From Olivibacter sitiensis DSM 17696 (GTDB lineage: Bacteria; Bacteroidota; Bacteroidia; Sphingobacteriales; Sphingobacteriaceae), in contig NZ_ATZA01000013.1 of NCBI RefSeq assembly GCF_000427965.1, forward strand, positions 1 through 64,000: a stretch of 64,000 bases of DNA, in the 5' to 3' direction. Below the pieces are notes generated by a model. The model was not told where the DNA came from, searched no databases, and was given only the letters and a program-made list of their open reading frames with translations. Shown here in pieces: positions 1 through 64,000 of this stretch. Position numbers and translations under genes: made by a program. How positions within the stretch are numbered: position 1 is the stretch's first letter; each line of letters begins with the position of its first letter.

Positions 1-2
1 TT

Positions 3-176
3 CATAAATTGCCTGGCCTTATCCTGATGTCCTCCAAAGTACAGACAGGAAACAACTGCGGTGCTGATCACCTCACTGTCGCTAACACGTCTGCGGCTGT
101 CCTCATAGTGGTTAATTGTTTTCAACATATCATCGATAAAGCAAAATATTCCTATAATTTTATCTTCTGTAAGCAT
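3..176 (-). CDS. IS982-family transposase, N-terminal part (cut by window edge)
   Basis: The reverse strand from the ATG at 176 reads open to the window edge and gives about 58 residues starting MLTEDKIIGIFCFIDDMLK. They include RRRVSDSEVISTAVVSCLYFGG, a stretch I recognise as typical of the N-terminus of IS982-family DDE transposases (the first catalytic Asp lies in the VSDSE-type segment). The rest of the gene lies outside the window, so it cannot be judged intact or broken. It is transcribed away from the IS630 element on its right. The family call is from recall of the conserved N-terminus. Confidence 0.7.
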   Translation of the reverse strand, partial: MLTEDKIIGIFCFIDDMLKTINHYEDSRRRVSDSEVISTAVVSCLYFGGHQDKARQFM

Positions 177-239
177 CATACAAGTACATTTAGTTGTGGT
201 AAACCAAAGTTCTTGGTTTTGATGCTTACTTTTTATCTT

Positions 240-266
240 TAATTAACCCGCAACTTGGGTTAATTA
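240..266. repeat. 10-bp perfect inverted repeat, candidate IS982 end
   Basis: TAATTAACCC (240-249) and GGGTTAATTA (257-266) are perfect reverse complements around a 7-base loop. The site lies about 65 bp before the IS982 transposase start, where the terminal repeat of that element would be expected. It could equally be a stem-loop that blocks read-through into the element. Without the other end of the element the boundary cannot be fixed. Confidence 0.45.
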
Positions 267-323
267 GTTTACATCAAATATTTAGTTTTTCTATTCGTTC
301 TATTATAGTAGATACGGTTATCA

Positions 324-1339
324 ATGGGAAAGATAAAAAAACTGGAATTAACGGATGCCCAGCGTGTGCGACTCGAGAACGGCTTCCGCAATGGCACGAG
401 CCACTGTTTACGGATGCGTTGCCGTGCGGTCCTTCTCAAGGCCGATGGCCTGTCTTCGGCAAAAGCCGGAGAGCAGACGGACATGAGTTTAGTGTCGGTG
501 AACGCATGGGTGAAACGCTTCCTTTCGGAAGGCATTACAGGCCTGCAAACCCGGCCGGGCCGCGGCCGCAAACCTATTATGGACTGCTCGGACGAGGGAG
601 CCGTGCGCGCGGCCATCGAGCAGGACAGGCAGAGCGTGGGCAAAGCCCGGGCCGCATGGCAGGAGGCTACGGGGAAAGAGGCGAGCAATCTGACGTTCAA
701 GCGTTTTTTATCCGCATTGGCGCAAGATATAAGCGTATAAGGAAACGCCCAAGGGGAGTCCCCTCGCCGCAGCTCTACGAGTACAAATTCGAGAAGCTGC
801 AAGAACTTGAACAACAGGAACGTGGGGGGCGTATTGCCCTCTACTATGCCGATGAGAGCCACGTCTGCACCGAGGGATACGTTCCCTACGGCTGGCAGCT
901 GCCCGGAGAGCAGGTACGCATCCCTTCCCAAAGAAGCGCAAGGCTCAACATTTTCGGAATGGTTGACCGCAAGAACCATTATGAGGGTTTCACCACTACG
1001 GAGAGTATCACCGCAGACAAGGTTGCCAGCTTTCTCGATACATTCTCCTACCATGTGCGTAAAGATACGTTTGTCGTACTGGACAATGCCTCCGTTCACC
1101 GCAACCATAAAATACGGAAGTTGCGGCCTGTTTGGGAGAAAAGAGGGCTTTTCCTTTTCTATCTGCCTCCGTATTCCCCGCATCTGAACATTGCCGAAAC
1201 ACTCTGGAGAATATTGAAGGGGAAATGGATCAGGCCACAGGACTATGTGAGTACAGAAACGCTTTTCTACACCACCAACAGGGCGTTGGCCGCGGTTGGA
1301 AAAAGACTGTTCATTAACTACTCGCATATTGCCGCTTAA
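324..1339 (+). CDS. IS630-family transposase, made by programmed -1 frameshift
   Basis: Two overlapping frames encode one protein. Frame A (324-740) carries the helix-turn-helix half, with residues such as MSLVSVNAWVKRFLSEGI and the linker GLQTRPGRGRK. Frame B, shifted by -1, carries the DDE catalytic half: Asp in LYYADESHV, Asp in FVVLDNASVH, and Glu in PPYSPHLNIAETLW. The in-frame heptamer T TTT TTA at 704-710 is a classical -1 slippery site. Slipping there joins ...TFKRFL to IRIGARYKRIRKRP, which reads as continuous IS630 sequence, giving about 338 residues, normal for the family. The element is visibly richer in G+C than its neighbours, a sign of transfer. Clear terminal repeats were not found. 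A simple disabling frameshift is possible, but the exact heptamer argues for a working element. Confidence 0.85.
704..710 (+). other. -1 ribosomal frameshift heptamer T_TTT_TTA
   Basis: Read in the upstream frame the codons are CGT TTT TTA, which fits the X XXY YYZ slippery pattern exactly. A -1 slip places the ribosome at 710 in the frame that encodes the catalytic domain. The upstream frame otherwise ends at 740, only 30 bases further on. Confidence 0.75.
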
Positions 1340-1378
1340 TTTTGATTACTTACTTATGTTTCGCTAAAGATAGTTCAA

Positions 1379-1996
1379 TTATTGTTTTTTCTGTTTTCTT
1401 AGCCCGTTGACAAAGATCTCCGTTGCCAACTTTTGCTGATTACTGATGGTAGTGAAGGTTCCCAGTTCCGGCAAATCCTTGTTCATCTCGCATGAGATAT
1501 ACACCATGGCTAGCCCCTTTAGTATATTCACATAAATATTAGATGTTGCTCCGATGTCCATTGTTACAAGTTCGCCATTTTGAACACCTTGCTCCAAAAT
1601 GGAACTTGTCATTTTTGACTCCATGCTTTGTGCGTAGGTAGCTATGTTTGTTAGTTGTTCCATGTTCAGGCTATTATCTGCCGTGCCCAAGGTGACATGG
1701 AGGAGGTAGTATTTCTCAAAATATTCCCTTCTGACGTCTATCCAAGCATTTAGACAAGTGAGTACATTGGCACGATCTGCTGCCCTTTCTCTGTAGGTGT
1801 TGTACGAATCGGCAATGAGGTGTTTGATAACAGCTATTACGAGCGCAGTCTTATCTGGAAAATAATAATAGAGGTTAGCCTTGGAGACACCATTGTCCTC
1901 TGCTATTTCGCCCATAGTGGTCTTGTTGATTCCAAAGTGAGAGAAACGCCTCAAGGCCGACTCGATTATCTGCTGTTGTCTACTGTCTGTTGCCAA
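1379..1996 (-). CDS. TetR/AcrR-family transcriptional regulator
   Basis: This 205-residue protein has an N-terminal TetR DNA-binding domain: a helix-turn-helix around residues 25-50 with the hallmark TTMGEIAEDNGVSKANLYYYF followed by PDKTAL. The C-terminal 150 residues are the variable ligand and dimerisation domain. It most likely represses its own promoter or an efflux or lipid gene elsewhere, but no such target is adjacent, so the ligand is unknown. It lies head-to-tail with a second TetR gene (2093-2701) with about 95 bp between them, and the two share the same domain plan, so they may be an old duplication. Length and domain order are normal. Confidence in the family is high and in a specific function nil. 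Confidence 0.9.
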   Translation of the reverse strand: MATDSRQQQIIESALRRFSHFGINKTTMGEIAEDNGVSKANLYYYFPDKTALVIAVIKHLIADSYNTYRERAADRANVLTCLNAWIDVRREYFEKYYLLHVTLGTADNSLNMEQLTNIATYAQSMESKMTSSILEQGVQNGELVTMDIGATSNIYVNILKGLAMVYISCEMNKDLPELGTFTTISNQQKLATEIFVNGLRKQKKQ

Positions 1997-2092
1997 TTTT
2001 GACCTTTAAACTTTTTGACTTTAATTAAAAATTGGTCAAATATAGGGACGGCTTTTCAGATAAGCAAATGCATTTTTGAAATTGGTGGTCAA

Positions 2093-2701
2093 TTAAGCCT
2101 GTTTCAAACCTTTAATGATAAGTTTTGCCAGTTTTTTCTGTTTTTTGACCATTTCGTCAAACTTTGATTTTGACGGTAGTATGATTCTTCTTCCGTCTTT
2201 CAGCACAGAGAAGCGCATGCCCGTCATGGCGTTGCTAAAGATCTCGGCCAACTCATCTGGGTCACTGGCCTTGATTTCTCCTCTTTGATCTGCCTGTTGC
2301 AGTAGCTTACTGATGATGTTTATTTCTTCCTGATGTGATTTTCTTGCCAACTCCTCCAATTCGGGAGGTGTCTCACTGAAGGTGCCCAAAATCATTTCAA
2401 GGAGATTGTAGTGGTCTATGGTAAATTTGAGTTTCAGTTCCAGCAGGAAGTAAATGGATTCTTCCAGTGTTTGTAGCTTGAAAATTTTCTGATTCAATGC
2501 ATCGAATATGCTACTGACCAGTTTTTCCGTTACTGCCATCACGAGATGCATCTTGTCCGGAAAATAATAGTAAAGCGAAGCCTTAGAAATAGATAGGTCC
2601 TTGGCAATTTCGGCCATGGTGGTTTTGGCCATACCGAAGTGCGTAAACCGTTTTGTCGCAGCATCCACTATCTGCAATCGCTTTTTATCTTGATTGTCCA
2701 T
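2093..2701 (-). CDS. TetR/AcrR-family transcriptional regulator
   Basis: This 202-residue protein has the TetR DNA-binding signature TTMAEIAKDLSISKASLYYYF then PDKMHL at about residues 27-52, followed by an all-helical ligand domain. The two regulators share the N-terminal motif closely and differ in the C-terminal domain, which fits paralogues with different ligands. The promoter region on its 5' side (2702-2800) holds a short inverted element, TTGGA-6-TCCAA at about 2754-2769, which could be its own operator; this is a weak call. No transporter or enzyme partner is adjacent, and the gene beyond (murB) is on the opposite strand. Confidence 0.9.
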   Translation of the reverse strand: MDNQDKKRLQIVDAATKRFTHFGMAKTTMAEIAKDLSISKASLYYYFPDKMHLVMAVTEKLVSSIFDALNQKIFKLQTLEESIYFLLELKLKFTIDHYNLLEMILGTFSETPPELEELARKSHQEEINIISKLLQQADQRGEIKASDPDELAEIFSNAMTGMRFSVLKDGRRIILPSKSKFDEMVKKQKKLAKLIIKGLKQA

Positions 2702-2873
2702 GTTTATAGTAAGTGACTACCCCTACAAGTTAAAACGTTATATTTATTTGCGCTTGGATATTCGTCCAATATTTGATTGATTCAAAAGCAACAAATATAT
2801 ACATTGGTTAATTGATGTTGTAATAAAGGCTAAATTTAGTCAGATTTGCCCAAAGATAAAAGCGAAACTGGAA

Positions 2874-3908
2874 ATGTATATTAAGAAAGATGTTTCCCTC
2901 AAGACATACAATACTTTTGGGGTAGATGCAAAGGCAAATTATTTTGTGGAAATTGCAGAAGAAGATGACCTGGAAAAATTGCATGAAGAGGGGGCATTTG
3001 AACGTTTCAAGGATTTCTTCATATTGGGAGGGGGGAGCAATACACTTTTTGTGGCTGACGTGGAATCGTTGGTGGTACACATGGGAATCAGGTACGTGAA
3101 ATACGATGAACTTGGTAATGATGTATATATTAAGGCAGGAGCCGGCGTGATATGGAATGATTTAGTGAATTATTGTGTAGATAGGGGATTTGGAGGCGTT
3201 GAAAATTTGAGCCTCATTCCTGGCTCGGTAGGAGCGGCGCCGGTACAAAATATAGGTGCTTATGGCGTGGAGCTGCAGGATGTCTTCTATTCTTGTCGGG
3301 CCTTTGATGTCTCGTCTGGCACATTTGTCACGTTAAACCGCAATGATTGCTCTTTTGCCTATCGCGATAGTGTATTCAAGCATCAATATCGAGGGAGGTA
3401 TATTATCACTGAAGTAAACCTTTTGCTTTCTAAAGAGTCCAAACCAAACATTACATATGGAGCTATTAGTGCGGAGCTGCACCGACGAAACATTCAAGAG
3501 CCTACTATTAGGGATGTATCGCAAGTGGTCTCTGCCATCAGGGTTCATAAATTGCCCGACCCAACGATGATTGGCAATTCGGGGTCATTTTTCAAGAATC
3601 CTATCGTGTCTAAAGGCATGTACGAAAAGCTATTGTCCAATTTTGTGGACATCGTGTCTTATCCAGTTGGTGATACACATGTGAAGATTGCCGCTGGTTG
3701 GCTCATCGAAAAATGTGGCTGGAAAGGTATCAAAAAAGGCCCAGTAGGCACATGGAAAAATCAAGCTCTCGTATTGGTTAATCTTGGAAATGCCACAGGT
3801 ATAGATGTTTATGGTTTTTCTGAAGAGATTATTGACATGGTGGACAGCAAGTTTGGCATCCGCTTGGAACGCGAAGTGAACATTGTGCCGCTGCTGGCAA
3901 AGTATTAA
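2874..3908 (+). CDS. murB: UDP-N-acetylenolpyruvoylglucosamine reductase (MurB)
   Basis: The enzyme performs the NADPH-dependent reduction of UDP-GlcNAc-enolpyruvate to UDP-MurNAc in the cytoplasm, the second committed step of peptidoglycan synthesis. Visible features are the start motif LKTYNTFGVDAKA, the FAD-binding GGGSNTLF around residue 53, the flavin-contact segment SLIPGSVGAAPVQNIGAYG, and GNSGSFFKNP near the C-terminal third, in which Ser238 corresponds to the catalytic serine. The length of 344 residues and the YRDSVFK region fit the longer E. coli-like type I MurB. It is diverged from the TetR gene upstream and separated from the sigma factor gene by about 170 bp, so it is probably a single-gene unit. 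Confidence 0.95.
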   Translation: MYIKKDVSLKTYNTFGVDAKANYFVEIAEEDDLEKLHEEGAFERFKDFFILGGGSNTLFVADVESLVVHMGIRYVKYDELGNDVYIKAGAGVIWNDLVNYCVDRGFGGVENLSLIPGSVGAAPVQNIGAYGVELQDVFYSCRAFDVSSGTFVTLNRNDCSFAYRDSVFKHQYRGRYIITEVNLLLSKESKPNITYGAISAELHRRNIQEPTIRDVSQVVSAIRVHKLPDPTMIGNSGSFFKNPIVSKGMYEKLLSNFVDIVSYPVGDTHVKIAAGWLIEKCGWKGIKKGPVGTWKNQALVLVNLGNATGIDVYGFSEEIIDMVDSKFGIRLEREVNIVPLLAKY

Positions 3909-4080
3909 ATTGCTGTTAAATTCCTATTCTTTCTTGTTGAGTCCTTTTTTTGGCGAGGTACTTGTATGAACTTAATCGGTAGGGTGAAACTAAAAATGGA
4001 GAGGTTTCACGATAATTAAGTATTAATCTGATAACAAGTTTAATGAGAGTTTAGACTTGCTATCACAACCTCTAAACGTT

Positions 4081-4620
4081 ATGACAAAGCTGGAGTTTAA
4101 CACCATGGTAACAAAACATGCTGAATCGTTGAAAATGTATGCAATGCACTTTACTCACGATGATGAAGACGCGAATGACTTGGTACAGGATACGGTCTTG
4201 AAGGCAATTACCTATTACGACAAATTTAAAGAGGGTACTAACCTAAAAGGATGGCTATATACCATCATGAAAAATACGTTCATAAACAATTATAGAAGGT
4301 TTATAAAGATTAGTTCTTTTGTGACTAAGTCAGATGAGATTTCATCCGCAAACCTATCATACAGTGCCACCAATAACAGAGGCGAGAACAAATTTGTAAT
4401 GGATGATATTAAGCATGCGCTCAACAACCTCTCAGACGACTACTACATTCCATTCACTATGTATTTCGAAGGATATAAGTATCACGAAATTGCCGATCAT
4501 TTGGAAATTCCTATAGGTACTGTAAAGACTCGTATTCACGTAGCAAGAAAGACATTGAAAAAGTCCTTGAAGCCTTATCAGGTAGGGGCTACCATGCCAA
4601 ATTATGCAGTAGCAGGGTAG
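4081..4620 (+). CDS. ECF-type RNA polymerase sigma factor
   Basis: This 179-residue sigma-70 family ECF factor shows region 2 (HDDEDANDLVQDTVLKA and LKGWLYTIMKNTFINNYRR) and region 4 (YYIPFTMYFEGYKYHEIADHLEIPIGTVKTRIHVARKTL), which contains the -35-binding helix-turn-helix. A TTG eight codons upstream (4057) is in frame, but the ATG at 4081 gives the usual start MTKLEFNTMVTKHAESLK for this group, which is widespread in Bacteroidota. No anti-sigma gene is next to it, so control may be by its own transcription or a distant partner. A GNRA-loop terminator follows at 4708-4738. The role beyond directing polymerase to a special regulon cannot be read from the sequence. Confidence 0.92.
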   Translation: MTKLEFNTMVTKHAESLKMYAMHFTHDDEDANDLVQDTVLKAITYYDKFKEGTNLKGWLYTIMKNTFINNYRRFIKISSFVTKSDEISSANLSYSATNNRGENKFVMDDIKHALNNLSDDYYIPFTMYFEGYKYHEIADHLEIPIGTVKTRIHVARKTLKKSLKPYQVGATMPNYAVAG

Positions 4621-4707
4621 TTTTCATTGTCTGCTAATTAAAATATTAATGGATACTTATTTACTACCGATCAGATAAGTGTCTACCTATGGAAAACGAA
4701 ATTGAGG

Positions 4708-4738
4708 AGCCGCAAGAGATTGCGGCTTTATTTTTTTT
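4708..4738 (+). terminator. Intrinsic terminator of the sigma factor gene
   Basis: AGCCGCAA (4708-4715) pairs perfectly with TTGCGGCT (4720-4727) around a GAGA tetraloop, and is followed by TTATTTTTTTT. This is a strong intrinsic terminator. It also argues that the in-frame ATG at 4689 is not the start of the next gene, because that start would place the terminator inside the coding region. Confidence 0.9.
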
Positions 4739-4871
4739 AGAAGGTTTTTCTGCCACTAGAGAAACCAAATATTTGATACGATCGTCCGAGTCTATACATG
4801 ATAAGACTTCTCATGTAGACAAAAACAGTATAATTATTTTCATTTTGGTCTATTCTTTTTATCATTGCAGA

Positions 4872-5126
4872 ATGAGCCTCGATGAACTACCTCGCTATAC
4901 TACTGCCCAACTCGCTAAGCGTAATGGTATAGATCGCACTGAAATTTGGGTAGCCTATAAAGGAATTATTTATGATGTGAGCAGCAGCCGCCTCTGGCTA
5001 GATGGAATGCACTATGAGCATTGGGCTGGGCAAGACCTGACTGCTGAATTGATTGATGCTCCCCATAGCGCCAATGTGTTTGAACGTTTTGAAACGATCG
5101 GTTTACTGACAAAACCTTCCTACTGA
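4872..5126 (+). CDS. Small cytochrome b5-like heme/steroid-binding domain protein
   Basis: An 84-residue protein starting MSLDELPRYTTAQLAKRNG. It has the cytochrome b5 core pattern (IWVAYKGIIYDVSSS, then MHYEHWAGQDLTAEL), in which the His in the HYEHWAGQDLT segment matches the heme-side histidine of short bacterial b5-like proteins. It is a single soluble domain with no signal peptide or membrane anchor, so it is probably cytoplasmic. The reading frame is open from 4689, but that extension crosses a terminator hairpin and is low-complexity, so the ATG at 4872 was chosen. Heme binding and redox or ligand-carrying function are inferences from the family. It has no obvious partner. Confidence 0.75.
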   Translation: MSLDELPRYTTAQLAKRNGIDRTEIWVAYKGIIYDVSSSRLWLDGMHYEHWAGQDLTAELIDAPHSANVFERFETIGLLTKPSY

Positions 5127-5366
5127 AAAAAGCATTTACGAAAAACAATATGTACATTTGTTTTACGGAAAAAAATTCGATTCACATTTTGATGCGAATA
5201 CTGCCAAAGACCTGACAATATTCGTTTGAGCAAACAGCTACTTTTCTTACATTCCTGCTTGAGGGTCTGAAATGCAAAGTTCGTAAATGAAAGAAAAATC
5301 GAGTTGTGTTCTAAATTTTTGTGTTTAAAACATACAAGCCGATTTAATTATTTGGTTGATAGAAAG

Positions 5367-6377
5367 ATGAAGCAGATAAACATCAAGGACTTGGCAAAAA
5401 GTTTAGGCATTTCAAAATCAACTGTTTCTAGGGCATTTCGCGATAACAGTGACATAAAGCCGGAGACCAAGGTACGGATTCTTGCAGCAGCGGAAGAGCT
5501 TGGATATAGGCCAAATCTGTATGCCAGTAATTTGCGTGGAGCTAAGGGCAAAACAATCGCTATAATCATTCCTGAATTTGGGAACAATTTTTTTTCTCAA
5601 GCAATAAAGGGGATTGAGGAGCAAGCGCGTGCGAAAGGATATTACACCTTGATTTTTGTGACGGATGACGATGTTGAGAAAGAATCCACTTTCATAAAGG
5701 AGTTGTGTAACGGACGCGTGGAAGGTGTATTGATGTCTGCCTCCGGCGAAGGAAAAAAGCATAATTACCTCCGACTTTTAAAAGAACGGAATATCCCCTT
5801 GGTATTTTTTGACCGTTATTATGAAGATGTAGAAGCACCGGTAGTAACGGGTAATGACTATGAAAGTAGTTATGCCGCAACTAAACATTTATTGGATTTA
5901 GGCTGTAAACGGCCTGCATATTTGGTTGTTGACAAAAATATTTCCATTGGAAAAATCAGAATGCAGGGATATTGTGACGCGTTGAAGGACGCAGGTATAG
6001 ATATGCTGCAGGAATTGATTATCGAATGTGGCAATGATAAAGGCCAAATTTATCGGGTGTTAAAAAAATCTTTTGCCAAGCTAAGACCAGACGGTATTTT
6101 TGCTTCGGTGGAACGATTGGCCATGCCAATGATTCGTATTTGTCATGAAGAACAAGTGGCTATCCCAGAGCAATTAAAGATTATTTGTTTTTCTTGTCTG
6201 GAATTTGCCGACATGCTTAACCCTGCGTTGAGTACGGTTCAACAACCAGCTATGGAAATGGGGAGGACAGCGGCCCAAATTCTTTTTGAACTATTGCAAG
6301 GCAATAGAAAAGACGATGAACCTCAAATCATTTTACTCCCTTCTAAATTGATACCTCAAAAATCTACAATAGGCTAA
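5367..6377 (+). CDS. LacI-family regulator of the starch/maltose PUL
   Basis: This 336-residue repressor-type protein has an N-terminal helix-turn-helix (NIKDLAKSLGISKSTVSRAF, residues 4-23) and hinge (LGYRPNLYASNLRG). A periplasmic-binding-protein-like sensor domain follows, starting at KTIAIIIPEFGNNFFSQAI. The frame is open 21 codons further upstream, but the ATG at 5367 gives the canonical start MKQINIKDLAKSL. It is the first gene before the amylase-SusCDE block. The palindrome GGGAACGTTCCC, with the central-CG symmetry usual for LacI operators, appears at 6544-6555 and 14320-14337, before both transcription blocks, so this protein is the likely reader. Maltose or a maltodextrin is the expected inducer (inference). 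It could repress or activate. Confidence 0.92.
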   Translation: MKQINIKDLAKSLGISKSTVSRAFRDNSDIKPETKVRILAAAEELGYRPNLYASNLRGAKGKTIAIIIPEFGNNFFSQAIKGIEEQARAKGYYTLIFVTDDDVEKESTFIKELCNGRVEGVLMSASGEGKKHNYLRLLKERNIPLVFFDRYYEDVEAPVVTGNDYESSYAATKHLLDLGCKRPAYLVVDKNISIGKIRMQGYCDALKDAGIDMLQELIIECGNDKGQIYRVLKKSFAKLRPDGIFASVERLAMPMIRICHEEQVAIPEQLKIICFSCLEFADMLNPALSTVQQPAMEMGRTAAQILFELLQGNRKDDEPQIILLPSKLIPQKSTIG

Positions 6378-6502
6378 CAACGATAAGTCGTAGTCAAGTA
6401 TAGCAGTCAAAACTTAGAAAAAGATTTTATTATAAGTTATTGTTTGTTAGGTTATTGTGTTGTTTTAATAATGCTTTTCATTTAATTTTTTTTCTTATTT
6501 CC

Positions 6503-6533
6503 TTGGAAATTAAATTAAGAGCGGTTACTTTTA
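6503..6533 (+). promoter_or_regulatory. Candidate promoter of the amylase-susCDE block
   Basis: A TTGG element at 6503-6506 and TACTTTTA at 6526-6533 are separated by 19 bp, close to the Bacteroidota sigma-ABfr pattern (TTTG, 19-21 bp, TAnnTTTG). The LacI-type palindrome at 6544-6555 starts 10 bp downstream, at or near the expected transcription start, which suits repression. Neither element is a perfect consensus match. Confidence 0.45.
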
Positions 6534-6543
6534 CTCCATAATC

Positions 6544-6555
6544 GGGAACGTTCCC
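6544..6555. promoter_or_regulatory. LacI-type operator GGGAACGTTCCC (starch PUL, copy 1)
   Basis: A perfect 12-bp palindrome with a central CG, 57 bp before the amylase gene and 167 bp after the LacI gene. The identical core occurs before the neopullulanase gene at 14320-14337. I found no third copy in the window. Confidence 0.75.
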
Positions 6556-6611
6556 ATTTTAAGAACGAAGACGATTGCGAAAAAAACCAATACGTACCAA
6601 ATTATGATTCT

Positions 6612-8501
6612 ATGAAAAAGTTTTACTTTTTGCTTGCTACCTATTGTTTTTTGCTGTTAGGCAGTGCCTGCAAGAAAACCCCCAATCCAGATATCGATCG
6701 TGGTGAGCAAGAAGTGACTTTTGCTGGCTATGGCGTCCGTTTTGCTGATGGGGGGCATACCACCATCTTTGCCTTACGTGCGCCAGGCAAACAGTCCGTG
6801 CGCGTCATAGGCGATTTCAATGGCTGGGGACAGGAAGCGGGTGGCGATATGGGCTGGGACGAGGAATCCCAAGCATGGTTGGCAAAAGTGGAGGGGCTGG
6901 ATGCCGGCCAAACCTATGCCTACCAATATTTGGTGAATGGCCAGCAGCGCATAGCCGACCCCTACGCGGAACTTATATTGGATCCCGACAATGATCCCTA
7001 TATATCTAACGAAGTGTTCCCCGACCTAATGACATACCCTACCGGGAAGACTACCGGACTGGTGGCTGTGGCACAGTACGGAGGGGATGGCTACAGCTGG
7101 CAACAGACCTCCTTTCAACGACCTCACAAGCACGATTTGGTCATCTATGAGCTGCTGGTGCGCGACTTTGTGGCAGCGCATGATTACCATACCTTGATCG
7201 ATACATTGGACTACCTGCAGCGCCTAGGTGTCAATGCCATAGAGCTTTTGCCCGTCAACGAGTTTGAAGGGAACCTGAGTTGGGGGTATAATCCTTCCTA
7301 TATGTTTGCCGTCGACAAATATTACGGAACCAAACGGGCTTTGAAGGCTTTTGTGGATGCTTGTCATGCCCGCGGCATGGCCGTGATACACGACGTGGTG
7401 CTTAACCACGCATTTGGGCAGTCGGCCATGGTACAGCTCTATTTTGCCAATGGTCGCCCTAGCAATGGCAGCCCCTGGTTCAACATGACGCCCATGCATC
7501 CCTTCAACGTGGGATACGATTTCAACCACGAGAGTGCCGCCACAAAGGCTTACGTGAAAGACGTAGTCAAATATTGGATGGAGGAATTTAAGCTAGACGG
7601 TTTCCGCTTCGACTTGTCCAAAGGCTTTACTCAGGTCAATTCGGGCACTTCCGACAGTGGGGTGGAACAGTGGGGAGCCTATGATGCTTCGCGTATAGCC
7701 ATCTGGAAAGAATACAATGACTACATGAAAAGCATAGACCCTACTTTCTACGTCATATTGGAACATTTTGCGGAAGACACAGAGGAAAAGGAGCTTGCCG
7801 CACAGGGCATGATGCTCTGGAACAACATCAACCATGCCTTCAACGAAGCCACTATGGGTTGGGTGAATAATGGAGGATCCGATATATCACGCCTGTACCA
7901 CCAGTCGCATGGGTTTGACGCGCCGGATCTCATCAGCTATATGGAAAGCCACGACGAAGAGCGCCTGATGTTCAAGAACGGGCAGTATGGCAATGCGGTA
8001 GGAGGTTACGATGTGAAGCAGCTGGAGGTGGGGCTAAAACGCGTGGAGGCAGCGGCAGCTTTTTTGTATACGGCGCCGGGACCTAAAATGTTATGGCAGT
8101 TTGGCGAGCTGGGTTATGACATTTCCATAGACGAAAACGGAAGGACGGGCAATAAGCCGATACTATGGCAATATGCGGAACAGCCTGCACGGAAGACACT
8201 GTACAGTAAGATGGCCAAACTGATACGCCTGAAGACCAAGAATGCCATCTTTCGTGATGGTATAGCTACGCCACAGGTACGCGATGGGGTCAAGTACGTA
8301 CGCGTCACCAAAGGAGAGGAGGAAATATATGTGATGGGCAATTTTGACGTAGTGGCCCACGAGCTAAGCATTCCCGAGTTTGAGGCAGGTCAATGGTACG
8401 ATGCGATGACTGGCGAAAGGAAAAACTGGCCAGCCACATTTCAGCAACAATTGGCCCCAGGACAGTACTATATACTGAGCAAAACCTTGTTGAACGAATA
8501 G
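6612..8501 (+). CDS. Surface or periplasmic GH13 alpha-amylase lipoprotein with N-terminal CBM48-like domain
   Basis: A 629-residue starch-cleaving enzyme. The signal peptide ends in the lipobox LGSAC (Cys20), so it is an outer-membrane lipoprotein, probably facing outward in this PUL context. Residues about 55-130 form an early-set/CBM48-like module (VRVIGDFNGWGQ). The GH13 barrel shows region I DVVLNH (261-266), region II GFRFDLSKG with nucleophile Asp334, acid Glu384 in ILEHF, and Asp448 in ESHDEE. CBM48-plus-GH13 order resembles branching enzyme and pullulanase relatives, but exact specificity (amylase against debranching) cannot be told from this reading. It is the first gene of the operon under the 6544 operator, and the SusC gene follows after 170 bp. 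Confidence 0.9.
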   Translation: MKKFYFLLATYCFLLLGSACKKTPNPDIDRGEQEVTFAGYGVRFADGGHTTIFALRAPGKQSVRVIGDFNGWGQEAGGDMGWDEESQAWLAKVEGLDAGQTYAYQYLVNGQQRIADPYAELILDPDNDPYISNEVFPDLMTYPTGKTTGLVAVAQYGGDGYSWQQTSFQRPHKHDLVIYELLVRDFVAAHDYHTLIDTLDYLQRLGVNAIELLPVNEFEGNLSWGYNPSYMFAVDKYYGTKRALKAFVDACHARGMAVIHDVVLNHAFGQSAMVQLYFANGRPSNGSPWFNMTPMHPFNVGYDFNHESAATKAYVKDVVKYWMEEFKLDGFRFDLSKGFTQVNSGTSDSGVEQWGAYDASRIAIWKEYNDYMKSIDPTFYVILEHFAEDTEEKELAAQGMMLWNNINHAFNEATMGWVNNGGSDISRLYHQSHGFDAPDLISYMESHDEERLMFKNGQYGNAVGGYDVKQLEVGLKRVEAAAAFLYTAPGPKMLWQFGELGYDISIDENGRTGNKPILWQYAEQPARKTLYSKMAKLIRLKTKNAIFRDGIATPQVRDGVKYVRVTKGEEEIYVMGNFDVVAHELSIPEFEAGQWYDAMTGERKNWPATFQQQLAPGQYYILSKTLLNE

Positions 8502-8671
8502 AAAAGATATATGAACAAATGATGGTTGAACCAAAATGAATTGCCTATGTAAAGTCTTTGAACAAAACTAAATGAGGAAACAATAGTCCTTTTATGAATA
8601 CCCAATTGTAAATAATAATACACACAATAATAAACACACCTAGTCTATCTGAAGGCTAGCCAAACTAAATT

Positions 8672-11671
8672 ATGTCAGAAATGAAAAAAAGCTACATGAT
8701 TCAACTCATGGTGTCTTGCCTATTGTTGCTGATGTCACTGACATCCTACGCGCAGAATGGAAGCATCAGCGGTACGGTGTTTGACGAGGATACAAATACA
8801 CTACCGGGAGCATCCGTACGTATACGGGAAGAAAACAGAGGAGTAAGTACCGATGTAAATGGAGTGTACAACATCACCGGCCTACCCGACGGGAGCTACA
8901 CGCTGCTGGTCACTTTTATGGGCTATCAAACCACCGAGAAAAAGGTGTTTATTGCCAATGGACAACAGGTGAAGCTGGATATCCATCTGGTGCATGATGC
9001 GCAAAGCCTAGACGAGGTAGTGGTGATCGGTTACGGTACGCAGCGTAAAGGGGATGTGACCGGTGCCGTCAGCACGGTATCCCCCAAGGAGTTCAACCAA
9101 GGGGTAGTGGCAACGCCAGATCAGCTCTTGGCCGGTAAGGTACCGGGGCTCACCATCAGCCGTAATAGCGGCGACCCGACGGCAGGAGCTACCATACAGC
9201 TACGTGGACCTTCTTCCCTTACTGCTGGCACGTCACCGTTTTATGTGATAGACGGTGTTCCGGGAGCCAATATCGATCTTGTGGCACCGGACGACATCGT
9301 GTCCATGGACGTGATGAAGGACGCCTCTTCTACCGCCATCTATGGCTCAAGGGCTGCCAATGGGGTAATTTTTGTGACCACTAAAAGAGGAAAGGAAGGC
9401 GCGCCTATACTGAGCTATAATGCATATGCAGCCGTGGAGAATGTTTCCCGTAGGGTGAACGTACTCAGTGCCGATGAATATCTGCAATTTTTGAGCGATA
9501 ACAATATCTCGGTGGCCGAGAGCGAGTCGGGCTATCGGACCGACTGGCAGGATGAGATCTTCCGCACGGGAATCTCCCACAACCACAATATATCACTCAC
9601 TGGCGGTACGGCCAGTACGCGCTACAACGCCTCCGTCAACTATTATAACCAGGAAGGGATCGTCAATAAAAATGATATAGAACGTGTGGTTACGCGCTTA
9701 GGCGTAGACCAGAATGCCTTTGACGACAAGCTTCGCTTATCATTGAACGTGAGCAACAGCGTCATTACATCCAATCACGTGGATTACGGTATCTTCAACG
9801 GGGCTGGGCGTTTTGTGCCCGTATCGCCCGTGAGGAGCGAGGCACCGGAATATGCAGCCTACGGCGGCTATTTCCAGGTGCCTGGGCGTACCAACTATTT
9901 CAATCCGGTAGCTATGCTCAACCAGCGCGATGAAACAAGGGGAAGGAATATATTCTTGGCATCGGCCAAGGCGGAGCTGGATTTGTTGCCCGGTCTGGTA
10001 TGGACCAATATAGGGTCTTTCCAACGATCGAGCTACGATAGGAGCTATTACCAGCCTACTACTGATTTTGCCTCTGCCTACCTGGGCGATGGCTATGCCG
10101 AGCGAAGTGCCACCAAGGATACCGATCGTATTTTTGAAACCTATCTCAATTATGCGAAGACATTTAATGACATGCATAATCTAGAACTTTTGGCAGGTTA
10201 TTCCTACCAGCAAACATTCTTGGGAGACGGGATATTGGCCAAGGCAACCGGATTCTTGTCGGACGATTTGGGAGCAAATAACCTGGATGTAGCCAATCCA
10301 CCATCGGGATTTCGGAGTTTTTCGGACTTCCCGTTAAAATCCGAGGCCTTACTCATCTCCTTCTATGGCCGTGCAGTGTATAACTACGACGGCAAATACC
10401 TCATCAACGCCAGCTTGCGCCGTGATGGTTCGTCCAAGTTCGGGGTGAACAATCGCTGGGCCATTTTCCCATCTGTGTCTGCCGCTTGGCGCATCAGTTC
10501 GGAAACATTTATGCAAAACCAAGAGCTGATAAGCGACCTGAAGTTGCGCGCCGGTTACGGTGTTTCAGGTAACCAGAATATCGATCCCTATCGCTCGCTT
10601 ACGCTATATGGTCAGCGTGACGGATACTTCCTTTACAATGGTCAGTGGGTGAGTAGTTATGGGGTGAATCAGAATCCTAATCCCGACCTGAAATGGGAAA
10701 GTACGACCACCATCAATGCGGGACTCGACTTTGAACTGTGGAAAGGTAGGTTGAGCGGAGCAGTAGATGTATACCAAAAGAAGACTAAAGATCTGCTCTA
10801 TACCTATCAGGTGCCATCGCCACCCTATTTGTTCAATGAACTATTGGCCAATGGGGCCAGCATGGACAACAAGGGTATAGAAATAGCACTGAATGCCTCA
10901 GTGGTGAGCACCTCGGATTTTAGCTGGAACACCGCCGTGAACTTCGCCAGGAACATCAACAAGATAGGCTCCTTATCAGGAAATATCGCCAACCTCAATG
11001 TGAGTGAACGCTATGAAGGGGGCGTGGGACTGGAGGGCTGGACCAACCAGACGGTGGCCATCGTGATGCCCGGCATGCCGATAGGTACATTTTACGTAGC
11101 TAAGTATGTGGGCTATGATGCTGATGCGCGCCAGACTATCTATGAAAAACCCAATGGCGATTTGGTGACACAGAACCAGATCGTGGCTCCCACGGACTTT
11201 CAGGTGATGGGCCATGCCTTGCCCAAGTTCACCTATGGATGGAACAACTCGTTCAACTACAAGAAATTCGATCTGGGCTTTTTCTTCCGGGGCGTATATG
11301 GCAATCGTATCTTCAATGCCACAAGAGCAGATCTTTCGCGCTTGCCACAGGCAGGAGTAACCAACCTGTCGAAAGATGCCGTGGAAGAAGGGATATTTGA
11401 GACTCCTGTCATTGCCTCTAGCCGCTTTTTGGAAGATGGTTCTTTCCTGCGCTTGGACAACGCCACACTGGGCTATACCTTCAACGTGGCCAATATGAAG
11501 TACCTGAAGAGTGCCAGGGTATACCTGACTGGGCAGAACCTGTTTATTATCACCAACTATACGGGGGTAGACCCCGAGGTGAATATGGGCGGACTATCTC
11601 CGGGTATAGACGATCGCAATTACTACCCACAGACACGCTCTTTCCTATTGGGAGTGAATGTTAGTTTTTAA
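8672..11671 (+). CDS. SusC-like TonB-dependent oligosaccharide transporter (starch PUL)
   Basis: A 999-residue outer-membrane receptor. Its order is a signal peptide ending near SYAQ, a carboxypeptidase-D-regulatory-like domain (GSISGTVFDEDTNTLPGASV), the SusC plug signature DEVVVIGYGTQRKGDVTGAV at about 113-133, the plug (ADQLLAGKVPGL-type segment, then YVIDGVPG and STAIYGSRAANGVIFVTTKRG), and a long beta-barrel ending NPQTRSFLLGVNVSF-like. It imports malto-oligosaccharides across the outer membrane using TonB energy, with the SusD partner encoded 8 bp downstream. A second in-frame ATG at 8681 is an equally good start. Length and domain order are normal. Substrate is assigned from neighbours. 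Confidence 0.95.
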   Translation: MSEMKKSYMIQLMVSCLLLLMSLTSYAQNGSISGTVFDEDTNTLPGASVRIREENRGVSTDVNGVYNITGLPDGSYTLLVTFMGYQTTEKKVFIANGQQVKLDIHLVHDAQSLDEVVVIGYGTQRKGDVTGAVSTVSPKEFNQGVVATPDQLLAGKVPGLTISRNSGDPTAGATIQLRGPSSLTAGTSPFYVIDGVPGANIDLVAPDDIVSMDVMKDASSTAIYGSRAANGVIFVTTKRGKEGAPILSYNAYAAVENVSRRVNVLSADEYLQFLSDNNISVAESESGYRTDWQDEIFRTGISHNHNISLTGGTASTRYNASVNYYNQEGIVNKNDIERVVTRLGVDQNAFDDKLRLSLNVSNSVITSNHVDYGIFNGAGRFVPVSPVRSEAPEYAAYGGYFQVPGRTNYFNPVAMLNQRDETRGRNIFLASAKAELDLLPGLVWTNIGSFQRSSYDRSYYQPTTDFASAYLGDGYAERSATKDTDRIFETYLNYAKTFNDMHNLELLAGYSYQQTFLGDGILAKATGFLSDDLGANNLDVANPPSGFRSFSDFPLKSEALLISFYGRAVYNYDGKYLINASLRRDGSSKFGVNNRWAIFPSVSAAWRISSETFMQNQELISDLKLRAGYGVSGNQNIDPYRSLTLYGQRDGYFLYNGQWVSSYGVNQNPNPDLKWESTTTINAGLDFELWKGRLSGAVDVYQKKTKDLLYTYQVPSPPYLFNELLANGASMDNKGIEIALNASVVSTSDFSWNTAVNFARNINKIGSLSGNIANLNVSERYEGGVGLEGWTNQTVAIVMPGMPIGTFYVAKYVGYDADARQTIYEKPNGDLVTQNQIVAPTDFQVMGHALPKFTYGWNNSFNYKKFDLGFFFRGVYGNRIFNATRADLSRLPQAGVTNLSKDAVEEGIFETPVIASSRFLEDGSFLRLDNATLGYTFNVANMKYLKSARVYLTGQNLFIITNYTGVDPEVNMGGLSPGIDDRNYYPQTRSFLLGVNVSF

Positions 11672-11678
11672 ACCATAA

Positions 11679-13238
11679 ATGATGAAGAGGATGAAAGCAA
11701 CAAGATATATAGCAAAAGGAACGAGCGTGGCCCTATTGGCATTGGCCATGCTGTTCAACCAATCGTGTACTAAGTTTGACGACGAGGTATACGCGCAATA
11801 CACGGAGGTGCCCAATTTTATGGCCATCACGGGGCCGGTATATACTTCGGCGCGTGGTTTTTTCGGTGATTATTTCGATATGCAAACTGCCGGTGCCGAT
11901 GAAGTTGTTATCCCCACTAGGGGAGGAGACTGGTTTGACGGGGGCAAATGGCGTGCGATGCACTACCATAGCTGGGATGCCTCGCACGTAACCCTCACGG
12001 GTGCATGGAACTGGGGGTTCAACGCCATAGGTACCTGTAACCAGGTGATCAGCATTATCGAGGGAACCGAGGACTCGGATGAAAAGATAACAACGCTGGC
12101 CGAACTGAAGACCATGCGGGCATGGTACTATTACCTCATGATGGATACCTTTGGCAATATCCCCTTGGTGACGGCTTTTGATGAAAGTGCGGCTGCGCCG
12201 TCTACATCCAGCCGGGCCGAAATCTACGCGTTTATAGAAAGTGAGCTCCTGGCCAATCTGGATAACCTAAACGAGGATAAAAGTGAAGTGACCTATGGGC
12301 GCCCTACCAAATGGATGGCCCATACGTTGTTGGCCAAGCTGTACCTGAATGCACAGGTATACACTGGTACGGCGCAATGGAACAAGGTAGTAGAGCAAGC
12401 CAATGCCGTGATCGGCTCGGGCCAGTATGCACTGGATGCCAATTTTCTGGCTCAGTTTGCACCAACCAACGGCGCTGGTGATTCGGAGCCTATCTTTTCC
12501 TTGCCTTTTGACCCAGTACGTGCCACGGGTAATCAGCTGTTCATGAAGGTGCTGCACTATGCCCTGCGCGATACTTATGGGCTGAACGTCAACCCTTGGA
12601 ACGGATGGTGTACCCAACCAAGTTACTTCGACCTGTTTGAGGACGATGATATCCGCAAAGAGCAGTGGGTGTATGGACAGCAGTACAACGCGGCTGGCCA
12701 GCCATTGGTATTCAACGGAGTCAATATCGTGCTCGATCCCTATGGCTTCGAGCTCTTGCCCGGATCGGATTTCGATATTGGTGGGGACGATGCCAAGGGA
12801 CGTCTGGCTGGAGCCAGGAGCTTGAAATACTCGGTCGATCCGGCCCAGGTGAGCGGACATGCAGGAAATGATGTGGTCATCTACCGCTTGGCAGATGTGT
12901 ACCTCATGAAAGCAGAAGCCATATTGAGGGGAGCAAGCAACGGAACGATAGGAGAAGCAGTGGCTGCAGCCAATGAGGTGCGGCAAAGAGCATTCCCTAC
13001 TGACCCTAGCAAAACATTTACCGCCGGTACCCTCAATTTGAATGCCATCTATGCAGAAAGAGGACGCGAATTTACCTTTGAGGTGACACGCCGTACGGAT
13101 ATGATCCGCTTTGGTCGCTGGGAAGACGCTCTGCTTTTCAAACCGGCCAATCCGGGAGAAGCTTATAAGCGGATTTTTCCGATTCCGAATACAGCGATTG
13201 CGACAAACGGTAATTTGACACAAAACCCGCAGTATTAG
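11679..13238 (+). CDS. SusD-like starch-binding lipoprotein
   Basis: A 519-residue RagB/SusD family protein that lids the SusC channel at the cell surface and binds the incoming glycan. The signal peptide ends in FNQSC (Cys30), giving a lipoprotein. The helical TPR-rich scaffold is visible in segments such as LAELKTMRAWYYYLMMDTFGNIPLV and YRLADVYLMKAEAIL. The C-terminus carries the SusD hallmark ERGREFTFEVTRRTDMIRFGRW and ends in a typical NGNLTQNPQY. The gene starts 8 bp after susC, so the two are co-transcribed. Maltodextrin binding is inferred from the surrounding GH13 and GH65 genes. Confidence 0.95.
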   Translation: MMKRMKATRYIAKGTSVALLALAMLFNQSCTKFDDEVYAQYTEVPNFMAITGPVYTSARGFFGDYFDMQTAGADEVVIPTRGGDWFDGGKWRAMHYHSWDASHVTLTGAWNWGFNAIGTCNQVISIIEGTEDSDEKITTLAELKTMRAWYYYLMMDTFGNIPLVTAFDESAAAPSTSSRAEIYAFIESELLANLDNLNEDKSEVTYGRPTKWMAHTLLAKLYLNAQVYTGTAQWNKVVEQANAVIGSGQYALDANFLAQFAPTNGAGDSEPIFSLPFDPVRATGNQLFMKVLHYALRDTYGLNVNPWNGWCTQPSYFDLFEDDDIRKEQWVYGQQYNAAGQPLVFNGVNIVLDPYGFELLPGSDFDIGGDDAKGRLAGARSLKYSVDPAQVSGHAGNDVVIYRLADVYLMKAEAILRGASNGTIGEAVAAANEVRQRAFPTDPSKTFTAGTLNLNAIYAERGREFTFEVTRRTDMIRFGRWEDALLFKPANPGEAYKRIFPIPNTAIATNGNLTQNPQY

Positions 13239-13284
13239 AAATAAGGAGAACATGGATTGATAGTTCTTTTAAAAAGAGAAAAAT

Positions 13285-14265
13285 ATGAACAAGTATATAA
13301 AATTTTTCAACCCCTTGGCATGGATGCTATGCTTCGCTTTGGGCTTGTTGGCGTGGACCAGTTGCAGTAAATATGAGCACGGGCTCGAAGGAGTACGGTT
13401 GTCCATCAATAGTGCGCCGGATACGATCACTTTCGGGAGTAATTTTAACGTGAAACTTATAACCAATAATGTAAGCAATTTTACCTTGAGTTTGGTGCCC
13501 GAGGGCGGAGGCACCAGTGTTTTTGATACGCTGGTACAGGTAGATAAAGTGAATGCCATAGTGGACGTCAGCATAGGAGTACCCGCAAATGGCGATTGGA
13601 ATGGTGCTTTTCTCCTCAGAGCCAGTTATGATGGTGGACAAACGGAGCAAACGAAGCAGATCTTTTTCCGTGAGGGCGATCCCGTATTCTATATCGTGGG
13701 CGGTTCCATATCGAGCGGATGGGAGCCTGACCTGGCATTGCCCATGCGTGTCTATAGCGACGATAAGAATGCCTTTGAAATCTACGTGTACATGGATGCA
13801 GCGGATGGCGGATTCAAGTTCTTGCCCACGCAGGACGGTTGGGATGGCGGACTCGGAAAAGATGAAAGTGCCGACGGGAAAATCGTAGATGACGGCGGTG
13901 CCCCCAACCTGGAAGTCGCTACCTCGGGCTTCTATCATGTGCGGATGAACAAGCAAGCGCTGACCTATACGGCCGTATTGAGCAACTGGGGCGTGATAGG
14001 CGATGCTACGGGCTCTTGGGATAATAGTACGGCGATGGACTTTGATGGAGGTAAGGGTAGTTACACCTGGACCAAAACCATGAATCTGAGCGTCGGTGAA
14101 TTTAAGTTCCGGGCAAATGACAGTTGGGATATCAACCTTGGTGGCGATATGAGCGATTTGGCCTATGATGGGGCCAATATTGCAATAACGTCGGCTGGAA
14201 ATTACACCATTACCCTCAACCTGAAACCAGAAGGTGGGTATGTCACTACTTTGGCCAAAAATTGA
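13285..14265 (+). CDS. SusE/SusF-like outer-membrane starch-binding lipoprotein
   Basis: A 326-residue lipoprotein with lipobox AWTSC (Cys27). The N-terminal part (about 30-125) is an Ig-like SusE N-domain (LSINSAPDTITFGSN, then FTLSLVPEGG). It is followed by two tandem starch-binding-type modules, about 130-230 (FYIVGGSISSGWEPDLALPM, ending DGWDGGLGKDES) and about 230-326 (GVIGDATGSWDNSTAMDF, then FKFRANDSWDINLGGD). This is the domain plan of SusE/SusF, which bind starch at the surface without cleaving it. It is the third gene of the susCDE block, 46 bp after susD, and a clear terminator follows. It is shorter than Bacteroides SusE, consistent with two rather than more binding modules. Confidence 0.88.
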   Translation: MNKYIKFFNPLAWMLCFALGLLAWTSCSKYEHGLEGVRLSINSAPDTITFGSNFNVKLITNNVSNFTLSLVPEGGGTSVFDTLVQVDKVNAIVDVSIGVPANGDWNGAFLLRASYDGGQTEQTKQIFFREGDPVFYIVGGSISSGWEPDLALPMRVYSDDKNAFEIYVYMDAADGGFKFLPTQDGWDGGLGKDESADGKIVDDGGAPNLEVATSGFYHVRMNKQALTYTAVLSNWGVIGDATGSWDNSTAMDFDGGKGSYTWTKTMNLSVGEFKFRANDSWDINLGGDMSDLAYDGANIAITSAGNYTITLNLKPEGGYVTTLAKN

Positions 14266-14274
14266 TAAGAAAAT

Positions 14275-14312
14275 AGCCCAAAACTTGTGAAACAGTGATT
14301 GGGCTGTTTTTT
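14275..14312 (+). terminator. Terminator of the amylase-susCDE block
   Basis: AGCCCAA (14275-14281) pairs with TTGGGCT (14299-14305) across a 17-base loop and is followed by GTTTTTT. It ends the first starch transcript just before the second operator and promoter. Confidence 0.8.
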
Positions 14313-14315
14313 ATC

Positions 14316-14337
14316 TAGCTTTGGGAACGTTCCCAAA
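14316..14337. promoter_or_regulatory. LacI-type operator (starch PUL, copy 2) overlapping a -7 element
   Basis: TTTGGGAACGTTCCCAAA at 14320-14337 is an 18-bp perfect palindrome with the same 12-bp core as the copy at 6544. TAGCTTTG (14316-14323) matches the Bacteroidota -7 element TAnnTTTG and overlaps the left edge of the palindrome, so a bound repressor would block polymerase. It controls the neopullulanase-pgmB-GH65-GH13 block. Confidence 0.75.
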
Positions 14338-14405
14338 ACATTGGAATAAGTATAGGATAATAGTAGATAACAACCTATAACTGTGCAAGGATAATTGCTT
14401 TTGAT

Positions 14406-16256
14406 ATGAATATTCGAATAGGATGGCTATGGCTATACTTTTGCTGTCATCTGGCCAATGCTCAGGATCTAAAAATAGATCGTGTGGAACCGTTAAACTG
14501 GTGGGTGGGGATGTACCAGCCCAAGGTGCAGCTCATGGTGCATGGCCAGCAGCTGGGCAAGGCCGAGGTGACGATAGACTATCCCGGGGTAGTACTGGAG
14601 AAAGTGCGTCGCGTGGAGAATGAAAACTATGCATTTCTGGACCTAAGAATTGGTGCCGAGGCAAAGCCCGGTAAGATTCCCATACAGTTTAAGCCGGCAA
14701 AAGGCAAAACATTGGTATATGATTATCCCTTACTGGTCAGGAATCACCAGACGGTGAAAGCCCAAGGCATCAATACGAGTGATTTTATCTACCTGCTGAT
14801 GCCCGATCGTTTTGCCAATGGCGATCCCAAGAACGATATGGTGAAGGATATGCGTGAAACGTCACTCCATAGAGACTCCATGTACTACAGGCACGGCGGG
14901 GACCTTCAAGGCGTATTAGACCATTTGGATTATTTGCAGGAGCTGGGCGTGACGACGCTATGGTTTACACCTGTGCTTACCAACGATATGGAACAGGCGT
15001 CCTACCACGGTTATGCCAACACGGAAAACTACCATATCGATCCCCGCTTCGGTACCAACGAACTGTACCGGGAGTTGGCAAAAGAGTTGCATCGGAGAGA
15101 CATGAAGCTAATACAGGATGTGGTACCCAATCATGTGGGCAAAAATCACTGGACCGTGCTGGACATGCCCATGAAAGACTGGGTGCACCAGTGGACAGAT
15201 TATACCAACACGTCATACAAGGACCAAACCCTATATGACCCCTATGCGGCAAAGGCCGACAAGAAAATCATGACAGATGGTTGGTTTGTGCCCAGCATGC
15301 CCGATCTGAATCAAAATAATCCCTATGTGCAAAACTATATTATCCAAAGCCATATCTGGTGGATAGAATACGCCGGCGTGGACGGATTCCGTATAGACAC
15401 CTATCCCTACAATGATTTGGATTTCATGGCCAAGTGGGGGGAAGCCTTGACGGATGAATATCCAGATTTCACGTATTTTGGTGAGACTTGGGTACATGGC
15501 GTGGCCAATCAGGCCTATTTCACACAGGGCAATACGCTGCACCAAGGTTTTGATACCCGATTGCAGGGGGTAACCGATTTTCAGCTCAACTATGCCATTG
15601 CCGAGGCCCTGAATGGCAACTTCGAGTGGACCGGGGGGATCAATAGGTTGTATACTACCTTGGCGACCGATTTTGTTTATGAAGATGCCACGCGCAATGT
15701 CGTCTTCTTGGGAAATCACGACCTGAGCCGTTTTCTGTCCATCGTGGGTGAGGATGTGGAGAAAATGAAGTCAGCAACCTCTTGGCTATTGACCACAAGG
15801 GGAATCCCGCAATGGTATTATGGGGACGAACTCCTGATGAAGAACTTTTCCGATCCGGATGGCAAGGTGCGTGAAGATGTAAAGGGGGGATGGAGTGGTG
15901 ATAAGCAGAATAAGTTTACGGCATCGGGCAGAACGGACCAAGAAGAGGACTTTTTTCGGCATGTGAAAGCGTTAGCTACCTACCGTCGGGAGAACAGGAT
16001 ACTACAGGATGGAAAAATGCTGCAGTATGTGCCCGAAGACGGTATCTATGTGTACTTTCGAATCCATGACGACAAAAGGGTGATGGTGGTGATGAACGGT
16101 AACGACGAGGAGAAGACAGTGGAACTGAATCGCTTTTCGGAAGGGATAAACGGTATGAATACGGCGAAGAACATTGTAACAAGCGAAACGGTTAACAGTC
16201 TAAAATCGTTGGCGTTAAGGCCTAGACAGACACTGGTTTTGGAGTTGATAAAGTAA
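14406..16256 (+). CDS. Periplasmic neopullulanase/cyclomaltodextrinase, GH13 (SusA-like)
   Basis: A 616-residue enzyme expected to cut imported malto-oligosaccharides and pullulan fragments in the periplasm. The signal peptide MNIRIGWLWLYFCCHLANA is followed by QD, with no lipobox. Residues about 25-120 form the cyclomaltodextrinase N-terminal domain (VEPLNWWVGMYQPKVQLMVHG). The GH13 barrel then shows DVVPNH (238-243), nucleophile Asp331 in GFRIDTYPY, acid Glu360 in FGETWVHG, and Asp439 in LGNHDLSR. Domain order and length match Bacteroides SusA. It is the first gene of the second starch operon, directly behind the operator at 14320-14337. Confidence 0.92.
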   Translation: MNIRIGWLWLYFCCHLANAQDLKIDRVEPLNWWVGMYQPKVQLMVHGQQLGKAEVTIDYPGVVLEKVRRVENENYAFLDLRIGAEAKPGKIPIQFKPAKGKTLVYDYPLLVRNHQTVKAQGINTSDFIYLLMPDRFANGDPKNDMVKDMRETSLHRDSMYYRHGGDLQGVLDHLDYLQELGVTTLWFTPVLTNDMEQASYHGYANTENYHIDPRFGTNELYRELAKELHRRDMKLIQDVVPNHVGKNHWTVLDMPMKDWVHQWTDYTNTSYKDQTLYDPYAAKADKKIMTDGWFVPSMPDLNQNNPYVQNYIIQSHIWWIEYAGVDGFRIDTYPYNDLDFMAKWGEALTDEYPDFTYFGETWVHGVANQAYFTQGNTLHQGFDTRLQGVTDFQLNYAIAEALNGNFEWTGGINRLYTTLATDFVYEDATRNVVFLGNHDLSRFLSIVGEDVEKMKSATSWLLTTRGIPQWYYGDELLMKNFSDPDGKVREDVKGGWSGDKQNKFTASGRTDQEEDFFRHVKALATYRRENRILQDGKMLQYVPEDGIYVYFRIHDDKRVMVVMNGNDEEKTVELNRFSEGINGMNTAKNIVTSETVNSLKSLALRPRQTLVLELIK

Positions 16257-16282
16257 GGTAAGAGGTTGTAGGTAGTAAGTCA

Positions 16283-16308
16283 TAAGTTATAAGAAGATTT
16301 ATAACTTA
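16283..16308. repeat. A+T-rich intergenic hairpin between neopullulanase and pgmB genes
   Basis: TAAGTTATAA (16283-16292) and TTATAACTTA (16299-16308) are perfect reverse complements with a 6-base loop. It sits in a spacer of short direct repeats (GTAAGT-like) related to the spacer at 17041-17160. No T-run follows, so it may tune mRNA stability or partial read-through rather than end transcription. Confidence 0.5.
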
Positions 16309-16358
16309 AAGCTTAATACTTAAAACTAGTGATAAGATAAAATAACTGAATGTAGATA

Positions 16359-17012
16359 ATGACAGGTATACCGCAAAATATAAAAGGACTGATATTCGAT
16401 CTGGATGGGGTCTTGGTCGATACGGCAGTTTTTCATTTTCAGGCATGGAAACGCTTGGCCAATACCCTGGGCTATGACTTTACCGAAAGGGAAAATGAGC
16501 AACTGAAAGGCGTAAGTAGGGTGCAGTCCTTGCAATTGATTCTGAAGTGGGCAGGTATTGAAAAAACAGAGGCAGAACAGGAAGCACTGGCGGCGAAGAA
16601 AAACGACTGGTACCTGGAGTTGGTAAATCAAATGAAAATGGGCGATACGCTGCCCGGTGCGGAGGAATTTTTGAAAGAAAGCAAGGCTGCTGGCTACAAG
16701 ATAGCGCTCGGTTCTGCCAGTAAGAACGCCCGTCTTATCCTGGAGAAAACGGGCATCATCGATTATTTTGATGCCATAATAGATGGCAATGGCGTAAGTG
16801 CGTCCAAACCCGACCCAGAAGTGTTCTTGAAAGGTGCCGAAGCATTGGGCGTGGAGCCTGCCGATTGCTTGGTTTTCGAGGATGCACAAGCGGGCATAGA
16901 TGCCGCAAGGGTGGGAGGCATGCACGTGGTGGGCATAGGCAAGGCAGAGGATCTGCACGGGACAGATTTTGTTATAAGAGATTTGAGAGGGTTAAAGGTG
17001 GGGCAGCGTTAG
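16359..17012 (+). CDS. pgmB: Beta-phosphoglucomutase (HAD superfamily)
   Basis: A 217-residue HAD-family phosphomutase that converts beta-glucose-1-phosphate to glucose-6-phosphate in the cytoplasm. Motif I is FDLDGVLVD, with nucleophile Asp14 and Asp16. The cap domain follows with KGVSRVQSLQLIL, which matches the beta-PGM cap signature. Motif II is GSASKNA, motif III is the Lys in SASKPDPEVF, and motif IV is FEDAQAGIDAA. It lies between neopullulanase and the GH65 phosphorylase, which releases exactly the beta-G1P that this enzyme uses, so the assignment is strong. It begins 102 bp after neopullulanase. Confidence 0.93.
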   Translation: MTGIPQNIKGLIFDLDGVLVDTAVFHFQAWKRLANTLGYDFTERENEQLKGVSRVQSLQLILKWAGIEKTEAEQEALAAKKNDWYLELVNQMKMGDTLPGAEEFLKESKAAGYKIALGSASKNARLILEKTGIIDYFDAIIDGNGVSASKPDPEVFLKGAEALGVEPADCLVFEDAQAGIDAARVGGMHVVGIGKAEDLHGTDFVIRDLRGLKVGQR

Positions 17013-17159
17013 CTGATGTTGCAGACCGCCGATAGCCGCTAAATTAGGTGATAAGTTGTAAGTAGTAAGTTTTAAACTGTGCAGGGGGCCGAAAGCTGGT
17101 AAACGCGTGCAAAGCCTTAGCCTTTAGTTTGATGTCTAAAATCTCATATCTAAAAGCAA

Positions 17160-19475
17160 ATGAAAGAGTATATCATAAAGGACGAATGGAATATCATAGA
17201 GGAGGGTTTTGATCCTGCCGTGAATGAGGTTTCCGAAAGTATTTTCAGTATTGGTAATGGTCGTATGGGCCAAAGGGCCAATTTTGAAGAGCGATACAGC
17301 GGCAAGAGCTTGCAAGGCTCTTATGTAGCTGGGGTGTATTATCCCGATAAAACCCGTGTGGGCTGGTGGAAGAACGGCTATCCCGAATATTTTGCCAAGG
17401 TCATCAATGCCGCCAACTGGATTGGCATAGACGTATGGATTGACGGAGAAACACTAGACCTGGCCACGGTGGAGGTCAGCAACTTCAAGCGCGTCTTAAA
17501 CATGCGTGAGGGTTATTTGCAGCGTAGCTTCGAGGCTACATTGTCCCATTGTGCCAAGGTAGAAGTACAATCGACCAGGTTGTGCAGTTTGGTGGACGAC
17601 GAGGCAGGTGCTATTCGTTACAGCATCAAGGCATTGAGCGGTGACATCCATGTGAAGATGAGTCCCTATTTGGACGGAAATATCAGCAATAGGGATTCCA
17701 ATTACGACGAGCAGTTTTGGAACCTCATCGACAAAAAACAAGGTAGCCAATCTGCTTCATTGCTGATGGAAACCAAGAAGACGGCTTTTTGGGTAGCCAC
17801 GGCCATGCAGTACGCCATCTTGGTGGATGAGGAGATTGTGGAAGTAGATGAGGTAGATAGGGATGAAGATAAGTTGGTAGGTAAGGTACTGGAGTTTCCC
17901 TTGGCAAAGGGACAGCAAATCACCTTACTGAAATATGCGGTAAACCTATCTTCTGAGAACCACGCAAAGCAGGTCTTATCAGCAAAGGCCGAGGAAACGC
18001 TCCAAAAAGTGGCGACTAAGGGCTTTGATAAGATGAAGGAAGAGCAGGCGAAGGCTTGGCAAGAAAAATGGGCAGAGAGCGATATTGTCATTGAAGGCGA
18101 TGTGGCGGCTCAACAGGCCATCCGCTTCAATATTTTCCAGCTCAATCAAACATATACGGGAGAAGATGCCCGTCTCAATATAGGGCCAAAAGGCTTCACC
18201 GGTGAAAAATATGGAGGAGTCACCTATTGGGATACGGAGGCCTATTGCGTTCCATTTTATTTGGCCACGGCTGAACCGCACGTAGCGCGAAATCTGCTTA
18301 TCTATCGCTATAACCACCTGCAAAAGGCCATAGAAAATGCCGAGAAACTCGGTTTCAGGGATGGGGCTGCTCTTTATCCCATGGTGACCATGAACGGCGA
18401 AGAGTGCCACAACGAGTGGGAAATAACCTTTGAGGAAATCCACCGCAACGCGGCCATCGCCTTTGCCATTTTCAACTATATACGTTATACGGGCGATGAG
18501 CATTATTTGGTCGAATATGGTTTGGAAGTACTCGTCGCCATCTCGCGCTTTTGGGCTCAGCGTGTAAACTGGAGCGGAGCCAAGGGGCAATACGTGATGT
18601 TGGGAGTGACAGGACCTAATGAATATGAGAACAACGTGAACAATAACTGGTACACCAGCTATATGGCCATGTGGTGCTTGGAATATACCCTGGAGTCCTT
18701 GGACAAGGTGAAGCAGTTGGATGCAGGGCGTTTTGATGAAATCTTGGACAAGACTAGCTTTAATCTCGATAAAGAGCCCCTGCGATGGCAGCATATCCGC
18801 GATAACATGTACCTTGGTGAGGATAAGGAATTGGGTATTTTCTTGCAGCAGGACAATTACCTGGACAAGGAGCAGATACTGGTGAAGGACCTACCAGTGG
18901 AAGATCGCCCCTTGAACCAGAAGTGGAGCTGGGATCGCATCCTACGTTCGTGCTATATCAAGCAGGCCGACGTGCTGCAGGGAATTTACTTCCTCGAAGA
19001 TCGTTTTGATCTGGAAACGATCAAGCGCAATTACGATTTCTACGAGCCGAGGACGGTACACGAGAGTTCACTATCGCCCTGTGTGCACGCCATTCTTGCT
19101 GCCAAGCTGGGCGATGGTGAACGTGCCTATCAGTTCTATCTCCGCACGGCACGATTGGACCTGGACGATTATAACAACGATACCGAGGACGGCCTACACA
19201 TCACTTCCATGGCTGGTACTTGGATGAGCGTAGTAGAAGGCTTTGCGGGTATGCGCGTGCGAAATGGAAAATTGACCTTTCATCCCTTTATTACCGAAAA
19301 CTGGAAATCTTATGCTTTCCACGTGCGGTTCCGTGGAGCCAAGCTCTATGTGAAAATAGCGCACGAACAAGTGCATATTTCCAACGAGGGCAAGGTTGCT
19401 GAAGTAATGATCAATGATATGTTGTATACCATTCTCCCGGGAGATAGAGTGGCCGTCAATTTGGAAAGCGTATGA
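17160..19475 (+). CDS. GH65 maltose phosphorylase (or related alpha-glucoside phosphorylase)
   Basis: A 771-residue cytoplasmic enzyme with no signal peptide, predicted to split maltose with phosphate into glucose and beta-glucose-1-phosphate. The N-terminal beta-sandwich (about 1-270) starts MKEYIIKDEWNIIEEGFDP, with SIGNGRMGQRANFEE. The (alpha/alpha)6 barrel contains GVTGPNEYENNVNNNWYTSY, in which Glu488 matches the catalytic acid (Glu487 in Lactobacillus brevis maltose phosphorylase, from memory). The phosphate-site region VHESSLSPCVHAI is present. Trehalose, kojibiose or nigerose phosphorylase are possible within GH65, but the starch context favours maltose. The stop overlaps the next start by 4 bp (ATGA). 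Confidence 0.9.
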   Translation: MKEYIIKDEWNIIEEGFDPAVNEVSESIFSIGNGRMGQRANFEERYSGKSLQGSYVAGVYYPDKTRVGWWKNGYPEYFAKVINAANWIGIDVWIDGETLDLATVEVSNFKRVLNMREGYLQRSFEATLSHCAKVEVQSTRLCSLVDDEAGAIRYSIKALSGDIHVKMSPYLDGNISNRDSNYDEQFWNLIDKKQGSQSASLLMETKKTAFWVATAMQYAILVDEEIVEVDEVDRDEDKLVGKVLEFPLAKGQQITLLKYAVNLSSENHAKQVLSAKAEETLQKVATKGFDKMKEEQAKAWQEKWAESDIVIEGDVAAQQAIRFNIFQLNQTYTGEDARLNIGPKGFTGEKYGGVTYWDTEAYCVPFYLATAEPHVARNLLIYRYNHLQKAIENAEKLGFRDGAALYPMVTMNGEECHNEWEITFEEIHRNAAIAFAIFNYIRYTGDEHYLVEYGLEVLVAISRFWAQRVNWSGAKGQYVMLGVTGPNEYENNVNNNWYTSYMAMWCLEYTLESLDKVKQLDAGRFDEILDKTSFNLDKEPLRWQHIRDNMYLGEDKELGIFLQQDNYLDKEQILVKDLPVEDRPLNQKWSWDRILRSCYIKQADVLQGIYFLEDRFDLETIKRNYDFYEPRTVHESSLSPCVHAILAAKLGDGERAYQFYLRTARLDLDDYNNDTEDGLHITSMAGTWMSVVEGFAGMRVRNGKLTFHPFITENWKSYAFHVRFRGAKLYVKIAHEQVHISNEGKVAEVMINDMLYTILPGDRVAVNLESV

Positions 19476-21301
19476 AAGCGAACTATATTATTATAGGATT
19501 TTCGGCTATATTGCTTACCTTGATTGCCTGTGGAAATCTAAATAAAAAAGCCATGTTGGATAGTGAAAATAGCACTGCTGAACGATTGAGCGATCATAAG
19601 CTGACTATTTATCAGTTGTTGGTGCGCCATTTTGGGAACAAGAACAACCTCAACAAATTCTATGGTTCCTTAGCCGAAAATGGCAGTGGCAAATTTAACG
19701 ACATCAATGACAAGGCACTGGAAGAAATAAAGAAGCTGGGTATTTCGCATGTTTGGTACACTGGTGTCATCGAGCATGCTACCATGACCGATTACAGTAC
19801 TTATGGCATACATCCCGATGATCCGGATGTGGTCAAGGGCAGGGCGGGATCGCCTTACGCCATCAAGGATTATTATGATGTGGATCCCGATTTGGCTGTA
19901 GATGTGGATAGGCGCATCGAGGAATTTGAAGAATTGATAGTCAGAACGCATCAATATGGATTGAAAGTCTTGATGGATTTTATCCCCAACCATGTGGCAC
20001 GTACCTATGCTTCGGACAAGAAGCCCGATGGTGTGGTCGATATCGGTGCAGAAGACGATACAACTAAGGCGTTCAGTGCAAGGAACGACTTTTACTATGT
20101 GCCGAATGAGGCTTTTCAAGTACCAGCGGGCTACAATCCCGGGGGCGACGATTTTAAAAGTACCTTGAAAGACGGACACTTCGAAGAATTCCCAGCCAAG
20201 GCCACGGGCAATGATGTCTTCAGTGCCAATCCGAGTATAGATGATTGGTTTGAGACCATCAAGCTCAATTATGGGGTCGACTATCTTCAGGGCCGGCAAC
20301 TGCACATAGACCCTATTCCGCCGCTATGGGAAAAGATGCGGGATATTCTATTGTATTGGGCAGAAAAAGGCACGGATGGCTTTCGCTGTGATATGGCCGA
20401 GATGGTGCCGGTGGAGTTTTGGGAGTGGGTGATCCCCCAGGTGAAGGAAAAATACCCAGCACTTATTTTTATTGCAGAGATTTACAATCCGCAAGCCTAT
20501 CGTACCTATATCGAGCAGGGACATTTCGACTACCTTTACGATAAGGTGGGGCTATATGATGGCTTGCGCAAACTTGTTGAGGATGATAGCACGGGTCATG
20601 TGGATAGCATCACGCATGTATGGAAATATGAAAGCAACGGCTTTTCCAAGCACATGCTGCGTTTTCTGGAAAACCATGACGAGCAGCGCATCGCTTCGCG
20701 CTTCTTTGCGGGCAATGCTTGGTTTGCCAAAGCGGCAATGGTGGTGAGTGCTACCTTGTCTTCGGGCCCCGTGATGATCTATTCCGGACAAGAAGTGGGA
20801 GAGCCGGCAATCGGGGCCATGGGTTTCAGCGGAGACGATGGACGTACCACCATCTTCGACTATTGGGGTGTACCCCATCACCAGCGTTGGATGAACGGCG
20901 GTGCTTTTGACGGAGGACAACTGAATGATGATGAAAGGGGCTTACGCCGATTTTATGCCGACTTGCTGCAAATTGTTACCGACCATGAAGCTATCAGGGA
21001 GGGCGATTTTTTTGAGCTGTTGAATGGAAATACCTGGTCTACCGGGTTCAATGGCAAAACCTATGCCTTCTTGCGCTATACCGAAAAAGAGCGCTTGCTC
21101 ATCGTGGCCAATTTTGAGCGAAGGGACAAAGAGGTGAAGGTCTACCTGCCCGATGAGGTGCTTGCTCATTTTAACTTGGACAAACGGACGGCTTTGGAGC
21201 TGACCGATCTGCTCTCGGGGAAACAGTATAAGACAGTACAAATACAAGATGGTATCTTATTGGAAATGATTTCTACCGATGCGCTGATCTTGAGTTTTTG
21301 A
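19472..21301 (+). CDS. GH13 alpha-amylase-family lipoprotein
   Basis: A 609-residue glycoside hydrolase with a lipobox LTLIAC (Cys20), so membrane-anchored and exported. The barrel shows DFIPNH (169-174), nucleophile Asp307 in GFRCDMAEMVP, acid Glu336 in FIAEIYNP, and Asp403 in LENHDEQR. A short C-terminal beta-domain follows. It lacks the N-terminal module of the two other GH13 proteins here, which suggests it trims smaller maltodextrins. The start codon overlaps the stop of the phosphorylase gene (ATGA), so the two are translationally coupled, an odd pairing of an exported with a cytosolic enzyme. Confidence 0.88.
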   Translation: MKANYIIIGFSAILLTLIACGNLNKKAMLDSENSTAERLSDHKLTIYQLLVRHFGNKNNLNKFYGSLAENGSGKFNDINDKALEEIKKLGISHVWYTGVIEHATMTDYSTYGIHPDDPDVVKGRAGSPYAIKDYYDVDPDLAVDVDRRIEEFEELIVRTHQYGLKVLMDFIPNHVARTYASDKKPDGVVDIGAEDDTTKAFSARNDFYYVPNEAFQVPAGYNPGGDDFKSTLKDGHFEEFPAKATGNDVFSANPSIDDWFETIKLNYGVDYLQGRQLHIDPIPPLWEKMRDILLYWAEKGTDGFRCDMAEMVPVEFWEWVIPQVKEKYPALIFIAEIYNPQAYRTYIEQGHFDYLYDKVGLYDGLRKLVEDDSTGHVDSITHVWKYESNGFSKHMLRFLENHDEQRIASRFFAGNAWFAKAAMVVSATLSSGPVMIYSGQEVGEPAIGAMGFSGDDGRTTIFDYWGVPHHQRWMNGGAFDGGQLNDDERGLRRFYADLLQIVTDHEAIREGDFFELLNGNTWSTGFNGKTYAFLRYTEKERLLIVANFERRDKEVKVYLPDEVLAHFNLDKRTALELTDLLSGKQYKTVQIQDGILLEMISTDALILSF

Positions 21302-21326
21302 CGCTGTCCGAAAAGTAATATGCGCC

Positions 21327-21441
21327 GTCATTCCGACCGAAGCGGAGGAGTCAATGCCTGTGCACCGATCTCTCCACTCCGCCTTGCTCTGGTCGAGATG
21401 ACGAAACCTGTCATTCCGATTGGCGGATTCGCTCGAATGAC
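21327..21441. repeat. REP-like intergenic repeat with GTCATTCCGA ends
   Basis: The spacer holds two imperfect hairpins. The first runs from GTCATTCCGA at 21327 to GGTCGAGATGACG ending at 21403. The second has GTCATTC at 21410 and GAATGAC ending at 21441. GTCATTYCGA...GATGACG modules of this type are common between genes in Sphingobacteriia (recall). It separates the amylase from the transporter gene and may slow read-through. Confidence 0.5.
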
Positions 21442-21481
21442 GAAATTTAATACTTTTGAAACAATCTCCTATATTTAAATT

Positions 21482-22819
21482 ATGAAAACCAATTATAAAA
21501 AACCAGCCTTGAGCCTAGGGCAGATCATCAATATGAGCATAGGCTTTTTGGGCATTCAATTTGGCTTTGCTCTTCAAAACGGCAATGCCTCCCGTATTTT
21601 GCAAACTTTCGGTGCGGATGTGGAGCATTTGAGCCTGTTCTGGTTAGTGGCTCCCATTACGGGTATGCTCATTCAGCCTATCATTGGCCATTATAGCGAT
21701 AGAACATGGACGAGGCTAGGGAGACGTAGGCCGTATATATTATTTGGTGCGCTATTCACGTCCATCGCGCTGCTGTTCATGCCCGACGCGGGTATACTGG
21801 CCAATTTCCTTCCACCTATCGCCATAGGAGCTGGTATGCTCATGATCATGGATGCTTCCATTAATATTACCATGGAGCCGTTCCGCGCATTGGTAGGGGA
21901 TAAGTTGCGCGATGAGCAACGGGCAACGGGTTTTTCCGTGCAGACTTTCCTCATAGGTATTGGTGCGGTAGTGGGATCTTGGCTGCCTTATGTGTTGGCG
22001 GAATACATGGGCGTAAGCAAGACGGCTCCAAATGGGGTGGTGCCCGACAATGTGATCTATTCCTTTTATACTGGAGCGGCTATTTTGTTGACTACGGTAA
22101 TCTGGACGGTTGTCACCACCAAAGAATACAGCCCGAAGGAATTGGAAGCCTATGCCGAAGCAGAGGGACAGCAGCCCGAAGTGGAAGAAAAAAAAGGACT
22201 ATTGGCCATCGTGGACGATTTCAGGCTAATGCCACAGGCTATGAAGCAATTGGGCTTGGTGCAATTCTTCAGTTGGTTTGCCCTCTTTTCCATGTGGGTA
22301 TTCACCACGCCGGCCATTGCAGTGCATATCTATGGTGTGGTACCGGGCGATTCTAGCTCGGCAGCCTTTGCCGATGCGGGAAACTGGGTAGGTATTTTGT
22401 TTGGTATATACAATGGTACCTCGGCACTCTATGCCTTGCTATTGCCTAGGCTTGCCAGGCAATTTGGTAGAAAGCAAACCCATGCATTTTCATTGATAGC
22501 CGGCGGAGTAGGACTGATTTCCATTTATTTTATGAATAGCCCTACCATGCTCATATGGTCTATGGTGGGTGTAGGCATGGCCTGGGGGAGTATCCTTTCT
22601 ATGCCCTATGCTATACTGTCAGGAAGCTTGCCTGCCAAGAAGATGGGTGTGTATATGGGCATATTCAATTTCTTCATCACCTTCCCACAGATCGTCAATG
22701 GATTTTTCGGTGGCTATATCGTGAAGTACGCGTTTGGTGGGCAAGCGATTTTTGCATTGGTCATGGCCGGTGTATTCATGTTTCTGGGCGCTATCAGCGT
22801 GCTGCGGGTGAGAGAGTGA
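21482..22819 (+). CDS. MFS sugar transporter (maltose/sucrose type, SLC45-like)
   Basis: A 445-residue inner-membrane protein with about 12 hydrophobic segments. The region after TM2 holds the MFS loop motif GHYSDRTWTRLGRRRPYILFG, which resembles the glycoside/SLC45 branch of the family. The large central loop (TTKEYSPKELEAYAEAEG) divides the two six-helix halves. In starch PULs of this phylum a transporter of this kind carries maltose or short maltodextrins from periplasm to cytoplasm for the phosphorylase. It is the last gene of the locus, and its end lies 7 bp from the end of a convergent gene. Confidence 0.88.
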   Translation: MKTNYKKPALSLGQIINMSIGFLGIQFGFALQNGNASRILQTFGADVEHLSLFWLVAPITGMLIQPIIGHYSDRTWTRLGRRRPYILFGALFTSIALLFMPDAGILANFLPPIAIGAGMLMIMDASINITMEPFRALVGDKLRDEQRATGFSVQTFLIGIGAVVGSWLPYVLAEYMGVSKTAPNGVVPDNVIYSFYTGAAILLTTVIWTVVTTKEYSPKELEAYAEAEGQQPEVEEKKGLLAIVDDFRLMPQAMKQLGLVQFFSWFALFSMWVFTTPAIAVHIYGVVPGDSSSAAFADAGNWVGILFGIYNGTSALYALLLPRLARQFGRKQTHAFSLIAGGVGLISIYFMNSPTMLIWSMVGVGMAWGSILSMPYAILSGSLPAKKMGVYMGIFNFFITFPQIVNGFFGGYIVKYAFGGQAIFALVMAGVFMFLGAISVLRVRE

Positions 22820-22826
22820 TGCATAG

Positions 22827-24251
22827 TCAGAATAACTGTTCGAGAGTCACCTCACTATCCACATATTGTGCACTATGATCATTTGGCTTAAGGCCGTATG
22901 TGGTGATGAACGTGGTGAAGATGGTTTTGTTGGTTTGAAGCGTGCTCTTGTAAGCTATCACTTTCTGTTGCCACTCCTTGGCGTACTTGGCAGTCCATGT
23001 ATATGGGGTATCCGAGAACTTGATCTCGCAGAGATTGATGCACCGGTCGGCCCTGTCGATGACAAGGTCTATCTGGGCGCCGAGCTTCCTGTCGTACCAA
23101 GCCGATTGCTCGGAATAGATGCTCCCTATCTGGAGGGCCATTTTAATCTTTTCTACATGTTTTAGGCATAGATTTTCAAAAGCATACCCACTCCATGCTT
23201 TCCAACTTGGGCGGCTGCTGAGTAATGCCCAAGTGCCTTTTTGTGATGAACGTCTTTTTTCGATAAATTTCAGGTAAAAGAGAGAGTATTCATCCGTCAG
23301 CCTGAAAAGCGCATCTTTTGATTTTCTGTTCAATGGCAGGTAAGAAGTGATGAAGCCGCTTTCTTCCAGTTCGTTCAATATGCTACTGAGGTAGCCCCCG
23401 CTTTTTAGCTGCGCTTCCTTTACTATCTCGTTGCGCGTCAGCCCTGTGCGGTATGCGCTAAGTGACCTGATGATGGCGATGTGTGTATGCGCATTGTCGT
23501 ACAAGGACGTATAGAGCCTGTCGAACTCGTCCCGCAAGGGGCCTTGGGACGAAAAGCACAATTCGTCTATGTTTTGCGTGGCGCTCTTTCCGGCCTTTAC
23601 CTGTTCCAGGTAGTGTGGCACCCCACCCATGACCATGTATAGCTGTGCTATTTGGTATAGGTCGAGTTTAATGCCCCTGCTTTGGAAAAAATCCTTTGTT
23701 TCGGTCAATGTAAAAGGCAGTAACCTGATTTGCCTGGTAACTCGGTTGTGCAGACCGCCCTTATTGAAAATGATCTTATTGATCATCCATGATGCGGCCG
23801 AGCCGCAGATAACCACGATGATGTCCGTCCGTTTTGTGCACCATGCATTCCAGAAATAATCAAAGGCACTCAAAAACCCCGAATGCATGCTGTCCAACCA
23901 AGGCAACTCATCAAGGAAGACTACTTTTTTGCCTGTGCCGGGCAATCGTTCGATATAGTTGCCTAGCATGATAAACGCTGCTGGCCAACTTGTGGGCGTT
24001 TGCGGAACAATACCTATATCCATGAATTTCCCTAGGACATGGGCAAAGTTGAAAAGCTGGGTTTCCATGTTCGCATGTTGGCTTCCAGATAGTTCAAAAC
24101 ATAGGTGGTCTTTGTAAAACGCCCTCACCAAGAATGTTTTGCCAATCCTCCTGCGGCCGTAGAGTGCAATCAGTTCAGCTTTTTTTGACTGTAACGCATC
24201 TTGTAAAATAGCTATCTCTTCTTTTCGTCCTGCTACTGCTTGTAGATTCAT
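22827..24251 (-). CDS. AAA-type ATPase with C-terminal DUF234-like domain
   Basis: A 474-residue protein. The N-terminal ATPase domain has Walker A GRRRIGKTFL (about residues 32-41), Walker B VVFLDELPWLDS, and a sensor-like VICGSAASWM. The middle is a winged-helix region (GLTRNEIVKEAQLKSGGYLSSIL). The C-terminal part (QSAWYDRKLGAQIDLVIDRADRCINLCEIKFS) has the D...E-x-K spacing of a PD-(D/E)XK nuclease-like fold, as in DUF234/DUF4143 ATPases. The family is common in archaea and Bacteroidota, and its job is not established. It is a lone gene unrelated to the PULs around it. Its 5' region holds four copies of an inverted motif (24273-24370), suggesting self-control or a recognition site. Confidence 0.85.
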   Translation of the reverse strand: MNLQAVAGRKEEIAILQDALQSKKAELIALYGRRRIGKTFLVRAFYKDHLCFELSGSQHANMETQLFNFAHVLGKFMDIGIVPQTPTSWPAAFIMLGNYIERLPGTGKKVVFLDELPWLDSMHSGFLSAFDYFWNAWCTKRTDIIVVICGSAASWMINKIIFNKGGLHNRVTRQIRLLPFTLTETKDFFQSRGIKLDLYQIAQLYMVMGGVPHYLEQVKAGKSATQNIDELCFSSQGPLRDEFDRLYTSLYDNAHTHIAIIRSLSAYRTGLTRNEIVKEAQLKSGGYLSSILNELEESGFITSYLPLNRKSKDALFRLTDEYSLFYLKFIEKRRSSQKGTWALLSSRPSWKAWSGYAFENLCLKHVEKIKMALQIGSIYSEQSAWYDRKLGAQIDLVIDRADRCINLCEIKFSDTPYTWTAKYAKEWQQKVIAYKSTLQTNKTIFTTFITTYGLKPNDHSAQYVDSEVTLEQLF

Positions 24252-24272
24252 GTTTCTTTGTTTTCTGATTTT

Positions 24273-24370
24273 ACTTGCGCCAAAAGTATGTATTTTTATT
24301 TACTTTTGGCGTAAGTGAATATATTAACTAACGCCAAAAGTAATTATTTTTATTGGGTTTTGGCGTTAGT
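24273..24370. repeat. Four-copy inverted motif ACTAACGCCAAAAGTA upstream of the AAA ATPase gene
   Basis: Copies: ACTTGCGCCAAAAGTA (24273-24288), the reverse complement ACTTACGCCAAAAGTA (24301-24316), ACTAACGCCAAAAGTA (24327-24342) and a reverse copy ACTAACGCCAAAA (24358-24370). They form two inverted pairs of nearly equal geometry, separated by A+T-rich spacers (TATTTTTATT appears in both). The block fills the gap between the ATPase start and the end of pxpC. It could be an operator, or a substrate for a nuclease or a mobile-element enzyme. Confidence 0.85.
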
Positions 24371-24389
24371 GTTTTTTTGGGGATACATG

Positions 24390-25391
24390 TTACGCAAACA
24401 GTTTTCTTATCGTATTGCCCAATGCGGCCAATTGCTTTTGCTGGGTGAGGTATAGGTTTTCGGCCTCTGTCAGGCTGACTTTTTCGAAACGGATGGCTTC
24501 GCCAAGTTTTAGCTGGACACAAATGGGGATGTCGACCTGTATCACTTGGGCTATACGTGGGTAGCCGCCCGTTGTTTGACAGTCGGCCATCAATAAGATT
24601 ATTTCACCCGATTTGGTGACCTGTACGGTACCTGGCATTACCGCTGTGGAAAGTAGCTCGTGACCTTCTGTCCGAGCGCGCAGGACTTGACCTGCTAAAC
24701 GATAACCCATCCTGTTGGACTGCCGGTCTAGGAAATACCTTGCGGTGGAAAGTGCCTGATGGGCTTTTTCATCAAACCAGTCATATTCCAAGCCCTCGGT
24801 GTAGCGGACGGTTTCGTTCCCATAATCCACGAATCTCCCAGCATTGACATACCATTTAGGGTGATTGATGTCCTGATTTGATTGATGCAGTTGCAGTAAT
24901 ATCCTACCGGATAGCGCCGAGATATTCGTATTATTGCTCAGCTCGTCTTCCTTTTGCAGGGCCCTGCCATGAAATCCGCCTATTTGGGCAGGTAGGTAAG
25001 TGCTGTAGCTTCCCAATATTTCGGGCACGTCCCAACCGCCTGCGATGGCGATATAGGCAATACAGCCTTGGTCGTCCGGCATGCATTTTACCGTGGTGCC
25101 CTGGGGTATGAATAGCGGCGTCCACAATGGGATTTTCTGCCCGTCTACCATTATTTTGCTTCCCCCGCCGCAACAAGCGATCAATAGGGGAGTATCGGCA
25201 ATAAAGGTCATACCGCTATAGATCATTTCTATCACGGCTTCATGCCCTTTGTTGCCCACCAGTAGATTGGCTATGGTGGCTGCTACCTTGTCCATGCATC
25301 CAGCCAAAGGTACTCCCAACTGCCTATAACCATGACGGCCATGATCTTGTATGGTGGAGAGCGGGCCGGGTTTGAGGATGCTTATGCGCAT
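24390..25391 (-). CDS. pxpC: 5-oxoprolinase subunit PxpC (biotin-dependent carboxyltransferase family, KipA-like)
   Basis: A 333-residue subunit of the ATP-dependent 5-oxoprolinase PxpABC, which opens 5-oxoproline (pyroglutamate) to glutamate. The N-terminus ISILKPGPLSTIQDHGRHGYRQLGVPLAGCMD is the family signature, followed by the cyclophilin-like AHS2 fold (NRMGYRLAGQVLR, MADCQTTGGYPRIAQV). Its start overlaps the end of pxpB by 10 bp, so the two are translationally coupled. No signal peptide is present, so it acts in the cytoplasm. pxpA is divergent across a 215-bp gap rather than in the same operon, which is less usual. The call as a PxpC/KipA protein is very secure. Confidence 0.93.
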   Translation of the reverse strand: MRISILKPGPLSTIQDHGRHGYRQLGVPLAGCMDKVAATIANLLVGNKGHEAVIEMIYSGMTFIADTPLLIACCGGGSKIMVDGQKIPLWTPLFIPQGTTVKCMPDDQGCIAYIAIAGGWDVPEILGSYSTYLPAQIGGFHGRALQKEDELSNNTNISALSGRILLQLHQSNQDINHPKWYVNAGRFVDYGNETVRYTEGLEYDWFDEKAHQALSTARYFLDRQSNRMGYRLAGQVLRARTEGHELLSTAVMPGTVQVTKSGEIILLMADCQTTGGYPRIAQVIQVDIPICVQLKLGEAIRFEKVSLTEAENLYLTQQKQLAALGNTIRKLFA

Positions 25392-26101
25392 AAGCGGGCG
25401 GCATTTTGAAGCTTTTCAAATTCCTGTACGCTTATGGCGTAGAACTGCAGTCTGTCGCCAGCTTTCAGCAAGCTATAGGGAGGATGCGACACATCGAACA
25501 GCTTGATGGGGGTTCTGCCGATAAGCTGCCACCCACCGGGCGAGTCGGCAGGATAGATGCCCGTTTGAGCACCAGCTATGCCTACCGATCCTTTTTCGAC
25601 CAAAGGACGTGGTGATTGCTTTCTCGGAGTGGCAATAGCGGGAGACATGCCCCCTAAATAGGGAAAGCCAGGCATGAAACCTATCATGTAAACGGTATAG
25701 GTGGCGGCAGTATGGATGGCAATGACTTCCTCCGTCGATAAATGATTATGTTCAGCCACTACCGGTAGGTCTGGCGAATAGCGCGATGCGTAGCATACAG
25801 GTATCTGGATGGGTTCTTTAATGTTCGGTGAGCTGGTATCTGTGGTCAAGGGCAGATTTTTCAGGTATTGAATCACCCAATCATAAGCATGTACTCCTTT
25901 TTTTGTATCAGACAACACCATCTCGGGATTGAAATACACGGTTAGAGACACATAAGCTGGGACTGTTTCTATAAATCCCGGAAAAGGATTTTGATGCAAG
26001 AGCTTGTTAAATAAGGTGATGTGGTTGAGCACTGTTTCGCTGATTTCGTCCCCGAACTGGACAACGACAGCCTCTTCGCTCAGTACTTTTATATTTATCA
26101 T
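25382..26101 (-). CDS. pxpB: 5-oxoprolinase subunit PxpB (KipI-like)
   Basis: A 239-residue partner of PxpC. Visible family segments are EEAVVVQFGDEIS at the N-terminus, then HTAATYTVYMIGFMPGFPYLGGM, RKQSPRPLVEKGSVGIAGAQTGIYPADSPGGWQLIGRTP, and FDVSHPPYSLLKAGDRLQF. These match the AHS1/KipI domain. In Bacillus the same protein was described as an inhibitor of the kinase KinA, but the biochemical role in PxpABC is the better general assignment. The gene is transcribed with pxpC. The gap upstream to pxpA is the shared divergent regulatory region. Confidence 0.93.
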   Translation of the reverse strand: MINIKVLSEEAVVVQFGDEISETVLNHITLFNKLLHQNPFPGFIETVPAYVSLTVYFNPEMVLSDTKKGVHAYDWVIQYLKNLPLTTDTSSPNIKEPIQIPVCYASRYSPDLPVVAEHNHLSTEEVIAIHTAATYTVYMIGFMPGFPYLGGMSPAIATPRKQSPRPLVEKGSVGIAGAQTGIYPADSPGGWQLIGRTPIKLFDVSHPPYSLLKAGDRLQFYAISVQEFEKLQNAARLCA

Positions 26102-26316
26102 GAATATTTTGTCATTTGTCTAGGACTCCACTGCCATTTCCATTTGGTGTTATCGGGCGTTTGTCAGAAATTGATGAGTAAAATTAAGCATTAGCGTTAA
26201 GATATTGCACATAAATTTTCCCAAAAGCTTTTTTGAGTGCAAAGGATAAGGGATATTTGGTGTTTTAAGCGCAAAGATGGGGGCAAGGAGGCTAAACCAT
26301 CTTGAACGAACAAGAT

Positions 26317-27099
26317 ATGATGTGTTCTATTGATCTAAACTGTGATTTAGGAGAATCTTTTGGTCATTATCAGCTTGGCGATGATGCGGCGATGATGGAT
26401 TATGTGTCTTCCGTGAATATCGCTTGCGGATTTCATGCTGGCGATGCTTCGGTGATGCGTCGAACCGTTGCCCTGGCCGTAGAAAAACAGGTAGCCATAG
26501 GCGTACATCCCGGTTTGCCTGATTTGCAAGGCTTCGGGCGGCGGGCCATGCAGATTTCGACCAACGAAGCCTACGAGATTTGCCTTTACCAGATAGGAGC
26601 ATTGTACGCCTTTGTCAAGGCAGCGGGCGCAAGTATCCACCACCTGAAACCGCACGGCGCGCTGTACCATATGGCGGCTGTAGATTTAGAAATTGCTTTG
26701 GCCATAGGGCAGGCAATGGTTGATTTTGATGGGGATATGATGCTGTATGGTTTGCCCGGCAGTAAAATGGAGGAGGGTTCCAAGCAATTGGGTTTGCGCT
26801 TTGTGGGTGAGGCTTTTGCCGATAGGCGGTACGAAGCAGACGGAATGTTGGTGTCACGTGCCAAGCCCAATGCACTTATCGATGACACGGATGAGGCTTT
26901 GCGGCAGGTATTAATGTTGGCCAAGGAAAAAAAGGTATTGAGCGTAGAAAATTGTTCCATTTCATTGCGCGCACAGACCATTTGCCTACATGGCGATGGA
27001 AAACGCGCGCTTGACTTTGCAAAGGCTGTCCATGCCCGACTGTGGGCCGAGGGGATAACGATAGAAGCAATCAGCAAAAGCCAAAGAAACCAACCATGA
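26317..27099 (+). CDS. pxpA: 5-oxoprolinase subunit PxpA (LamB/YcsF family)
   Basis: A protein of about 260 residues starting MMCSIDLNCDLGESFG, the unmistakable YcsF/LamB start. It continues with VNIACGFHAGDASVMRRTVALA, IGVHPGLPDLQGFGRR, HHLKPHGALYHMA and CLHGDG, which carry the Asp/His residues of the metal-dependent barrel. A TTG at 26302 is in frame upstream, but the ATG at 26317 gives the usual family start. With PxpB and PxpC it hydrolyses 5-oxoproline using ATP. Its stop overlaps the next gene's ATG by 4 bp (ATGA), so it is coupled to the transporter. Confidence 0.93.
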   Translation: MMCSIDLNCDLGESFGHYQLGDDAAMMDYVSSVNIACGFHAGDASVMRRTVALAVEKQVAIGVHPGLPDLQGFGRRAMQISTNEAYEICLYQIGALYAFVKAAGASIHHLKPHGALYHMAAVDLEIALAIGQAMVDFDGDMMLYGLPGSKMEEGSKQLGLRFVGEAFADRRYEADGMLVSRAKPNALIDDTDEALRQVLMLAKEKKVLSVENCSISLRAQTICLHGDGKRALDFAKAVHARLWAEGITIEAISKSQRNQP

Positions 27100-28271
27100 G
27101 CACTTCAACGAGAAATAAGTTCCTTGCCGCCGCCTTTATGATGGCGACTTCCGCGGTTGGTCCGGGGTTTTTGACGCAAACGGCATTCTTCACCGAAAAG
27201 CTTTTGGCTAGTTTTGGCTTTGTCATCTTGGTGACCGTCGTCTTGGATATCATAGCCCAGCTGAACATTTGGAGGGTCATTGTCGTGTCCGAGAAGAGGG
27301 CACAAGACATTGCCAATGAGCTGTTGCCTGGTATGGGCTTTCTCTTGGCTGGACTAGTGGTATTGGGTGGCTTTGCGTTCAACATTGGTAATATTGCCGG
27401 GGCGGGATTGGGGATGAATATACTATTTGGAATGGATGTGTCGCATGGTGCTTTTTGGAGTGCCTTAATGGCCATCGGTATCTTCATCGTTCGCGAAGCT
27501 GCTAGGGTGATGGATGGCGTGATGAAGGTCTTGGGCATATTGATGATCTTATTGACGGTATTTGTAGCGTGGCAATCCAATCCACCCTTGGCTCAAGCTG
27601 CCAAGGAGACCGTAATGCCTCTGCGTTTTGACTTTACGGCTATCCTGACGCTCGTGGGCGGCAGCGTTGGGGGTTATATTACTTTTGCCGGAGCGCACAG
27701 GCTATTGGACACTGGGATAAAGGGCAGGGACCAAGTGAAGAATGCCAGTACAGCTGCGGTGACCGGTATTGTGCTGGCGTCCATCATGCGCACGGTATTG
27801 TTCTTGGCCGTGTTGGGGGTGGTCTCAGTTGGTATTGCCTTGGACAGCGACAATCCGGCCGCATCGGTCTTTCGGATAGTATCGGGCGAGGTAGGGTACA
27901 AGCTCTTTGGCTTGGTCTTGTGGAGTGCCGCTATCACTTCGGTCATCGGTGCAGCTTATACCTCTGTTTCATTCGTGAAAAGTTTTCATCCGGTTTTGCA
28001 GCACTATGAACGTTACCTGATCATTGCATTTATTGTCATCTCCACCAGTGTTTTCCTTATCGTGGGAAAACCGGTGCAGGTTCTTGTATTGGCTGGAGCC
28101 CTGAATGGACTGATACTGCCCATTGCCTTGCTGCTGATGCTGTTGGCCGTACATCGTCAGCGTATCGTGGGAAAAGAGTATAAGCATCCGTGGAGGCTCA
28201 GCATCGCTGGCTTCGTGGTGGTCTTGCTCATGGGGTACATCAGTGTGGTTTCATTGATAGCGTATTTTTAA
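27096..28271 (+). CDS. NRAMP-like divalent-metal/solute transporter (YcsG-like)
   Basis: A 391-residue inner-membrane protein with 11 or so hydrophobic segments. The start AAAFMMATSAVGPGFLTQTAFF matches the NRAMP TM1 DPGN-type region, although the Asp-Pro-Gly-Asn motif is changed to VGPGF, so metal transport is not assured. Its position next to pxpA follows the Bacillus ycsF-ycsG order, where this relative may carry a 5-oxoproline-linked solute. The ATG at 27096 overlaps the pxpA stop. The last 46 bp of the gene are duplicated at 29432-29477, behind the RAYT island. Confidence 0.82.
   Translation: MSTSTRNKFLAAAFMMATSAVGPGFLTQTAFFTEKLLASFGFVILVTVVLDIIAQLNIWRVIVVSEKRAQDIANELLPGMGFLLAGLVVLGGFAFNIGNIAGAGLGMNILFGMDVSHGAFWSALMAIGIFIVREAARVMDGVMKVLGILMILLTVFVAWQSNPPLAQAAKETVMPLRFDFTAILTLVGGSVGGYITFAGAHRLLDTGIKGRDQVKNASTAAVTGIVLASIMRTVLFLAVLGVVSVGIALDSDNPAASVFRIVSGEVGYKLFGLVLWSAAITSVIGAAYTSVSFVKSFHPVLQHYERYLIIAFIVISTSVFLIVGKPVQVLVLAGALNGLILPIALLLMLLAVHRQRIVGKEYKHPWRLSIAGFVVVLLMGYISVVSLIAYF
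28224..28269 (+). repeat. 46-bp direct repeat, copy 1 (end of the NRAMP gene)
   Basis: Matches 29432-29477 at 44 of 46 positions, in the same orientation. It encodes the C-terminal LLMGYISVVSLIAYF and the start of the stop codon. The two copies bracket the RAYT gene and its hairpins. Confidence 0.9.
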
Positions 28272-28275
28272 AACG

Positions 28276-28380
28276 CTATCCTTAGTCTCTTGCGTTCGCG
28301 GCCTTGCTATAGACTAAGGATAGATAGAAAAAGTACTATCCGTAGTCTGTCGGGTGGGAAATGTGATAGAGACTACGGAT
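28276..28380. repeat. REP-like hairpins on the left of the RAYT gene
   Basis: Two inverted repeats. Type A pairs CTATCCTTAGTCT (28276-28288) with AGACTAAGGATAG (28311-28323). Type B pairs ATCCGTAGTCT (28338-28348) with AGACTACGGAT (28370-28380). They are separated by ATAGAAAAAGTACT, also seen on the right side of the gene. Together they are a partial version of the 148-bp unit found there. Confidence 0.88.
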
Positions 28381-28428
28381 TGTGGAATGGTAAGGTATAA
28401 GGGATTTAGTTTTTTAATGTTTTGATAA

Positions 28429-28986
28429 ATGTCTGATGATGGTTATAAAATAAGAAATCAATTTGCTGTGCATTTCATTACGTTTGCAGTTGTCGAATGG
28501 GTGGATGTCTTTACAAGGAAATTGTATGTCGATATTTTGGTTGAAAATTTAAAATATTGCCAAAAAAAGAAAGGGCTGAATATTCATGCTTGGTGCATTA
28601 TGCCTAATCACGTTCATTTGATAGCATCTTCTAAAGCCCCATTTCGATTGTCCGATATTTTGCGTGATTTTAAGAAGTTCACAGCGAATAAAATTATTGA
28701 AGCAATACAGATGAATACGAATGAAAGTAGGCGTAATTGGATGCTTTGGATTTTTGAGAGTAATGGCAAAAGGAACAATCGAAATGAACATTATCAATTT
28801 TGGCAACAAGGCAATCATCCGATAGAATGCCATGATATGGAAATCTTGGGGACACGTATGAAATATCTGCATCAAAATCCGGTTAGGGCAGGAATAGTCA
28901 GGTCAGAAGAAGATTACCTTTATTCAAGTGCAATTGATTATTATACCGATGAAAAAGGGTTGATTGCGATTGATTTTTTGAAGTAA
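28429..28986 (+). CDS. REP-associated tyrosine transposase (RAYT, Y1/HUH family)
   Basis: A 185-residue single-strand nuclease of the Y1 transposase superfamily. The HUH motif is MPNHVHLI (His61 and His63) and the nucleophile is Tyr146 in RMKYLHQNPVRAGIV. The fold's IHAWCIM-start is present. RAYTs cut and move REP hairpins in cis. Here the gene is bounded directly by such hairpins on both sides, so it is almost surely their mobilising enzyme. It has no signal peptide and its own promoter is unclear. Its stop codon (28984-28986) overlaps the spot where the first 148-bp unit starts at 28987. Confidence 0.9.
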   Translation: MSDDGYKIRNQFAVHFITFAVVEWVDVFTRKLYVDILVENLKYCQKKKGLNIHAWCIMPNHVHLIASSKAPFRLSDILRDFKKFTANKIIEAIQMNTNESRRNWMLWIFESNGKRNNRNEHYQFWQQGNHPIECHDMEILGTRMKYLHQNPVRAGIVRSEEDYLYSSAIDYYTDEKGLIAIDFLK

Positions 28987-29430
28987 AGTACTATCCGTAG
29001 TCTGTCGGGTGGGAGACGTGTTGGGGACTACGGATTGTGGGATGATAGGGTAGTCTGGAGACTACCATTTTCATAGTTTAACCCTTAGTCTCTTGCGCTC
29101 ATGGCCCAGCTACAGACTAAGGATAGTTAAAAAAAGTACTATCTGTAGTCTGTCGGGTAGGAGAGGTGTTGGGGACTACGGATTGTGGGATGATAGGGTA
29201 GTCTGGAGACTACCATTTTCATAGTTTAACCCTTAGTCTCTGGCGCTCGTGGCCTTGCTACAGACTAAGGATAGATAGAAAAAGTACTATCCGTAGTCTT
29301 TCGGGAGGGAGAGGTGTTGGGGACTACGGATTGGATGAATGATAAGGTAGTCTGGAGACTACCATTTTCATAAGTTTAACCCTTAGTCTCTAGCACACAT
29401 GGCTCGGCTACAGACTAAGGATAGAGAAGG
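28987..29430. repeat. Three tandem 148-bp REP units (BIME-like array)
   Basis: Repeats begin at 28987, 29135 and 29283 with AGTACTATC and have a constant 148-bp period. Each contains three hairpins: B (ATCCGTAGTC...GACTACGGAT), C (GGTAGTCT GG AGACTACC, for example 29049-29066) and A (CCTTAGTCT...AGACTAAGG). The hairpin stems are better conserved than the loops. The second copy has one substitution in the B stem (ATCTG for ATCCG). No gene is seen in 28987-29564. Confidence 0.9.
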
Positions 29431-29431
29431 G

Positions 29432-29477
29432 TTGCTCATGGGGTACATCAGTGTGGTTTCGTTGATAGCATATTTTT
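29432..29477 (+). repeat. 46-bp direct repeat, copy 2 (duplicate of the NRAMP gene end)
   Basis: Matches 28224-28269 with 2 differences and is in the same reading direction, ending TATTTTTGA in place of TATTTTTAA. It encodes the same C-terminal residues but no complete gene. It follows the last REP unit directly. Confidence 0.9.
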
Positions 29478-29564
29478 GAATGGAAACTGTTGTTAAGGCG
29501 CAGCTTGTCAGTTATTTCAAAAATATCTTTATCATTGTAAAAGCATTTCCATAAATTTGTATTT

Positions 29565-29774
29565 ATGGAAACAATATTGATTCATCCAAATAATAAGGAG
29601 CAATTAGCTGCCGTGAAAGCTTTTGCTAGGGCTTTGAAAATGAGTTTTGAAGTGAAGTCGGTGAAAGATGATATGTTTATGGATGAACTTCGCAAAGCTG
29701 TGGAAGAAGTAAAGTTGATAAAGCAAGGGAAGCTAAAAGGCAAACCAGTAGAGGACTTGCTCAATGAGTTATAG
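29565..29774 (+). CDS. Small antitoxin of a type II toxin-antitoxin pair (DUF2683-like)
   Basis: A 69-residue charged protein starting METILIHPNNKEQLAAVKAFARAL, with a C-terminal helical tail rich in Lys and Glu. This start is found in Bacteroidota antitoxins paired with RelE/ParE toxins. Its stop overlaps the toxin start by 11 bp, the usual arrangement. It most likely binds the toxin and represses the shared promoter. The exact family name is from recall, while the pairing is seen directly. Confidence 0.75.
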   Translation: METILIHPNNKEQLAAVKAFARALKMSFEVKSVKDDMFMDELRKAVEEVKLIKQGKLKGKPVEDLLNEL

Positions 29775-30093
29775 CGTTATCACTATAAAATCGTTCGATC
29801 GCCAGGTCAAACGTTTAATAAAGAAATACCCCTCCCTAAAAGCTGAGCTTGTTAATTTGGTGCTTCTATTGAAAGAAAATGCGGAATACGGTGTTTCGTT
29901 AGGCAACAATTGTTTCAAGATTAGGATAGCGATAACCAGTAAAGGAAAGGGTAAGAGCGGGGGAGCAAGAATCATTACTAACTTTTATGTACAAGAATCG
30001 ACGGTCATATTATTGACCATTTATGATAAATCTGAACAGGGTAATATTTCAGAGAAGCAAATTTTGGATTTGCTATCACAGATCCCATTTTAA
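29764..30093 (+). CDS. RelE/ParE-type toxin
   Basis: A 109-residue protein with the ParE/RelE start SYSVITIKSFDRQVKRLIKKYPSLKAEL and the core GNNCFKIRIAITSKGKGKSGGARIITNF, then VILLTIYDKSEQGNIS. It would be an mRNA interferase or a gyrase poison; this cannot be decided by eye. It overlaps the antitoxin gene and is co-transcribed. The M1 peptidase gene starts only 23 bp later and may be read through from the same promoter. It sits next to the repeat island, a common place for such mobile pairs. Confidence 0.82.
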   Translation: MSYSVITIKSFDRQVKRLIKKYPSLKAELVNLVLLLKENAEYGVSLGNNCFKIRIAITSKGKGKSGGARIITNFYVQESTVILLTIYDKSEQGNISEKQILDLLSQIPF

Positions 30094-30115
30094 TGTACAA
30101 AAATATAAAATAAAC

Positions 30116-32683
30116 ATGACAAGATATTTTTGCTTCACCAGTATTTGTGTTTTGTTGATGATGTCTTGTAAAAATGGTTCGGAGAAGAAACATCTGTTGG
30201 GGGTAGGTATCTCCAAAGAATTGGCTACTTATCGCAAAGAGCAGATCTCGGATATCACCTATGCGCTCTCTTTCGATATTCCCGAAAGCAGAGAGCAGGC
30301 TATACCTGCCCATCTGAAGCTCGACCTGCAGATACACTCATTGAGCCAACCTCTGTATCTGGATTTCAATGAGCAGCAAGACCATCTTCTGAAACTGTCC
30401 GTCAATGGGCGAGAGGAGGATATCGTACACGAAAAAGAGCACCTGATTATTTCGCCCGATGGGTTGAAGCTTGGCGCAAATACCATTGAAATCGATTTTT
30501 TGGCAGGAGAGCTATCGCTAAATAGAAATGAGGATTTTCTGTATACCTTGCTGGTGCCCGATAGAGCCAGCACGCTTTTCCCCTGTTTTGACCAGCCCGA
30601 TTTAAAAGCAAACTATCAACTGACAATCACTGCTCCAAAGGATTGGGAAGTGCTTTGCGCAAGCAAAGAGGAAAGCCGTGTGGATAAAGGGGATTACGTA
30701 ACGCATCGGTTTGGCAAAACCGACAAGATGAGCACTTACCTGTTTTCTTTTGTGGCAGGTAAATTTTCGGTGGCCAAGGAAACCTTAGGGAAGTTGGATA
30801 TGCGTTTTCTATATCGGGAGGACAATGCCGAAAAGGTACAGGCCAGTTTGGCCCCCATTTTTGATCTGCACAAGCAATCGGTCGATTTTCTGGAAAATTA
30901 TACGGCCTATCCTTTCCCTTTTCAAAAGCTGGATTTTGCGGCTATTCCCATTTTTCAGTATGGAGGGATGGAACATGTGGGGGCTATTCAATACCGCGAA
31001 TCGGCCTTGTTCTTGGATCACACGGCAACCGAAAGCCAGAAACTATCGCGGGCCAAACTGATTGCCCATGAAACGGCGCACATGTGGTTCGGCGATCTGG
31101 TGACGATGGAATGGTTCAACGATGTATGGATGAAGGAAGTCTTTGCCAACTTTATGGCCGATAAGATTATCAATCCTGCATTTCCCGATATCAATCACGA
31201 CTTGCTGTTCGTTTTGAATCACTATCCCGCTGCCTATGGCGAAGATCGCACCAAGGGTACGAACCCCATCAGGCAACAACTGGCTAATTTAAAAGATGCA
31301 GGATCCCTATATGGTGGCATTATCTACGATAAAGCGCCCATCATGATGCGTCAATTGGAATTGGCCATTGGAAAGGACAAGTTCAGGGAAGGAATAAGCG
31401 AGTATATCAAAACTTACGCCTATGGCAATGCCACTTGGCCCGATCTGATTGACATCTTGGATACCAAGACCGAACGGGACATGAAAAAATGGAGCGACGT
31501 TTGGGTCAACCAAAGTGGGCGTCCCGTTTTTGAAGAACACATTGCTTACGATGCTGATAACAAAGTGTCCAAGTTCGAGATAGAACAATCAGCAGAAGAC
31601 GGCGGTGATCATTTGTGGCCACAAACGTTTGACGTGGCATTTGTCTACCCAGATTCCATTCATCTGCTGACTGTGAACATAGATGGAAAGGTGGCCAGTC
31701 TGCCAGAGGCCAAAGGCTTACTCAAACCGAATGCCATCATATGTAACTATGATGGCCTTGGATATGGCGTTTTTCCGATGGATAAAGAAGAACTGATCGC
31801 TATATTGAATATCAAGGACGATGTAGCCAGGGGCTACGCCTATATCAATGGCTATGAGAAAATGTTGAATGGAGAGATTGCTCCTTTAGCCATATTCAAC
31901 TTACTGAAAGAAGGAATAAAGGTAGAAAAGAATGAGCTGATCATGCGGTTGGTAAGCAACGAGATAGATAACGTCTTTTGGACTTTTCTGACCGATGAAC
32001 AGCGAATCAAAGAAGAGCGATCGTTAGAGGAAGAGCTTTATGCAAAACTGCAGTCTACGCTGCCTCCGAATATCAAGAAAGCAATCTTCAACCTGTACAA
32101 GGGTATTGCTTATTCGAGTCAAGGGAGGGAAAGGCTGTATCAGATTTGGAATAAGAACACGCAAATACCCAACCTCAAGCTCAATGAGGACGACTATACG
32201 GCCATGGCGATGGATTTGGCCATTTACGAGCATCCTAAAACCAATGACATACTGAAAACGGCACAGCAAGCCATTAGCAATGCGGACAAGCAGAAACGCT
32301 TTGCCTTTCTGTTGCCATCCTTGTCGTCAGATCCTAATGAAAGAAGTGCTTTCTTTCAGTCCTTTAAACAAGCCAAGAACAGGGAAAAAGAAGATTGGGT
32401 ATTGACCGCTTTGAACAATATCCATCATCCCCTGAGGCAAAAGGATGCCATCAAGGATTTGGCGCTTTCGCTGGAATTGTTGCAGGAAATACAGCAAACA
32501 GGAGATATCTTTTTCCCAAAGCGATGGCTGAGCAGCTCCATAGGGCAGTATCGTTCAAAGGAAGCCTGCCAGATTTTGCAGGATTTCTTGTCATCACACC
32601 CTGATTATAATCCTATACTGATGAAGAAGATTCTTCAGGCTACGGACAATCTAAGCAGGGTACAGGCTATGGCGAGCAATTGA
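30116..32683 (+). CDS. M1-family zinc aminopeptidase lipoprotein
   Basis: An 855-residue exported protein. The ATG at 30116 gives the signal MTRYFCFTSICVLLMMSC (lipobox Cys18). The frame is open further upstream, but that part lies inside the toxin gene. The M1 fold shows an N-terminal beta-domain, the exopeptidase motif GGMEHVGAIQY (a variant of GAMEN), and the zinc site HETAH (318-322) with Glu341 after an 18-residue gap. A helical C-terminal domain follows. It trims amino acids from peptides in the periplasm or at the surface. It is not obviously part of the adjacent mannan PUL. Confidence 0.92.
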   Translation: MTRYFCFTSICVLLMMSCKNGSEKKHLLGVGISKELATYRKEQISDITYALSFDIPESREQAIPAHLKLDLQIHSLSQPLYLDFNEQQDHLLKLSVNGREEDIVHEKEHLIISPDGLKLGANTIEIDFLAGELSLNRNEDFLYTLLVPDRASTLFPCFDQPDLKANYQLTITAPKDWEVLCASKEESRVDKGDYVTHRFGKTDKMSTYLFSFVAGKFSVAKETLGKLDMRFLYREDNAEKVQASLAPIFDLHKQSVDFLENYTAYPFPFQKLDFAAIPIFQYGGMEHVGAIQYRESALFLDHTATESQKLSRAKLIAHETAHMWFGDLVTMEWFNDVWMKEVFANFMADKIINPAFPDINHDLLFVLNHYPAAYGEDRTKGTNPIRQQLANLKDAGSLYGGIIYDKAPIMMRQLELAIGKDKFREGISEYIKTYAYGNATWPDLIDILDTKTERDMKKWSDVWVNQSGRPVFEEHIAYDADNKVSKFEIEQSAEDGGDHLWPQTFDVAFVYPDSIHLLTVNIDGKVASLPEAKGLLKPNAIICNYDGLGYGVFPMDKEELIAILNIKDDVARGYAYINGYEKMLNGEIAPLAIFNLLKEGIKVEKNELIMRLVSNEIDNVFWTFLTDEQRIKEERSLEEELYAKLQSTLPPNIKKAIFNLYKGIAYSSQGRERLYQIWNKNTQIPNLKLNEDDYTAMAMDLAIYEHPKTNDILKTAQQAISNADKQKRFAFLLPSLSSDPNERSAFFQSFKQAKNREKEDWVLTALNNIHHPLRQKDAIKDLALSLELLQEIQQTGDIFFPKRWLSSSIGQYRSKEACQILQDFLSSHPDYNPILMKKILQATDNLSRVQAMASN

Positions 32684-32864
32684 GATAGCAACTCGGGGCA
32701 AAATTTCAAGTTTATATTTTTGTAACGAAAATAATACACATGGTGAATATATTAGGTGATGGCCGATTTTTGCCCGAATTTAATGCTGGGTTGATTTTTA
32801 TTCGATTGCCTGCTAATTTTTTAGCCTTTGCGCGATTACATAATGTTTCTTATCATTGCTTAGC

Positions 32865-32876
32865 TAAAACGATTTA
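32865..32876. promoter_or_regulatory. LacI-type operator TAAAACGATTTA (mannan PUL, copy 1)
   Basis: It sits within TAGCTAAAACGATTTATTAG, about 80 bp before the GH92 gene. The 12-bp core is a palindrome with one mismatched pair. The same 15-base string, GCTAAAACGATTTAT, occurs before the GH125 gene. Confidence 0.75.
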
Positions 32877-32954
32877 TTAGCGAACCAATATAAATTGAGC
32901 TTTATGAGTCGAACTCATTCATTCCAGTTGTCCGATGCCATTGATGTGATTACA

Positions 32955-35219
32955 ATGAAAACTAGTTTGTTAGTTTTGTTCTTGTCCCTCTCTGGATTCC
33001 CAAATGCCATATGCCAGCAACCAGACTTGGTAAAGTATGTCAACACCCTGCAGGGCACCAATTCCAAGCACGAGCTGACCCGTGGCAATACCTATCCCAC
33101 TACGGCTTTGCCATTTGCCATGCATACTTGGACACCCCAAACGGGCAAGAATGGAGATGGCTGGAAATACCAGTATTTCGTGGATAAGCTACGTGGTTTT
33201 CAGCAGGCTCATCAGTGCAGCTCTTGGTCCAATGATTATGCCGTCTTTTCATTCTTTCCCACCTTGGATAGCCTGCAGGTAGATGAAGATAAACGGGCAA
33301 CGGCTTTTAGTCATGACCACGAGATAGCAAAGCCGAACTATTACAGCGTGAAAATGGAAAATGATATAAAAGTGGAAATGGCGCCTAGTGAGCGAGGGGC
33401 ACATTTGCGCTTTTCATTTCCCAAAAAGCATAAATCATTCTTGGTACTGGATGGGTATACGGGCATTAGCATGGTGAAAATATTGCCGAAGGAAAGGAAG
33501 ATTATCGGCTTTGTGAACAACGGCAGGGGCTTTAAGGAAGGTTTTAAGAATTTCTTTGTAGCCGAGTTTGATCAGCCTTTCAGGCATTATGGCACTTGGG
33601 AGAACAGGGATAATACCGTTTCGCCCGATTCTTTGGAGGCAATGGGAGATGGGAAGGGAGCGTATATCGAGTTTCAAGAAGGAGCAATCGTGCAAGTTAA
33701 GGTTGCTTCTTCCTATATCAGTCAAGACCAGGCGATGTTGAACCTAAAAAGAGAATTGGGAGAGAACAGGAGATTGGAACAGACGAAAGAACAGGCATGG
33801 AAGGTATGGAACGATCATCTGTCGCGCATATTGGTAGAGGGCGATAGCGAAGATGACAAAGCTACCTTCTATAGTTGCTTCTTTCGGGCCAGCCTTTTTT
33901 CAAGGCAGTTTTACGAATATGACGAACAGGGAAACCCCTATTATTTCAGTCCCTATGACGGTAAGGTCTATCCCGGTTATATGTTTACCGATACGGGGTT
34001 TTGGGATACATTTCGAGCGCAATTTCCCTTAAATGCGTTATTATATCCCACCATGCACGGCCGATATATGCAAGCCTTGCTGGACGCCTATGACCAATGC
34101 GGATGGCTTCCGTCTTGGTCCTTTCCGAGCGAAGCGGGAAGCATGATCGGCAACCATGCTATTTCATTGCTGGCAGATGCTTGGGCAAAGGGGATTCGTA
34201 CCTTTGACCCTCAGAAGGCTTTGGCAGCCTACTTGCACGAGGCTACCAACAAGGGCCCGTGGGGGCCGGCCAATGGCCGCGATGGTTGGAAAGATTACTA
34301 TCAGCTCGGGTATGTCCCCAGTGAGGTGCGGGAAGGGACGGCAAAGACCCTCGAATATGCCTATGACGATTTCTGTGGCTACCGCTTGGCCACTATGACA
34401 GACCAGCCGTTTTATGCCGATATTTTCAAGCGGCAAATGTATAATTATCGGAATGTGTTTGATCCCTCCACCAGTTTTATGCGCGGACGGGATAGAAATG
34501 GCCATTGGAATTTAAATTTTGATCCAATGGAATGGGGAGGTCCCTTTACGGAAGGTAACGCCTGGCATTGGGTATGGTCTGTATTTCACGATACCCAGGG
34601 GCTGATCGATCTGCTGGGCGGCGACGAGCGTTTCGTGGCCAAACTGGATTCTGTTTTTACGGAACCCAATAGGGTCAATGTGGGTAGTTATGGCGGTATG
34701 ATCCACGAAATGACGGAAATGGTCATGGCCGATATGGGGCAGTATGCCCATGGCAACCAGCCCATACAACACATGATTTACCTTTACAACTATGCCGGAG
34801 CACCTTGGAAATCACAATTCCATGCCAGAAACGTGATGGATAAGCTCTACAATTGGACAGAAAACGGCTATCCGGGGGATGAAGATCAAGGGCAGACCTC
34901 GTCTTGGTTTGTCCTTAGTGCGCTCGGTTTTTACAGTGTTTGTCCAGGTACGGATCAGTATGTAATAGGAAGTCCCTTGTTTGAGAAAGCTACCATAACT
35001 TTAGAAAATGGGGAAAAATTTGTGATCCATGCGCAAGGGAATAGCAAGGAAAACGTATATGTCCAAGACGCAAGCTTAAATGGTGAAATATTCACTAAGA
35101 ACTATCTGACATACGGGGAGATAATAAAAGGAGGCAACTTGAATTTTAATATGGGGAATGAGCCAATGAAAGGTAGGTCCATAAACAAGAAAGACAGGCC
35201 TTTCTCGCTTTCCAACTAA
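32955..35219 (+). CDS. GH92 alpha-mannosidase with Gln at the catalytic-acid position
   Basis: A 754-residue exported enzyme. The ATG at 32955 gives a clean signal peptide, MKTSLLVLFLSLSGFPNAIC then QQ; an upstream TTG at 32895 is not needed. The N-terminal beta-sandwich (VNTLQGTNSKHELTRGNTYPTT) and the helical barrel are typical of GH92. The sequence AHGNQPIQHMIYLYN carries Gln602 where alpha-1,2-mannosidases have Glu (HGNEPSHH in the third GH92 here), while the base region GDEDQGQTSSW is kept. From memory, a GH92 enzyme that splits mannose-1-phosphate-6-mannose has this Gln. It is controlled by the operator at 32865. Confidence 0.9.
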   Translation: MKTSLLVLFLSLSGFPNAICQQPDLVKYVNTLQGTNSKHELTRGNTYPTTALPFAMHTWTPQTGKNGDGWKYQYFVDKLRGFQQAHQCSSWSNDYAVFSFFPTLDSLQVDEDKRATAFSHDHEIAKPNYYSVKMENDIKVEMAPSERGAHLRFSFPKKHKSFLVLDGYTGISMVKILPKERKIIGFVNNGRGFKEGFKNFFVAEFDQPFRHYGTWENRDNTVSPDSLEAMGDGKGAYIEFQEGAIVQVKVASSYISQDQAMLNLKRELGENRRLEQTKEQAWKVWNDHLSRILVEGDSEDDKATFYSCFFRASLFSRQFYEYDEQGNPYYFSPYDGKVYPGYMFTDTGFWDTFRAQFPLNALLYPTMHGRYMQALLDAYDQCGWLPSWSFPSEAGSMIGNHAISLLADAWAKGIRTFDPQKALAAYLHEATNKGPWGPANGRDGWKDYYQLGYVPSEVREGTAKTLEYAYDDFCGYRLATMTDQPFYADIFKRQMYNYRNVFDPSTSFMRGRDRNGHWNLNFDPMEWGGPFTEGNAWHWVWSVFHDTQGLIDLLGGDERFVAKLDSVFTEPNRVNVGSYGGMIHEMTEMVMADMGQYAHGNQPIQHMIYLYNYAGAPWKSQFHARNVMDKLYNWTENGYPGDEDQGQTSSWFVLSALGFYSVCPGTDQYVIGSPLFEKATITLENGEKFVIHAQGNSKENVYVQDASLNGEIFTKNYLTYGEIIKGGNLNFNMGNEPMKGRSINKKDRPFSLSN

Positions 35220-35378
35220 CTTTTTTTTGTGTTTTCGATTGAAAGCCGTGATTGGCTGTGTTGTATGGCAACGAGTAAGGAGTCTTGTTAACGGAATGTT
35301 ATTTTATATATTGAAATAGAAATAATTCATTAATATTGATGCATGATAAATTTATGCGTATCAAAAAAACGAATTGCG

Positions 35379-35472
35379 ATGATCCGTCTTTGGCGGAGAA
35401 GAAGCCTGCCTGATGACAGTCAGGCAATCTGCGTTTCTGTTTGCCAGATTGCTTCGTCTCTCGCAATGACGG
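35379..35472. repeat. REP-like hairpins between the GH92 and GH125 genes
   Basis: The 370-bp gap between 35220 and 35591 holds TGCCTGA (35407-35413) pairing with TCAGGCA (35420-35426), then AATCTG (35426-35431) pairing with CAGATT (35445-35450). Flanking CGATGATCC and GCAATGACGG ends resemble the GTCATTCCGA-type module at 21327. The rest of the gap holds the operator and promoter of the GH125 gene. Confidence 0.55.
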
Positions 35473-35519
35473 CAAACAAGAAAAATGTCAGTTACTTAAT
35501 TCATTAATATCGTCATTGC

Positions 35520-35561
35520 TAAAACGATTTATTTTATTTTAAAGATATTTATGTACATTTG
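35520..35561 (+). promoter_or_regulatory. LacI-type operator (copy 2) and TACATTTG promoter of the GH125 gene
   Basis: TAAAACGATTTA at 35520-35531 repeats the operator at 32865 exactly, with the same flanks. A TAnnTTTG -7 element, TACATTTG, lies at 35554-35561, 31 bp before the ATG at 35592. The operator is therefore upstream of the -7 box, near the -33 region, so the regulator may overlap polymerase contacts or act as an activator. Confidence 0.7.
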
Positions 35562-35591
35562 GGATCAAGAAACCAGTACAGACTTAAATAT

Positions 35592-37010
35592 ATGCACAGA
35601 AGAAGTTTTTTACAGCAATCAAGCTTATTAACTGCAGGTATGTTGACCTCCAAGTGGACCCTTGGTCTAGGATTAGAAGAATTTCCATCCGTTAGGGTTC
35701 CTGCAAAGGATCGCCATTTTTCAAGTAAATCAGTGGAACAGGCCATCAAGCTGTTTCAATCGAAGATAAAAGATAAGGAACTGGCTTGGTTATTTGGCAA
35801 TTGTTTTCCCAATACCTTAGATACTACCGTATACTATAGCGAACAGGGGGGCATTCCCGATACCTATGTAATTACGGGAGATATAGATGCCATGTGGTTG
35901 AGGGATAGCTCGGCTCAGGTGTGGCCCTATTTGCAGTTTGCCAAACAGGACAAACCGCTCAACAAGCTGATACAGGGGCTTGTTCGCCATCAGGTGAAAT
36001 GCGTGTTGAAAGACCCCTACGCCAATGCTTTCTATGGAGACCCAAACAAGCAAGGAGAATGGAAGACGGACAAAACAGATATGTTGCCCGGTGTCCATGA
36101 ACGCAAATGGGAGATAGACTCGCTCTGCTATCCCATTAGGCTGGCCTATCACTATTGGAAAGCGACGGAGGAAAGATCGCCCTTTGACAATCAATGGAAA
36201 GATAGTATCCGGCTGACGCTGAAAACATTTAAAGAGCAACAGCGCAAAGAGGGATTGGGTCCCTATCACTTCCAGCGCGAAACGCCGCACCCAACAGATT
36301 CGCTTCCGATGGCGGGCTACGGGTTTCCGGTCAATCCAGTGGGACTCATTTGCTCCGCTTTTCGCCCTAGTGATGATGCCACCATATTTCCTTTTCTCAT
36401 TCCATCCAATTTCTTTGCTGTGACCAGCCTAAGGCAGGCCGCCGAAATGTTGGATGCCTTTGGAGAAGAGCAGCAGCTGTCGGCAGAGCTACAGGCACTT
36501 GCCAATGAGGTGGAGGCCGCTATTCAAAAATATGCTATAGTAGAGCATGAAAAATTTGGTAAAATATACGCCTTTGAGGTAGACGGCTTTGGTGGACGCT
36601 ACCTGATGGATGATGCCAACGTGCCTAGTTTGCTTGGCCTGCCCTATCTGGGAGCTATAGATTTAAATGATCCGATATATCAGAATACCAGAAAATTCGT
36701 GCTTTCAGATGCCAATCCTTATTTCTATAAAGGGAAGGCAGGAGAAGGAATAGGTGGCCCACATGTGGGAAAAGACATGATATGGCCTATGAGCATCGTA
36801 ATGCGTGCCTTTACTTCTACGGATGAAGGGGAAGTAAAACACTGCATTGACATGCTGAAAAATTCGCATGGTGGAAAAGGGTTCATGCACGAGTCTTTTC
36901 ATAAGGAAGACGCCACGAACTTCACCAGAAGCTGGTTTGCGTGGACAAATACCCTTTTCGGTGAGCTGCTATGGAAAGTGTTCAATGAAAAAAGCCATTT
37001 GCTGACTTAG
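35592..37010 (+). CDS. GH125 exo-alpha-1,6-mannosidase
   Basis: A 472-residue enzyme with a Tat-like signal, MHRRSFLQQSSLLTAG; the ATG at 35592 places the twin arginines at residues 3-4. The (alpha/alpha)6 catalytic domain has the GH125 segments TGDIDAMWLRDSSAQVWPYLQF, HERKWEIDSLCYPIRLAYHYW and FRPSDDATIFPFLIPSNFFA, plus GGPHVGKDMIWPMSI near the end. The enzyme removes terminal alpha-1,6-linked mannose, the backbone linkage of fungal mannan and part of N-glycans. It follows one GH92 and precedes another by 105 bp, so the three act on the same substrate. Confidence 0.92.
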   Translation: MHRRSFLQQSSLLTAGMLTSKWTLGLGLEEFPSVRVPAKDRHFSSKSVEQAIKLFQSKIKDKELAWLFGNCFPNTLDTTVYYSEQGGIPDTYVITGDIDAMWLRDSSAQVWPYLQFAKQDKPLNKLIQGLVRHQVKCVLKDPYANAFYGDPNKQGEWKTDKTDMLPGVHERKWEIDSLCYPIRLAYHYWKATEERSPFDNQWKDSIRLTLKTFKEQQRKEGLGPYHFQRETPHPTDSLPMAGYGFPVNPVGLICSAFRPSDDATIFPFLIPSNFFAVTSLRQAAEMLDAFGEEQQLSAELQALANEVEAAIQKYAIVEHEKFGKIYAFEVDGFGGRYLMDDANVPSLLGLPYLGAIDLNDPIYQNTRKFVLSDANPYFYKGKAGEGIGGPHVGKDMIWPMSIVMRAFTSTDEGEVKHCIDMLKNSHGGKGFMHESFHKEDATNFTRSWFAWTNTLFGELLWKVFNEKSHLLT

Positions 37011-37115
37011 TTAGTATCAAGTATCAAGGCGTAAGTATCAAGACAAAGCTGTCTTGTGTCCAATGTCTTGTGTCTAATATCTGTTTTAATTTTTACTTTT
37101 GAATTTTTACTTCGT

Positions 37116-39431
37116 ATGCGTCGTATTTCACTCCAATTTGTGATAGCTCTATTTTCGGCTACCACTTTGTTCGCCCAAGAACCACTTGTCAACCAAGTGG
37201 ACGATCCTGTAGAATGGGTGAATCCTTTAATGGGGACACAGTCCAAACCCAGTCTTTCGAATGGTAATACCTATCCGGCCGTGGGAGTTCCTTGGGGTAT
37301 GAACCTGTGGACGGCACAGACCGGGAAAATGGGAGACGGCTGGGCATACACCTATGATGCTGATAAGATCAGGGGTTTCAAGCAAACGCACCAACCATCG
37401 CCATGGATGAACGATTACGGCCAATTTGCCATTATGCCGGTGACAGGAGGGAAAAAGTTCCAACAGGATGATAGAGCAAGCTGGTTCTCCCATAAGGCCG
37501 AGGTAGCGAAACCTTATTACTATAGTGTGTATTTGGCGGATGCCGATGTGACTACCGAGATCGCACCGACGGAAAGAGCAGCGCAATTTCGCTTTACCTA
37601 TCCGCAGTCCGATAGCTCTTTTGTAGTTATAGATGCTTTGGATAAAGGTTCCTATGTGAAGATAATCCCTTCGGAACAGAAAATCATTGGCTACAGCACC
37701 AAGTTTGCACGTGGTCCTTTGCCAGATAATTTCAAGAACTATTTTGTCATCTATTTCGACAAGCCATTTGCCACGACCGAAGTATGGGAAAAAGATAAAA
37801 TTGTGACGGGAAAAACGGAGCTAAGCAGCGACCATAGCGGGGCCATCGTGGGATTCAAGACACAAAAGGGAGAACAGGTAAACTTGCGGATAGCCACTTC
37901 CTTCATCAGCTTTGAGCAGGCGGAGACCAATCTAAAGCGTGAATTGGCACAGGATTCCTTTGAGGATACGAAATCAAAGGCAAAGGATTTGTGGAACGAG
38001 AAACTTTCCCAAATAAAAGTAGAAGGCGGAACAGTAGATCAAACCCGGACTTTTTATTCCTGCCTATACCGTACCCTGTTTTTTCCAAACAAACTGTATG
38101 AGATAAACGATAAGGGAGATATCGTTCACTGGAGTCCATACAATGGAAAGATTTTGCCTGGTTATATGTTTGGAGGAACTGGTTTTTGGGATACGTTTAG
38201 GGCTTTGTATCCATTCCTGAACCTGATGTATCCTTCTATCAACAAAGAAATGCAGGAAGGTCTTGCCAATGATTTCAAGGAAGGTGGTTGGTTGCCCGAA
38301 TGGAGCAGCCCGGGCTATGCGAACATCATGGTAGGCAACAATTCGGCCTCCGTCGTATCCGATGCCTACATCAAAGGGCTGCGAGACTATGATGTAGAAA
38401 CGCTGTGGGAAGCGGTGACACATGGTGCCAATAACGCGGGGCCCATGACAGCCGTGGGAAGAGCAGGCGTGGAATATTACAACACCTTGGGCTATGTGCC
38501 TTACGATGTGAAAATCAATGAGAATGCCGCTAGGACCTTGGAATATGCCTATGACGATTTTGCCATTTACCAATTGGGCAAGGCATTGGGAAAACCGAAA
38601 AAGGAAATCGAGATTTACGCCCAGCGGAGCATGAACTACAAGAACCTTTTTGATCCAGAAACTGGATTAATGCGCGGCAAGAATAAAGATGGAAAATTCC
38701 AATCGCCGTTCAATCCCTTCACATGGGGGGATGCCTTCACCGAAGGGAACAGCTGGCACTATTCGTGGTCGGTGTTCCACGATGTAAAAGGCCTGGCAGA
38801 ACTCATGGGAGGTAATGAGAAATTTGTACAAAAACTTGATTCGGTATTTACGTTGCCGCCTGTTTTTGACGATAGCTATTATGGAGGAGTCATTCACGAG
38901 ATTCGGGAGATGCAGATAGCCAACATGGGGCAATATGCCCATGGCAATCAGCCTATCCAGCACATGATTTACCTTTACAATTATGCAGGTGCACCATGGA
39001 AAACGCAGTATTGGGCACGTGAAACGATGAACAGGATGTACAATCCCAACCCAGATGGCTACTGTGGCGACGAGGACAACGGACAAACTTCTGCATGGTA
39101 TATCTTTTCAGCTTTGGGCTTTTATTCTGTCACGCCAGGTGTGGATCAATACGTATTGGGAACTCCTTTGTTCAAAAAAGCTACCATTACTCTAGAGAAT
39201 GGTAAGCAAATCGTGGTAAATGCCCCTGCAAATAGCGCAGATAATAGATTCGTCTCTGAATTGAAGTACAATGGGAAGAATTATTCCAAAAATTGGCTTA
39301 GTCACTCTGAATTGATGAAAGGCGCAGTGCTTGACTTTGATATGTCGGATAAACCCAATGAAAAACGGGGTACGGATCAAAAGGATTTTCCCTATTCTTT
39401 TTCTAATGAATATAAATTTAGTAAAAAGTAA
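37116..39431 (+). CDS. GH92 alpha-mannosidase with Gln at the catalytic-acid position
   Basis: A 771-residue paralogue of the GH92 at 32955. The ATG at 37116 gives the signal MRRISLQFVIALFSATTLFAQ. Shared motifs include NPLMGTQSKPSLSNGNTYPAV and GFKQTHQPSPWMNDYGQF near the N-terminus, and GEGNSWHYSWSVFHD-like barrel segments. As in its neighbour, the acid position is Gln612 in HGNQPIQHM, with the base region DEDNGQTSAWYIFSALGF intact. The pair may have complementary linkage or phosphate specificities. It shares the GH125 transcript and ends in the hairpin at 39463. Confidence 0.9.
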   Translation: MRRISLQFVIALFSATTLFAQEPLVNQVDDPVEWVNPLMGTQSKPSLSNGNTYPAVGVPWGMNLWTAQTGKMGDGWAYTYDADKIRGFKQTHQPSPWMNDYGQFAIMPVTGGKKFQQDDRASWFSHKAEVAKPYYYSVYLADADVTTEIAPTERAAQFRFTYPQSDSSFVVIDALDKGSYVKIIPSEQKIIGYSTKFARGPLPDNFKNYFVIYFDKPFATTEVWEKDKIVTGKTELSSDHSGAIVGFKTQKGEQVNLRIATSFISFEQAETNLKRELAQDSFEDTKSKAKDLWNEKLSQIKVEGGTVDQTRTFYSCLYRTLFFPNKLYEINDKGDIVHWSPYNGKILPGYMFGGTGFWDTFRALYPFLNLMYPSINKEMQEGLANDFKEGGWLPEWSSPGYANIMVGNNSASVVSDAYIKGLRDYDVETLWEAVTHGANNAGPMTAVGRAGVEYYNTLGYVPYDVKINENAARTLEYAYDDFAIYQLGKALGKPKKEIEIYAQRSMNYKNLFDPETGLMRGKNKDGKFQSPFNPFTWGDAFTEGNSWHYSWSVFHDVKGLAELMGGNEKFVQKLDSVFTLPPVFDDSYYGGVIHEIREMQIANMGQYAHGNQPIQHMIYLYNYAGAPWKTQYWARETMNRMYNPNPDGYCGDEDNGQTSAWYIFSALGFYSVTPGVDQYVLGTPLFKKATITLENGKQIVVNAPANSADNRFVSELKYNGKNYSKNWLSHSELMKGAVLDFDMSDKPNEKRGTDQKDFPYSFSNEYKFSKK

Positions 39432-39462
39432 TTAGCTAGCTAAGCTAAAAAGTAGATATTTG

Positions 39463-39495
39463 CCCTGCAAGCTTATGAAATGGCTTGCAGGGTTT
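39463..39495 (+). terminator. Hairpin terminator after the GH92 gene
   Basis: CCCTGCAAGC (39463-39472) pairs perfectly with GCTTGCAGGG (39483-39492) around a 10-base loop and is followed only by TTTATG. The short T-run makes it a weak terminator; some read-through into the LacI gene, which starts at 39513, is likely. Confidence 0.65.
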
Positions 39496-39512
39496 ATGCA
39501 TAAAGGAGTATA

Positions 39513-40538
39513 ATGGCAAAAAAAATCTCCATATTGGATATTGCAAAGGCGTTGGGTGTTTCTCCCACTACGGTTTCTTTTGTCTTGAATGGGCGTGCTA
39601 AAGAAAAGCGTATCAGTGAGCGGCTCGAAGAGCAAGTACTCAAATATGTCAATGAAATAGGTTATAAACCCAATTCGCTAGCTAGGAGTTTGCGCACTGG
39701 CAAAACAAATACCATCGGTTTGGTGGTAGAAAGCATTTCAAATACTTTTTTTTCAAATATAGCACGTGCCATAGAAGATATCGCTTATGCTAATGGATAC
39801 CGCATACTATATAGTAGTACCGAAAACAGTATTGAACGAACGCGGGCCATTCTACAGATGTTTGCCGATAGGCAGGTTGATGGTTATATCATCAGCCCAC
39901 CCGAAGGAGTTGAGGCGGAAATCCAGCGATTGGTAGAAGGTAAAAAGCCTGTGGTATTGTTTGATCGCATGATAGATAAGTTGGGTTTGGACAGTGTGAG
40001 TATTAATAATGAATTCAGTGCCTACAATGCTACCAAGGTGTTTTTGGGTAATGGCTACAAGCTCATTGCCTGTGTCACCTTAGACTCGAGACAGCAACAG
40101 ATGAAAGATAGGGAAGAGGGATATGTAAAAGCATTGGAAGATAGTGCTTTGTCTCCCATTGTCTATAAAGCGGATTTTGATATCAGTGATGACGATTTCA
40201 AAAATGGCTTTTCCTCCTTTTTAACACAACATGCCGGTATTGATGCTATATTGTTTACTACCAATTATTTGGCTATAAAAGGATTGCGTCATTTGAGAAA
40301 CATGGGGTATAAAGTGGGGGAGACTTTTGGATTGATCGCATTTGACGAGCATGATCTGTTTGAGCTTCATCAACCACCCATTACCGTCATAGCACAACCT
40401 ATTGAGGAAATAGCACAAAAATTGATCGCCTTGTTGCTGGATAGATTAGGAACTGATAGAATATTGGAGCCACAGCACCTTGTCTTACCTACAACCTTGC
40501 AGCTAAGAGCCTCGTCAAATAAGAACTTATTCCGTTAA
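39513..40538 (+). CDS. LacI-family regulator of the mannan PUL
   Basis: A 341-residue regulator. The helix-turn-helix is SILDIAKALGVSPTTVSFVLNG (residues 5-26), followed by the hinge IGYKPNSLARSLRTG and a sugar-binding-protein-like sensor domain (NTIGLVVESISNTFFSNIARAI). It lies inside the mannan locus, between the GH92/GH125 genes and the kinase and SusCD genes. The operator TAAAACGATTTA/TAAAACGTTTTA found at 32865, 35520, 42136 and 50047 has the central CG expected for LacI-family sites, and this protein is the only LacI member in the locus, so it is the probable reader. Mannose or a mannose phosphate is the likely ligand (inference). Confidence 0.92.
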   Translation: MAKKISILDIAKALGVSPTTVSFVLNGRAKEKRISERLEEQVLKYVNEIGYKPNSLARSLRTGKTNTIGLVVESISNTFFSNIARAIEDIAYANGYRILYSSTENSIERTRAILQMFADRQVDGYIISPPEGVEAEIQRLVEGKKPVVLFDRMIDKLGLDSVSINNEFSAYNATKVFLGNGYKLIACVTLDSRQQQMKDREEGYVKALEDSALSPIVYKADFDISDDDFKNGFSSFLTQHAGIDAILFTTNYLAIKGLRHLRNMGYKVGETFGLIAFDEHDLFELHQPPITVIAQPIEEIAQKLIALLLDRLGTDRILEPQHLVLPTTLQLRASSNKNLFR

Positions 40539-40571
40539 CAAATTATCAAAAGACTAAAGTATATTACCTGA

Positions 40572-41432
40572 ATGTACACAGAAGAGATAGCATTGGGTTG
40601 CGATATTGGAGGCACTCATATTACATGTGCACTTATCAACTTAAGAGAGAAAAAGCAGGTAGAAAGTACATTTGTACGTGAGCATATAGATGCGGGTGCA
40701 GATGCGGACTCCATCATAGCTGCTTGGGCTTCTTGCATGAGAAAAAGTATGGAGGGAAAGCTTCCTCCCGCCTATATCGGCATCGCCATGCCGGGACCTT
40801 TTGACTATGAAAAGGGTATTTCGCTTATCAAAGGGCAGGATAAGTACGAACAATTGTATGGACTCAATGTGAAAGAGCTGCTGGCCTGCGAGCTTCAGGT
40901 GCCAGCGTCCAAGATTCATTTCAATAACGATGCGGCATGTTATCTGAAAGGGGAGATTTTCGCGGGGGCTGCGCAGGGGCATCATCACGTGGTGGGACTT
41001 ACACTGGGAACGGGATTAGGGTCCTCCAGTGCCAAGGATGGTGTGGTAAAAGATGAGAATCTTTGGCAGGCACCCTTTAAGGAAAGTATTGCCGAAGAAT
41101 ACCTTTCTTCCAGATGGTTCACCACGATATATAATGAACGGGTGGGAGAAAAAGTATCTGGCGTGAAAGACCTTGTGGAGCGCTTTGGAGATAACGCAGA
41201 TGTTTCGCCTATTTTCGAAGAGTTTGGACGCCACCTGGGCGAATTTGTCGTCCGCTATTTTGGGAATCAGAATCCCGATGTATTGGTTCTGGGTGGCAAT
41301 ATTGCCAAAGCGGCTGAATATTTCCTGGCTACTACTCGCAAGGTCTTATTGGACAAGGGCATGTCTTTGGATGTCAAGTTGGCCAGTCTTGGAGAACAGT
41401 CCGCCATGTTCGGTGCGGTCAATTTAATTTAA
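40572..41432 (+). CDS. ROK-family sugar kinase without the zinc motif
   Basis: A 286-residue cytoplasmic kinase with the ATP phosphate-1 motif LGCDIGGTHITCAL (residues 8-21), GIAMPGPFDYEKGI, the catalytic Asp in FNNDAACY, and GLTLGTGLGSS. The usual ROK zinc signature CxCGxxGCxE is absent; at that place it reads LWQAPFKESIAEEYLSSRWF, without cysteine. Adjacent to the LacI gene by 33 bp, it probably phosphorylates the mannose released by GH92 and GH125. Glucose is an alternative substrate. Some sugar kinases of this phylum lack the motif too (recall), so activity is likely. Confidence 0.85.
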   Translation: MYTEEIALGCDIGGTHITCALINLREKKQVESTFVREHIDAGADADSIIAAWASCMRKSMEGKLPPAYIGIAMPGPFDYEKGISLIKGQDKYEQLYGLNVKELLACELQVPASKIHFNNDAACYLKGEIFAGAAQGHHHVVGLTLGTGLGSSSAKDGVVKDENLWQAPFKESIAEEYLSSRWFTTIYNERVGEKVSGVKDLVERFGDNADVSPIFEEFGRHLGEFVVRYFGNQNPDVLVLGGNIAKAAEYFLATTRKVLLDKGMSLDVKLASLGEQSAMFGAVNLI

Positions 41433-41706
41433 TGCGTTGATTTTTGTTTGACAGATAAACTCCGCAGCGTTCGTCCTTGATCCTAAACACAAAGCCAACT
41501 CCATAGACATTTTCTATGCTGATGGTTGATGATGCCCTTAGAACTTTTCGAAGCCTGGAGATAAAAACGTCTAGGCTTCTGCCTAGAAAATAGTCGTTCT
41601 CCCCCCAAAGTGTGACCAATATTTCCTCCCTTTTCAAAACCTTGTTTTGGTTTTGGGACAAAAAGCCAGGCAGTTCCGCTTCCTTAGCAGTCAAATCTAC
41701 TGCTGT
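41419..41706 (-). pseudogene. C-terminal fragment of an OmpR-type response-regulator gene
   Basis: About 95 codons on the minus strand encode VDLTAKEAELPGFLSQNQNKVLKREE... and ...NVYGVGFVFRIKDE, matching the C-terminal winged-helix half of the intact regulator at 47726-48427 closely. The receiver domain is missing and a stop lies just upstream (41707-41709). The 3' end overlaps the kinase gene by a few bases. It is a leftover of a duplicated regulator gene rather than a functional small gene, though an isolated DNA-binding domain that competes with the full regulator is conceivable. Confidence 0.85.
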
Positions 41707-41958
41707 TTAGTTGTTTTTCTCAATATCTACTTTAGTCGAAATCAAATAATGCCCCCTTTATGCGTCTGTGTGTTGCTGTGTCTTTTTTTATATATTTTGT
41801 AAATAGTTGACAATAAATTATTTATAATATCCTAAAGGTAGTTCTGTAAGTGTTAGTTGGTTTGATAATGATTATTTAACCTCTTCTTCTCGTTAAGAAT
41901 ACCATTCTAAATTAATTTTGCAACAGATTCACAGCAATCAGGTTGATTGTGATCGTGT

Positions 41959-42016
41959 CAAAAACAATTGTTAACGCATTAACAATATATTAACAATGTA
42001 TTAACAATTGTTTTTG
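41959..42016. promoter_or_regulatory. TTAACAAT direct-repeat array and 16-bp inverted repeat before the first mannan susC
   Basis: TTAACAAT occurs at 41979, 41990 and 42001, exactly 11 bp apart (one helical turn), which fits direct-repeat binding by an OmpR-family response regulator. A further TTAACGCA lies at 41971. The array is bracketed by CAAAAACAATTGTTAA (41959-41974) and its perfect reverse complement at 42001-42016. The gap 41707-42338 contains no gene. Confidence 0.7.
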
Positions 42017-42135
42017 ATTTTATTGATTTGCTTTGTATAAGCCGATTACGAATAGTGACAATTATGATAATCCATGTAAATATATTGATATGAATTAGAG
42101 GGATACTCCCCTACTCTTGAGTCGTTCGATTTAGC

Positions 42136-42147
42136 TAAAACGTTTTA
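42136..42147. promoter_or_regulatory. LacI-type operator TAAAACGTTTTA (mannan PUL, copy 3)
   Basis: A perfect 12-bp palindrome preceded by the same TTAGC flank as the other copies. It is 191 bp before the first susC and 120 bp downstream of the TTAACAAT array, and is the only fully symmetric copy in the set. Confidence 0.75.
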
Positions 42148-42338
42148 TGTGCGGCTTTGCGCACGTTTAAGATTTATTATCCAACATATCTCAAGAGAGG
42201 AATCAACCAAGCTATTACTACGCTTCATCCTATTTCTAAGGTAGTATCCGTATTATTTGCAAAACCGATTTTCCATACAATAAAGATAATAATGATGAGG
42301 ATAAATAACTGATTTTTAATTTTAAACTTGATTATGAA

Positions 42339-45300
42339 ATGAAAATTAAACCATTACCAATTAAGCATTTATTTGGCTTTAAGATTTCCATGCCGTTGAT
42401 GTTGTTTGCCATCCTTTCTCTATCATCTGTTTACGGTAAGGGCATCGATGTCTATTTGGAACGCATGTTTATGTTACAGCCTGGAAAAACCATTTCAGGG
42501 ATTGTGATCGATAGCACAACCAAGGTGCCTATCCCAGGAGTTAGTATTGTTGTGAAGGGAACGAAAATATCCCAAACAACGGATGTGAATGGAGCATACA
42601 GCATTCAAGTGCCCTATGAGGATGCCGTACTTACCTTTTCATTTATTGGCTATCAACCCGAGGAAGTATCATTAAGGGGGCGAAATAGTGTCAATGTGGC
42701 ACTTGTTGAAGATACCAAGGCACTTCAAGAGGTCGTAGTAGTGGGATATACTACACAAAAGAAAGAGAACTTGGTAGGTGCGGTTTCTACCATTACGTCA
42801 AAGGACTTGGTACAAAGCCCAACGGCAAATATTAACAATATGCTAGCAGGAAGATTGCCAGGCTTGATCGCGAACCAATATAGTGGTGGTGAGCCTGGCG
42901 TGGATCGTTCAGAAATTTTCATCCGTGGCAAGGCTACCTATGGTGATCAATCGCCTATCGTTATTATCGATGGTATTGAGCGAGACATGTCCTATTTGGC
43001 TCCAGACGAAATTGAAACTTTTACCATACTTAAAGATGCGTCTTCTACTGCTCCTTTTGGAATACGTGGAGCAAATGGCGTTATAGTGATTACTACCAAA
43101 AGAGGCAAAGCGGATGACAAAGCGACGGTAGATTTTAGATCATCTGTCGGCATCAATAGCCCAACAAAACTACCTTCGCTATTAGGATCAGCAGACTATG
43201 CTACTTTATACAATGAGGCATTAATTAACGATGCCACGAGAGATGGAACCAACATAGGCAGTTTGAATCTCTTCTCTGACGATGCGATTAATACCTTTAG
43301 AAACGCACAAGGGGACAATTCCGATGGTCTAGGGTATAGTTGGGACTATTTAGATTACCTCTTCAAGCCCGGATTGCAACAAGAATCAAATCTTTCTATA
43401 CGGGGAGGAAATGATATCGCTCGTTATTTTGTAATGGGAGGCTATATGTCCCAAGGAACAAATTATGATCATATCGACTTGTCCGATTACAACACATCTG
43501 CCAAATTCAAACGGTACAATTTTCGTTCTAATATTGACGTGAATATTACGAAAAGACTGTGGGCAAAGCTGAATCTGGGAGCTCGAATTACCGATCGCAC
43601 CGCCCCAGGAACAAGTGCAAACAGGCTGATGACCATTGCCATGACACAGCCACCCTATCTGCCGATCATCGTCGAACCAAATGATAATCCAGATAATGCC
43701 AACTATATCCTCAACAATCCCAAAGGGATGTTATACGGCGATCAGATTTATCGTTTCAATATGCTAGGGGAGTTAACTCGTACCGGATTTCATGTGGATA
43801 AAAACACCTATTTAGAGGGGAGTTTTTCCATGGGCTATGATCTAGATTTCATCACGAAGGGATTGAAAGTAGATGGTGTATTTTCATATGATGCCAGAGA
43901 GCAGCAATGGGTGAGGCGACAGGTAGGGACGTATTCCGAAGGGTATAGGGTGTATCCAGGATATGCCATTTTTTTGCCTGCTGAAGGAAGAGATATCTAT
44001 ATGACGCCTGGTCACTATGAAGGGGCGTATATTCCAGGAAGTAGGTATAACATGGATCAGAATTTAGGCAATGAATTCAGCCAAAGTAATCCCTTTAACC
44101 GCACTTTCTATCAGGGGCGTCTGAACTATAACCGTACATTTGCCGATATACATACCGTATCTGGTATGTTACTATTCAACCGTTCTTCACAAAGTGCCTA
44201 TGACGGAGGAAGGGCAGAAGTAGATTTCAGGTACCAGGGACTTACTGGGCAGTTTACCTACAACTATGATCAGAGATACCTTGCGGAATTCAATTTTGGT
44301 TACAATGGGTCAGAGAATTTTGCTGAGGATCGTCGTTATGGGTTTTTCCCCGCAGGAGCCTTGGGATGGGTAGTATCCAGGGAAAAATTCATGAAAGATA
44401 CCAAGGCTTGGTTGGATTTCCTGAAAATAAGAGGCTCCTTCGGTTTAGTAGGTAGTGATAAACTGCCCAATAATCGCCGATTTGGGTATTTGCAATTTTA
44501 TACAGGCGGTAGTGGCTATAGTTTTGGCGATCAGAATTTCAATGTAGGATTAGGTGGTTTAAGAGAGGATCTTTTGGCCAATCCGGCCATTACATGGGAA
44601 AAAGCCAGAAAAATTAATCTTGGTCTAGACGCTGCCATGTTAAAAAATAGACTCAACATTACGGTTGATTTCTTCCATGAGCACCGCTATGATATTCTTA
44701 CTGACTTGTCACCGGATTATCGGTTAGGGTTTCCTTCTGTAGTGGGACAAAATGCGCCATATATTAATATTGGAGAAGTGGATAACAAGGGAATCGATTT
44801 TGAGTTGGGCTGGTCTGATATGATTGGAAAGGACTTTCATTATTTTGTGAAGCCCAACTTTACTTTTGCCAGAAACAAAATAGTTTTCCAAAACGAGATT
44901 TCATGGGAATATCCTTGGAGATCGAGAACAGGACATCGATTGGATGAATTCATGGTATATGAATTTGATCGCTTCGTTCGGGATCAAGCAGATGCAGATG
45001 CTTTAAATGCCCAAGGGTATCAACCTTGGGGTCAATTGATTCCTGGTGACGTAGTTTATAAAGATTTAAATGGTGATGGGGTAATTACGGATGTAGCTGA
45101 TAGAAGGATCATGGGTAATCCACGTAGCCCGGAAATCCAGTTTGGATTACCTATTACCTTACAATATAAAGGTGTGGACTTTAGTTTACTCTTCCAAGGA
45201 GCACTAAACTCTTCCATATTGTTGACAGATGGCGCCATATGGGATTTCCCTCAATTTGATCAGGATAAAACAGGAGCGGTGCGCCCCATTCATTTAAATC

Positions 45301-45626
45301 GTTGGACGCCTGCCACGGCAGAGACAGCCACATACCCAGCTTTGCATATTGGAGCACATAACAATAACAAGAATGGCAATAGTAGTTTGTTCTTGTACGA
45401 CGCCAAATACCTCCGGTTAAAAAATTTAGAAATTGGCTATAATTTGCCTCGTCAGTGGGTTCAGAAGATTGGTTTTAATCAAATACGTTTTTATGCCCAA
45501 GGGCAAAATTTGATTACTTGGGATGGATTAGATGAAGTGGATTTGGATCCGGAAACTGGCAGTTCCAGTGGCTATTGGTACCCCATTCTGAAAGTCTACA
45601 ACTTCGGGGTTAGTGTGAATTTTTAA
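42339..45626 (+). CDS. SusC-like TonB-dependent transporter (mannan PUL, first pair)
   Basis: A 1095-residue outer-membrane receptor. The signal-anchor region is around SMPLMLFAILSLSSVYGKG, then the CarboxypepD_reg-like domain (GKTISGIVIDSTTKVPIPGV), the plug signature LQEVVVVGYTTQKKENLVGAV, and TAPFGIRGANGVIVITTKRG. The beta-barrel ends ILKVYNFGVSVNF. It would carry mannan oligosaccharides into the periplasm. It differs clearly from the second SusC of the locus (998 residues), so the two pairs probably take different glycan structures. Control elements for both the LacI regulator and the two-component system lie upstream. Confidence 0.93.
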   Translation: MKIKPLPIKHLFGFKISMPLMLFAILSLSSVYGKGIDVYLERMFMLQPGKTISGIVIDSTTKVPIPGVSIVVKGTKISQTTDVNGAYSIQVPYEDAVLTFSFIGYQPEEVSLRGRNSVNVALVEDTKALQEVVVVGYTTQKKENLVGAVSTITSKDLVQSPTANINNMLAGRLPGLIANQYSGGEPGVDRSEIFIRGKATYGDQSPIVIIDGIERDMSYLAPDEIETFTILKDASSTAPFGIRGANGVIVITTKRGKADDKATVDFRSSVGINSPTKLPSLLGSADYATLYNEALINDATRDGTNIGSLNLFSDDAINTFRNAQGDNSDGLGYSWDYLDYLFKPGLQQESNLSIRGGNDIARYFVMGGYMSQGTNYDHIDLSDYNTSAKFKRYNFRSNIDVNITKRLWAKLNLGARITDRTAPGTSANRLMTIAMTQPPYLPIIVEPNDNPDNANYILNNPKGMLYGDQIYRFNMLGELTRTGFHVDKNTYLEGSFSMGYDLDFITKGLKVDGVFSYDAREQQWVRRQVGTYSEGYRVYPGYAIFLPAEGRDIYMTPGHYEGAYIPGSRYNMDQNLGNEFSQSNPFNRTFYQGRLNYNRTFADIHTVSGMLLFNRSSQSAYDGGRAEVDFRYQGLTGQFTYNYDQRYLAEFNFGYNGSENFAEDRRYGFFPAGALGWVVSREKFMKDTKAWLDFLKIRGSFGLVGSDKLPNNRRFGYLQFYTGGSGYSFGDQNFNVGLGGLREDLLANPAITWEKARKINLGLDAAMLKNRLNITVDFFHEHRYDILTDLSPDYRLGFPSVVGQNAPYINIGEVDNKGIDFELGWSDMIGKDFHYFVKPNFTFARNKIVFQNEISWEYPWRSRTGHRLDEFMVYEFDRFVRDQADADALNAQGYQPWGQLIPGDVVYKDLNGDGVITDVADRRIMGNPRSPEIQFGLPITLQYKGVDFSLLFQGALNSSILLTDGAIWDFPQFDQDKTGAVRPIHLNRWTPATAETATYPALHIGAHNNNKNGNSSLFLYDAKYLRLKNLEIGYNLPRQWVQKIGFNQIRFYAQGQNLITWDGLDEVDLDPETGSSSGYWYPILKVYNFGVSVNF

Positions 45627-45655
45627 ATGATATGATAGAAAAAAGATAGTATATT

Positions 45656-47584
45656 ATGAAAACATCAATTAATATTGGCTTATTGTTTTTGATTTTAATC
45701 TGCACGGCCATCATGTCTTGTCAAAAGTACTTAGATAAATTGCCTGACGATCAATTGTCTGAAGAAGAAGTGTTTACTAGATTTGAACGGGTGAATGAGC
45801 TGGTGACGGATTTGTATGCTAGATCAAAAGCTGCAAATAGCCCATTAACTTGGTTTGCTCACTTTTCTAGTGCTGCCATTACCGATGAAGCAGAGGGAAC
45901 GACAGTGGAAGGTAACCTAACCAATAACTTCAATACAGGAGATTGGAATATAAATGGAATCCCTGGTAGCAGAGGACAATATTGGCATGATTTGTATGCT
46001 AGTATTAGGAGGGCGAATGTTATTTTAGCTGGTATAGCTGAACATAACACTCCGGATAACCCTATACAGCCTGGAGATTTGGAAAGACGGATCGGTGAAG
46101 CCTATTTTCATCGTGCTTACCTGCATTATCTGGTTTTTCGCATCTATGGCGAAGCACCTTATATCGATTATGTCGTAGATGTAAACCAGTCTATGGAGTT
46201 TCACCGTGAATCGGTACATACCCTTGCAGATAAAATAGTAAGTGATGCGCAAGAAGCATTCAATCGAGTGCCAGTAAGATGGGGGAATCAAGATTTTGGC
46301 AGGGTTGATAAGGGCGCATGCCTAGGTTTGATAGCCATGACTCGATGGGCCGTAGCTACGCCGCTATGGAATGGCGCGAACAACTATGGATATACGGGTC
46401 AAAGGGAATTTGAAGGTGAATATGGTTACAATGTCGAGCGCTGGGTAAGGGCGCGCGACGCGGCTAAGGCGTTGTTGGACTTGCAAGGTGACGCTGGACC
46501 ACGATACAGCCTATATCAAAGATATGGTGAGCAGGATTTCAACGACAGTGGTGGTCAAAATACCAGTAACTCTACAGTGTATACGCGATTATGGCAAATG
46601 TACTATGACATGGAATCTTTCCAAAACGAAGCCGTATGGTTCGTGACCAGGGATAAAGGGGAAGGATGGTTCGGAGATGTATATCCTCCCAGTAGAGGTG
46701 GCGGGTCTCGGCAGCAACCTGTACAGGAACAAGTGGATGAATATGAGTATATTGGCCCAGATGGTTATGGTTATCCTATTTATTCGAGCCGTGCCAAAGA
46801 CGACGGGTACGATGACGGAGATCCCTATAAATCAGTGAAGCGCGATCCCCGTTTTTATAGAGATATTGTGTACCATGGTGCGCCTTTTCGGGGAGGCAAC
46901 AATAACCCTTCTGTCGTTAATACAGCAGAGGGAAGCGATCGTATCAATGCGTCTAACGCTACCCGTACAGGTTATTACCTGCGTAAGTATTTGCAAGAGG
47001 CTTGGAATCGGAACGGAAGTGTCAGTATCAGTGCTCCAGCGATATGGCGTTTGCCCGACTTCATCTATATCTATGCCGAAGCCGTCAACGAAATAGATGG
47101 GCCAAATGCAGAAATATATGGCCTGGTCAATCAAGTGCGGGCTCGCTCTTTTATGGCTCCTATGCCTCCTTCAACGCTAGCAGATCAAGATTTAATGCGT
47201 GAGTACATCAAGCGAGAACGTAGGGTGGAGTTTTTCTATGAAAATAAACGTGCTTTTGATTTTCGCTTATATTTGGAGCCCACTGTACAAGATGAGTTGA
47301 ACAAAGAGGAAGTATGGAGAAGTGCAGGAGCTAACAACAATGAACGTTCGCGTCGGTATTGGGAAAATGGCTATGGCCCGTATCCTAAGACACAGCGTAT
47401 GATCAATGGTATGCAGCCAGTGGAAGACCCCAACGGCAAAATAGAAGTAAATGGCAAAAGGTATAGAATGGAACGCTATTGCGTAGAGGAAAGGGTATTC
47501 ATTGCTCCTAGGCATTATCTTTTTCCAATAATGATTTCTGAGATACAACAATCGCCCACGCTGGTACAAAATCCAGGTTGGTAA
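45656..47584 (+). CDS. SusD-like glycan-binding lipoprotein (mannan PUL, first pair)
   Basis: A 642-residue SusD/RagB protein with lipobox AIMSC (Cys22), then QKYLDKLPDDQLSEEEVFTRF, a typical SusD N-terminus. The helical repeats hold RRIGEAYFHRAYLHYLVFRIYGEAPY, and the C-terminal region has RRVEFFYENKRAFDFRLY. It is longer than most SusD proteins (about 500-550 residues), the extra length being mid-protein loops rich in Gly and Asp (YGEQDFNDSGGQNTSN). It begins 29 bp after its SusC partner and binds the same glycan at the surface. Confidence 0.92.
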   Translation: MKTSINIGLLFLILICTAIMSCQKYLDKLPDDQLSEEEVFTRFERVNELVTDLYARSKAANSPLTWFAHFSSAAITDEAEGTTVEGNLTNNFNTGDWNINGIPGSRGQYWHDLYASIRRANVILAGIAEHNTPDNPIQPGDLERRIGEAYFHRAYLHYLVFRIYGEAPYIDYVVDVNQSMEFHRESVHTLADKIVSDAQEAFNRVPVRWGNQDFGRVDKGACLGLIAMTRWAVATPLWNGANNYGYTGQREFEGEYGYNVERWVRARDAAKALLDLQGDAGPRYSLYQRYGEQDFNDSGGQNTSNSTVYTRLWQMYYDMESFQNEAVWFVTRDKGEGWFGDVYPPSRGGGSRQQPVQEQVDEYEYIGPDGYGYPIYSSRAKDDGYDDGDPYKSVKRDPRFYRDIVYHGAPFRGGNNNPSVVNTAEGSDRINASNATRTGYYLRKYLQEAWNRNGSVSISAPAIWRLPDFIYIYAEAVNEIDGPNAEIYGLVNQVRARSFMAPMPPSTLADQDLMREYIKRERRVEFFYENKRAFDFRLYLEPTVQDELNKEEVWRSAGANNNERSRRYWENGYGPYPKTQRMINGMQPVEDPNGKIEVNGKRYRMERYCVEERVFIAPRHYLFPIMISEIQQSPTLVQNPGW

Positions 47585-47586
47585 AG

Positions 47587-47635
47587 AAAATAAGGGACCA
47601 GTCTATCAGTGGGTATATTGGTCCCTTATTTTTCT
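47587..47635. terminator. Bidirectional terminator between the first susD and the response-regulator gene
   Basis: The 14-base arms AAAATAAGGGACCA (47587-47600) and TGGTCCCTTATTTT (47619-47632) are perfect reverse complements around an 18-base loop. T-runs on both strands make it work for the plus-strand susD transcript and the minus-strand regulator transcript. Confidence 0.85.
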
Positions 47636-47725
47636 TGCTTATATAAGATAGTTTTTATTATCGCTCAAGCACATCTTCTATTTCCGTAAAGAAGTGGACA
47701 CCGCATTTGGAATGTCTATTTTATA

Positions 47726-48427
47726 TTAAGATACGCGGAAAACAAAACCTACTCCATAGACATTTTCTATGCTCACGGTTGACGATGCCTTTAAAACTTT
47801 TCGAAGCCTGGAAATAAAAACGTCAAGGCTTCTGCCTAGGAAATAGTCGTTCTCCCCCCATAGCGTGATTAGTATCTCTTCTCGTTTCAACACTCTATTT
47901 TGGTTTTGGGACAAATATCCAAGCAATTCCGCCTCCTTAGCGGTCAAATCTACTTCATCGCCTGTTGGCATGAGGAGCTTCAGCATGTTTTTGTGGAATG
48001 TAATGTCGCCCATTACTGTCAAGCCTTCCTCATTTTGAACATTTGAAGCCGTAAGTTCATAGCGTTTTAAAATGTTTTTGATTCTCAATACCAACTCGTC
48101 AATGTCAAAAGGTTTATTGATATAGTCATCCGCACCGATTTTTAGTCCTTTAATACGGTCCTTTTTTTCATTCCTCGCAGTAAGGAACAGAAACGCTTGA
48201 TCCTTATTGCGTTTCAAGATCTTTTCGGCCAATTCAAAGCCTTCCATGTCGGGTAACTGAATGTCTATAATTAATAAATGAAATAGCTGTGGTTTGTTCC
48301 AATAACAATTTAAAGCCTCTTTTGCCGTTTTGAACCAACTCACTTGAAAGTCCATGATTTCAAGGTATTGTTTCACGACGTTTCCCAGATCTATTTCGTC
48401 TTCTACAAATAGTAGATGCTTTTTCAT
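47726..48427 (-). CDS. OmpR/PhoB-family response regulator
   Basis: A 233-residue regulator. The receiver domain is residues 1-120, with the acidic pocket VEDE near residue 8, phospho-acceptor Asp55 in LLIIDIQLPDMEG, and the Lys in YINKPF. The C-terminal winged-helix DNA-binding domain (about 135-230) has LTAKEAELLGYLSQNQNRVLKREEIL and LDVFISRLRKVLKASS. It is translated with the sensor kinase gene 11 bp upstream, in the same transcript. Likely targets are the TTAACAAT-type repeats before both susC genes and the peptidase gene. A fragment of a second copy survives at 41419-41706. Confidence 0.93.
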   Translation of the reverse strand: MKKHLLFVEDEIDLGNVVKQYLEIMDFQVSWFKTAKEALNCYWNKPQLFHLLIIDIQLPDMEGFELAEKILKRNKDQAFLFLTARNEKKDRIKGLKIGADDYINKPFDIDELVLRIKNILKRYELTASNVQNEEGLTVMGDITFHKNMLKLLMPTGDEVDLTAKEAELLGYLSQNQNRVLKREEILITLWGENDYFLGRSLDVFISRLRKVLKASSTVSIENVYGVGFVFRVS

Positions 48428-48438
48428 CCTGTATTTTA

Positions 48439-49833
48439 TTAATTGCTTTTGGGAATAAATATAATGAATTCACTTCCCACATCTTCTTCGCTCTTTATTT
48501 CCAATCGCCATCCATGGGCCTCCAAGCATTCCTTTACGTAGAACAACCCCAACCCAAGTCCGGCGGCACGAACATTTTCGTGTTTACCTCTATAGAATTT
48601 TTCCAATATTCGTTTGGTAGTGACTTTATCCATTCCTATGCCATTGTCTCTGATACTAATAACGATATAGCTCCCCTCTTCATAGGTAGTAATCCATATT
48701 TCTTTTTGACTAGATAGATTGTATTTGAGTGCATTGTCCATGATATTATAAATCATGGTAGTAAAGGAAAATTTGTTCAATGATATAACGGTACTTGGCG
48801 ATGTTTCTTTGAATAGGATGTTTACGTGATCCTCGGCTTTTAGGTTATAATCATACGCTATTTCTTCCAGGAGTGGATGTAGATCGTACTTTTGCGTCAC
48901 TACCGTTTCCTTATGTAGGGAAGTGATGTCTAGAGCTTGTCCTATGAGTAGCTGTAGTCTACTGGCTTGCCTTTGTATCACTTCGGTGAGCGACTGAATG
49001 TTTTCACTTTTCGCATTTATATCTTTATTTTGTAGACTTTTGTTGGCAACAAATATGGTTGAAAGTGGCGTGTTGAACTCATGTGTGATACTATTTAGGA
49101 AATCGGACTTCATTTCTGCCAGTTTTTTTTGTTTGAGCCAATTGTTATAGGTGACTAAGAAAATGCCTACGATTGATGTCATGGACAAAATAGACAGAAG
49201 AAAAGTGGGCAGCATTTGTTCAATGATGGCCAATCGTCTATTGTTCTTGTCTACATAGAGCGAGAAACTGATTTTGTTGCTATAAGCCGATGGAGCACTT
49301 ACCGTAATAGAGGAAACCAGATTCTGCTTGTTGGTGTTCGTTAAATCGCCACTTATTATAATATTAGTACTGTTGCTTTTATCTTTTTTTGAAGATTGTT
49401 TACTGTAGAGTGTAATATAATCTGTTCCGTTAAATGTAATACCTATGTTATCTACTACCAACAGATAATGTAGGTTTTCCTCCAATTGATGTTGCTCTAT
49501 AATGGAATGAAATAGACTGTCCATAGTGCTGGACTGACGTAATGCATTTAGCAAACTGTCACAAATCAATTGCCTTTCTTTTTCAAATAGTACACGATCG
49601 GTTTTGTATAGTTTCTCCAGTGTGAGAATGTTTCCCTTAAGATAGCGATCTATGATTACTTGACCACCCGGAAAAATTTTATCGTTTCTAATGGCGCTGG
49701 AATAGGCTTCGTTTATGATGCTTTTTTCCTGTAACTGATATTCCCTATCCTTCAATTCATAGGTGTTATAGATGAGTCTATACTGAACAAAAAATAAAAT
49801 GAGCAAGCTTATGAAAGCGATTGTTTTGTGCAT
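48439..49833 (-). CDS. Membrane sensor histidine kinase
   Basis: A 464-residue kinase. TM1 is at the N-terminus (KTIAFISLLILFFVQYRLIY), a periplasmic sensor domain of about 180 residues follows, and TM2 is around residue 215 (TFLLSILSMTSIVGIFLV). The dimerisation/phosphoacceptor segment has His251 in NSITHEFNTPLSTI. The ATPase domain shows NIMDNALKYN (N box), RDNGIGMD (G1) and GLGLGLFYVKE (G2). It senses an unknown periplasmic signal and phosphorylates the regulator downstream. The sensor domain has no motif I recognise. Its 5' end faces the second susC gene across a 329-bp shared control region. Confidence 0.92.
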   Translation of the reverse strand: MHKTIAFISLLILFFVQYRLIYNTYELKDREYQLQEKSIINEAYSSAIRNDKIFPGGQVIIDRYLKGNILTLEKLYKTDRVLFEKERQLICDSLLNALRQSSTMDSLFHSIIEQHQLEENLHYLLVVDNIGITFNGTDYITLYSKQSSKKDKSNSTNIIISGDLTNTNKQNLVSSITVSAPSAYSNKISFSLYVDKNNRRLAIIEQMLPTFLLSILSMTSIVGIFLVTYNNWLKQKKLAEMKSDFLNSITHEFNTPLSTIFVANKSLQNKDINAKSENIQSLTEVIQRQASRLQLLIGQALDITSLHKETVVTQKYDLHPLLEEIAYDYNLKAEDHVNILFKETSPSTVISLNKFSFTTMIYNIMDNALKYNLSSQKEIWITTYEEGSYIVISIRDNGIGMDKVTTKRILEKFYRGKHENVRAAGLGLGLFYVKECLEAHGWRLEIKSEEDVGSEFIIFIPKSN

Positions 49834-49914
49834 TTAACTAAATCTTAATTCCATTTAGTGATCATGAAATATGATATACAAATATTGTTAAAAATACAAT
49901 CAAAAAAGAGCTTG

Positions 49915-49938
49915 TTAAAGATGTATTAACAATTCGTT
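49915..49938. promoter_or_regulatory. Candidate response-regulator site before the second susC
   Basis: TTAAAGAT (49915) and TTAACAAT (49926) are 11 bp apart. The longer string TATTAACAATTCGTT (49924-49938) recurs exactly at 55005-55019. It lies between the divergent kinase and susC genes, so could control both. The remainder of 49834-50162 holds no gene; it is A+T-rich, with the operator at 50047. Confidence 0.6.
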
Positions 49939-50046
49939 GGGTTTCTGTTGACAACTAGGTTAGGCCAATTAAAGTAATTTTACCGTTACCAATTATGAGT
50001 GGAGAATTTAAGCAAGGAGATTCAATATTGGGTTAGTTGTAATTGC

Positions 50047-50058
50047 TAAATCGTTTTA
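50047..50058. promoter_or_regulatory. LacI-type operator TAAATCGTTTTA (mannan PUL, copy 4)
   Basis: The exact reverse complement of TAAAACGATTTA at 32865 and 35520, with a GC flank on the left like the others. It lies 104 bp before the second susC and 113 bp after the TTAACAAT site, close to the arrangement before the first susC. Confidence 0.72.
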
Positions 50059-50162
50059 AAATTGGAGTTAAATTAAAATTTTTATTTAAACTAAACCTAT
50101 AACTATAACCTCGCTTTCGCAATTTGACATGTAAGAATTGACTAAACTAAAATTTGTAAATT

Positions 50163-53159
50163 ATGGACAATTATCAACTCAAAAAATTGACAACGGCATT
50201 AATCGGGTTCAAACGAGGGCTCATAATGCTATTTTCGCTTATTATTTTAAGTGGAAATCTTTCTGCACAAGACATCAAAGTAAGTGGTGTTGTTAGAGAT
50301 GTGCAAACAAAAGAACTTTTGCCAGGGGTAACGGTAACTGTAAAAGGAGGTGGACAGACCGTGCGCACCGATGGCAATGGGCGTTATGAAATTAATGCTT
50401 CTGCACAGGCAACATTGGTATTTTCATCCATAGGCTATGTGGGGCAAGAATTGGCAGTGAATGGTAGGTCAAGTATCAATGTGTCCCTTGACTCTGACAT
50501 TCAATCCTTGGAGACAGTAGTGGTCCAAGTGGGCTACGGAAATCTGAAGCAAAAAGAAGTGACTTCTGCTGTGGCACACGTGGATACCTCTCAATTTAGG
50601 CAAAGTGGTTCTAGAAATGCACTGGATTTGATACAGGGCAAAGTCCCTGGTCTGCAGGTGACGCGTACCAGCGGATCTAATCCCAACTCCAGTCCCAGCG
50701 TGCAACTGCGTGGTGTGGTTACGGTAACAGGTTCTGCCAGCCCTCTTTATGTAATTGATGGAATCCCAGGGGGCAATATGGATCTATTGCAGCAGGACGA
50801 TATTTTGTCCATTGACGTATTGAAAGATGGTTCAGGTGCGGCCATATATGGATCTAGTGCTAACGCGGGCGTTATCTTGGTGACAACCAAGAAAGGCAAA
50901 CCCGGAGCCGCTAGTTTTGACTACAACAATTATGTAAGGAAGGAATACGTACAACGGAAACCTAACGTACTTACCGCACAGGAGTTCAGGGACAAAATTG
51001 CATCGGGCGAGCTTAGCTCATCTCGGGCAGATAGGGGTTACAGTACGGACTTCTACGATATGATGATCAATCATGACAATCTATCGCATAACCACAACTT
51101 TGCCATGAGCGGAGGTACCAACAATACCAATTACCGGGCAAGTGTAAACTACAGAAATCTGGAAGGCATAGGCCTCGAAAATGGCCGTCAGGAGTTCGGT
51201 GCTAGGTTGAACATGAATCAAAGAGGATTTAACGATCGCTTGAATGTGCAGCTGAATTTGGTTAACAACTTCAACAATGCTAATTTGCTAGGTGGTGGCG
51301 CATGGGAAAGTGAACTGTTTAAAAATCCCACGTTCTCTAACTTTAACGACGACGGATCGTATTATTTTGATCTGCAAAGCACCAATGAGTACGCGCGTTT
51401 GATGCAGGAGACAAGTTTTAGAAAACAGCAGACAACCTCGGCCGATTTCAAAGCAGACCTAGATATCATCGCAGGATTGAAAGGGACGGTTTTTGGCTCT
51501 TATCAGCGAAATTCTTGGAATGATAGTCAATATGCACCGCAAGATAGCGAAACCTCCATTGAAAATACGGATTACCCAGGAGGAGCCTGGGCAGCAAAAA
51601 GCGATTTTCTGTCCCAAGCTTATGCGTTCGAACCTACCTTGCAATACGATCGGCTGTTTGCAGAAAAACATAATTTCACTGTTATAGGTGGATATAGCTA
51701 CCGCTATTATAAGGAAGAAGGGATGAGCGCTTCCAACCGTGGCTTTATCAACGACCTTTTTCACGAAGACAATTTGGGACAAGGAACCGCATTGATAGAC
51801 GGTAGGGCCGGTATGGGTAGTTTTAAGAACGACAATAAGCTGATCGCATTCTTCGGAAGAGTTAACTATGCTTTTAACGGCAAATATATGCTGCAAGCCG
51901 TAATACGTCGTGAAGGCTCATCTCGCTTCGGTACCAACAATAAATGGGGCAATTTCCCAGCAGTTTCCGCTGGTTGGAACGTTTCTGAGGAAGAGTTTAT
52001 GCAAAACGTAAATTTTGTCAATTACTTGAAACTTCGCGTGGGCTATGGCGAAACGGGTAACTCTGGATTTAGCAACAATGCTTCTCGTGTAACTTTGGGT
52101 GGCGGAGGAAGGTATCTCTACCCAGATGAGGCTTATAGGGAAACCTATGGCCCAAACAGAAATCCGAATCCAAATTTGAGATGGGAGAGCAAAAGGGAAT
52201 ATAACCTAGGGCTGGATTTTACGCTATTTGATCAAAAATTGAACGGTAATTTAGATGTTTTCCAACGTAAGACGGTTGATTTGCTGGACACTTATACCAC
52301 ACCACAGCCGCCCTTTATCCAATCAAATATCTATACCAATGTGGGTACTATTTCTTCAAAAGGTATAGAACTTGGCTTGAGCTATAAAGCGATCGACAAG
52401 AAAGACTTCTCTTGGTCTGTAGATCTCGTGGGGAGCACTACCAAGAATACCTTGGATAGCTATTCCAATGATATCTATACACTCGATTACAAGGAATTTG
52501 GAAGTATAGGTGGCGCGGGAGCATTGGGTAATGCCATTGTCACCTACGAAGGGGAGCGTGTAGGTGAATTTTGGGGCAAGCGCTTTGCAGGGTTTACGGA
52601 AGACGGGAAATGGTTGTTCTATAATCGGAATGGCGAAGCCGTTCGCAACGACCAGATCAATAATTCCAGAAATCGTGAATTAACTGACCTAGCACCTATT
52701 GGTAATGCGGTTCCCAAATACCTGTTGTCCATCAATAATAGTTTTACCTATAAACGTTTTGATTTTAGGGTGTTCATGCGAGGTAAGTTTGATTACGACA
52801 TCCTAAATACCATGGCTTTGAGCTATGGCAATAAGGTATGGCAAGGTAATTTGTTGCAGGATGCCTTTACAAAATACGCGGAGATTGACGATACCTATAT
52901 GTATTCCGATTACTACATAGAAAGTGGCAGCCACTGGAAAATAGATGAAGTCACTATCGGCTATACCTTCAAATTGCCCGCTACTTATTTCCGTAACTTA
53001 CGCGTGTACTTTACAGGACAGAATTTGGCGACTATCACTGGCTACTCTGGCAATGACCCTGATTTTATTCAGGATACTGGTTTAGGACCTGGGATAGATA
53101 GTCGGGGAGCTTATCCAAGTACTCGCTCATTTTTGATAGGTGTTAATTTTGGATTCTAG
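50163..53159 (+). CDS. SusC-like TonB-dependent transporter (mannan PUL, second pair)
   Basis: A 998-residue outer-membrane receptor. The N-terminus starts MDNYQLKKL, has the signal core LIMLFSLIILSGNLSAQ, then a regulatory-domain sandwich (KVSGVVRDVQTKELLPGVTV). The plug has LETVVVQVGYGNLKQKEVTSAV and AAIYGSSANAGVILVTTKKG. The beta-barrel ends RSFLIGVNFGF. It lies divergent from the sensor kinase gene. Its partner SusD starts 61 bp downstream, and the operator at 50047 precedes it. Mannan oligosaccharides are the likely cargo (context). Confidence 0.94.
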   Translation: MDNYQLKKLTTALIGFKRGLIMLFSLIILSGNLSAQDIKVSGVVRDVQTKELLPGVTVTVKGGGQTVRTDGNGRYEINASAQATLVFSSIGYVGQELAVNGRSSINVSLDSDIQSLETVVVQVGYGNLKQKEVTSAVAHVDTSQFRQSGSRNALDLIQGKVPGLQVTRTSGSNPNSSPSVQLRGVVTVTGSASPLYVIDGIPGGNMDLLQQDDILSIDVLKDGSGAAIYGSSANAGVILVTTKKGKPGAASFDYNNYVRKEYVQRKPNVLTAQEFRDKIASGELSSSRADRGYSTDFYDMMINHDNLSHNHNFAMSGGTNNTNYRASVNYRNLEGIGLENGRQEFGARLNMNQRGFNDRLNVQLNLVNNFNNANLLGGGAWESELFKNPTFSNFNDDGSYYFDLQSTNEYARLMQETSFRKQQTTSADFKADLDIIAGLKGTVFGSYQRNSWNDSQYAPQDSETSIENTDYPGGAWAAKSDFLSQAYAFEPTLQYDRLFAEKHNFTVIGGYSYRYYKEEGMSASNRGFINDLFHEDNLGQGTALIDGRAGMGSFKNDNKLIAFFGRVNYAFNGKYMLQAVIRREGSSRFGTNNKWGNFPAVSAGWNVSEEEFMQNVNFVNYLKLRVGYGETGNSGFSNNASRVTLGGGGRYLYPDEAYRETYGPNRNPNPNLRWESKREYNLGLDFTLFDQKLNGNLDVFQRKTVDLLDTYTTPQPPFIQSNIYTNVGTISSKGIELGLSYKAIDKKDFSWSVDLVGSTTKNTLDSYSNDIYTLDYKEFGSIGGAGALGNAIVTYEGERVGEFWGKRFAGFTEDGKWLFYNRNGEAVRNDQINNSRNRELTDLAPIGNAVPKYLLSINNSFTYKRFDFRVFMRGKFDYDILNTMALSYGNKVWQGNLLQDAFTKYAEIDDTYMYSDYYIESGSHWKIDEVTIGYTFKLPATYFRNLRVYFTGQNLATITGYSGNDPDFIQDTGLGPGIDSRGAYPSTRSFLIGVNFGF

Positions 53160-53220
53160 GGATAAATAATTAAAGGCTAATTGTTAGGTGACTTTAATGT
53201 CACGTACAAAAGATATACAG

Positions 53221-54852
53221 ATGAAAAAGAATTTATTTAAAGCAGTTTTCTTAGGTATGCTCGCGTTTGCCAGCTGTACCGATTTAACGGAAAATGCATA
53301 TGATCAAATGTTGACCGATGATTTTTACAATAATCGGAACGAAGTACTTTCGGCAGTCTTGAGGCCTTATACCCATGCCAATGCCTGGGTTACACCTTCG
53401 GGACAAGATGGTTGGTGGCGGCCTGCTGAATTGTCAGGAGATCAATTGGCATGGCCTACCAAAGGGAGGCATGGTGAAGACGGAGGCAAATGGAAACGTT
53501 TACATTACCATACCTGGACAGTGGATGAAGGAGGGCTGAACAATGCCTGGAGATTAATGTATTGGGGGATGGGCTTGTGTAATGACCCGATAGAAAATCT
53601 AGAAGCGCGGGAAAGCGCAGACATGGGTATATCCGATGAAGAAAAGGCTGCTTTTATTGCTGAATTGAAGTTGTTAAGGGCATTTCATTACCTGAAGTTA
53701 ATGGACTTGTTTGGAAATATTCCTATTGTAACTCAAGTGGGCATACCCGCACAACCAGAAACTAGGCCAAGAGCGGAGGTTTTTAATTTCATAGAATCTG
53801 AGATTCTGGAAAATGTAAATCAAGCTCCCGTATTGTCCAGAGGAATGATGGGAAGGATGTCACAAGCTGGAGCCTACGCCATGCTCGTAGAGCTTTATCT
53901 CAACGCAGAAGTTTGGACTGGAACACCACGTTGGGATGACTGTATCGCCGCTGCCAACAAGTTGATCAATAGCGAAGCCGGAGGACAAAATGGTACCATG
54001 GAATTGGATCCGAATATTATCGACCAGTTTAAAAATACCAATGACCTGTCCAAGGAAGTAATCATGTCTATCGCATATGATTATACGACCGCCAATTTTC
54101 AACCTTCTTGGCCAGGAGAATTTTTCCATTTCAAACAGCGCGAAATATACGGTGGAGCAAGAAATGGCAATAACGGTATCGTTTTGATCCCAGGGGTTTA
54201 TACTACGTACTCTGACCAGGACTTGAGAAAATCTGAATGGTTGCTTGAAGGTACGCAATACAACTTTGCTACGGGTGCCGTTGTAACCGGATCCGAAGAG
54301 TATAATGAACGGCCATTAGTTTTTGTTGACAACATCAGGAGAAATTCGGTCAATGAGACGTCTTCAACCATGAGTGATGGTGAAGAAAATAGCGGTGTTC
54401 GTTTCAATAAATATAAATTGGGCAATCAGCTAGTTGGGCATGATGGTACTCCCATCGACCTGAACTATAACAACAACGATTGGAATATCTATCGCCTCAC
54501 TTGGATTTACTTTGCAAAGGCAGAAGCTATCATTCGTCAAAATGGAGGAACGGCCAATCAAGAGGCCGTAGACCTGATAAATACGTGTAGGAAGAGAGCA
54601 TTTGCAGAGGCAGATTGGGCGGCTAATGCCTATACGCCAGCTACTTTGACATTGGACGAGCTGTTGGCAGAAAGGGGAAGGGAATTTATTTTTGAGGGCT
54701 TTAGAAGGAATGACCTGATACGCTTCGGTAAGTTCACTTCAGAATCGTGGTGGGATCACCAAGCTAGTCAAGCTACTAGAAGCTTGTTCCCTATTCCTCA
54801 GCAGCAAATAGATATGAACCCCAATTTACAGCAGAATCCTGGCTATAATTAA
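53221..54852 (+). CDS. SusD-like glycan-binding lipoprotein (mannan PUL, second pair)
   Basis: A 543-residue SusD protein. The ATG at 53221 gives the signal MKKNLFKAVFLGMLAFASC (lipobox Cys19); an upstream TTG-type frame extension is not needed. The N-terminal segment is LTENAYDQMLTDDFYNNRNEVL, and the TPR region holds LLRAFHYLKLMDLFGNIPIV. The C-terminal hallmark AERGREFIFEGFRRNDLIRFGKF is followed by NPNLQQNPGYN. It is closer in size to the starch SusD than the 642-residue SusD of the first pair is. Its glycan preference is unknown. A terminator follows at 54881. Confidence 0.93.
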   Translation: MKKNLFKAVFLGMLAFASCTDLTENAYDQMLTDDFYNNRNEVLSAVLRPYTHANAWVTPSGQDGWWRPAELSGDQLAWPTKGRHGEDGGKWKRLHYHTWTVDEGGLNNAWRLMYWGMGLCNDPIENLEARESADMGISDEEKAAFIAELKLLRAFHYLKLMDLFGNIPIVTQVGIPAQPETRPRAEVFNFIESEILENVNQAPVLSRGMMGRMSQAGAYAMLVELYLNAEVWTGTPRWDDCIAAANKLINSEAGGQNGTMELDPNIIDQFKNTNDLSKEVIMSIAYDYTTANFQPSWPGEFFHFKQREIYGGARNGNNGIVLIPGVYTTYSDQDLRKSEWLLEGTQYNFATGAVVTGSEEYNERPLVFVDNIRRNSVNETSSTMSDGEENSGVRFNKYKLGNQLVGHDGTPIDLNYNNNDWNIYRLTWIYFAKAEAIIRQNGGTANQEAVDLINTCRKRAFAEADWAANAYTPATLTLDELLAERGREFIFEGFRRNDLIRFGKFTSESWWDHQASQATRSLFPIPQQQIDMNPNLQQNPGYN

Positions 54853-54880
54853 TTGTGGTTTGTTGTTTTGATTAGTGAGA

Positions 54881-54916
54881 AAGGGTGATTACTATAGAGG
54901 TAATCGCCCTTTTTTA
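54881..54916 (+). terminator. Terminator after the second susD
   Basis: AAGGGTGATTAC (54881-54892) pairs with GTAATCGCCCTT (54900-54911), with one G-T wobble, around a 7-base loop. It is followed by TTTTT, a strong intrinsic terminator, which separates the SusCD transcript from the peptidase gene. Confidence 0.85.
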
Positions 54917-55004
54917 TATCTATTTTGTTGTCTTTCTCCTTAGCGAGCCGAATAAAACGGTAGCCTTGGCCTATAAAGATTTCATTTTCTGTTCATTTGT
55001 GTTC

Positions 55005-55019
55005 TATTAACAATTCGTT
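55005..55019 (+). promoter_or_regulatory. TATTAACAATTCGTT site before the BSP peptidase gene
   Basis: Identical over 15 bases to 49924-49938 in the kinase/susC control region, and followed in both cases by a TTGAC-like string within about 15 bp. This links the peptidase gene at 55086 to the same regulator. Confidence 0.55.
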
Positions 55020-55085
55020 AGCGATTCATTGACAAGATTAGTAGCAAATTTGCTGTATCTTCACAAGATAAAAGATACTATTTAT

Positions 55086-55799
55086 ATGCTTAGAAAAACA
55101 TTATTAGCCGTAGTAATTATCGCTGTCATTGCGGTACAAGAAGGTAAGGCACAGAGAAAAAGTTGGAACGATATGGATCTTACGGGAGCTATCGTAGACA
55201 CGTTAAAGAAAGGTAAATATACCTTGATCTTCATTGACAAATCGCCCGATTTCAATCCCGAATTGAAGCAGCGCTTGATTGAGACGTTCTTTGAGGTGTA
55301 CCCCAAAGAGGCAAAAAAATATAACCCCAAGACTACTCGTCAGGTAACCTTTTTTGTCGATCCCGCATATGACGGTGTAGCAGCTGCTGGCGGAGGCTTG
55401 GTACGTTTCAACCCACAATGGTTCAAGAAAAGTCCAAATGACATCGACGTGGTCACGCACGAGGTGATGCATTTGGTACAAAGCTATCCCCGTGGCGCTG
55501 GTCCGGGATGGATAACCGAAGGTATAGCCGATTATGTACGCTATACCATGGGTGTGGACAATGAAGGCGCTGGATGGTCTTTGACTCCATTTAACGAGAA
55601 GCAATCCTATGAAAATGCTTACCGCATCACCGCTCGGTTTTTCTATTGGATGGAACAGCAAGGACAAAAAAACTTGGTGAAGAAATTGGATCATGCCATG
55701 CGTAGCAAGACATATACCGATGCTTTCTGGAAAGACGAAACTGGAAAGACCGTCGACGAGTGGTGGGCTCAGTATGCCCAAAACCCAGTGTTGAAATAA
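55086..55799 (+). CDS. Exported BSP-family (basic secretory protein) putative zinc peptidase
   Basis: A 237-residue exported protein. The signal MLRKTLLAVVIIAVIAVQEGKAQ is followed by a domain I recognise as the BSP family (related to plant basic secretory proteins). The core is VVTHEVMHLVQSYP, with zinc-binding HEVMH at residues 125-129, and WITEGIADYVRYTMG, in which the Glu/Asp may be the third ligand. The frame is open upstream to 55029 but the ATG at 55086 gives the clean signal. Family members are proposed metallopeptidases, with proof of activity limited as far as I recall. It lies in the mannan PUL between SusD and GH92 genes, so may act on mannoprotein. Confidence 0.82.
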   Translation: MLRKTLLAVVIIAVIAVQEGKAQRKSWNDMDLTGAIVDTLKKGKYTLIFIDKSPDFNPELKQRLIETFFEVYPKEAKKYNPKTTRQVTFFVDPAYDGVAAAGGGLVRFNPQWFKKSPNDIDVVTHEVMHLVQSYPRGAGPGWITEGIADYVRYTMGVDNEGAGWSLTPFNEKQSYENAYRITARFFYWMEQQGQKNLVKKLDHAMRSKTYTDAFWKDETGKTVDEWWAQYAQNPVLK

Positions 55800-55822
55800 T
55801 AAATTTGATTTGTGTGTTGTGA

Positions 55823-55865
55823 ACGGTGGCAATTAGGTATTAATACCTAAATTGTCATCGTTTTT
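55823..55865 (+). terminator. Long hairpin terminator after the peptidase gene
   Basis: ACGGTGGCAATT (55823-55834) pairs with AATTGTCATCGT (ends 55861), with two G-T wobbles and one bulge, enclosing the 18-bp palindrome TTAGGTATTAATACCTAA (55833-55850). TTTTT follows. The next GH92 starts 27 bp beyond, so a promoter for it must lie very close or it depends on read-through. Confidence 0.75.
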
Positions 55866-55891
55866 AGTATTTATCTAGATAGATAGAAAGA

Positions 55892-58180
55892 ATGATTGAT
55901 AAGAAAAGCTTAATTACGTTGTTGCTATTGTCGCCTGCTGCCATATGGGCGCAAACAAATGATTTGGTACCTTATGTGAAGCCCATAATCGGTACGGCTA
56001 AAATGGGGCACACTTATCCAGGGCCTACGGTGCCCTTTGGCTCCGTGCAGCTCAGTCCCGATACCGATACCATTCCCTATGCCGTAGACGGTAGGTACAA
56101 TGGTGAGGTATATCGCTATTGTGCAGGTTATCAATATGACGACCCTACCATCGTTGGTTTTAGCCACACCCATTTTAGTGGGGTAGGGCATTCCGATCTG
56201 GGCGACTTTTTGATCATGCCCACCGTGGGTGCTTTACAGATGAATCCCGGCACAGCCGATAATCCAAAGGGTGGTTATCGTTCGGCCTATAGCCACGACA
56301 ATGAAGTAGCCGAGGCAAATTATTATAAGGTGAAGTTGGATGACGACAACATCTTGGCCGAACTCACCACCAGCACGCGTGTAGGTTTCCATCAATACAC
56401 CTTTCCCAAGTCGGATCAATCGCATATTATCCTAGACCTGATGGCGGGGATATACAACTATGATGACAAGAATGTGTGGACGGTGGTACGCGTGGTAAAC
56501 GATACCCTGATCACAGGCTACCGCCAGACCAACGGTTGGGCCCGCACGCGAACCGTCTATTTTGCCATGAGCTTTTCCAAGCCTTTCAAAGAGTACGGTA
56601 CACAGAATAACGATGGGCCTAAGGTGTACCGAGGTTTCTGGGGCAAATTTGACCAGTCCAAGAACTTTCCGGACGTAGCGGGCAAGAAGCTGCGCATGCA
56701 TTTCGATTTTGATACCCAGGAAGGTGAGCAGATCAAGGTGAAAATGGCACTGAGCCCGGTGAGCATGCGCAATGCGCTGGAAAACATGCAGGCCGAAGTA
56801 CCTCACTGGGATTTCGACAAAGTGAAGCTAGATGGACAAACGCAGTGGCAAAAGGAACTGGAAAAAATCAGGGTGGATGTACCTACGGACGAAGATCGTA
56901 TCAACTTCTATACGGCCATGTACCATGCGGCGCTGATGCCTAGCATTTACATGGATGTGAATGGGGAGTATAAGGGACTAGATCAAGAAGTGCACAAGGC
57001 AGAAGGATTTACCAACTATACCTCTTTCTCCATTTGGGATACCTTCAGGGCTTTCCATCCTTATCTCAACCTTATCAATCCCTCGCGCAATGCCGATATG
57101 GTGGCTTCCGTGATGGCGCATTACGATCAGAGCGCCTTGCCCATGTTGCCAGTATGGTCGCATTATGCCAATGATAATTGGTGCATGAGTGGTTATCATA
57201 GTGTCTCCGTAGTGGCCGATGCCATCATCAAGGGGGTCTATCAGGGTGACGCGGAAAAAGCGTTGGAGGCCTGTGTCACTACGGCCAACAGGAGGAGCTA
57301 TGAAGGAATAGGCGAATACATCGACAAAGGCTACGTGCCGGCAGAAAAGTCAGGTACGTCGGTTTCCAATACCTTGGAATACGCCTACGATGACTGGTGC
57401 ATTGCGCAATTGGCCAAACATTTGGGCAAGACCGATATATACGATACCTTCATAAAAAGGGCTGCCAGCTGGAAAAATGTGTATGACCCATCCATTGGCT
57501 TTATGCGACCCAAACTGGCCGATGGCAGCTTTAAGAAGGAATTTGACGTATTGGAAACGCATGGTCAAGGTTTCATAGAGGGCAATTCATGGAATTTCAG
57601 TCTCTATGTACCACATGACCCCGTCGCTATGATGGAGAATATGGGAGGCAAGAAGCGCCTTTCCCGCTATCTGGATTCGCTCTTTACCATGCACTTGCCG
57701 GACGAGTTCTTTGCCAATACGGAGGATATCACTCGTGAGGGGATTATTGGCAACTATGTGCATGGCAATGAGCCATCGCACCACGTGGCCTATCTGTACA
57801 ACATTACTGGCGAACCTTATAAGACGCAGGAAAAGATCAGGATGATCCTTAAGAATCAATACCACAATGGATCTGACGGCTTGGGCGGCAATGATGATTG
57901 CGGTCAAATGAGTGCTTGGTATATCTTCAGTTCCTTAGGATTTTATCCAGTGGCTCCGGCTTCAGACGAATATTGGCTGGGCAGTCCTGCGGTAAGTAGT
58001 GCATCCATCCGTCTGGAAAATGGCAAAAACATACAGATACGCGCCATCAATCAATCGGACAAGAATGTATATGTCAAGAAGGTGACGCTGAATGGCAAGG
58101 AAGTAAAAGGCTACAAACTGCACCATGCCGATTTGCTCCAGGGCGGCGAATTGGTGTTTTATATGAGCGGGAAAAGATAA
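55892..58180 (+). CDS. GH92 alpha-mannosidase (alpha-1,2 type, canonical catalytic Glu)
   Basis: A 762-residue exported enzyme with signal MIDKKSLITLLLLSPAAIWAQ. The N-terminal beta-sandwich starts VKPIIGTAKMGHTYPGPTVPFG and contains GFSHTHFSGVGHSDLGDFL. The catalytic acid is Glu627 in HGNEPSHHVAYLYN and the base region is NDDCGQMSAWYIFSSLGFYPV. This matches the calcium-dependent exo-alpha-1,2-mannosidase group (Bacteroides BT3990-like, from memory). It differs in sequence from the two Gln-type GH92 enzymes at 32955 and 37116, so the locus covers both kinds of linkage. No operator of the TAAAACG type was found before it. Confidence 0.93.
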   Translation: MIDKKSLITLLLLSPAAIWAQTNDLVPYVKPIIGTAKMGHTYPGPTVPFGSVQLSPDTDTIPYAVDGRYNGEVYRYCAGYQYDDPTIVGFSHTHFSGVGHSDLGDFLIMPTVGALQMNPGTADNPKGGYRSAYSHDNEVAEANYYKVKLDDDNILAELTTSTRVGFHQYTFPKSDQSHIILDLMAGIYNYDDKNVWTVVRVVNDTLITGYRQTNGWARTRTVYFAMSFSKPFKEYGTQNNDGPKVYRGFWGKFDQSKNFPDVAGKKLRMHFDFDTQEGEQIKVKMALSPVSMRNALENMQAEVPHWDFDKVKLDGQTQWQKELEKIRVDVPTDEDRINFYTAMYHAALMPSIYMDVNGEYKGLDQEVHKAEGFTNYTSFSIWDTFRAFHPYLNLINPSRNADMVASVMAHYDQSALPMLPVWSHYANDNWCMSGYHSVSVVADAIIKGVYQGDAEKALEACVTTANRRSYEGIGEYIDKGYVPAEKSGTSVSNTLEYAYDDWCIAQLAKHLGKTDIYDTFIKRAASWKNVYDPSIGFMRPKLADGSFKKEFDVLETHGQGFIEGNSWNFSLYVPHDPVAMMENMGGKKRLSRYLDSLFTMHLPDEFFANTEDITREGIIGNYVHGNEPSHHVAYLYNITGEPYKTQEKIRMILKNQYHNGSDGLGGNDDCGQMSAWYIFSSLGFYPVAPASDEYWLGSPAVSSASIRLENGKNIQIRAINQSDKNVYVKKVTLNGKEVKGYKLHHADLLQGGELVFYMSGKR

Positions 58181-58198
58181 ATTAAATCTGCAGGATAA

Positions 58199-58247
58199 AA
58201 TCACTTGTCTAGTGGGGCGATCCGATCGCCCCACTAGACAAGTGATT
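58199..58247. terminator. 24-bp perfect inverted repeat between convergent genes
   Basis: Arms at 58199-58222 and 58224-58247 are exact reverse complements with a single central base, so the folded stem has about 22 pairs. It sits between the plus-strand GH92 end and the minus-strand TlpA-like gene end. TTTTAT follows on the minus strand, while the plus side lacks a T-run. A bidirectional terminator is the simplest reading. Confidence 0.75.
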
Positions 58248-58255
58248 GTCTCAAT

Positions 58256-60010
58256 TTACGGGAACGTAATTTTTGTAAGGCCATATTGTTCTGCAAGTAA
58301 TCGCATCTCGCCTTCAAATCGGTAAAACGGAAAATCATCATTCATAATATTACCTATTCTGTTGACTAAGACATACCTCGGAATTCCATTAAAATTGAAG
58401 AGATCTTGCAAGAGATAGTAATCGTCTTTTGAAAGGCGGATGGAGTTGAACAGCCCCTGTTCACGCACGAAATCATCGTATTTTTTTTGAGGCGATCCAA
58501 TTTCTGATGTGATAAACAGAAAGTCGAGTTCGGCATCATTTTTACGAAATTTTGCTCTAGTTTGTTGTTTGTCTTGGATGTTGGAGATGCAGGGAGGACA
58601 GTAAATCGCCCAGAAGTCGACAAGCAGGAATTTTCCATTATAGGGAGCAATGATTTTTTTGAAAAGCGCTCCACCTTTTGTTTCTGGTAAAGGGTAGCCA
58701 TCTACTGGCCCCTTTTGATAGGCTTGTTCATAAAGTCGGTCACATTCCGAAACTAACCACGGAAAGTCTATCCCTTGTTTGAATGAATGGATGAACGCCT
58801 TACCTTCCACTCGGTCCATTAATTGAAAATGTGATTTGAGGGCTCTTATCTTCATAATATTGTATAACAGGTTTTTTTCCAATTTAAAGTTATTTGTTAA
58901 TACGGAATCTTTCGCTGCCCAATGCAGCAGCAGGCTGCTAGCTTTTAAACTACGGTTTTGTATTGGCGAATTGTAGGTGCGATACTTCTGCAATATAGTT
59001 GGATTGTTGGCCAGCCATGTGGCGATTTCTCGTAGGGCGGAGTCGGATTTACCACTATCTGTCTCGTTGGCAATTTCCGTAAGGCTTTTAAATTCGCGAT
59101 AGGCTTCCGTAGCTTCCATGTCGAGTTCTTCTCGCATAAAGTCGAGCACACTTTTTTTAGGCGCAACGTTTACCGGGATAGGAATGATAAAAGGGGGACT
59201 ATTTTCAAAAGAATTGATAAACTGAAGAAAAGAAGGGCATGCAATTAAACTGCTGTCATTGAAGTTAATCCGGTTTAGGAAATCGTAATAGTTGTCCGGA
59301 AAATCATCCCGTTTTTCCCTGTTGTTTGCATATTTAAGCAATTGGGATGCGTAATGGCTGTTTACCTCGTTTTGGACGATGTGTTTGGTTAATGGTAAGC
59401 TATTCGCCCAATCTGCCTCTTTGTAAAACTTATGCAACGTAGAATCCCAACGTGTAATTTGCCATTTCTTGAAGGCGTCAGGAGCTAATTTGTCGGCAAA
59501 GTCAAGGAAAATCTCCTGGTCATTCAAGGCTAGATGAAATTTGACGAGTTCCGCGTTGACGCTGGCATTTTTGCCTTTATAATGGACATTTCTCAACAGA
59601 CTATACCCTTTTGATGCTTTGGTATATATCTCGTTCCAGTTCAGAAGGATGGCCAAGTTTGCTCCAGGTTCGATATAAACATAAGTAGCTATATCATCAA
59701 AGTACAATTGTAGGTATTTCGGATATTTCAACGATAAGCTGGCCTCGAAGCGTCCATCTTTATCAAATGAGATTAAAGCGATTTGTTCTTCGCTGGCAAC
59801 GGGGTCATAGAGATCTGCCGTACCGGTTTTTAAATGAACGTTATTTGGGTAGTCTTGGATATATCCCACGAGCTTGGTTGTCTCCCCTGCATCAATTTCC
59901 AGTTGGGCATCTATCCATAATGAAACCGAGTCCGGTATTTTTTCCCATTGGCCATATAAAGCATGACAATAGGTCAAATAAAGAGATAGGAGGATGATTT
60001 TGCATTTCAT
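58256..60010 (-). CDS. TlpA-like thioredoxin-fold exported protein
   Basis: A 584-residue protein with a signal peptide (MKCKIILLSLYLTYCHALYGQ). The N-terminal half is a beta-rich domain of the DUF4369 type found ahead of TlpA in this phylum. The middle is an uncharacterised helical stretch. The C-terminal thioredoxin domain has the active site FWAIYCPPC (Cys471 and Cys474) within VDFWAIYCPPCISNIQDK, and the cis-Pro region FNGIPRYVLVNR. It probably reduces disulfides in the periplasm. It is the last gene of a four-gene minus-strand cluster, 29 bp after the beta-barrel gene. Confidence 0.85.
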   Translation of the reverse strand: MKCKIILLSLYLTYCHALYGQWEKIPDSVSLWIDAQLEIDAGETTKLVGYIQDYPNNVHLKTGTADLYDPVASEEQIALISFDKDGRFEASLSLKYPKYLQLYFDDIATYVYIEPGANLAILLNWNEIYTKASKGYSLLRNVHYKGKNASVNAELVKFHLALNDQEIFLDFADKLAPDAFKKWQITRWDSTLHKFYKEADWANSLPLTKHIVQNEVNSHYASQLLKYANNREKRDDFPDNYYDFLNRINFNDSSLIACPSFLQFINSFENSPPFIIPIPVNVAPKKSVLDFMREELDMEATEAYREFKSLTEIANETDSGKSDSALREIATWLANNPTILQKYRTYNSPIQNRSLKASSLLLHWAAKDSVLTNNFKLEKNLLYNIMKIRALKSHFQLMDRVEGKAFIHSFKQGIDFPWLVSECDRLYEQAYQKGPVDGYPLPETKGGALFKKIIAPYNGKFLLVDFWAIYCPPCISNIQDKQQTRAKFRKNDAELDFLFITSEIGSPQKKYDDFVREQGLFNSIRLSKDDYYLLQDLFNFNGIPRYVLVNRIGNIMNDDFPFYRFEGEMRLLAEQYGLTKITFP

Positions 60011-60039
60011 TATTGTTCAAATTAAATTGCTTCTTGTCT

Positions 60040-62712
60040 TTATTTCGTCTTTGCCTGTCTAAATTGGTAGACGTATCCCAGTAAAAAATATTGCCTTAAT
60101 ACATTGCTTTCATAGTAATAAATGGAGTTGGCCGAGCCTCCTCTGTAGACATTGTTGTTTTGGTTCAGCATATCAAAGGCGCTAAGCTTGATTTGACTAT
60201 CGTTCTTGAAGTTGTAATACAGCGATGTGTTCAGTAGATGATAGGATTGGTTGTTGGATATGCCACCTGCCTGATTGCGCAGGTTATAGCTGCATTCCAG
60301 TGTTAGCCCCTTTATTTTGTTGGCAGTAGCACCTATACCTATTTGGTGAGTTGCGTAGTTGATGTCCCTGAAATTATCGTTCTGGACCGAATTTTTGTTT
60401 GAGTTCCATCCAAACTGGTAGGACGGGGAGATTCCTAGCCATTGTTGCCAAGACAGCGTGAACTCTTGGCGCCACGTGAAGTTCAAGTTGCTAGACTTGT
60501 TTTCAATGTCATTGATGGTGGTATATTGTTGGTTCAAATTGGCGTTTAGATTGGAGGATGCGTTGAGATGCCACGATTTTCCCAGGTTTATCCTTCGGCT
60601 GACATTAGTTCCCATGTACATCCGGTCTGTTCCCGGGGCTTGATATTGCCGAGATACGCTACGGCCATTGGTCAAATCCCTATTTGTCGAATACCCAACG
60701 GATTTATCTTGCATCATATAATTGCCATAAACATAAAATCCACCTTTCATGCCGTACTTGGAATAGTTGACGTTGAATTGTTCTGTCTTGATGTTGTCAA
60801 AATCGGTGGAAGCTAGCGTATAGTACAGGTTATTGATGCGGTTGTCTACGGTCTGTATGCTGTAAAGGCTGGGGCCCTGAACTCGCTGTTCATATTTTAG
60901 GGTGAAGCTGTTGTAGCGCAGTTGGGCTTCGGGAAGCCAATATTGCTTGTCGACTTTGCGGCTTGGCAATACACCGAGGTAATCAAAGTCATTGCCGCGC
61001 CATAGCGTAGAAATGCCTCCATTTAAGGATATCCGTTTAGTAATGAGCCAAGTTAATAGGCCACCGGTAATATATTCCGTAGAGTGGAAGAGGAGGTCGT
61101 TTTGTAGGGAAGACTCTGTGTCATTTATAGCGTGGATATGTTCCTTCCTGTTAGTCCTGTTATAGATCAGTTGACCAAAAATATCTGTGCGGAACTTTTC
61201 GCTTAGTGGAATTAATGTGTTCAGCCGCACGTTGCTGTTGCGGTTGTCGTTAGGAGACCAGTTGGTGATCAGTTGATTCGTTTCAGAACCACTTTCGCCA
61301 AATATTGCCGTGTATTGCTGTGTTTCGGAGTTGTTTCTACTGTCCATGATGGACTGCGAATAGTTAAGGGATAGGACCGCCTTTTTGTAATAGCTTTTCT
61401 CTACATAGAAGTTGTGGCTATAGTCTATGCTGTTGCCAGCGCTTTTTGAATTGTTGCGGTTGGTGTTGAGTGCGCTTGTGGGATCTGCTAGGTCATTGAT
61501 GTTCGCGTTGGCAGATGTATTCCGGTTAAGGCCTAGTTTTGGTTCGAAACGCAGGAAGAATGTGGTGTCAAATTTATGTTGAAATTTGCCATTCAGCGTA
61601 TGCCGATGTTCCCGCCTTTCGTTATTTGAATTGTTCTTGCTGAATTGGGTGGTGCTACCATAGTCGGTTTCCGACTCCGACAGTGTGTTCTGTACACTGT
61701 TTTTGTAGGCATAGAGGTACATGAGGTTCAATTTGGTGACCTTGCCCCAATCGTAATTCACGTTGGTTCCCCCTGAAATATCATTCCCCACGCCAAAGTA
61801 GTTGGCGCCCCCGAAGTTTCCAAATCCGAAGTTCTCCGATCTACCTAGGCCTGCATGTTGCGAAAGCTCGCTGTAGTCAAAGGACTGCCGGTTGATGTTG
61901 TTCCCAAAGCCAATAAGGCTGATCTGTAGGGTATCCCTAAACGTGTTCAAGAGCGCACCGGCTTCGTACCGGTCACGCGAGCCACCACTGGCGTAGGCTT
62001 TTCCAAAATCCGTGCGCACAAGTGCACGTTTGAATTTCAGGTTGATGCTAATGGGCAGGTCATTCTCGTTGTCTACAGGCCTTTTGGAATCGCCCTTGTC
62101 CCTATACACCTGCACCGTCTGCACCATATCTGCGTCGAGGTTTCTGGTGGCGATGCGTAAATCCTGGGCGAAAAATTCCTTTCCGTTCACCTTCACGGAG
62201 CTGACTTCCTTGCCCTCATAATAGATGGTGCCATCTAGGTTGACTTGTAGGCCAGGGAGTTGCTGCAGCAACGCCTCCACATTGGCACCCGGGCGTGTTT
62301 TGAAGTAGTCCGTATTATACTCCAGCGTATCTTGATTCATGCGTATAGGTGGCTGCCCCACATCGATCACTACCTCGTCCAACAGTTGCTCTTCCAGCAG
62401 CAAATTCTCGAAATCTTTGCTGCTTTCATTTGGTAGAACGAAAGTTTGCCGATGCGCGTTGAGGCCTACGTGACTGATGACCAAAAGAAGCTTTTGGTTT
62501 ATCGGGAGACGGTACATTTTAAATTGGCCCTTGTTGTCCGTGAGCGTGTAGGACAATACCGTGGAGTCGCTCGCGTTGATAACGGATACCGTAGCCTTTT
62601 CTATGGGTTCGTTATTTGCGCGGTGGGCAAGGCCCGTGATAGATCCTTTGTTTTGGGCACGCAGGTAGCAAGACGAAAGTAGCAAGAGTAGTAGGACAAG
62701 GGTTGATCGCAT
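60040..62712 (-). CDS. TonB-receptor-like outer-membrane beta-barrel protein
   Basis: An 890-residue protein with signal MRSTLVLLLLLLSSCYLRAQ, a CarboxypepD_reg-like domain (GSITGLAHRANNEPIEKATVSV), and a plug-like segment (LLDEVVIDVGQPPIRMNQDTLEY, then VEALLQQLPGLQVNLDGTIYYEG and SVKVNGKEFFAQD). The barrel is long and rich in aromatic and Asn residues. This is the OMP_b-brl_3 type seen in Bacteroidota, which lacks a SusD partner. No SusD gene is present, so it may carry a peptide, siderophore or other cargo, not a PUL glycan. It lies 16 bp downstream of the peptidase-like gene. Confidence 0.88.
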   Translation of the reverse strand: MRSTLVLLLLLLSSCYLRAQNKGSITGLAHRANNEPIEKATVSVINASDSTVLSYTLTDNKGQFKMYRLPINQKLLLVISHVGLNAHRQTFVLPNESSKDFENLLLEEQLLDEVVIDVGQPPIRMNQDTLEYNTDYFKTRPGANVEALLQQLPGLQVNLDGTIYYEGKEVSSVKVNGKEFFAQDLRIATRNLDADMVQTVQVYRDKGDSKRPVDNENDLPISINLKFKRALVRTDFGKAYASGGSRDRYEAGALLNTFRDTLQISLIGFGNNINRQSFDYSELSQHAGLGRSENFGFGNFGGANYFGVGNDISGGTNVNYDWGKVTKLNLMYLYAYKNSVQNTLSESETDYGSTTQFSKNNSNNERREHRHTLNGKFQHKFDTTFFLRFEPKLGLNRNTSANANINDLADPTSALNTNRNNSKSAGNSIDYSHNFYVEKSYYKKAVLSLNYSQSIMDSRNNSETQQYTAIFGESGSETNQLITNWSPNDNRNSNVRLNTLIPLSEKFRTDIFGQLIYNRTNRKEHIHAINDTESSLQNDLLFHSTEYITGGLLTWLITKRISLNGGISTLWRGNDFDYLGVLPSRKVDKQYWLPEAQLRYNSFTLKYEQRVQGPSLYSIQTVDNRINNLYYTLASTDFDNIKTEQFNVNYSKYGMKGGFYVYGNYMMQDKSVGYSTNRDLTNGRSVSRQYQAPGTDRMYMGTNVSRRINLGKSWHLNASSNLNANLNQQYTTINDIENKSSNLNFTWRQEFTLSWQQWLGISPSYQFGWNSNKNSVQNDNFRDINYATHQIGIGATANKIKGLTLECSYNLRNQAGGISNNQSYHLLNTSLYYNFKNDSQIKLSAFDMLNQNNNVYRGGSANSIYYYESNVLRQYFLLGYVYQFRQAKTK

Positions 62713-62728
62713 GGCAAAAGGTATTGTG

Positions 62729-63289
62729 TCAATTGGATGTATAGGTGAGTATATCTGTTCCCCGCATCTGTCGGATGATTTCCTTTGTGTTCGTGAGCTC
62801 CAGCACTTGATCGTCTTCGTAGGCCCTGCTGTAGCATACGTAATCGCCCTGGGCGGTCTGACGGTCTATCACGTAGATATGCCACATCGATGGGCCAGAT
62901 ACGAGCGATACGATGACTTTTCTGCCTTCGGACAGCTCTTTATCAATGGTGGCAAATAATCTATTGATGGGGAAGTCGGGTGACCGACGATCTTTGAAGC
63001 GGTGGGTAAAGGTGAGACCATGGATGGTTTTTCCATCAAAATTGGCAAAAGAGCCATCCGTTTTGTTTTTCCATTGTTGTTGAAAGTCATAGAAGCCAGT
63101 ACCTACTTTTCGGTTGAACTTTAAAACCATTTCCACAGACGAGGGGATACAGGACATGGCATAGATTTGTTTATGCTTCTGCACGGTGGGTAGGATAGAA
63201 CCACCCTTTTGTGCCCATAGCTGGGGCTGTGCCGATAGGAGGACAAATAGCGCTATTAGTGTAATACAAGATTTTAGATGCGTAGTCAT
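62729..63289 (-). CDS. Exported C39-like cysteine peptidase domain protein
   Basis: A 186-residue protein with a signal peptide ending near LWAQ, then a papain-like C39 fold. The catalytic Cys lies in YAMSCIPSSVEMVLKF, which resembles the C39 xCGPxSLAMVL motif, with Gln 5 residues before it. The His is in MWHIYVIDR, and an Asp/Asn follows in the segment YVCYSRAYEDD. C39 domains usually process peptides at a GG site or act as lysins. This one is free-standing and periplasmic, without an ABC transporter. It is bracketed by two TlpA-like genes, which could keep its Cys reduced (inference). Confidence 0.72.
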   Translation of the reverse strand: MTTHLKSCITLIALFVLLSAQPQLWAQKGGSILPTVQKHKQIYAMSCIPSSVEMVLKFNRKVGTGFYDFQQQWKNKTDGSFANFDGKTIHGLTFTHRFKDRRSPDFPINRLFATIDKELSEGRKVIVSLVSGPSMWHIYVIDRQTAQGDYVCYSRAYEDDQVLELTNTKEIIRQMRGTDILTYTSN

Positions 63290-63311
63290 CTTTCTTTGTC
63301 GATTAATAAGT

Positions 63312-64000
63312 TTATGGCTTTGCTAAAGCTTTCTCCAGTTCATTTTCGTTTTTCGGCATATTTAGCAGTTCTATGGCCCTTGGTGCGTTATTATTTGCGA
63401 TAGTGCCATCCCTATTGATGATCAAGTAGTGTGGAATGGCCTTTATTCGATAGGCTTCTATGGCGGGATTCCTAGACCAGCCGGGGGCAATGAGGTTGAT
63501 CCCGTCCAACTTGTACTTTTCCAGTGCCGCCTTCCATCGCGCCTCGTCCACATCGACACAGATGTTCATAAACACCACATCTTTGTCCTTATAAGCCTCA
63601 TGTAGCTTGGGAACCGCTTGTTGAATGTCTTGTATGCAAGGGCCACAGTAAACACCCCAAAAGTCGATGTATACTACTTTTCCCCTGAAATCGCTCAGAT
63701 TCACCATCTTGCCATTTGTATCCATTAAAGCGAGAGGTGGCGCCTGAAGGCCTGGTTTTAGTGCTTTGGCTGCTTGGTACGAGTTGCTTAACAAGGACCT
63801 GAAATATGCGGTATGAATATCTGGTGAAAATTTTTCAAAGGCATTTTCTGCTAAGGCAAAGCTGTCATAACGGAAGGAACGGCTGACGATGTTGGCAACG
63901 AACCAGTCACGCATCAAAATCGAACTGGTGCTGCCCCACACCCTATAAATACTTTGATATAGTGAGCTAGTGAGTTGGTAGCTGGATGGATAACTGTAGT
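63312..64000 (-). CDS. TlpA/ResA-like thioredoxin-fold protein, start outside window
   Basis: About 229 residues are seen and the frame is open to the window edge, so the start lies outside; a GTG at 63941 is not a convincing start. The C-terminal thioredoxin domain begins PGLQAPPLALMDTNGKMVNLSDFRGK, with active site FWGVYCGPC in VVYIDFWGVYCGPCIQDIQ and the cis-Pro segment IKAIPHYLIINRDG. This is a TlpA-type disulfide reductase, expected in the periplasm. It is the first visible gene of the minus-strand cluster and ends 22 bp before the C39-like gene. Confidence 0.85.
   Translation of the reverse strand, partial: YSYPSSYQLTSSLYQSIYRVWGSTSSILMRDWFVANIVSRSFRYDSFALAENAFEKFSPDIHTAYFRSLLSNSYQAAKALKPGLQAPPLALMDTNGKMVNLSDFRGKVVYIDFWGVYCGPCIQDIQQAVPKLHEAYKDKDVVFMNICVDVDEARWKAALEKYKLDGINLIAPGWSRNPAIEAYRIKAIPHYLIINRDGTIANNNAPRAIELLNMPKNENELEKALAKP

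Follow-up and report, generated by a model that had tools for sequence, protein, structure and literature searches.

Insertion with a long target duplication has been described for restriction-modification genes of Helicobacter pylori (Nobusato et al., 2000, as described in PMC1643837 and PMC3031569). As far as these two later accounts convey it, that system has in common with the loci reported here an accessory gene within long direct host repeats, duplications of variable length and relatives with an empty site. It differs, within the same accounts, in that REP-RAYT islands (and toxin-antitoxin modules) are the cargo in our Sphingobacteriaceae loci, that the first copy keeps the gene intact while the other is a truncated end, and that the codon positions of the differences indicate divergence of the copies before they were joined. 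Homology-facilitated illegitimate recombination with orphan displacement is known from the T6SS immunity arrays of Vibrio cholerae (PMC5361080), and duplications of the lacZ end in Escherichia coli arise by single crossover, which yields gene-end duplications of 109-950 bp (PMC3240628). Our loci would share with both cases one homologous and one illegitimate side, an old 3' part moved downstream and the building of arrays by repeated events (here prfC and purN), but what has been displaced here is a gene tail without function and not a selected immunity gene, and the mechanism is read from sequence only.

REP-associated tyrosine transposases (RAYTs) are described as single-copy and vertically inherited, with non-transposing loci; REPtrons are said to be passed on mainly vertically and not to move as whole units, and RAYTs of subclass 2.6 occur mainly in Bacteroidetes (PMC6006769). 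The class of structure analysed here, insertion with long target duplication, is already known (PMC1643837, PMC3031569), as is the mechanism that we propose for it (PMC5361080, PMC3240628), and the association of the layout with RAYT islands appears to be undescribed in the literature searched. Displaced gene ends would be scars showing how and when RAYT loci entered a genome. Because such scars allow each event to be dated and polarised, ordinary genome comparison can directly test how RAYT and toxin-antitoxin modules have spread in Bacteroidota.

The NRAMP locus of Olivibacter sitiensis

The window, that is the whole stretch of DNA analysed, comprises 64,000 nucleotides of Olivibacter sitiensis DSM 17696, and those of its features that are named below lie on the forward strand. 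An Nramp-family transporter gene (27096..28271, in ORF 27042-28271; Pfam PF01566, E 2e-20) is intact, and its true 3' end, E1 (28224..28272), is the duplicated segment. The second copy, E2 (29432..29480), is a displaced gene end of 16 codons, truncated at its 5' side and starting 7 nt past the last REP hairpin. E1 and E2 form a direct repeat (D5) with 46/49 identical positions, in the same direction and at a spacing of 1208 bp. The first-pass annotation had reported a duplicated gene end of 46 bp, and over that span (28224-28269 vs 29432-29477) 44/46 positions agree in the same orientation. The repeat is not a chance match, since BLAST gives the 46-mer an E value of 3e-16 and its second-best match anywhere in the window reaches 26/46. 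All three differences between the copies (TCA/TCG, GCG/GCA and TAA/TGA) are synonymous in the NRAMP frame; three random changes would all be silent with a probability of 0.01, or of 0.04 if they are transitions.

Directly 3' of the NRAMP stop lies the left REP module with two hairpins (28272..28397; repeat families D1/D3, inverted repeats I2/I12 and fold), followed by the RAYT gene (28429..28986; 185 aa), whose product carries the HUH/Y1 motifs NHVH, WQ and YLHQNP and matches NCBIfam NF047646 with 101 bits (cut-off 80) as well as PF01797. The right REP array (28985..29424) consists of about three units of 148-150 nt with three hairpins each, as supported by repeat families D2-D4, genome copies and fold. 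The copies were also said to bracket the RAYT gene with all its hairpins, and this is borne out: one intact RAYT is the only coding gene between E1 and E2, and 4/4 copies of the 52-nt hairpin fall there. The RAYT is single copy in the genome (one full match, the next 23% identical), and related solo hairpin units occur at seven other genome places besides the island. As a Bacteroidetes RAYT with motifs close to those of subclass 2.6, atypical flanking hairpins and relatives of these elsewhere in the genome, it agrees with the REPtron description (PMC6006769). Unlike that description, the loci considered here suggest that lineages exchange them by recombination, and unlike IS200/IS605 transposition, which makes no larger target duplication (PMC2817692), the window shows one of 46 bp.

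A toxin-antitoxin module (29565-30093) stands directly after E2. It comprises a DUF2683 putative antitoxin adjoining E2 (29565..29774; PF10884, E 3e-11) and a RelE-like putative toxin (29764..30093; PF06296, E 4e-7), and an M1 peptidase gene follows (30116..32683; PF01433). The gene order pxpB-pxpC-pxpA-NRAMP is kept in several relatives, and synteny shows that in one of them, G030, the M1 peptidase gene lies directly after the NRAMP stop, free of island, toxin-antitoxin module and extra gene end. Because the module is absent from that locus, it is probably a second insertion at the window locus. With an NRAMP only 57% identical to that of the window, G030 represents the ancestral order and not the immediate empty site. 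Neither a donor nor a close empty site for the window was found in the five species of the genus searched, where the nearest NRAMP orthologues are 56-61% identical, and a search of genome contigs for related loci with the NRAMP protein returned no relative. An island-free junction that had the extra gene end would, by the first-pass annotation, have been a sign of independent tandem duplication; G030, the sole relative sharing the junction, has no such end, at that modest NRAMP identity.

Recurrence at RAYT and toxin-antitoxin loci

Every non-RAYT gene end at 126 further RAYT loci of the family was tested for a truncated downstream copy. Six of these loci are clearly flanked by an intact gene on one side and by a truncated copy of that gene's end on the other: L112 (purL), L197 (Mur ligase), L088 (AraC-type), L084 (M48 peptidase), L152 (prfC, assigned from its sequence) and L180 (an unnamed gene). 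Two more show this weakly, L101 over 27 bp and L076 over 12 coding bases, and at L114 a displaced prfC end adjoins a RAYT that is outside the two copies. Duplication lengths range from tens of bp to 353 bp. The search for further bounded islands proposed with the first-pass annotation thus yielded six clear cases, one of them with an empty-site relative. The layout was found at 0/666 control gene ends, taken from forty random 20-kb stretches of the same genomes and from the solo-REP sites of this genome; counting L101, the comparison of 7/126 with 0/666 gives a Fisher p of 2e-6, with loci as the unit on one side and gene ends on the other. No clear case appeared among 28 RAYT loci of other families, which have short flanks.

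Several candidates were set aside. The only similar control match, L267, is a whole-gene tandem paralogue, and paralogous genes likewise form the repeats at L077. The repeats at L061, L134, L160, L168, L169 and L191 are REP copies or spurious ORFs, and those at L078, L107 and L109 are tandem RAYT duplicates. A 'GGG' stands at the border of the REP, ahead of the displaced end, in the window, L180, L112 and L084; no defined cleavage site is claimed from it because L152 is cut within the REP and L088 does not fit.

The same layout is present at 2/29 RelE-type toxin-antitoxin loci, a rate not distinguishable from that of RAYT loci; in the second of them, it is a neighbouring PIN-domain module that the copies enclose. 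At L306:1117-3027 (G030:C76), three copies of the purN 3' end enclose two toxin-antitoxin modules: one is DUF2683/RelE-like, and the other, named by eye, is DUF1778/GNAT-like. At L302:68-1009 (G006:C45), a PIN-domain module is flanked by the 5' end of a gene that looks like tadA and by a second, 77% identical copy of this 5' end. Since toxin-antitoxin loci show the same layout, the RAYT is not its cause.

Origin of the layout

The purL end provides one clear empty site: the sister species G340 has a single 353-bp copy, and G258 (L112) has two copies plus the island. The two copies in G258 are separated by two substitutions, at both of which the displaced copy has the base of G340. At L197 (G322), comparison with L292 of the relative G474 gives an identity of about 81% over more than 2 kb to the left of the island and of 96% on its right, and this jump places a recombination boundary between species at the island. 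G474 has no RAYT at this counterpart. Inspected by eye, G474 itself has an end of the other flanking gene in displaced position, together with a REP. The duplication at L197 itself comprises the ends of both convergent genes and the intervening REP.

A decaying fragment is expected to change at all codon positions, so an excess of third-position differences means that the copies were, for the most part, still functional genes while they diverged. Counted at positions 1/2/3, the differences are 4/3/20 at L114, 1/2/10 at L088, 3/2/9 at L152, 1/0/4 at L084 and 1/2/13 at the prfC locus of G030. In the window they are 0/1/2, the second-position change being TAA/TGA, and L180 (8/2/7) is an exception without third-position bias. 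Pooled, they amount to 18/12/65 (10/9/56 leaving out the window and L180), which gives P = 3e-12 vs equal positions and P = 9e-6 vs our own estimate of 46% for one constrained and one free copy. This pattern suggests that, for most of the older cases, the differences built up while each copy belonged to a functional gene of its own lineage, before the two came to be joined.

We hypothesize, with a probability of about 0.58, that homology-anchored illegitimate recombination, or an equivalent single crossover of a circularised fragment, led to the capture of the island. The donor would have been DNA of a related strain carrying an NRAMP 3' end followed by REP-RAYT-REP. On one side this DNA would have recombined homologously with the resident NRAMP gene, and on the other the outer edge of the REP array would have been joined non-homologously 48 bp before the end of that gene. 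NRAMP would thereby have stayed intact, ending in E1, and the old resident end, E2, would have been pushed downstream of the island. The window is assigned to this route mainly by analogy and through its three silent differences. A ComEC homologue is present, which is weakly informative for such a capture. Counting against capture are L180 with its unbiased differences, the few coding differences between the L306 copies and the duplication of both convergent ends at L197, which fits a true target duplication better; the near-identical copies of L112 and L197 discriminate poorly between the models.

An unlikely alternative, though the strongest of those considered, is a duplication within the lineage, in which the REP hairpins caused replication slippage or a template switch that copied the gene end and the island in tandem and the second island was later lost. 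Hairpins are slippage-prone, several displaced ends begin at or near a REP hairpin, and the copies at L112, L197 and L306 are nearly identical; however, two steps are required, the differences in most of the older copies are concentrated at third positions, which is not how a fragment decays, and the divergence jump at the L197 island speaks against it as well. E1 and E2 could instead be attL and attR in the remnant of a site-specific integrative element with the gene end as attachment site; elements of this kind restore the 3' end of the gene and may leave silent changes. Such a remnant is improbable: the RAYT is the only coding gene between the copies, and the start points vary between loci, even among the prfC cases of one genus.

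The genome of O. sitiensis AW-6T is an Illumina draft (PMC4149018), and near-identical 148-bp repeat units lie close by, but an assembly artefact is hardly credible given that E1 and E2 differ at 3 bases on a single 106-kb contig and that the layout returns in other assemblies, one with an empty-site comparison. A true target duplication, with a RAYT-driven insertion at widely spaced cuts copying the gene end, is doubtful. The six further RAYT loci, the two gene ends with REP duplicated at L197 and the empty site of G340 are in its favour. Enzymes of the IS200/IS605 type, however, make no larger target duplications (PMC2817692), the lengths vary widely, RAYT-free toxin-antitoxin modules have the same layout and the copies in most older cases diverged before joining. 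From the suggestion in the first-pass annotation of an unusual insertion or recombination mechanism, what stands is that an insertion or recombination event is recorded; on these same grounds, it is not a target duplication specific to RAYTs, and a novel type of transposition is the less likely reading.

Returning to capture by recombination, we regard it as rather doubtful that RAYT/REP islands act in their own horizontal capture, the RAYT cutting the outer REP edge, that end being joined inside the resident gene and the flanking gene giving the homology. If true, a domesticated, 'vertically inherited' transposase would spread between species by riding on gene-end recombination.

Displaced prfC and purN ends in one genus

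Displaced prfC ends are present in 3/3 species of genus g3. Those of G030 and G069 are nearest to the gene of their own species (92-94%), which suggests independent events, each with a close donor; G006 does not discriminate in this respect. The purN ends of L306 read as an array that arose through repeated displacement. In G030 (L289:3549-3638, G030:C84), a degenerate RAYT remnant and a REP separate prfC from its displaced end, and this genome gives no full RAYT match at E 1e-15. The motif GTAAAA[AG][AC]AGTAT (or GATAAAA...) was counted 18 times in the roughly 29 kb of L289, L290, L114, L306 and L302, all of this genus, and once in 800 kb of other genera. It sits at the 3' limit of the displaced ends of prfC and purN, and two of its copies at L306 face each other, like the terminal inverted repeats of a small element.
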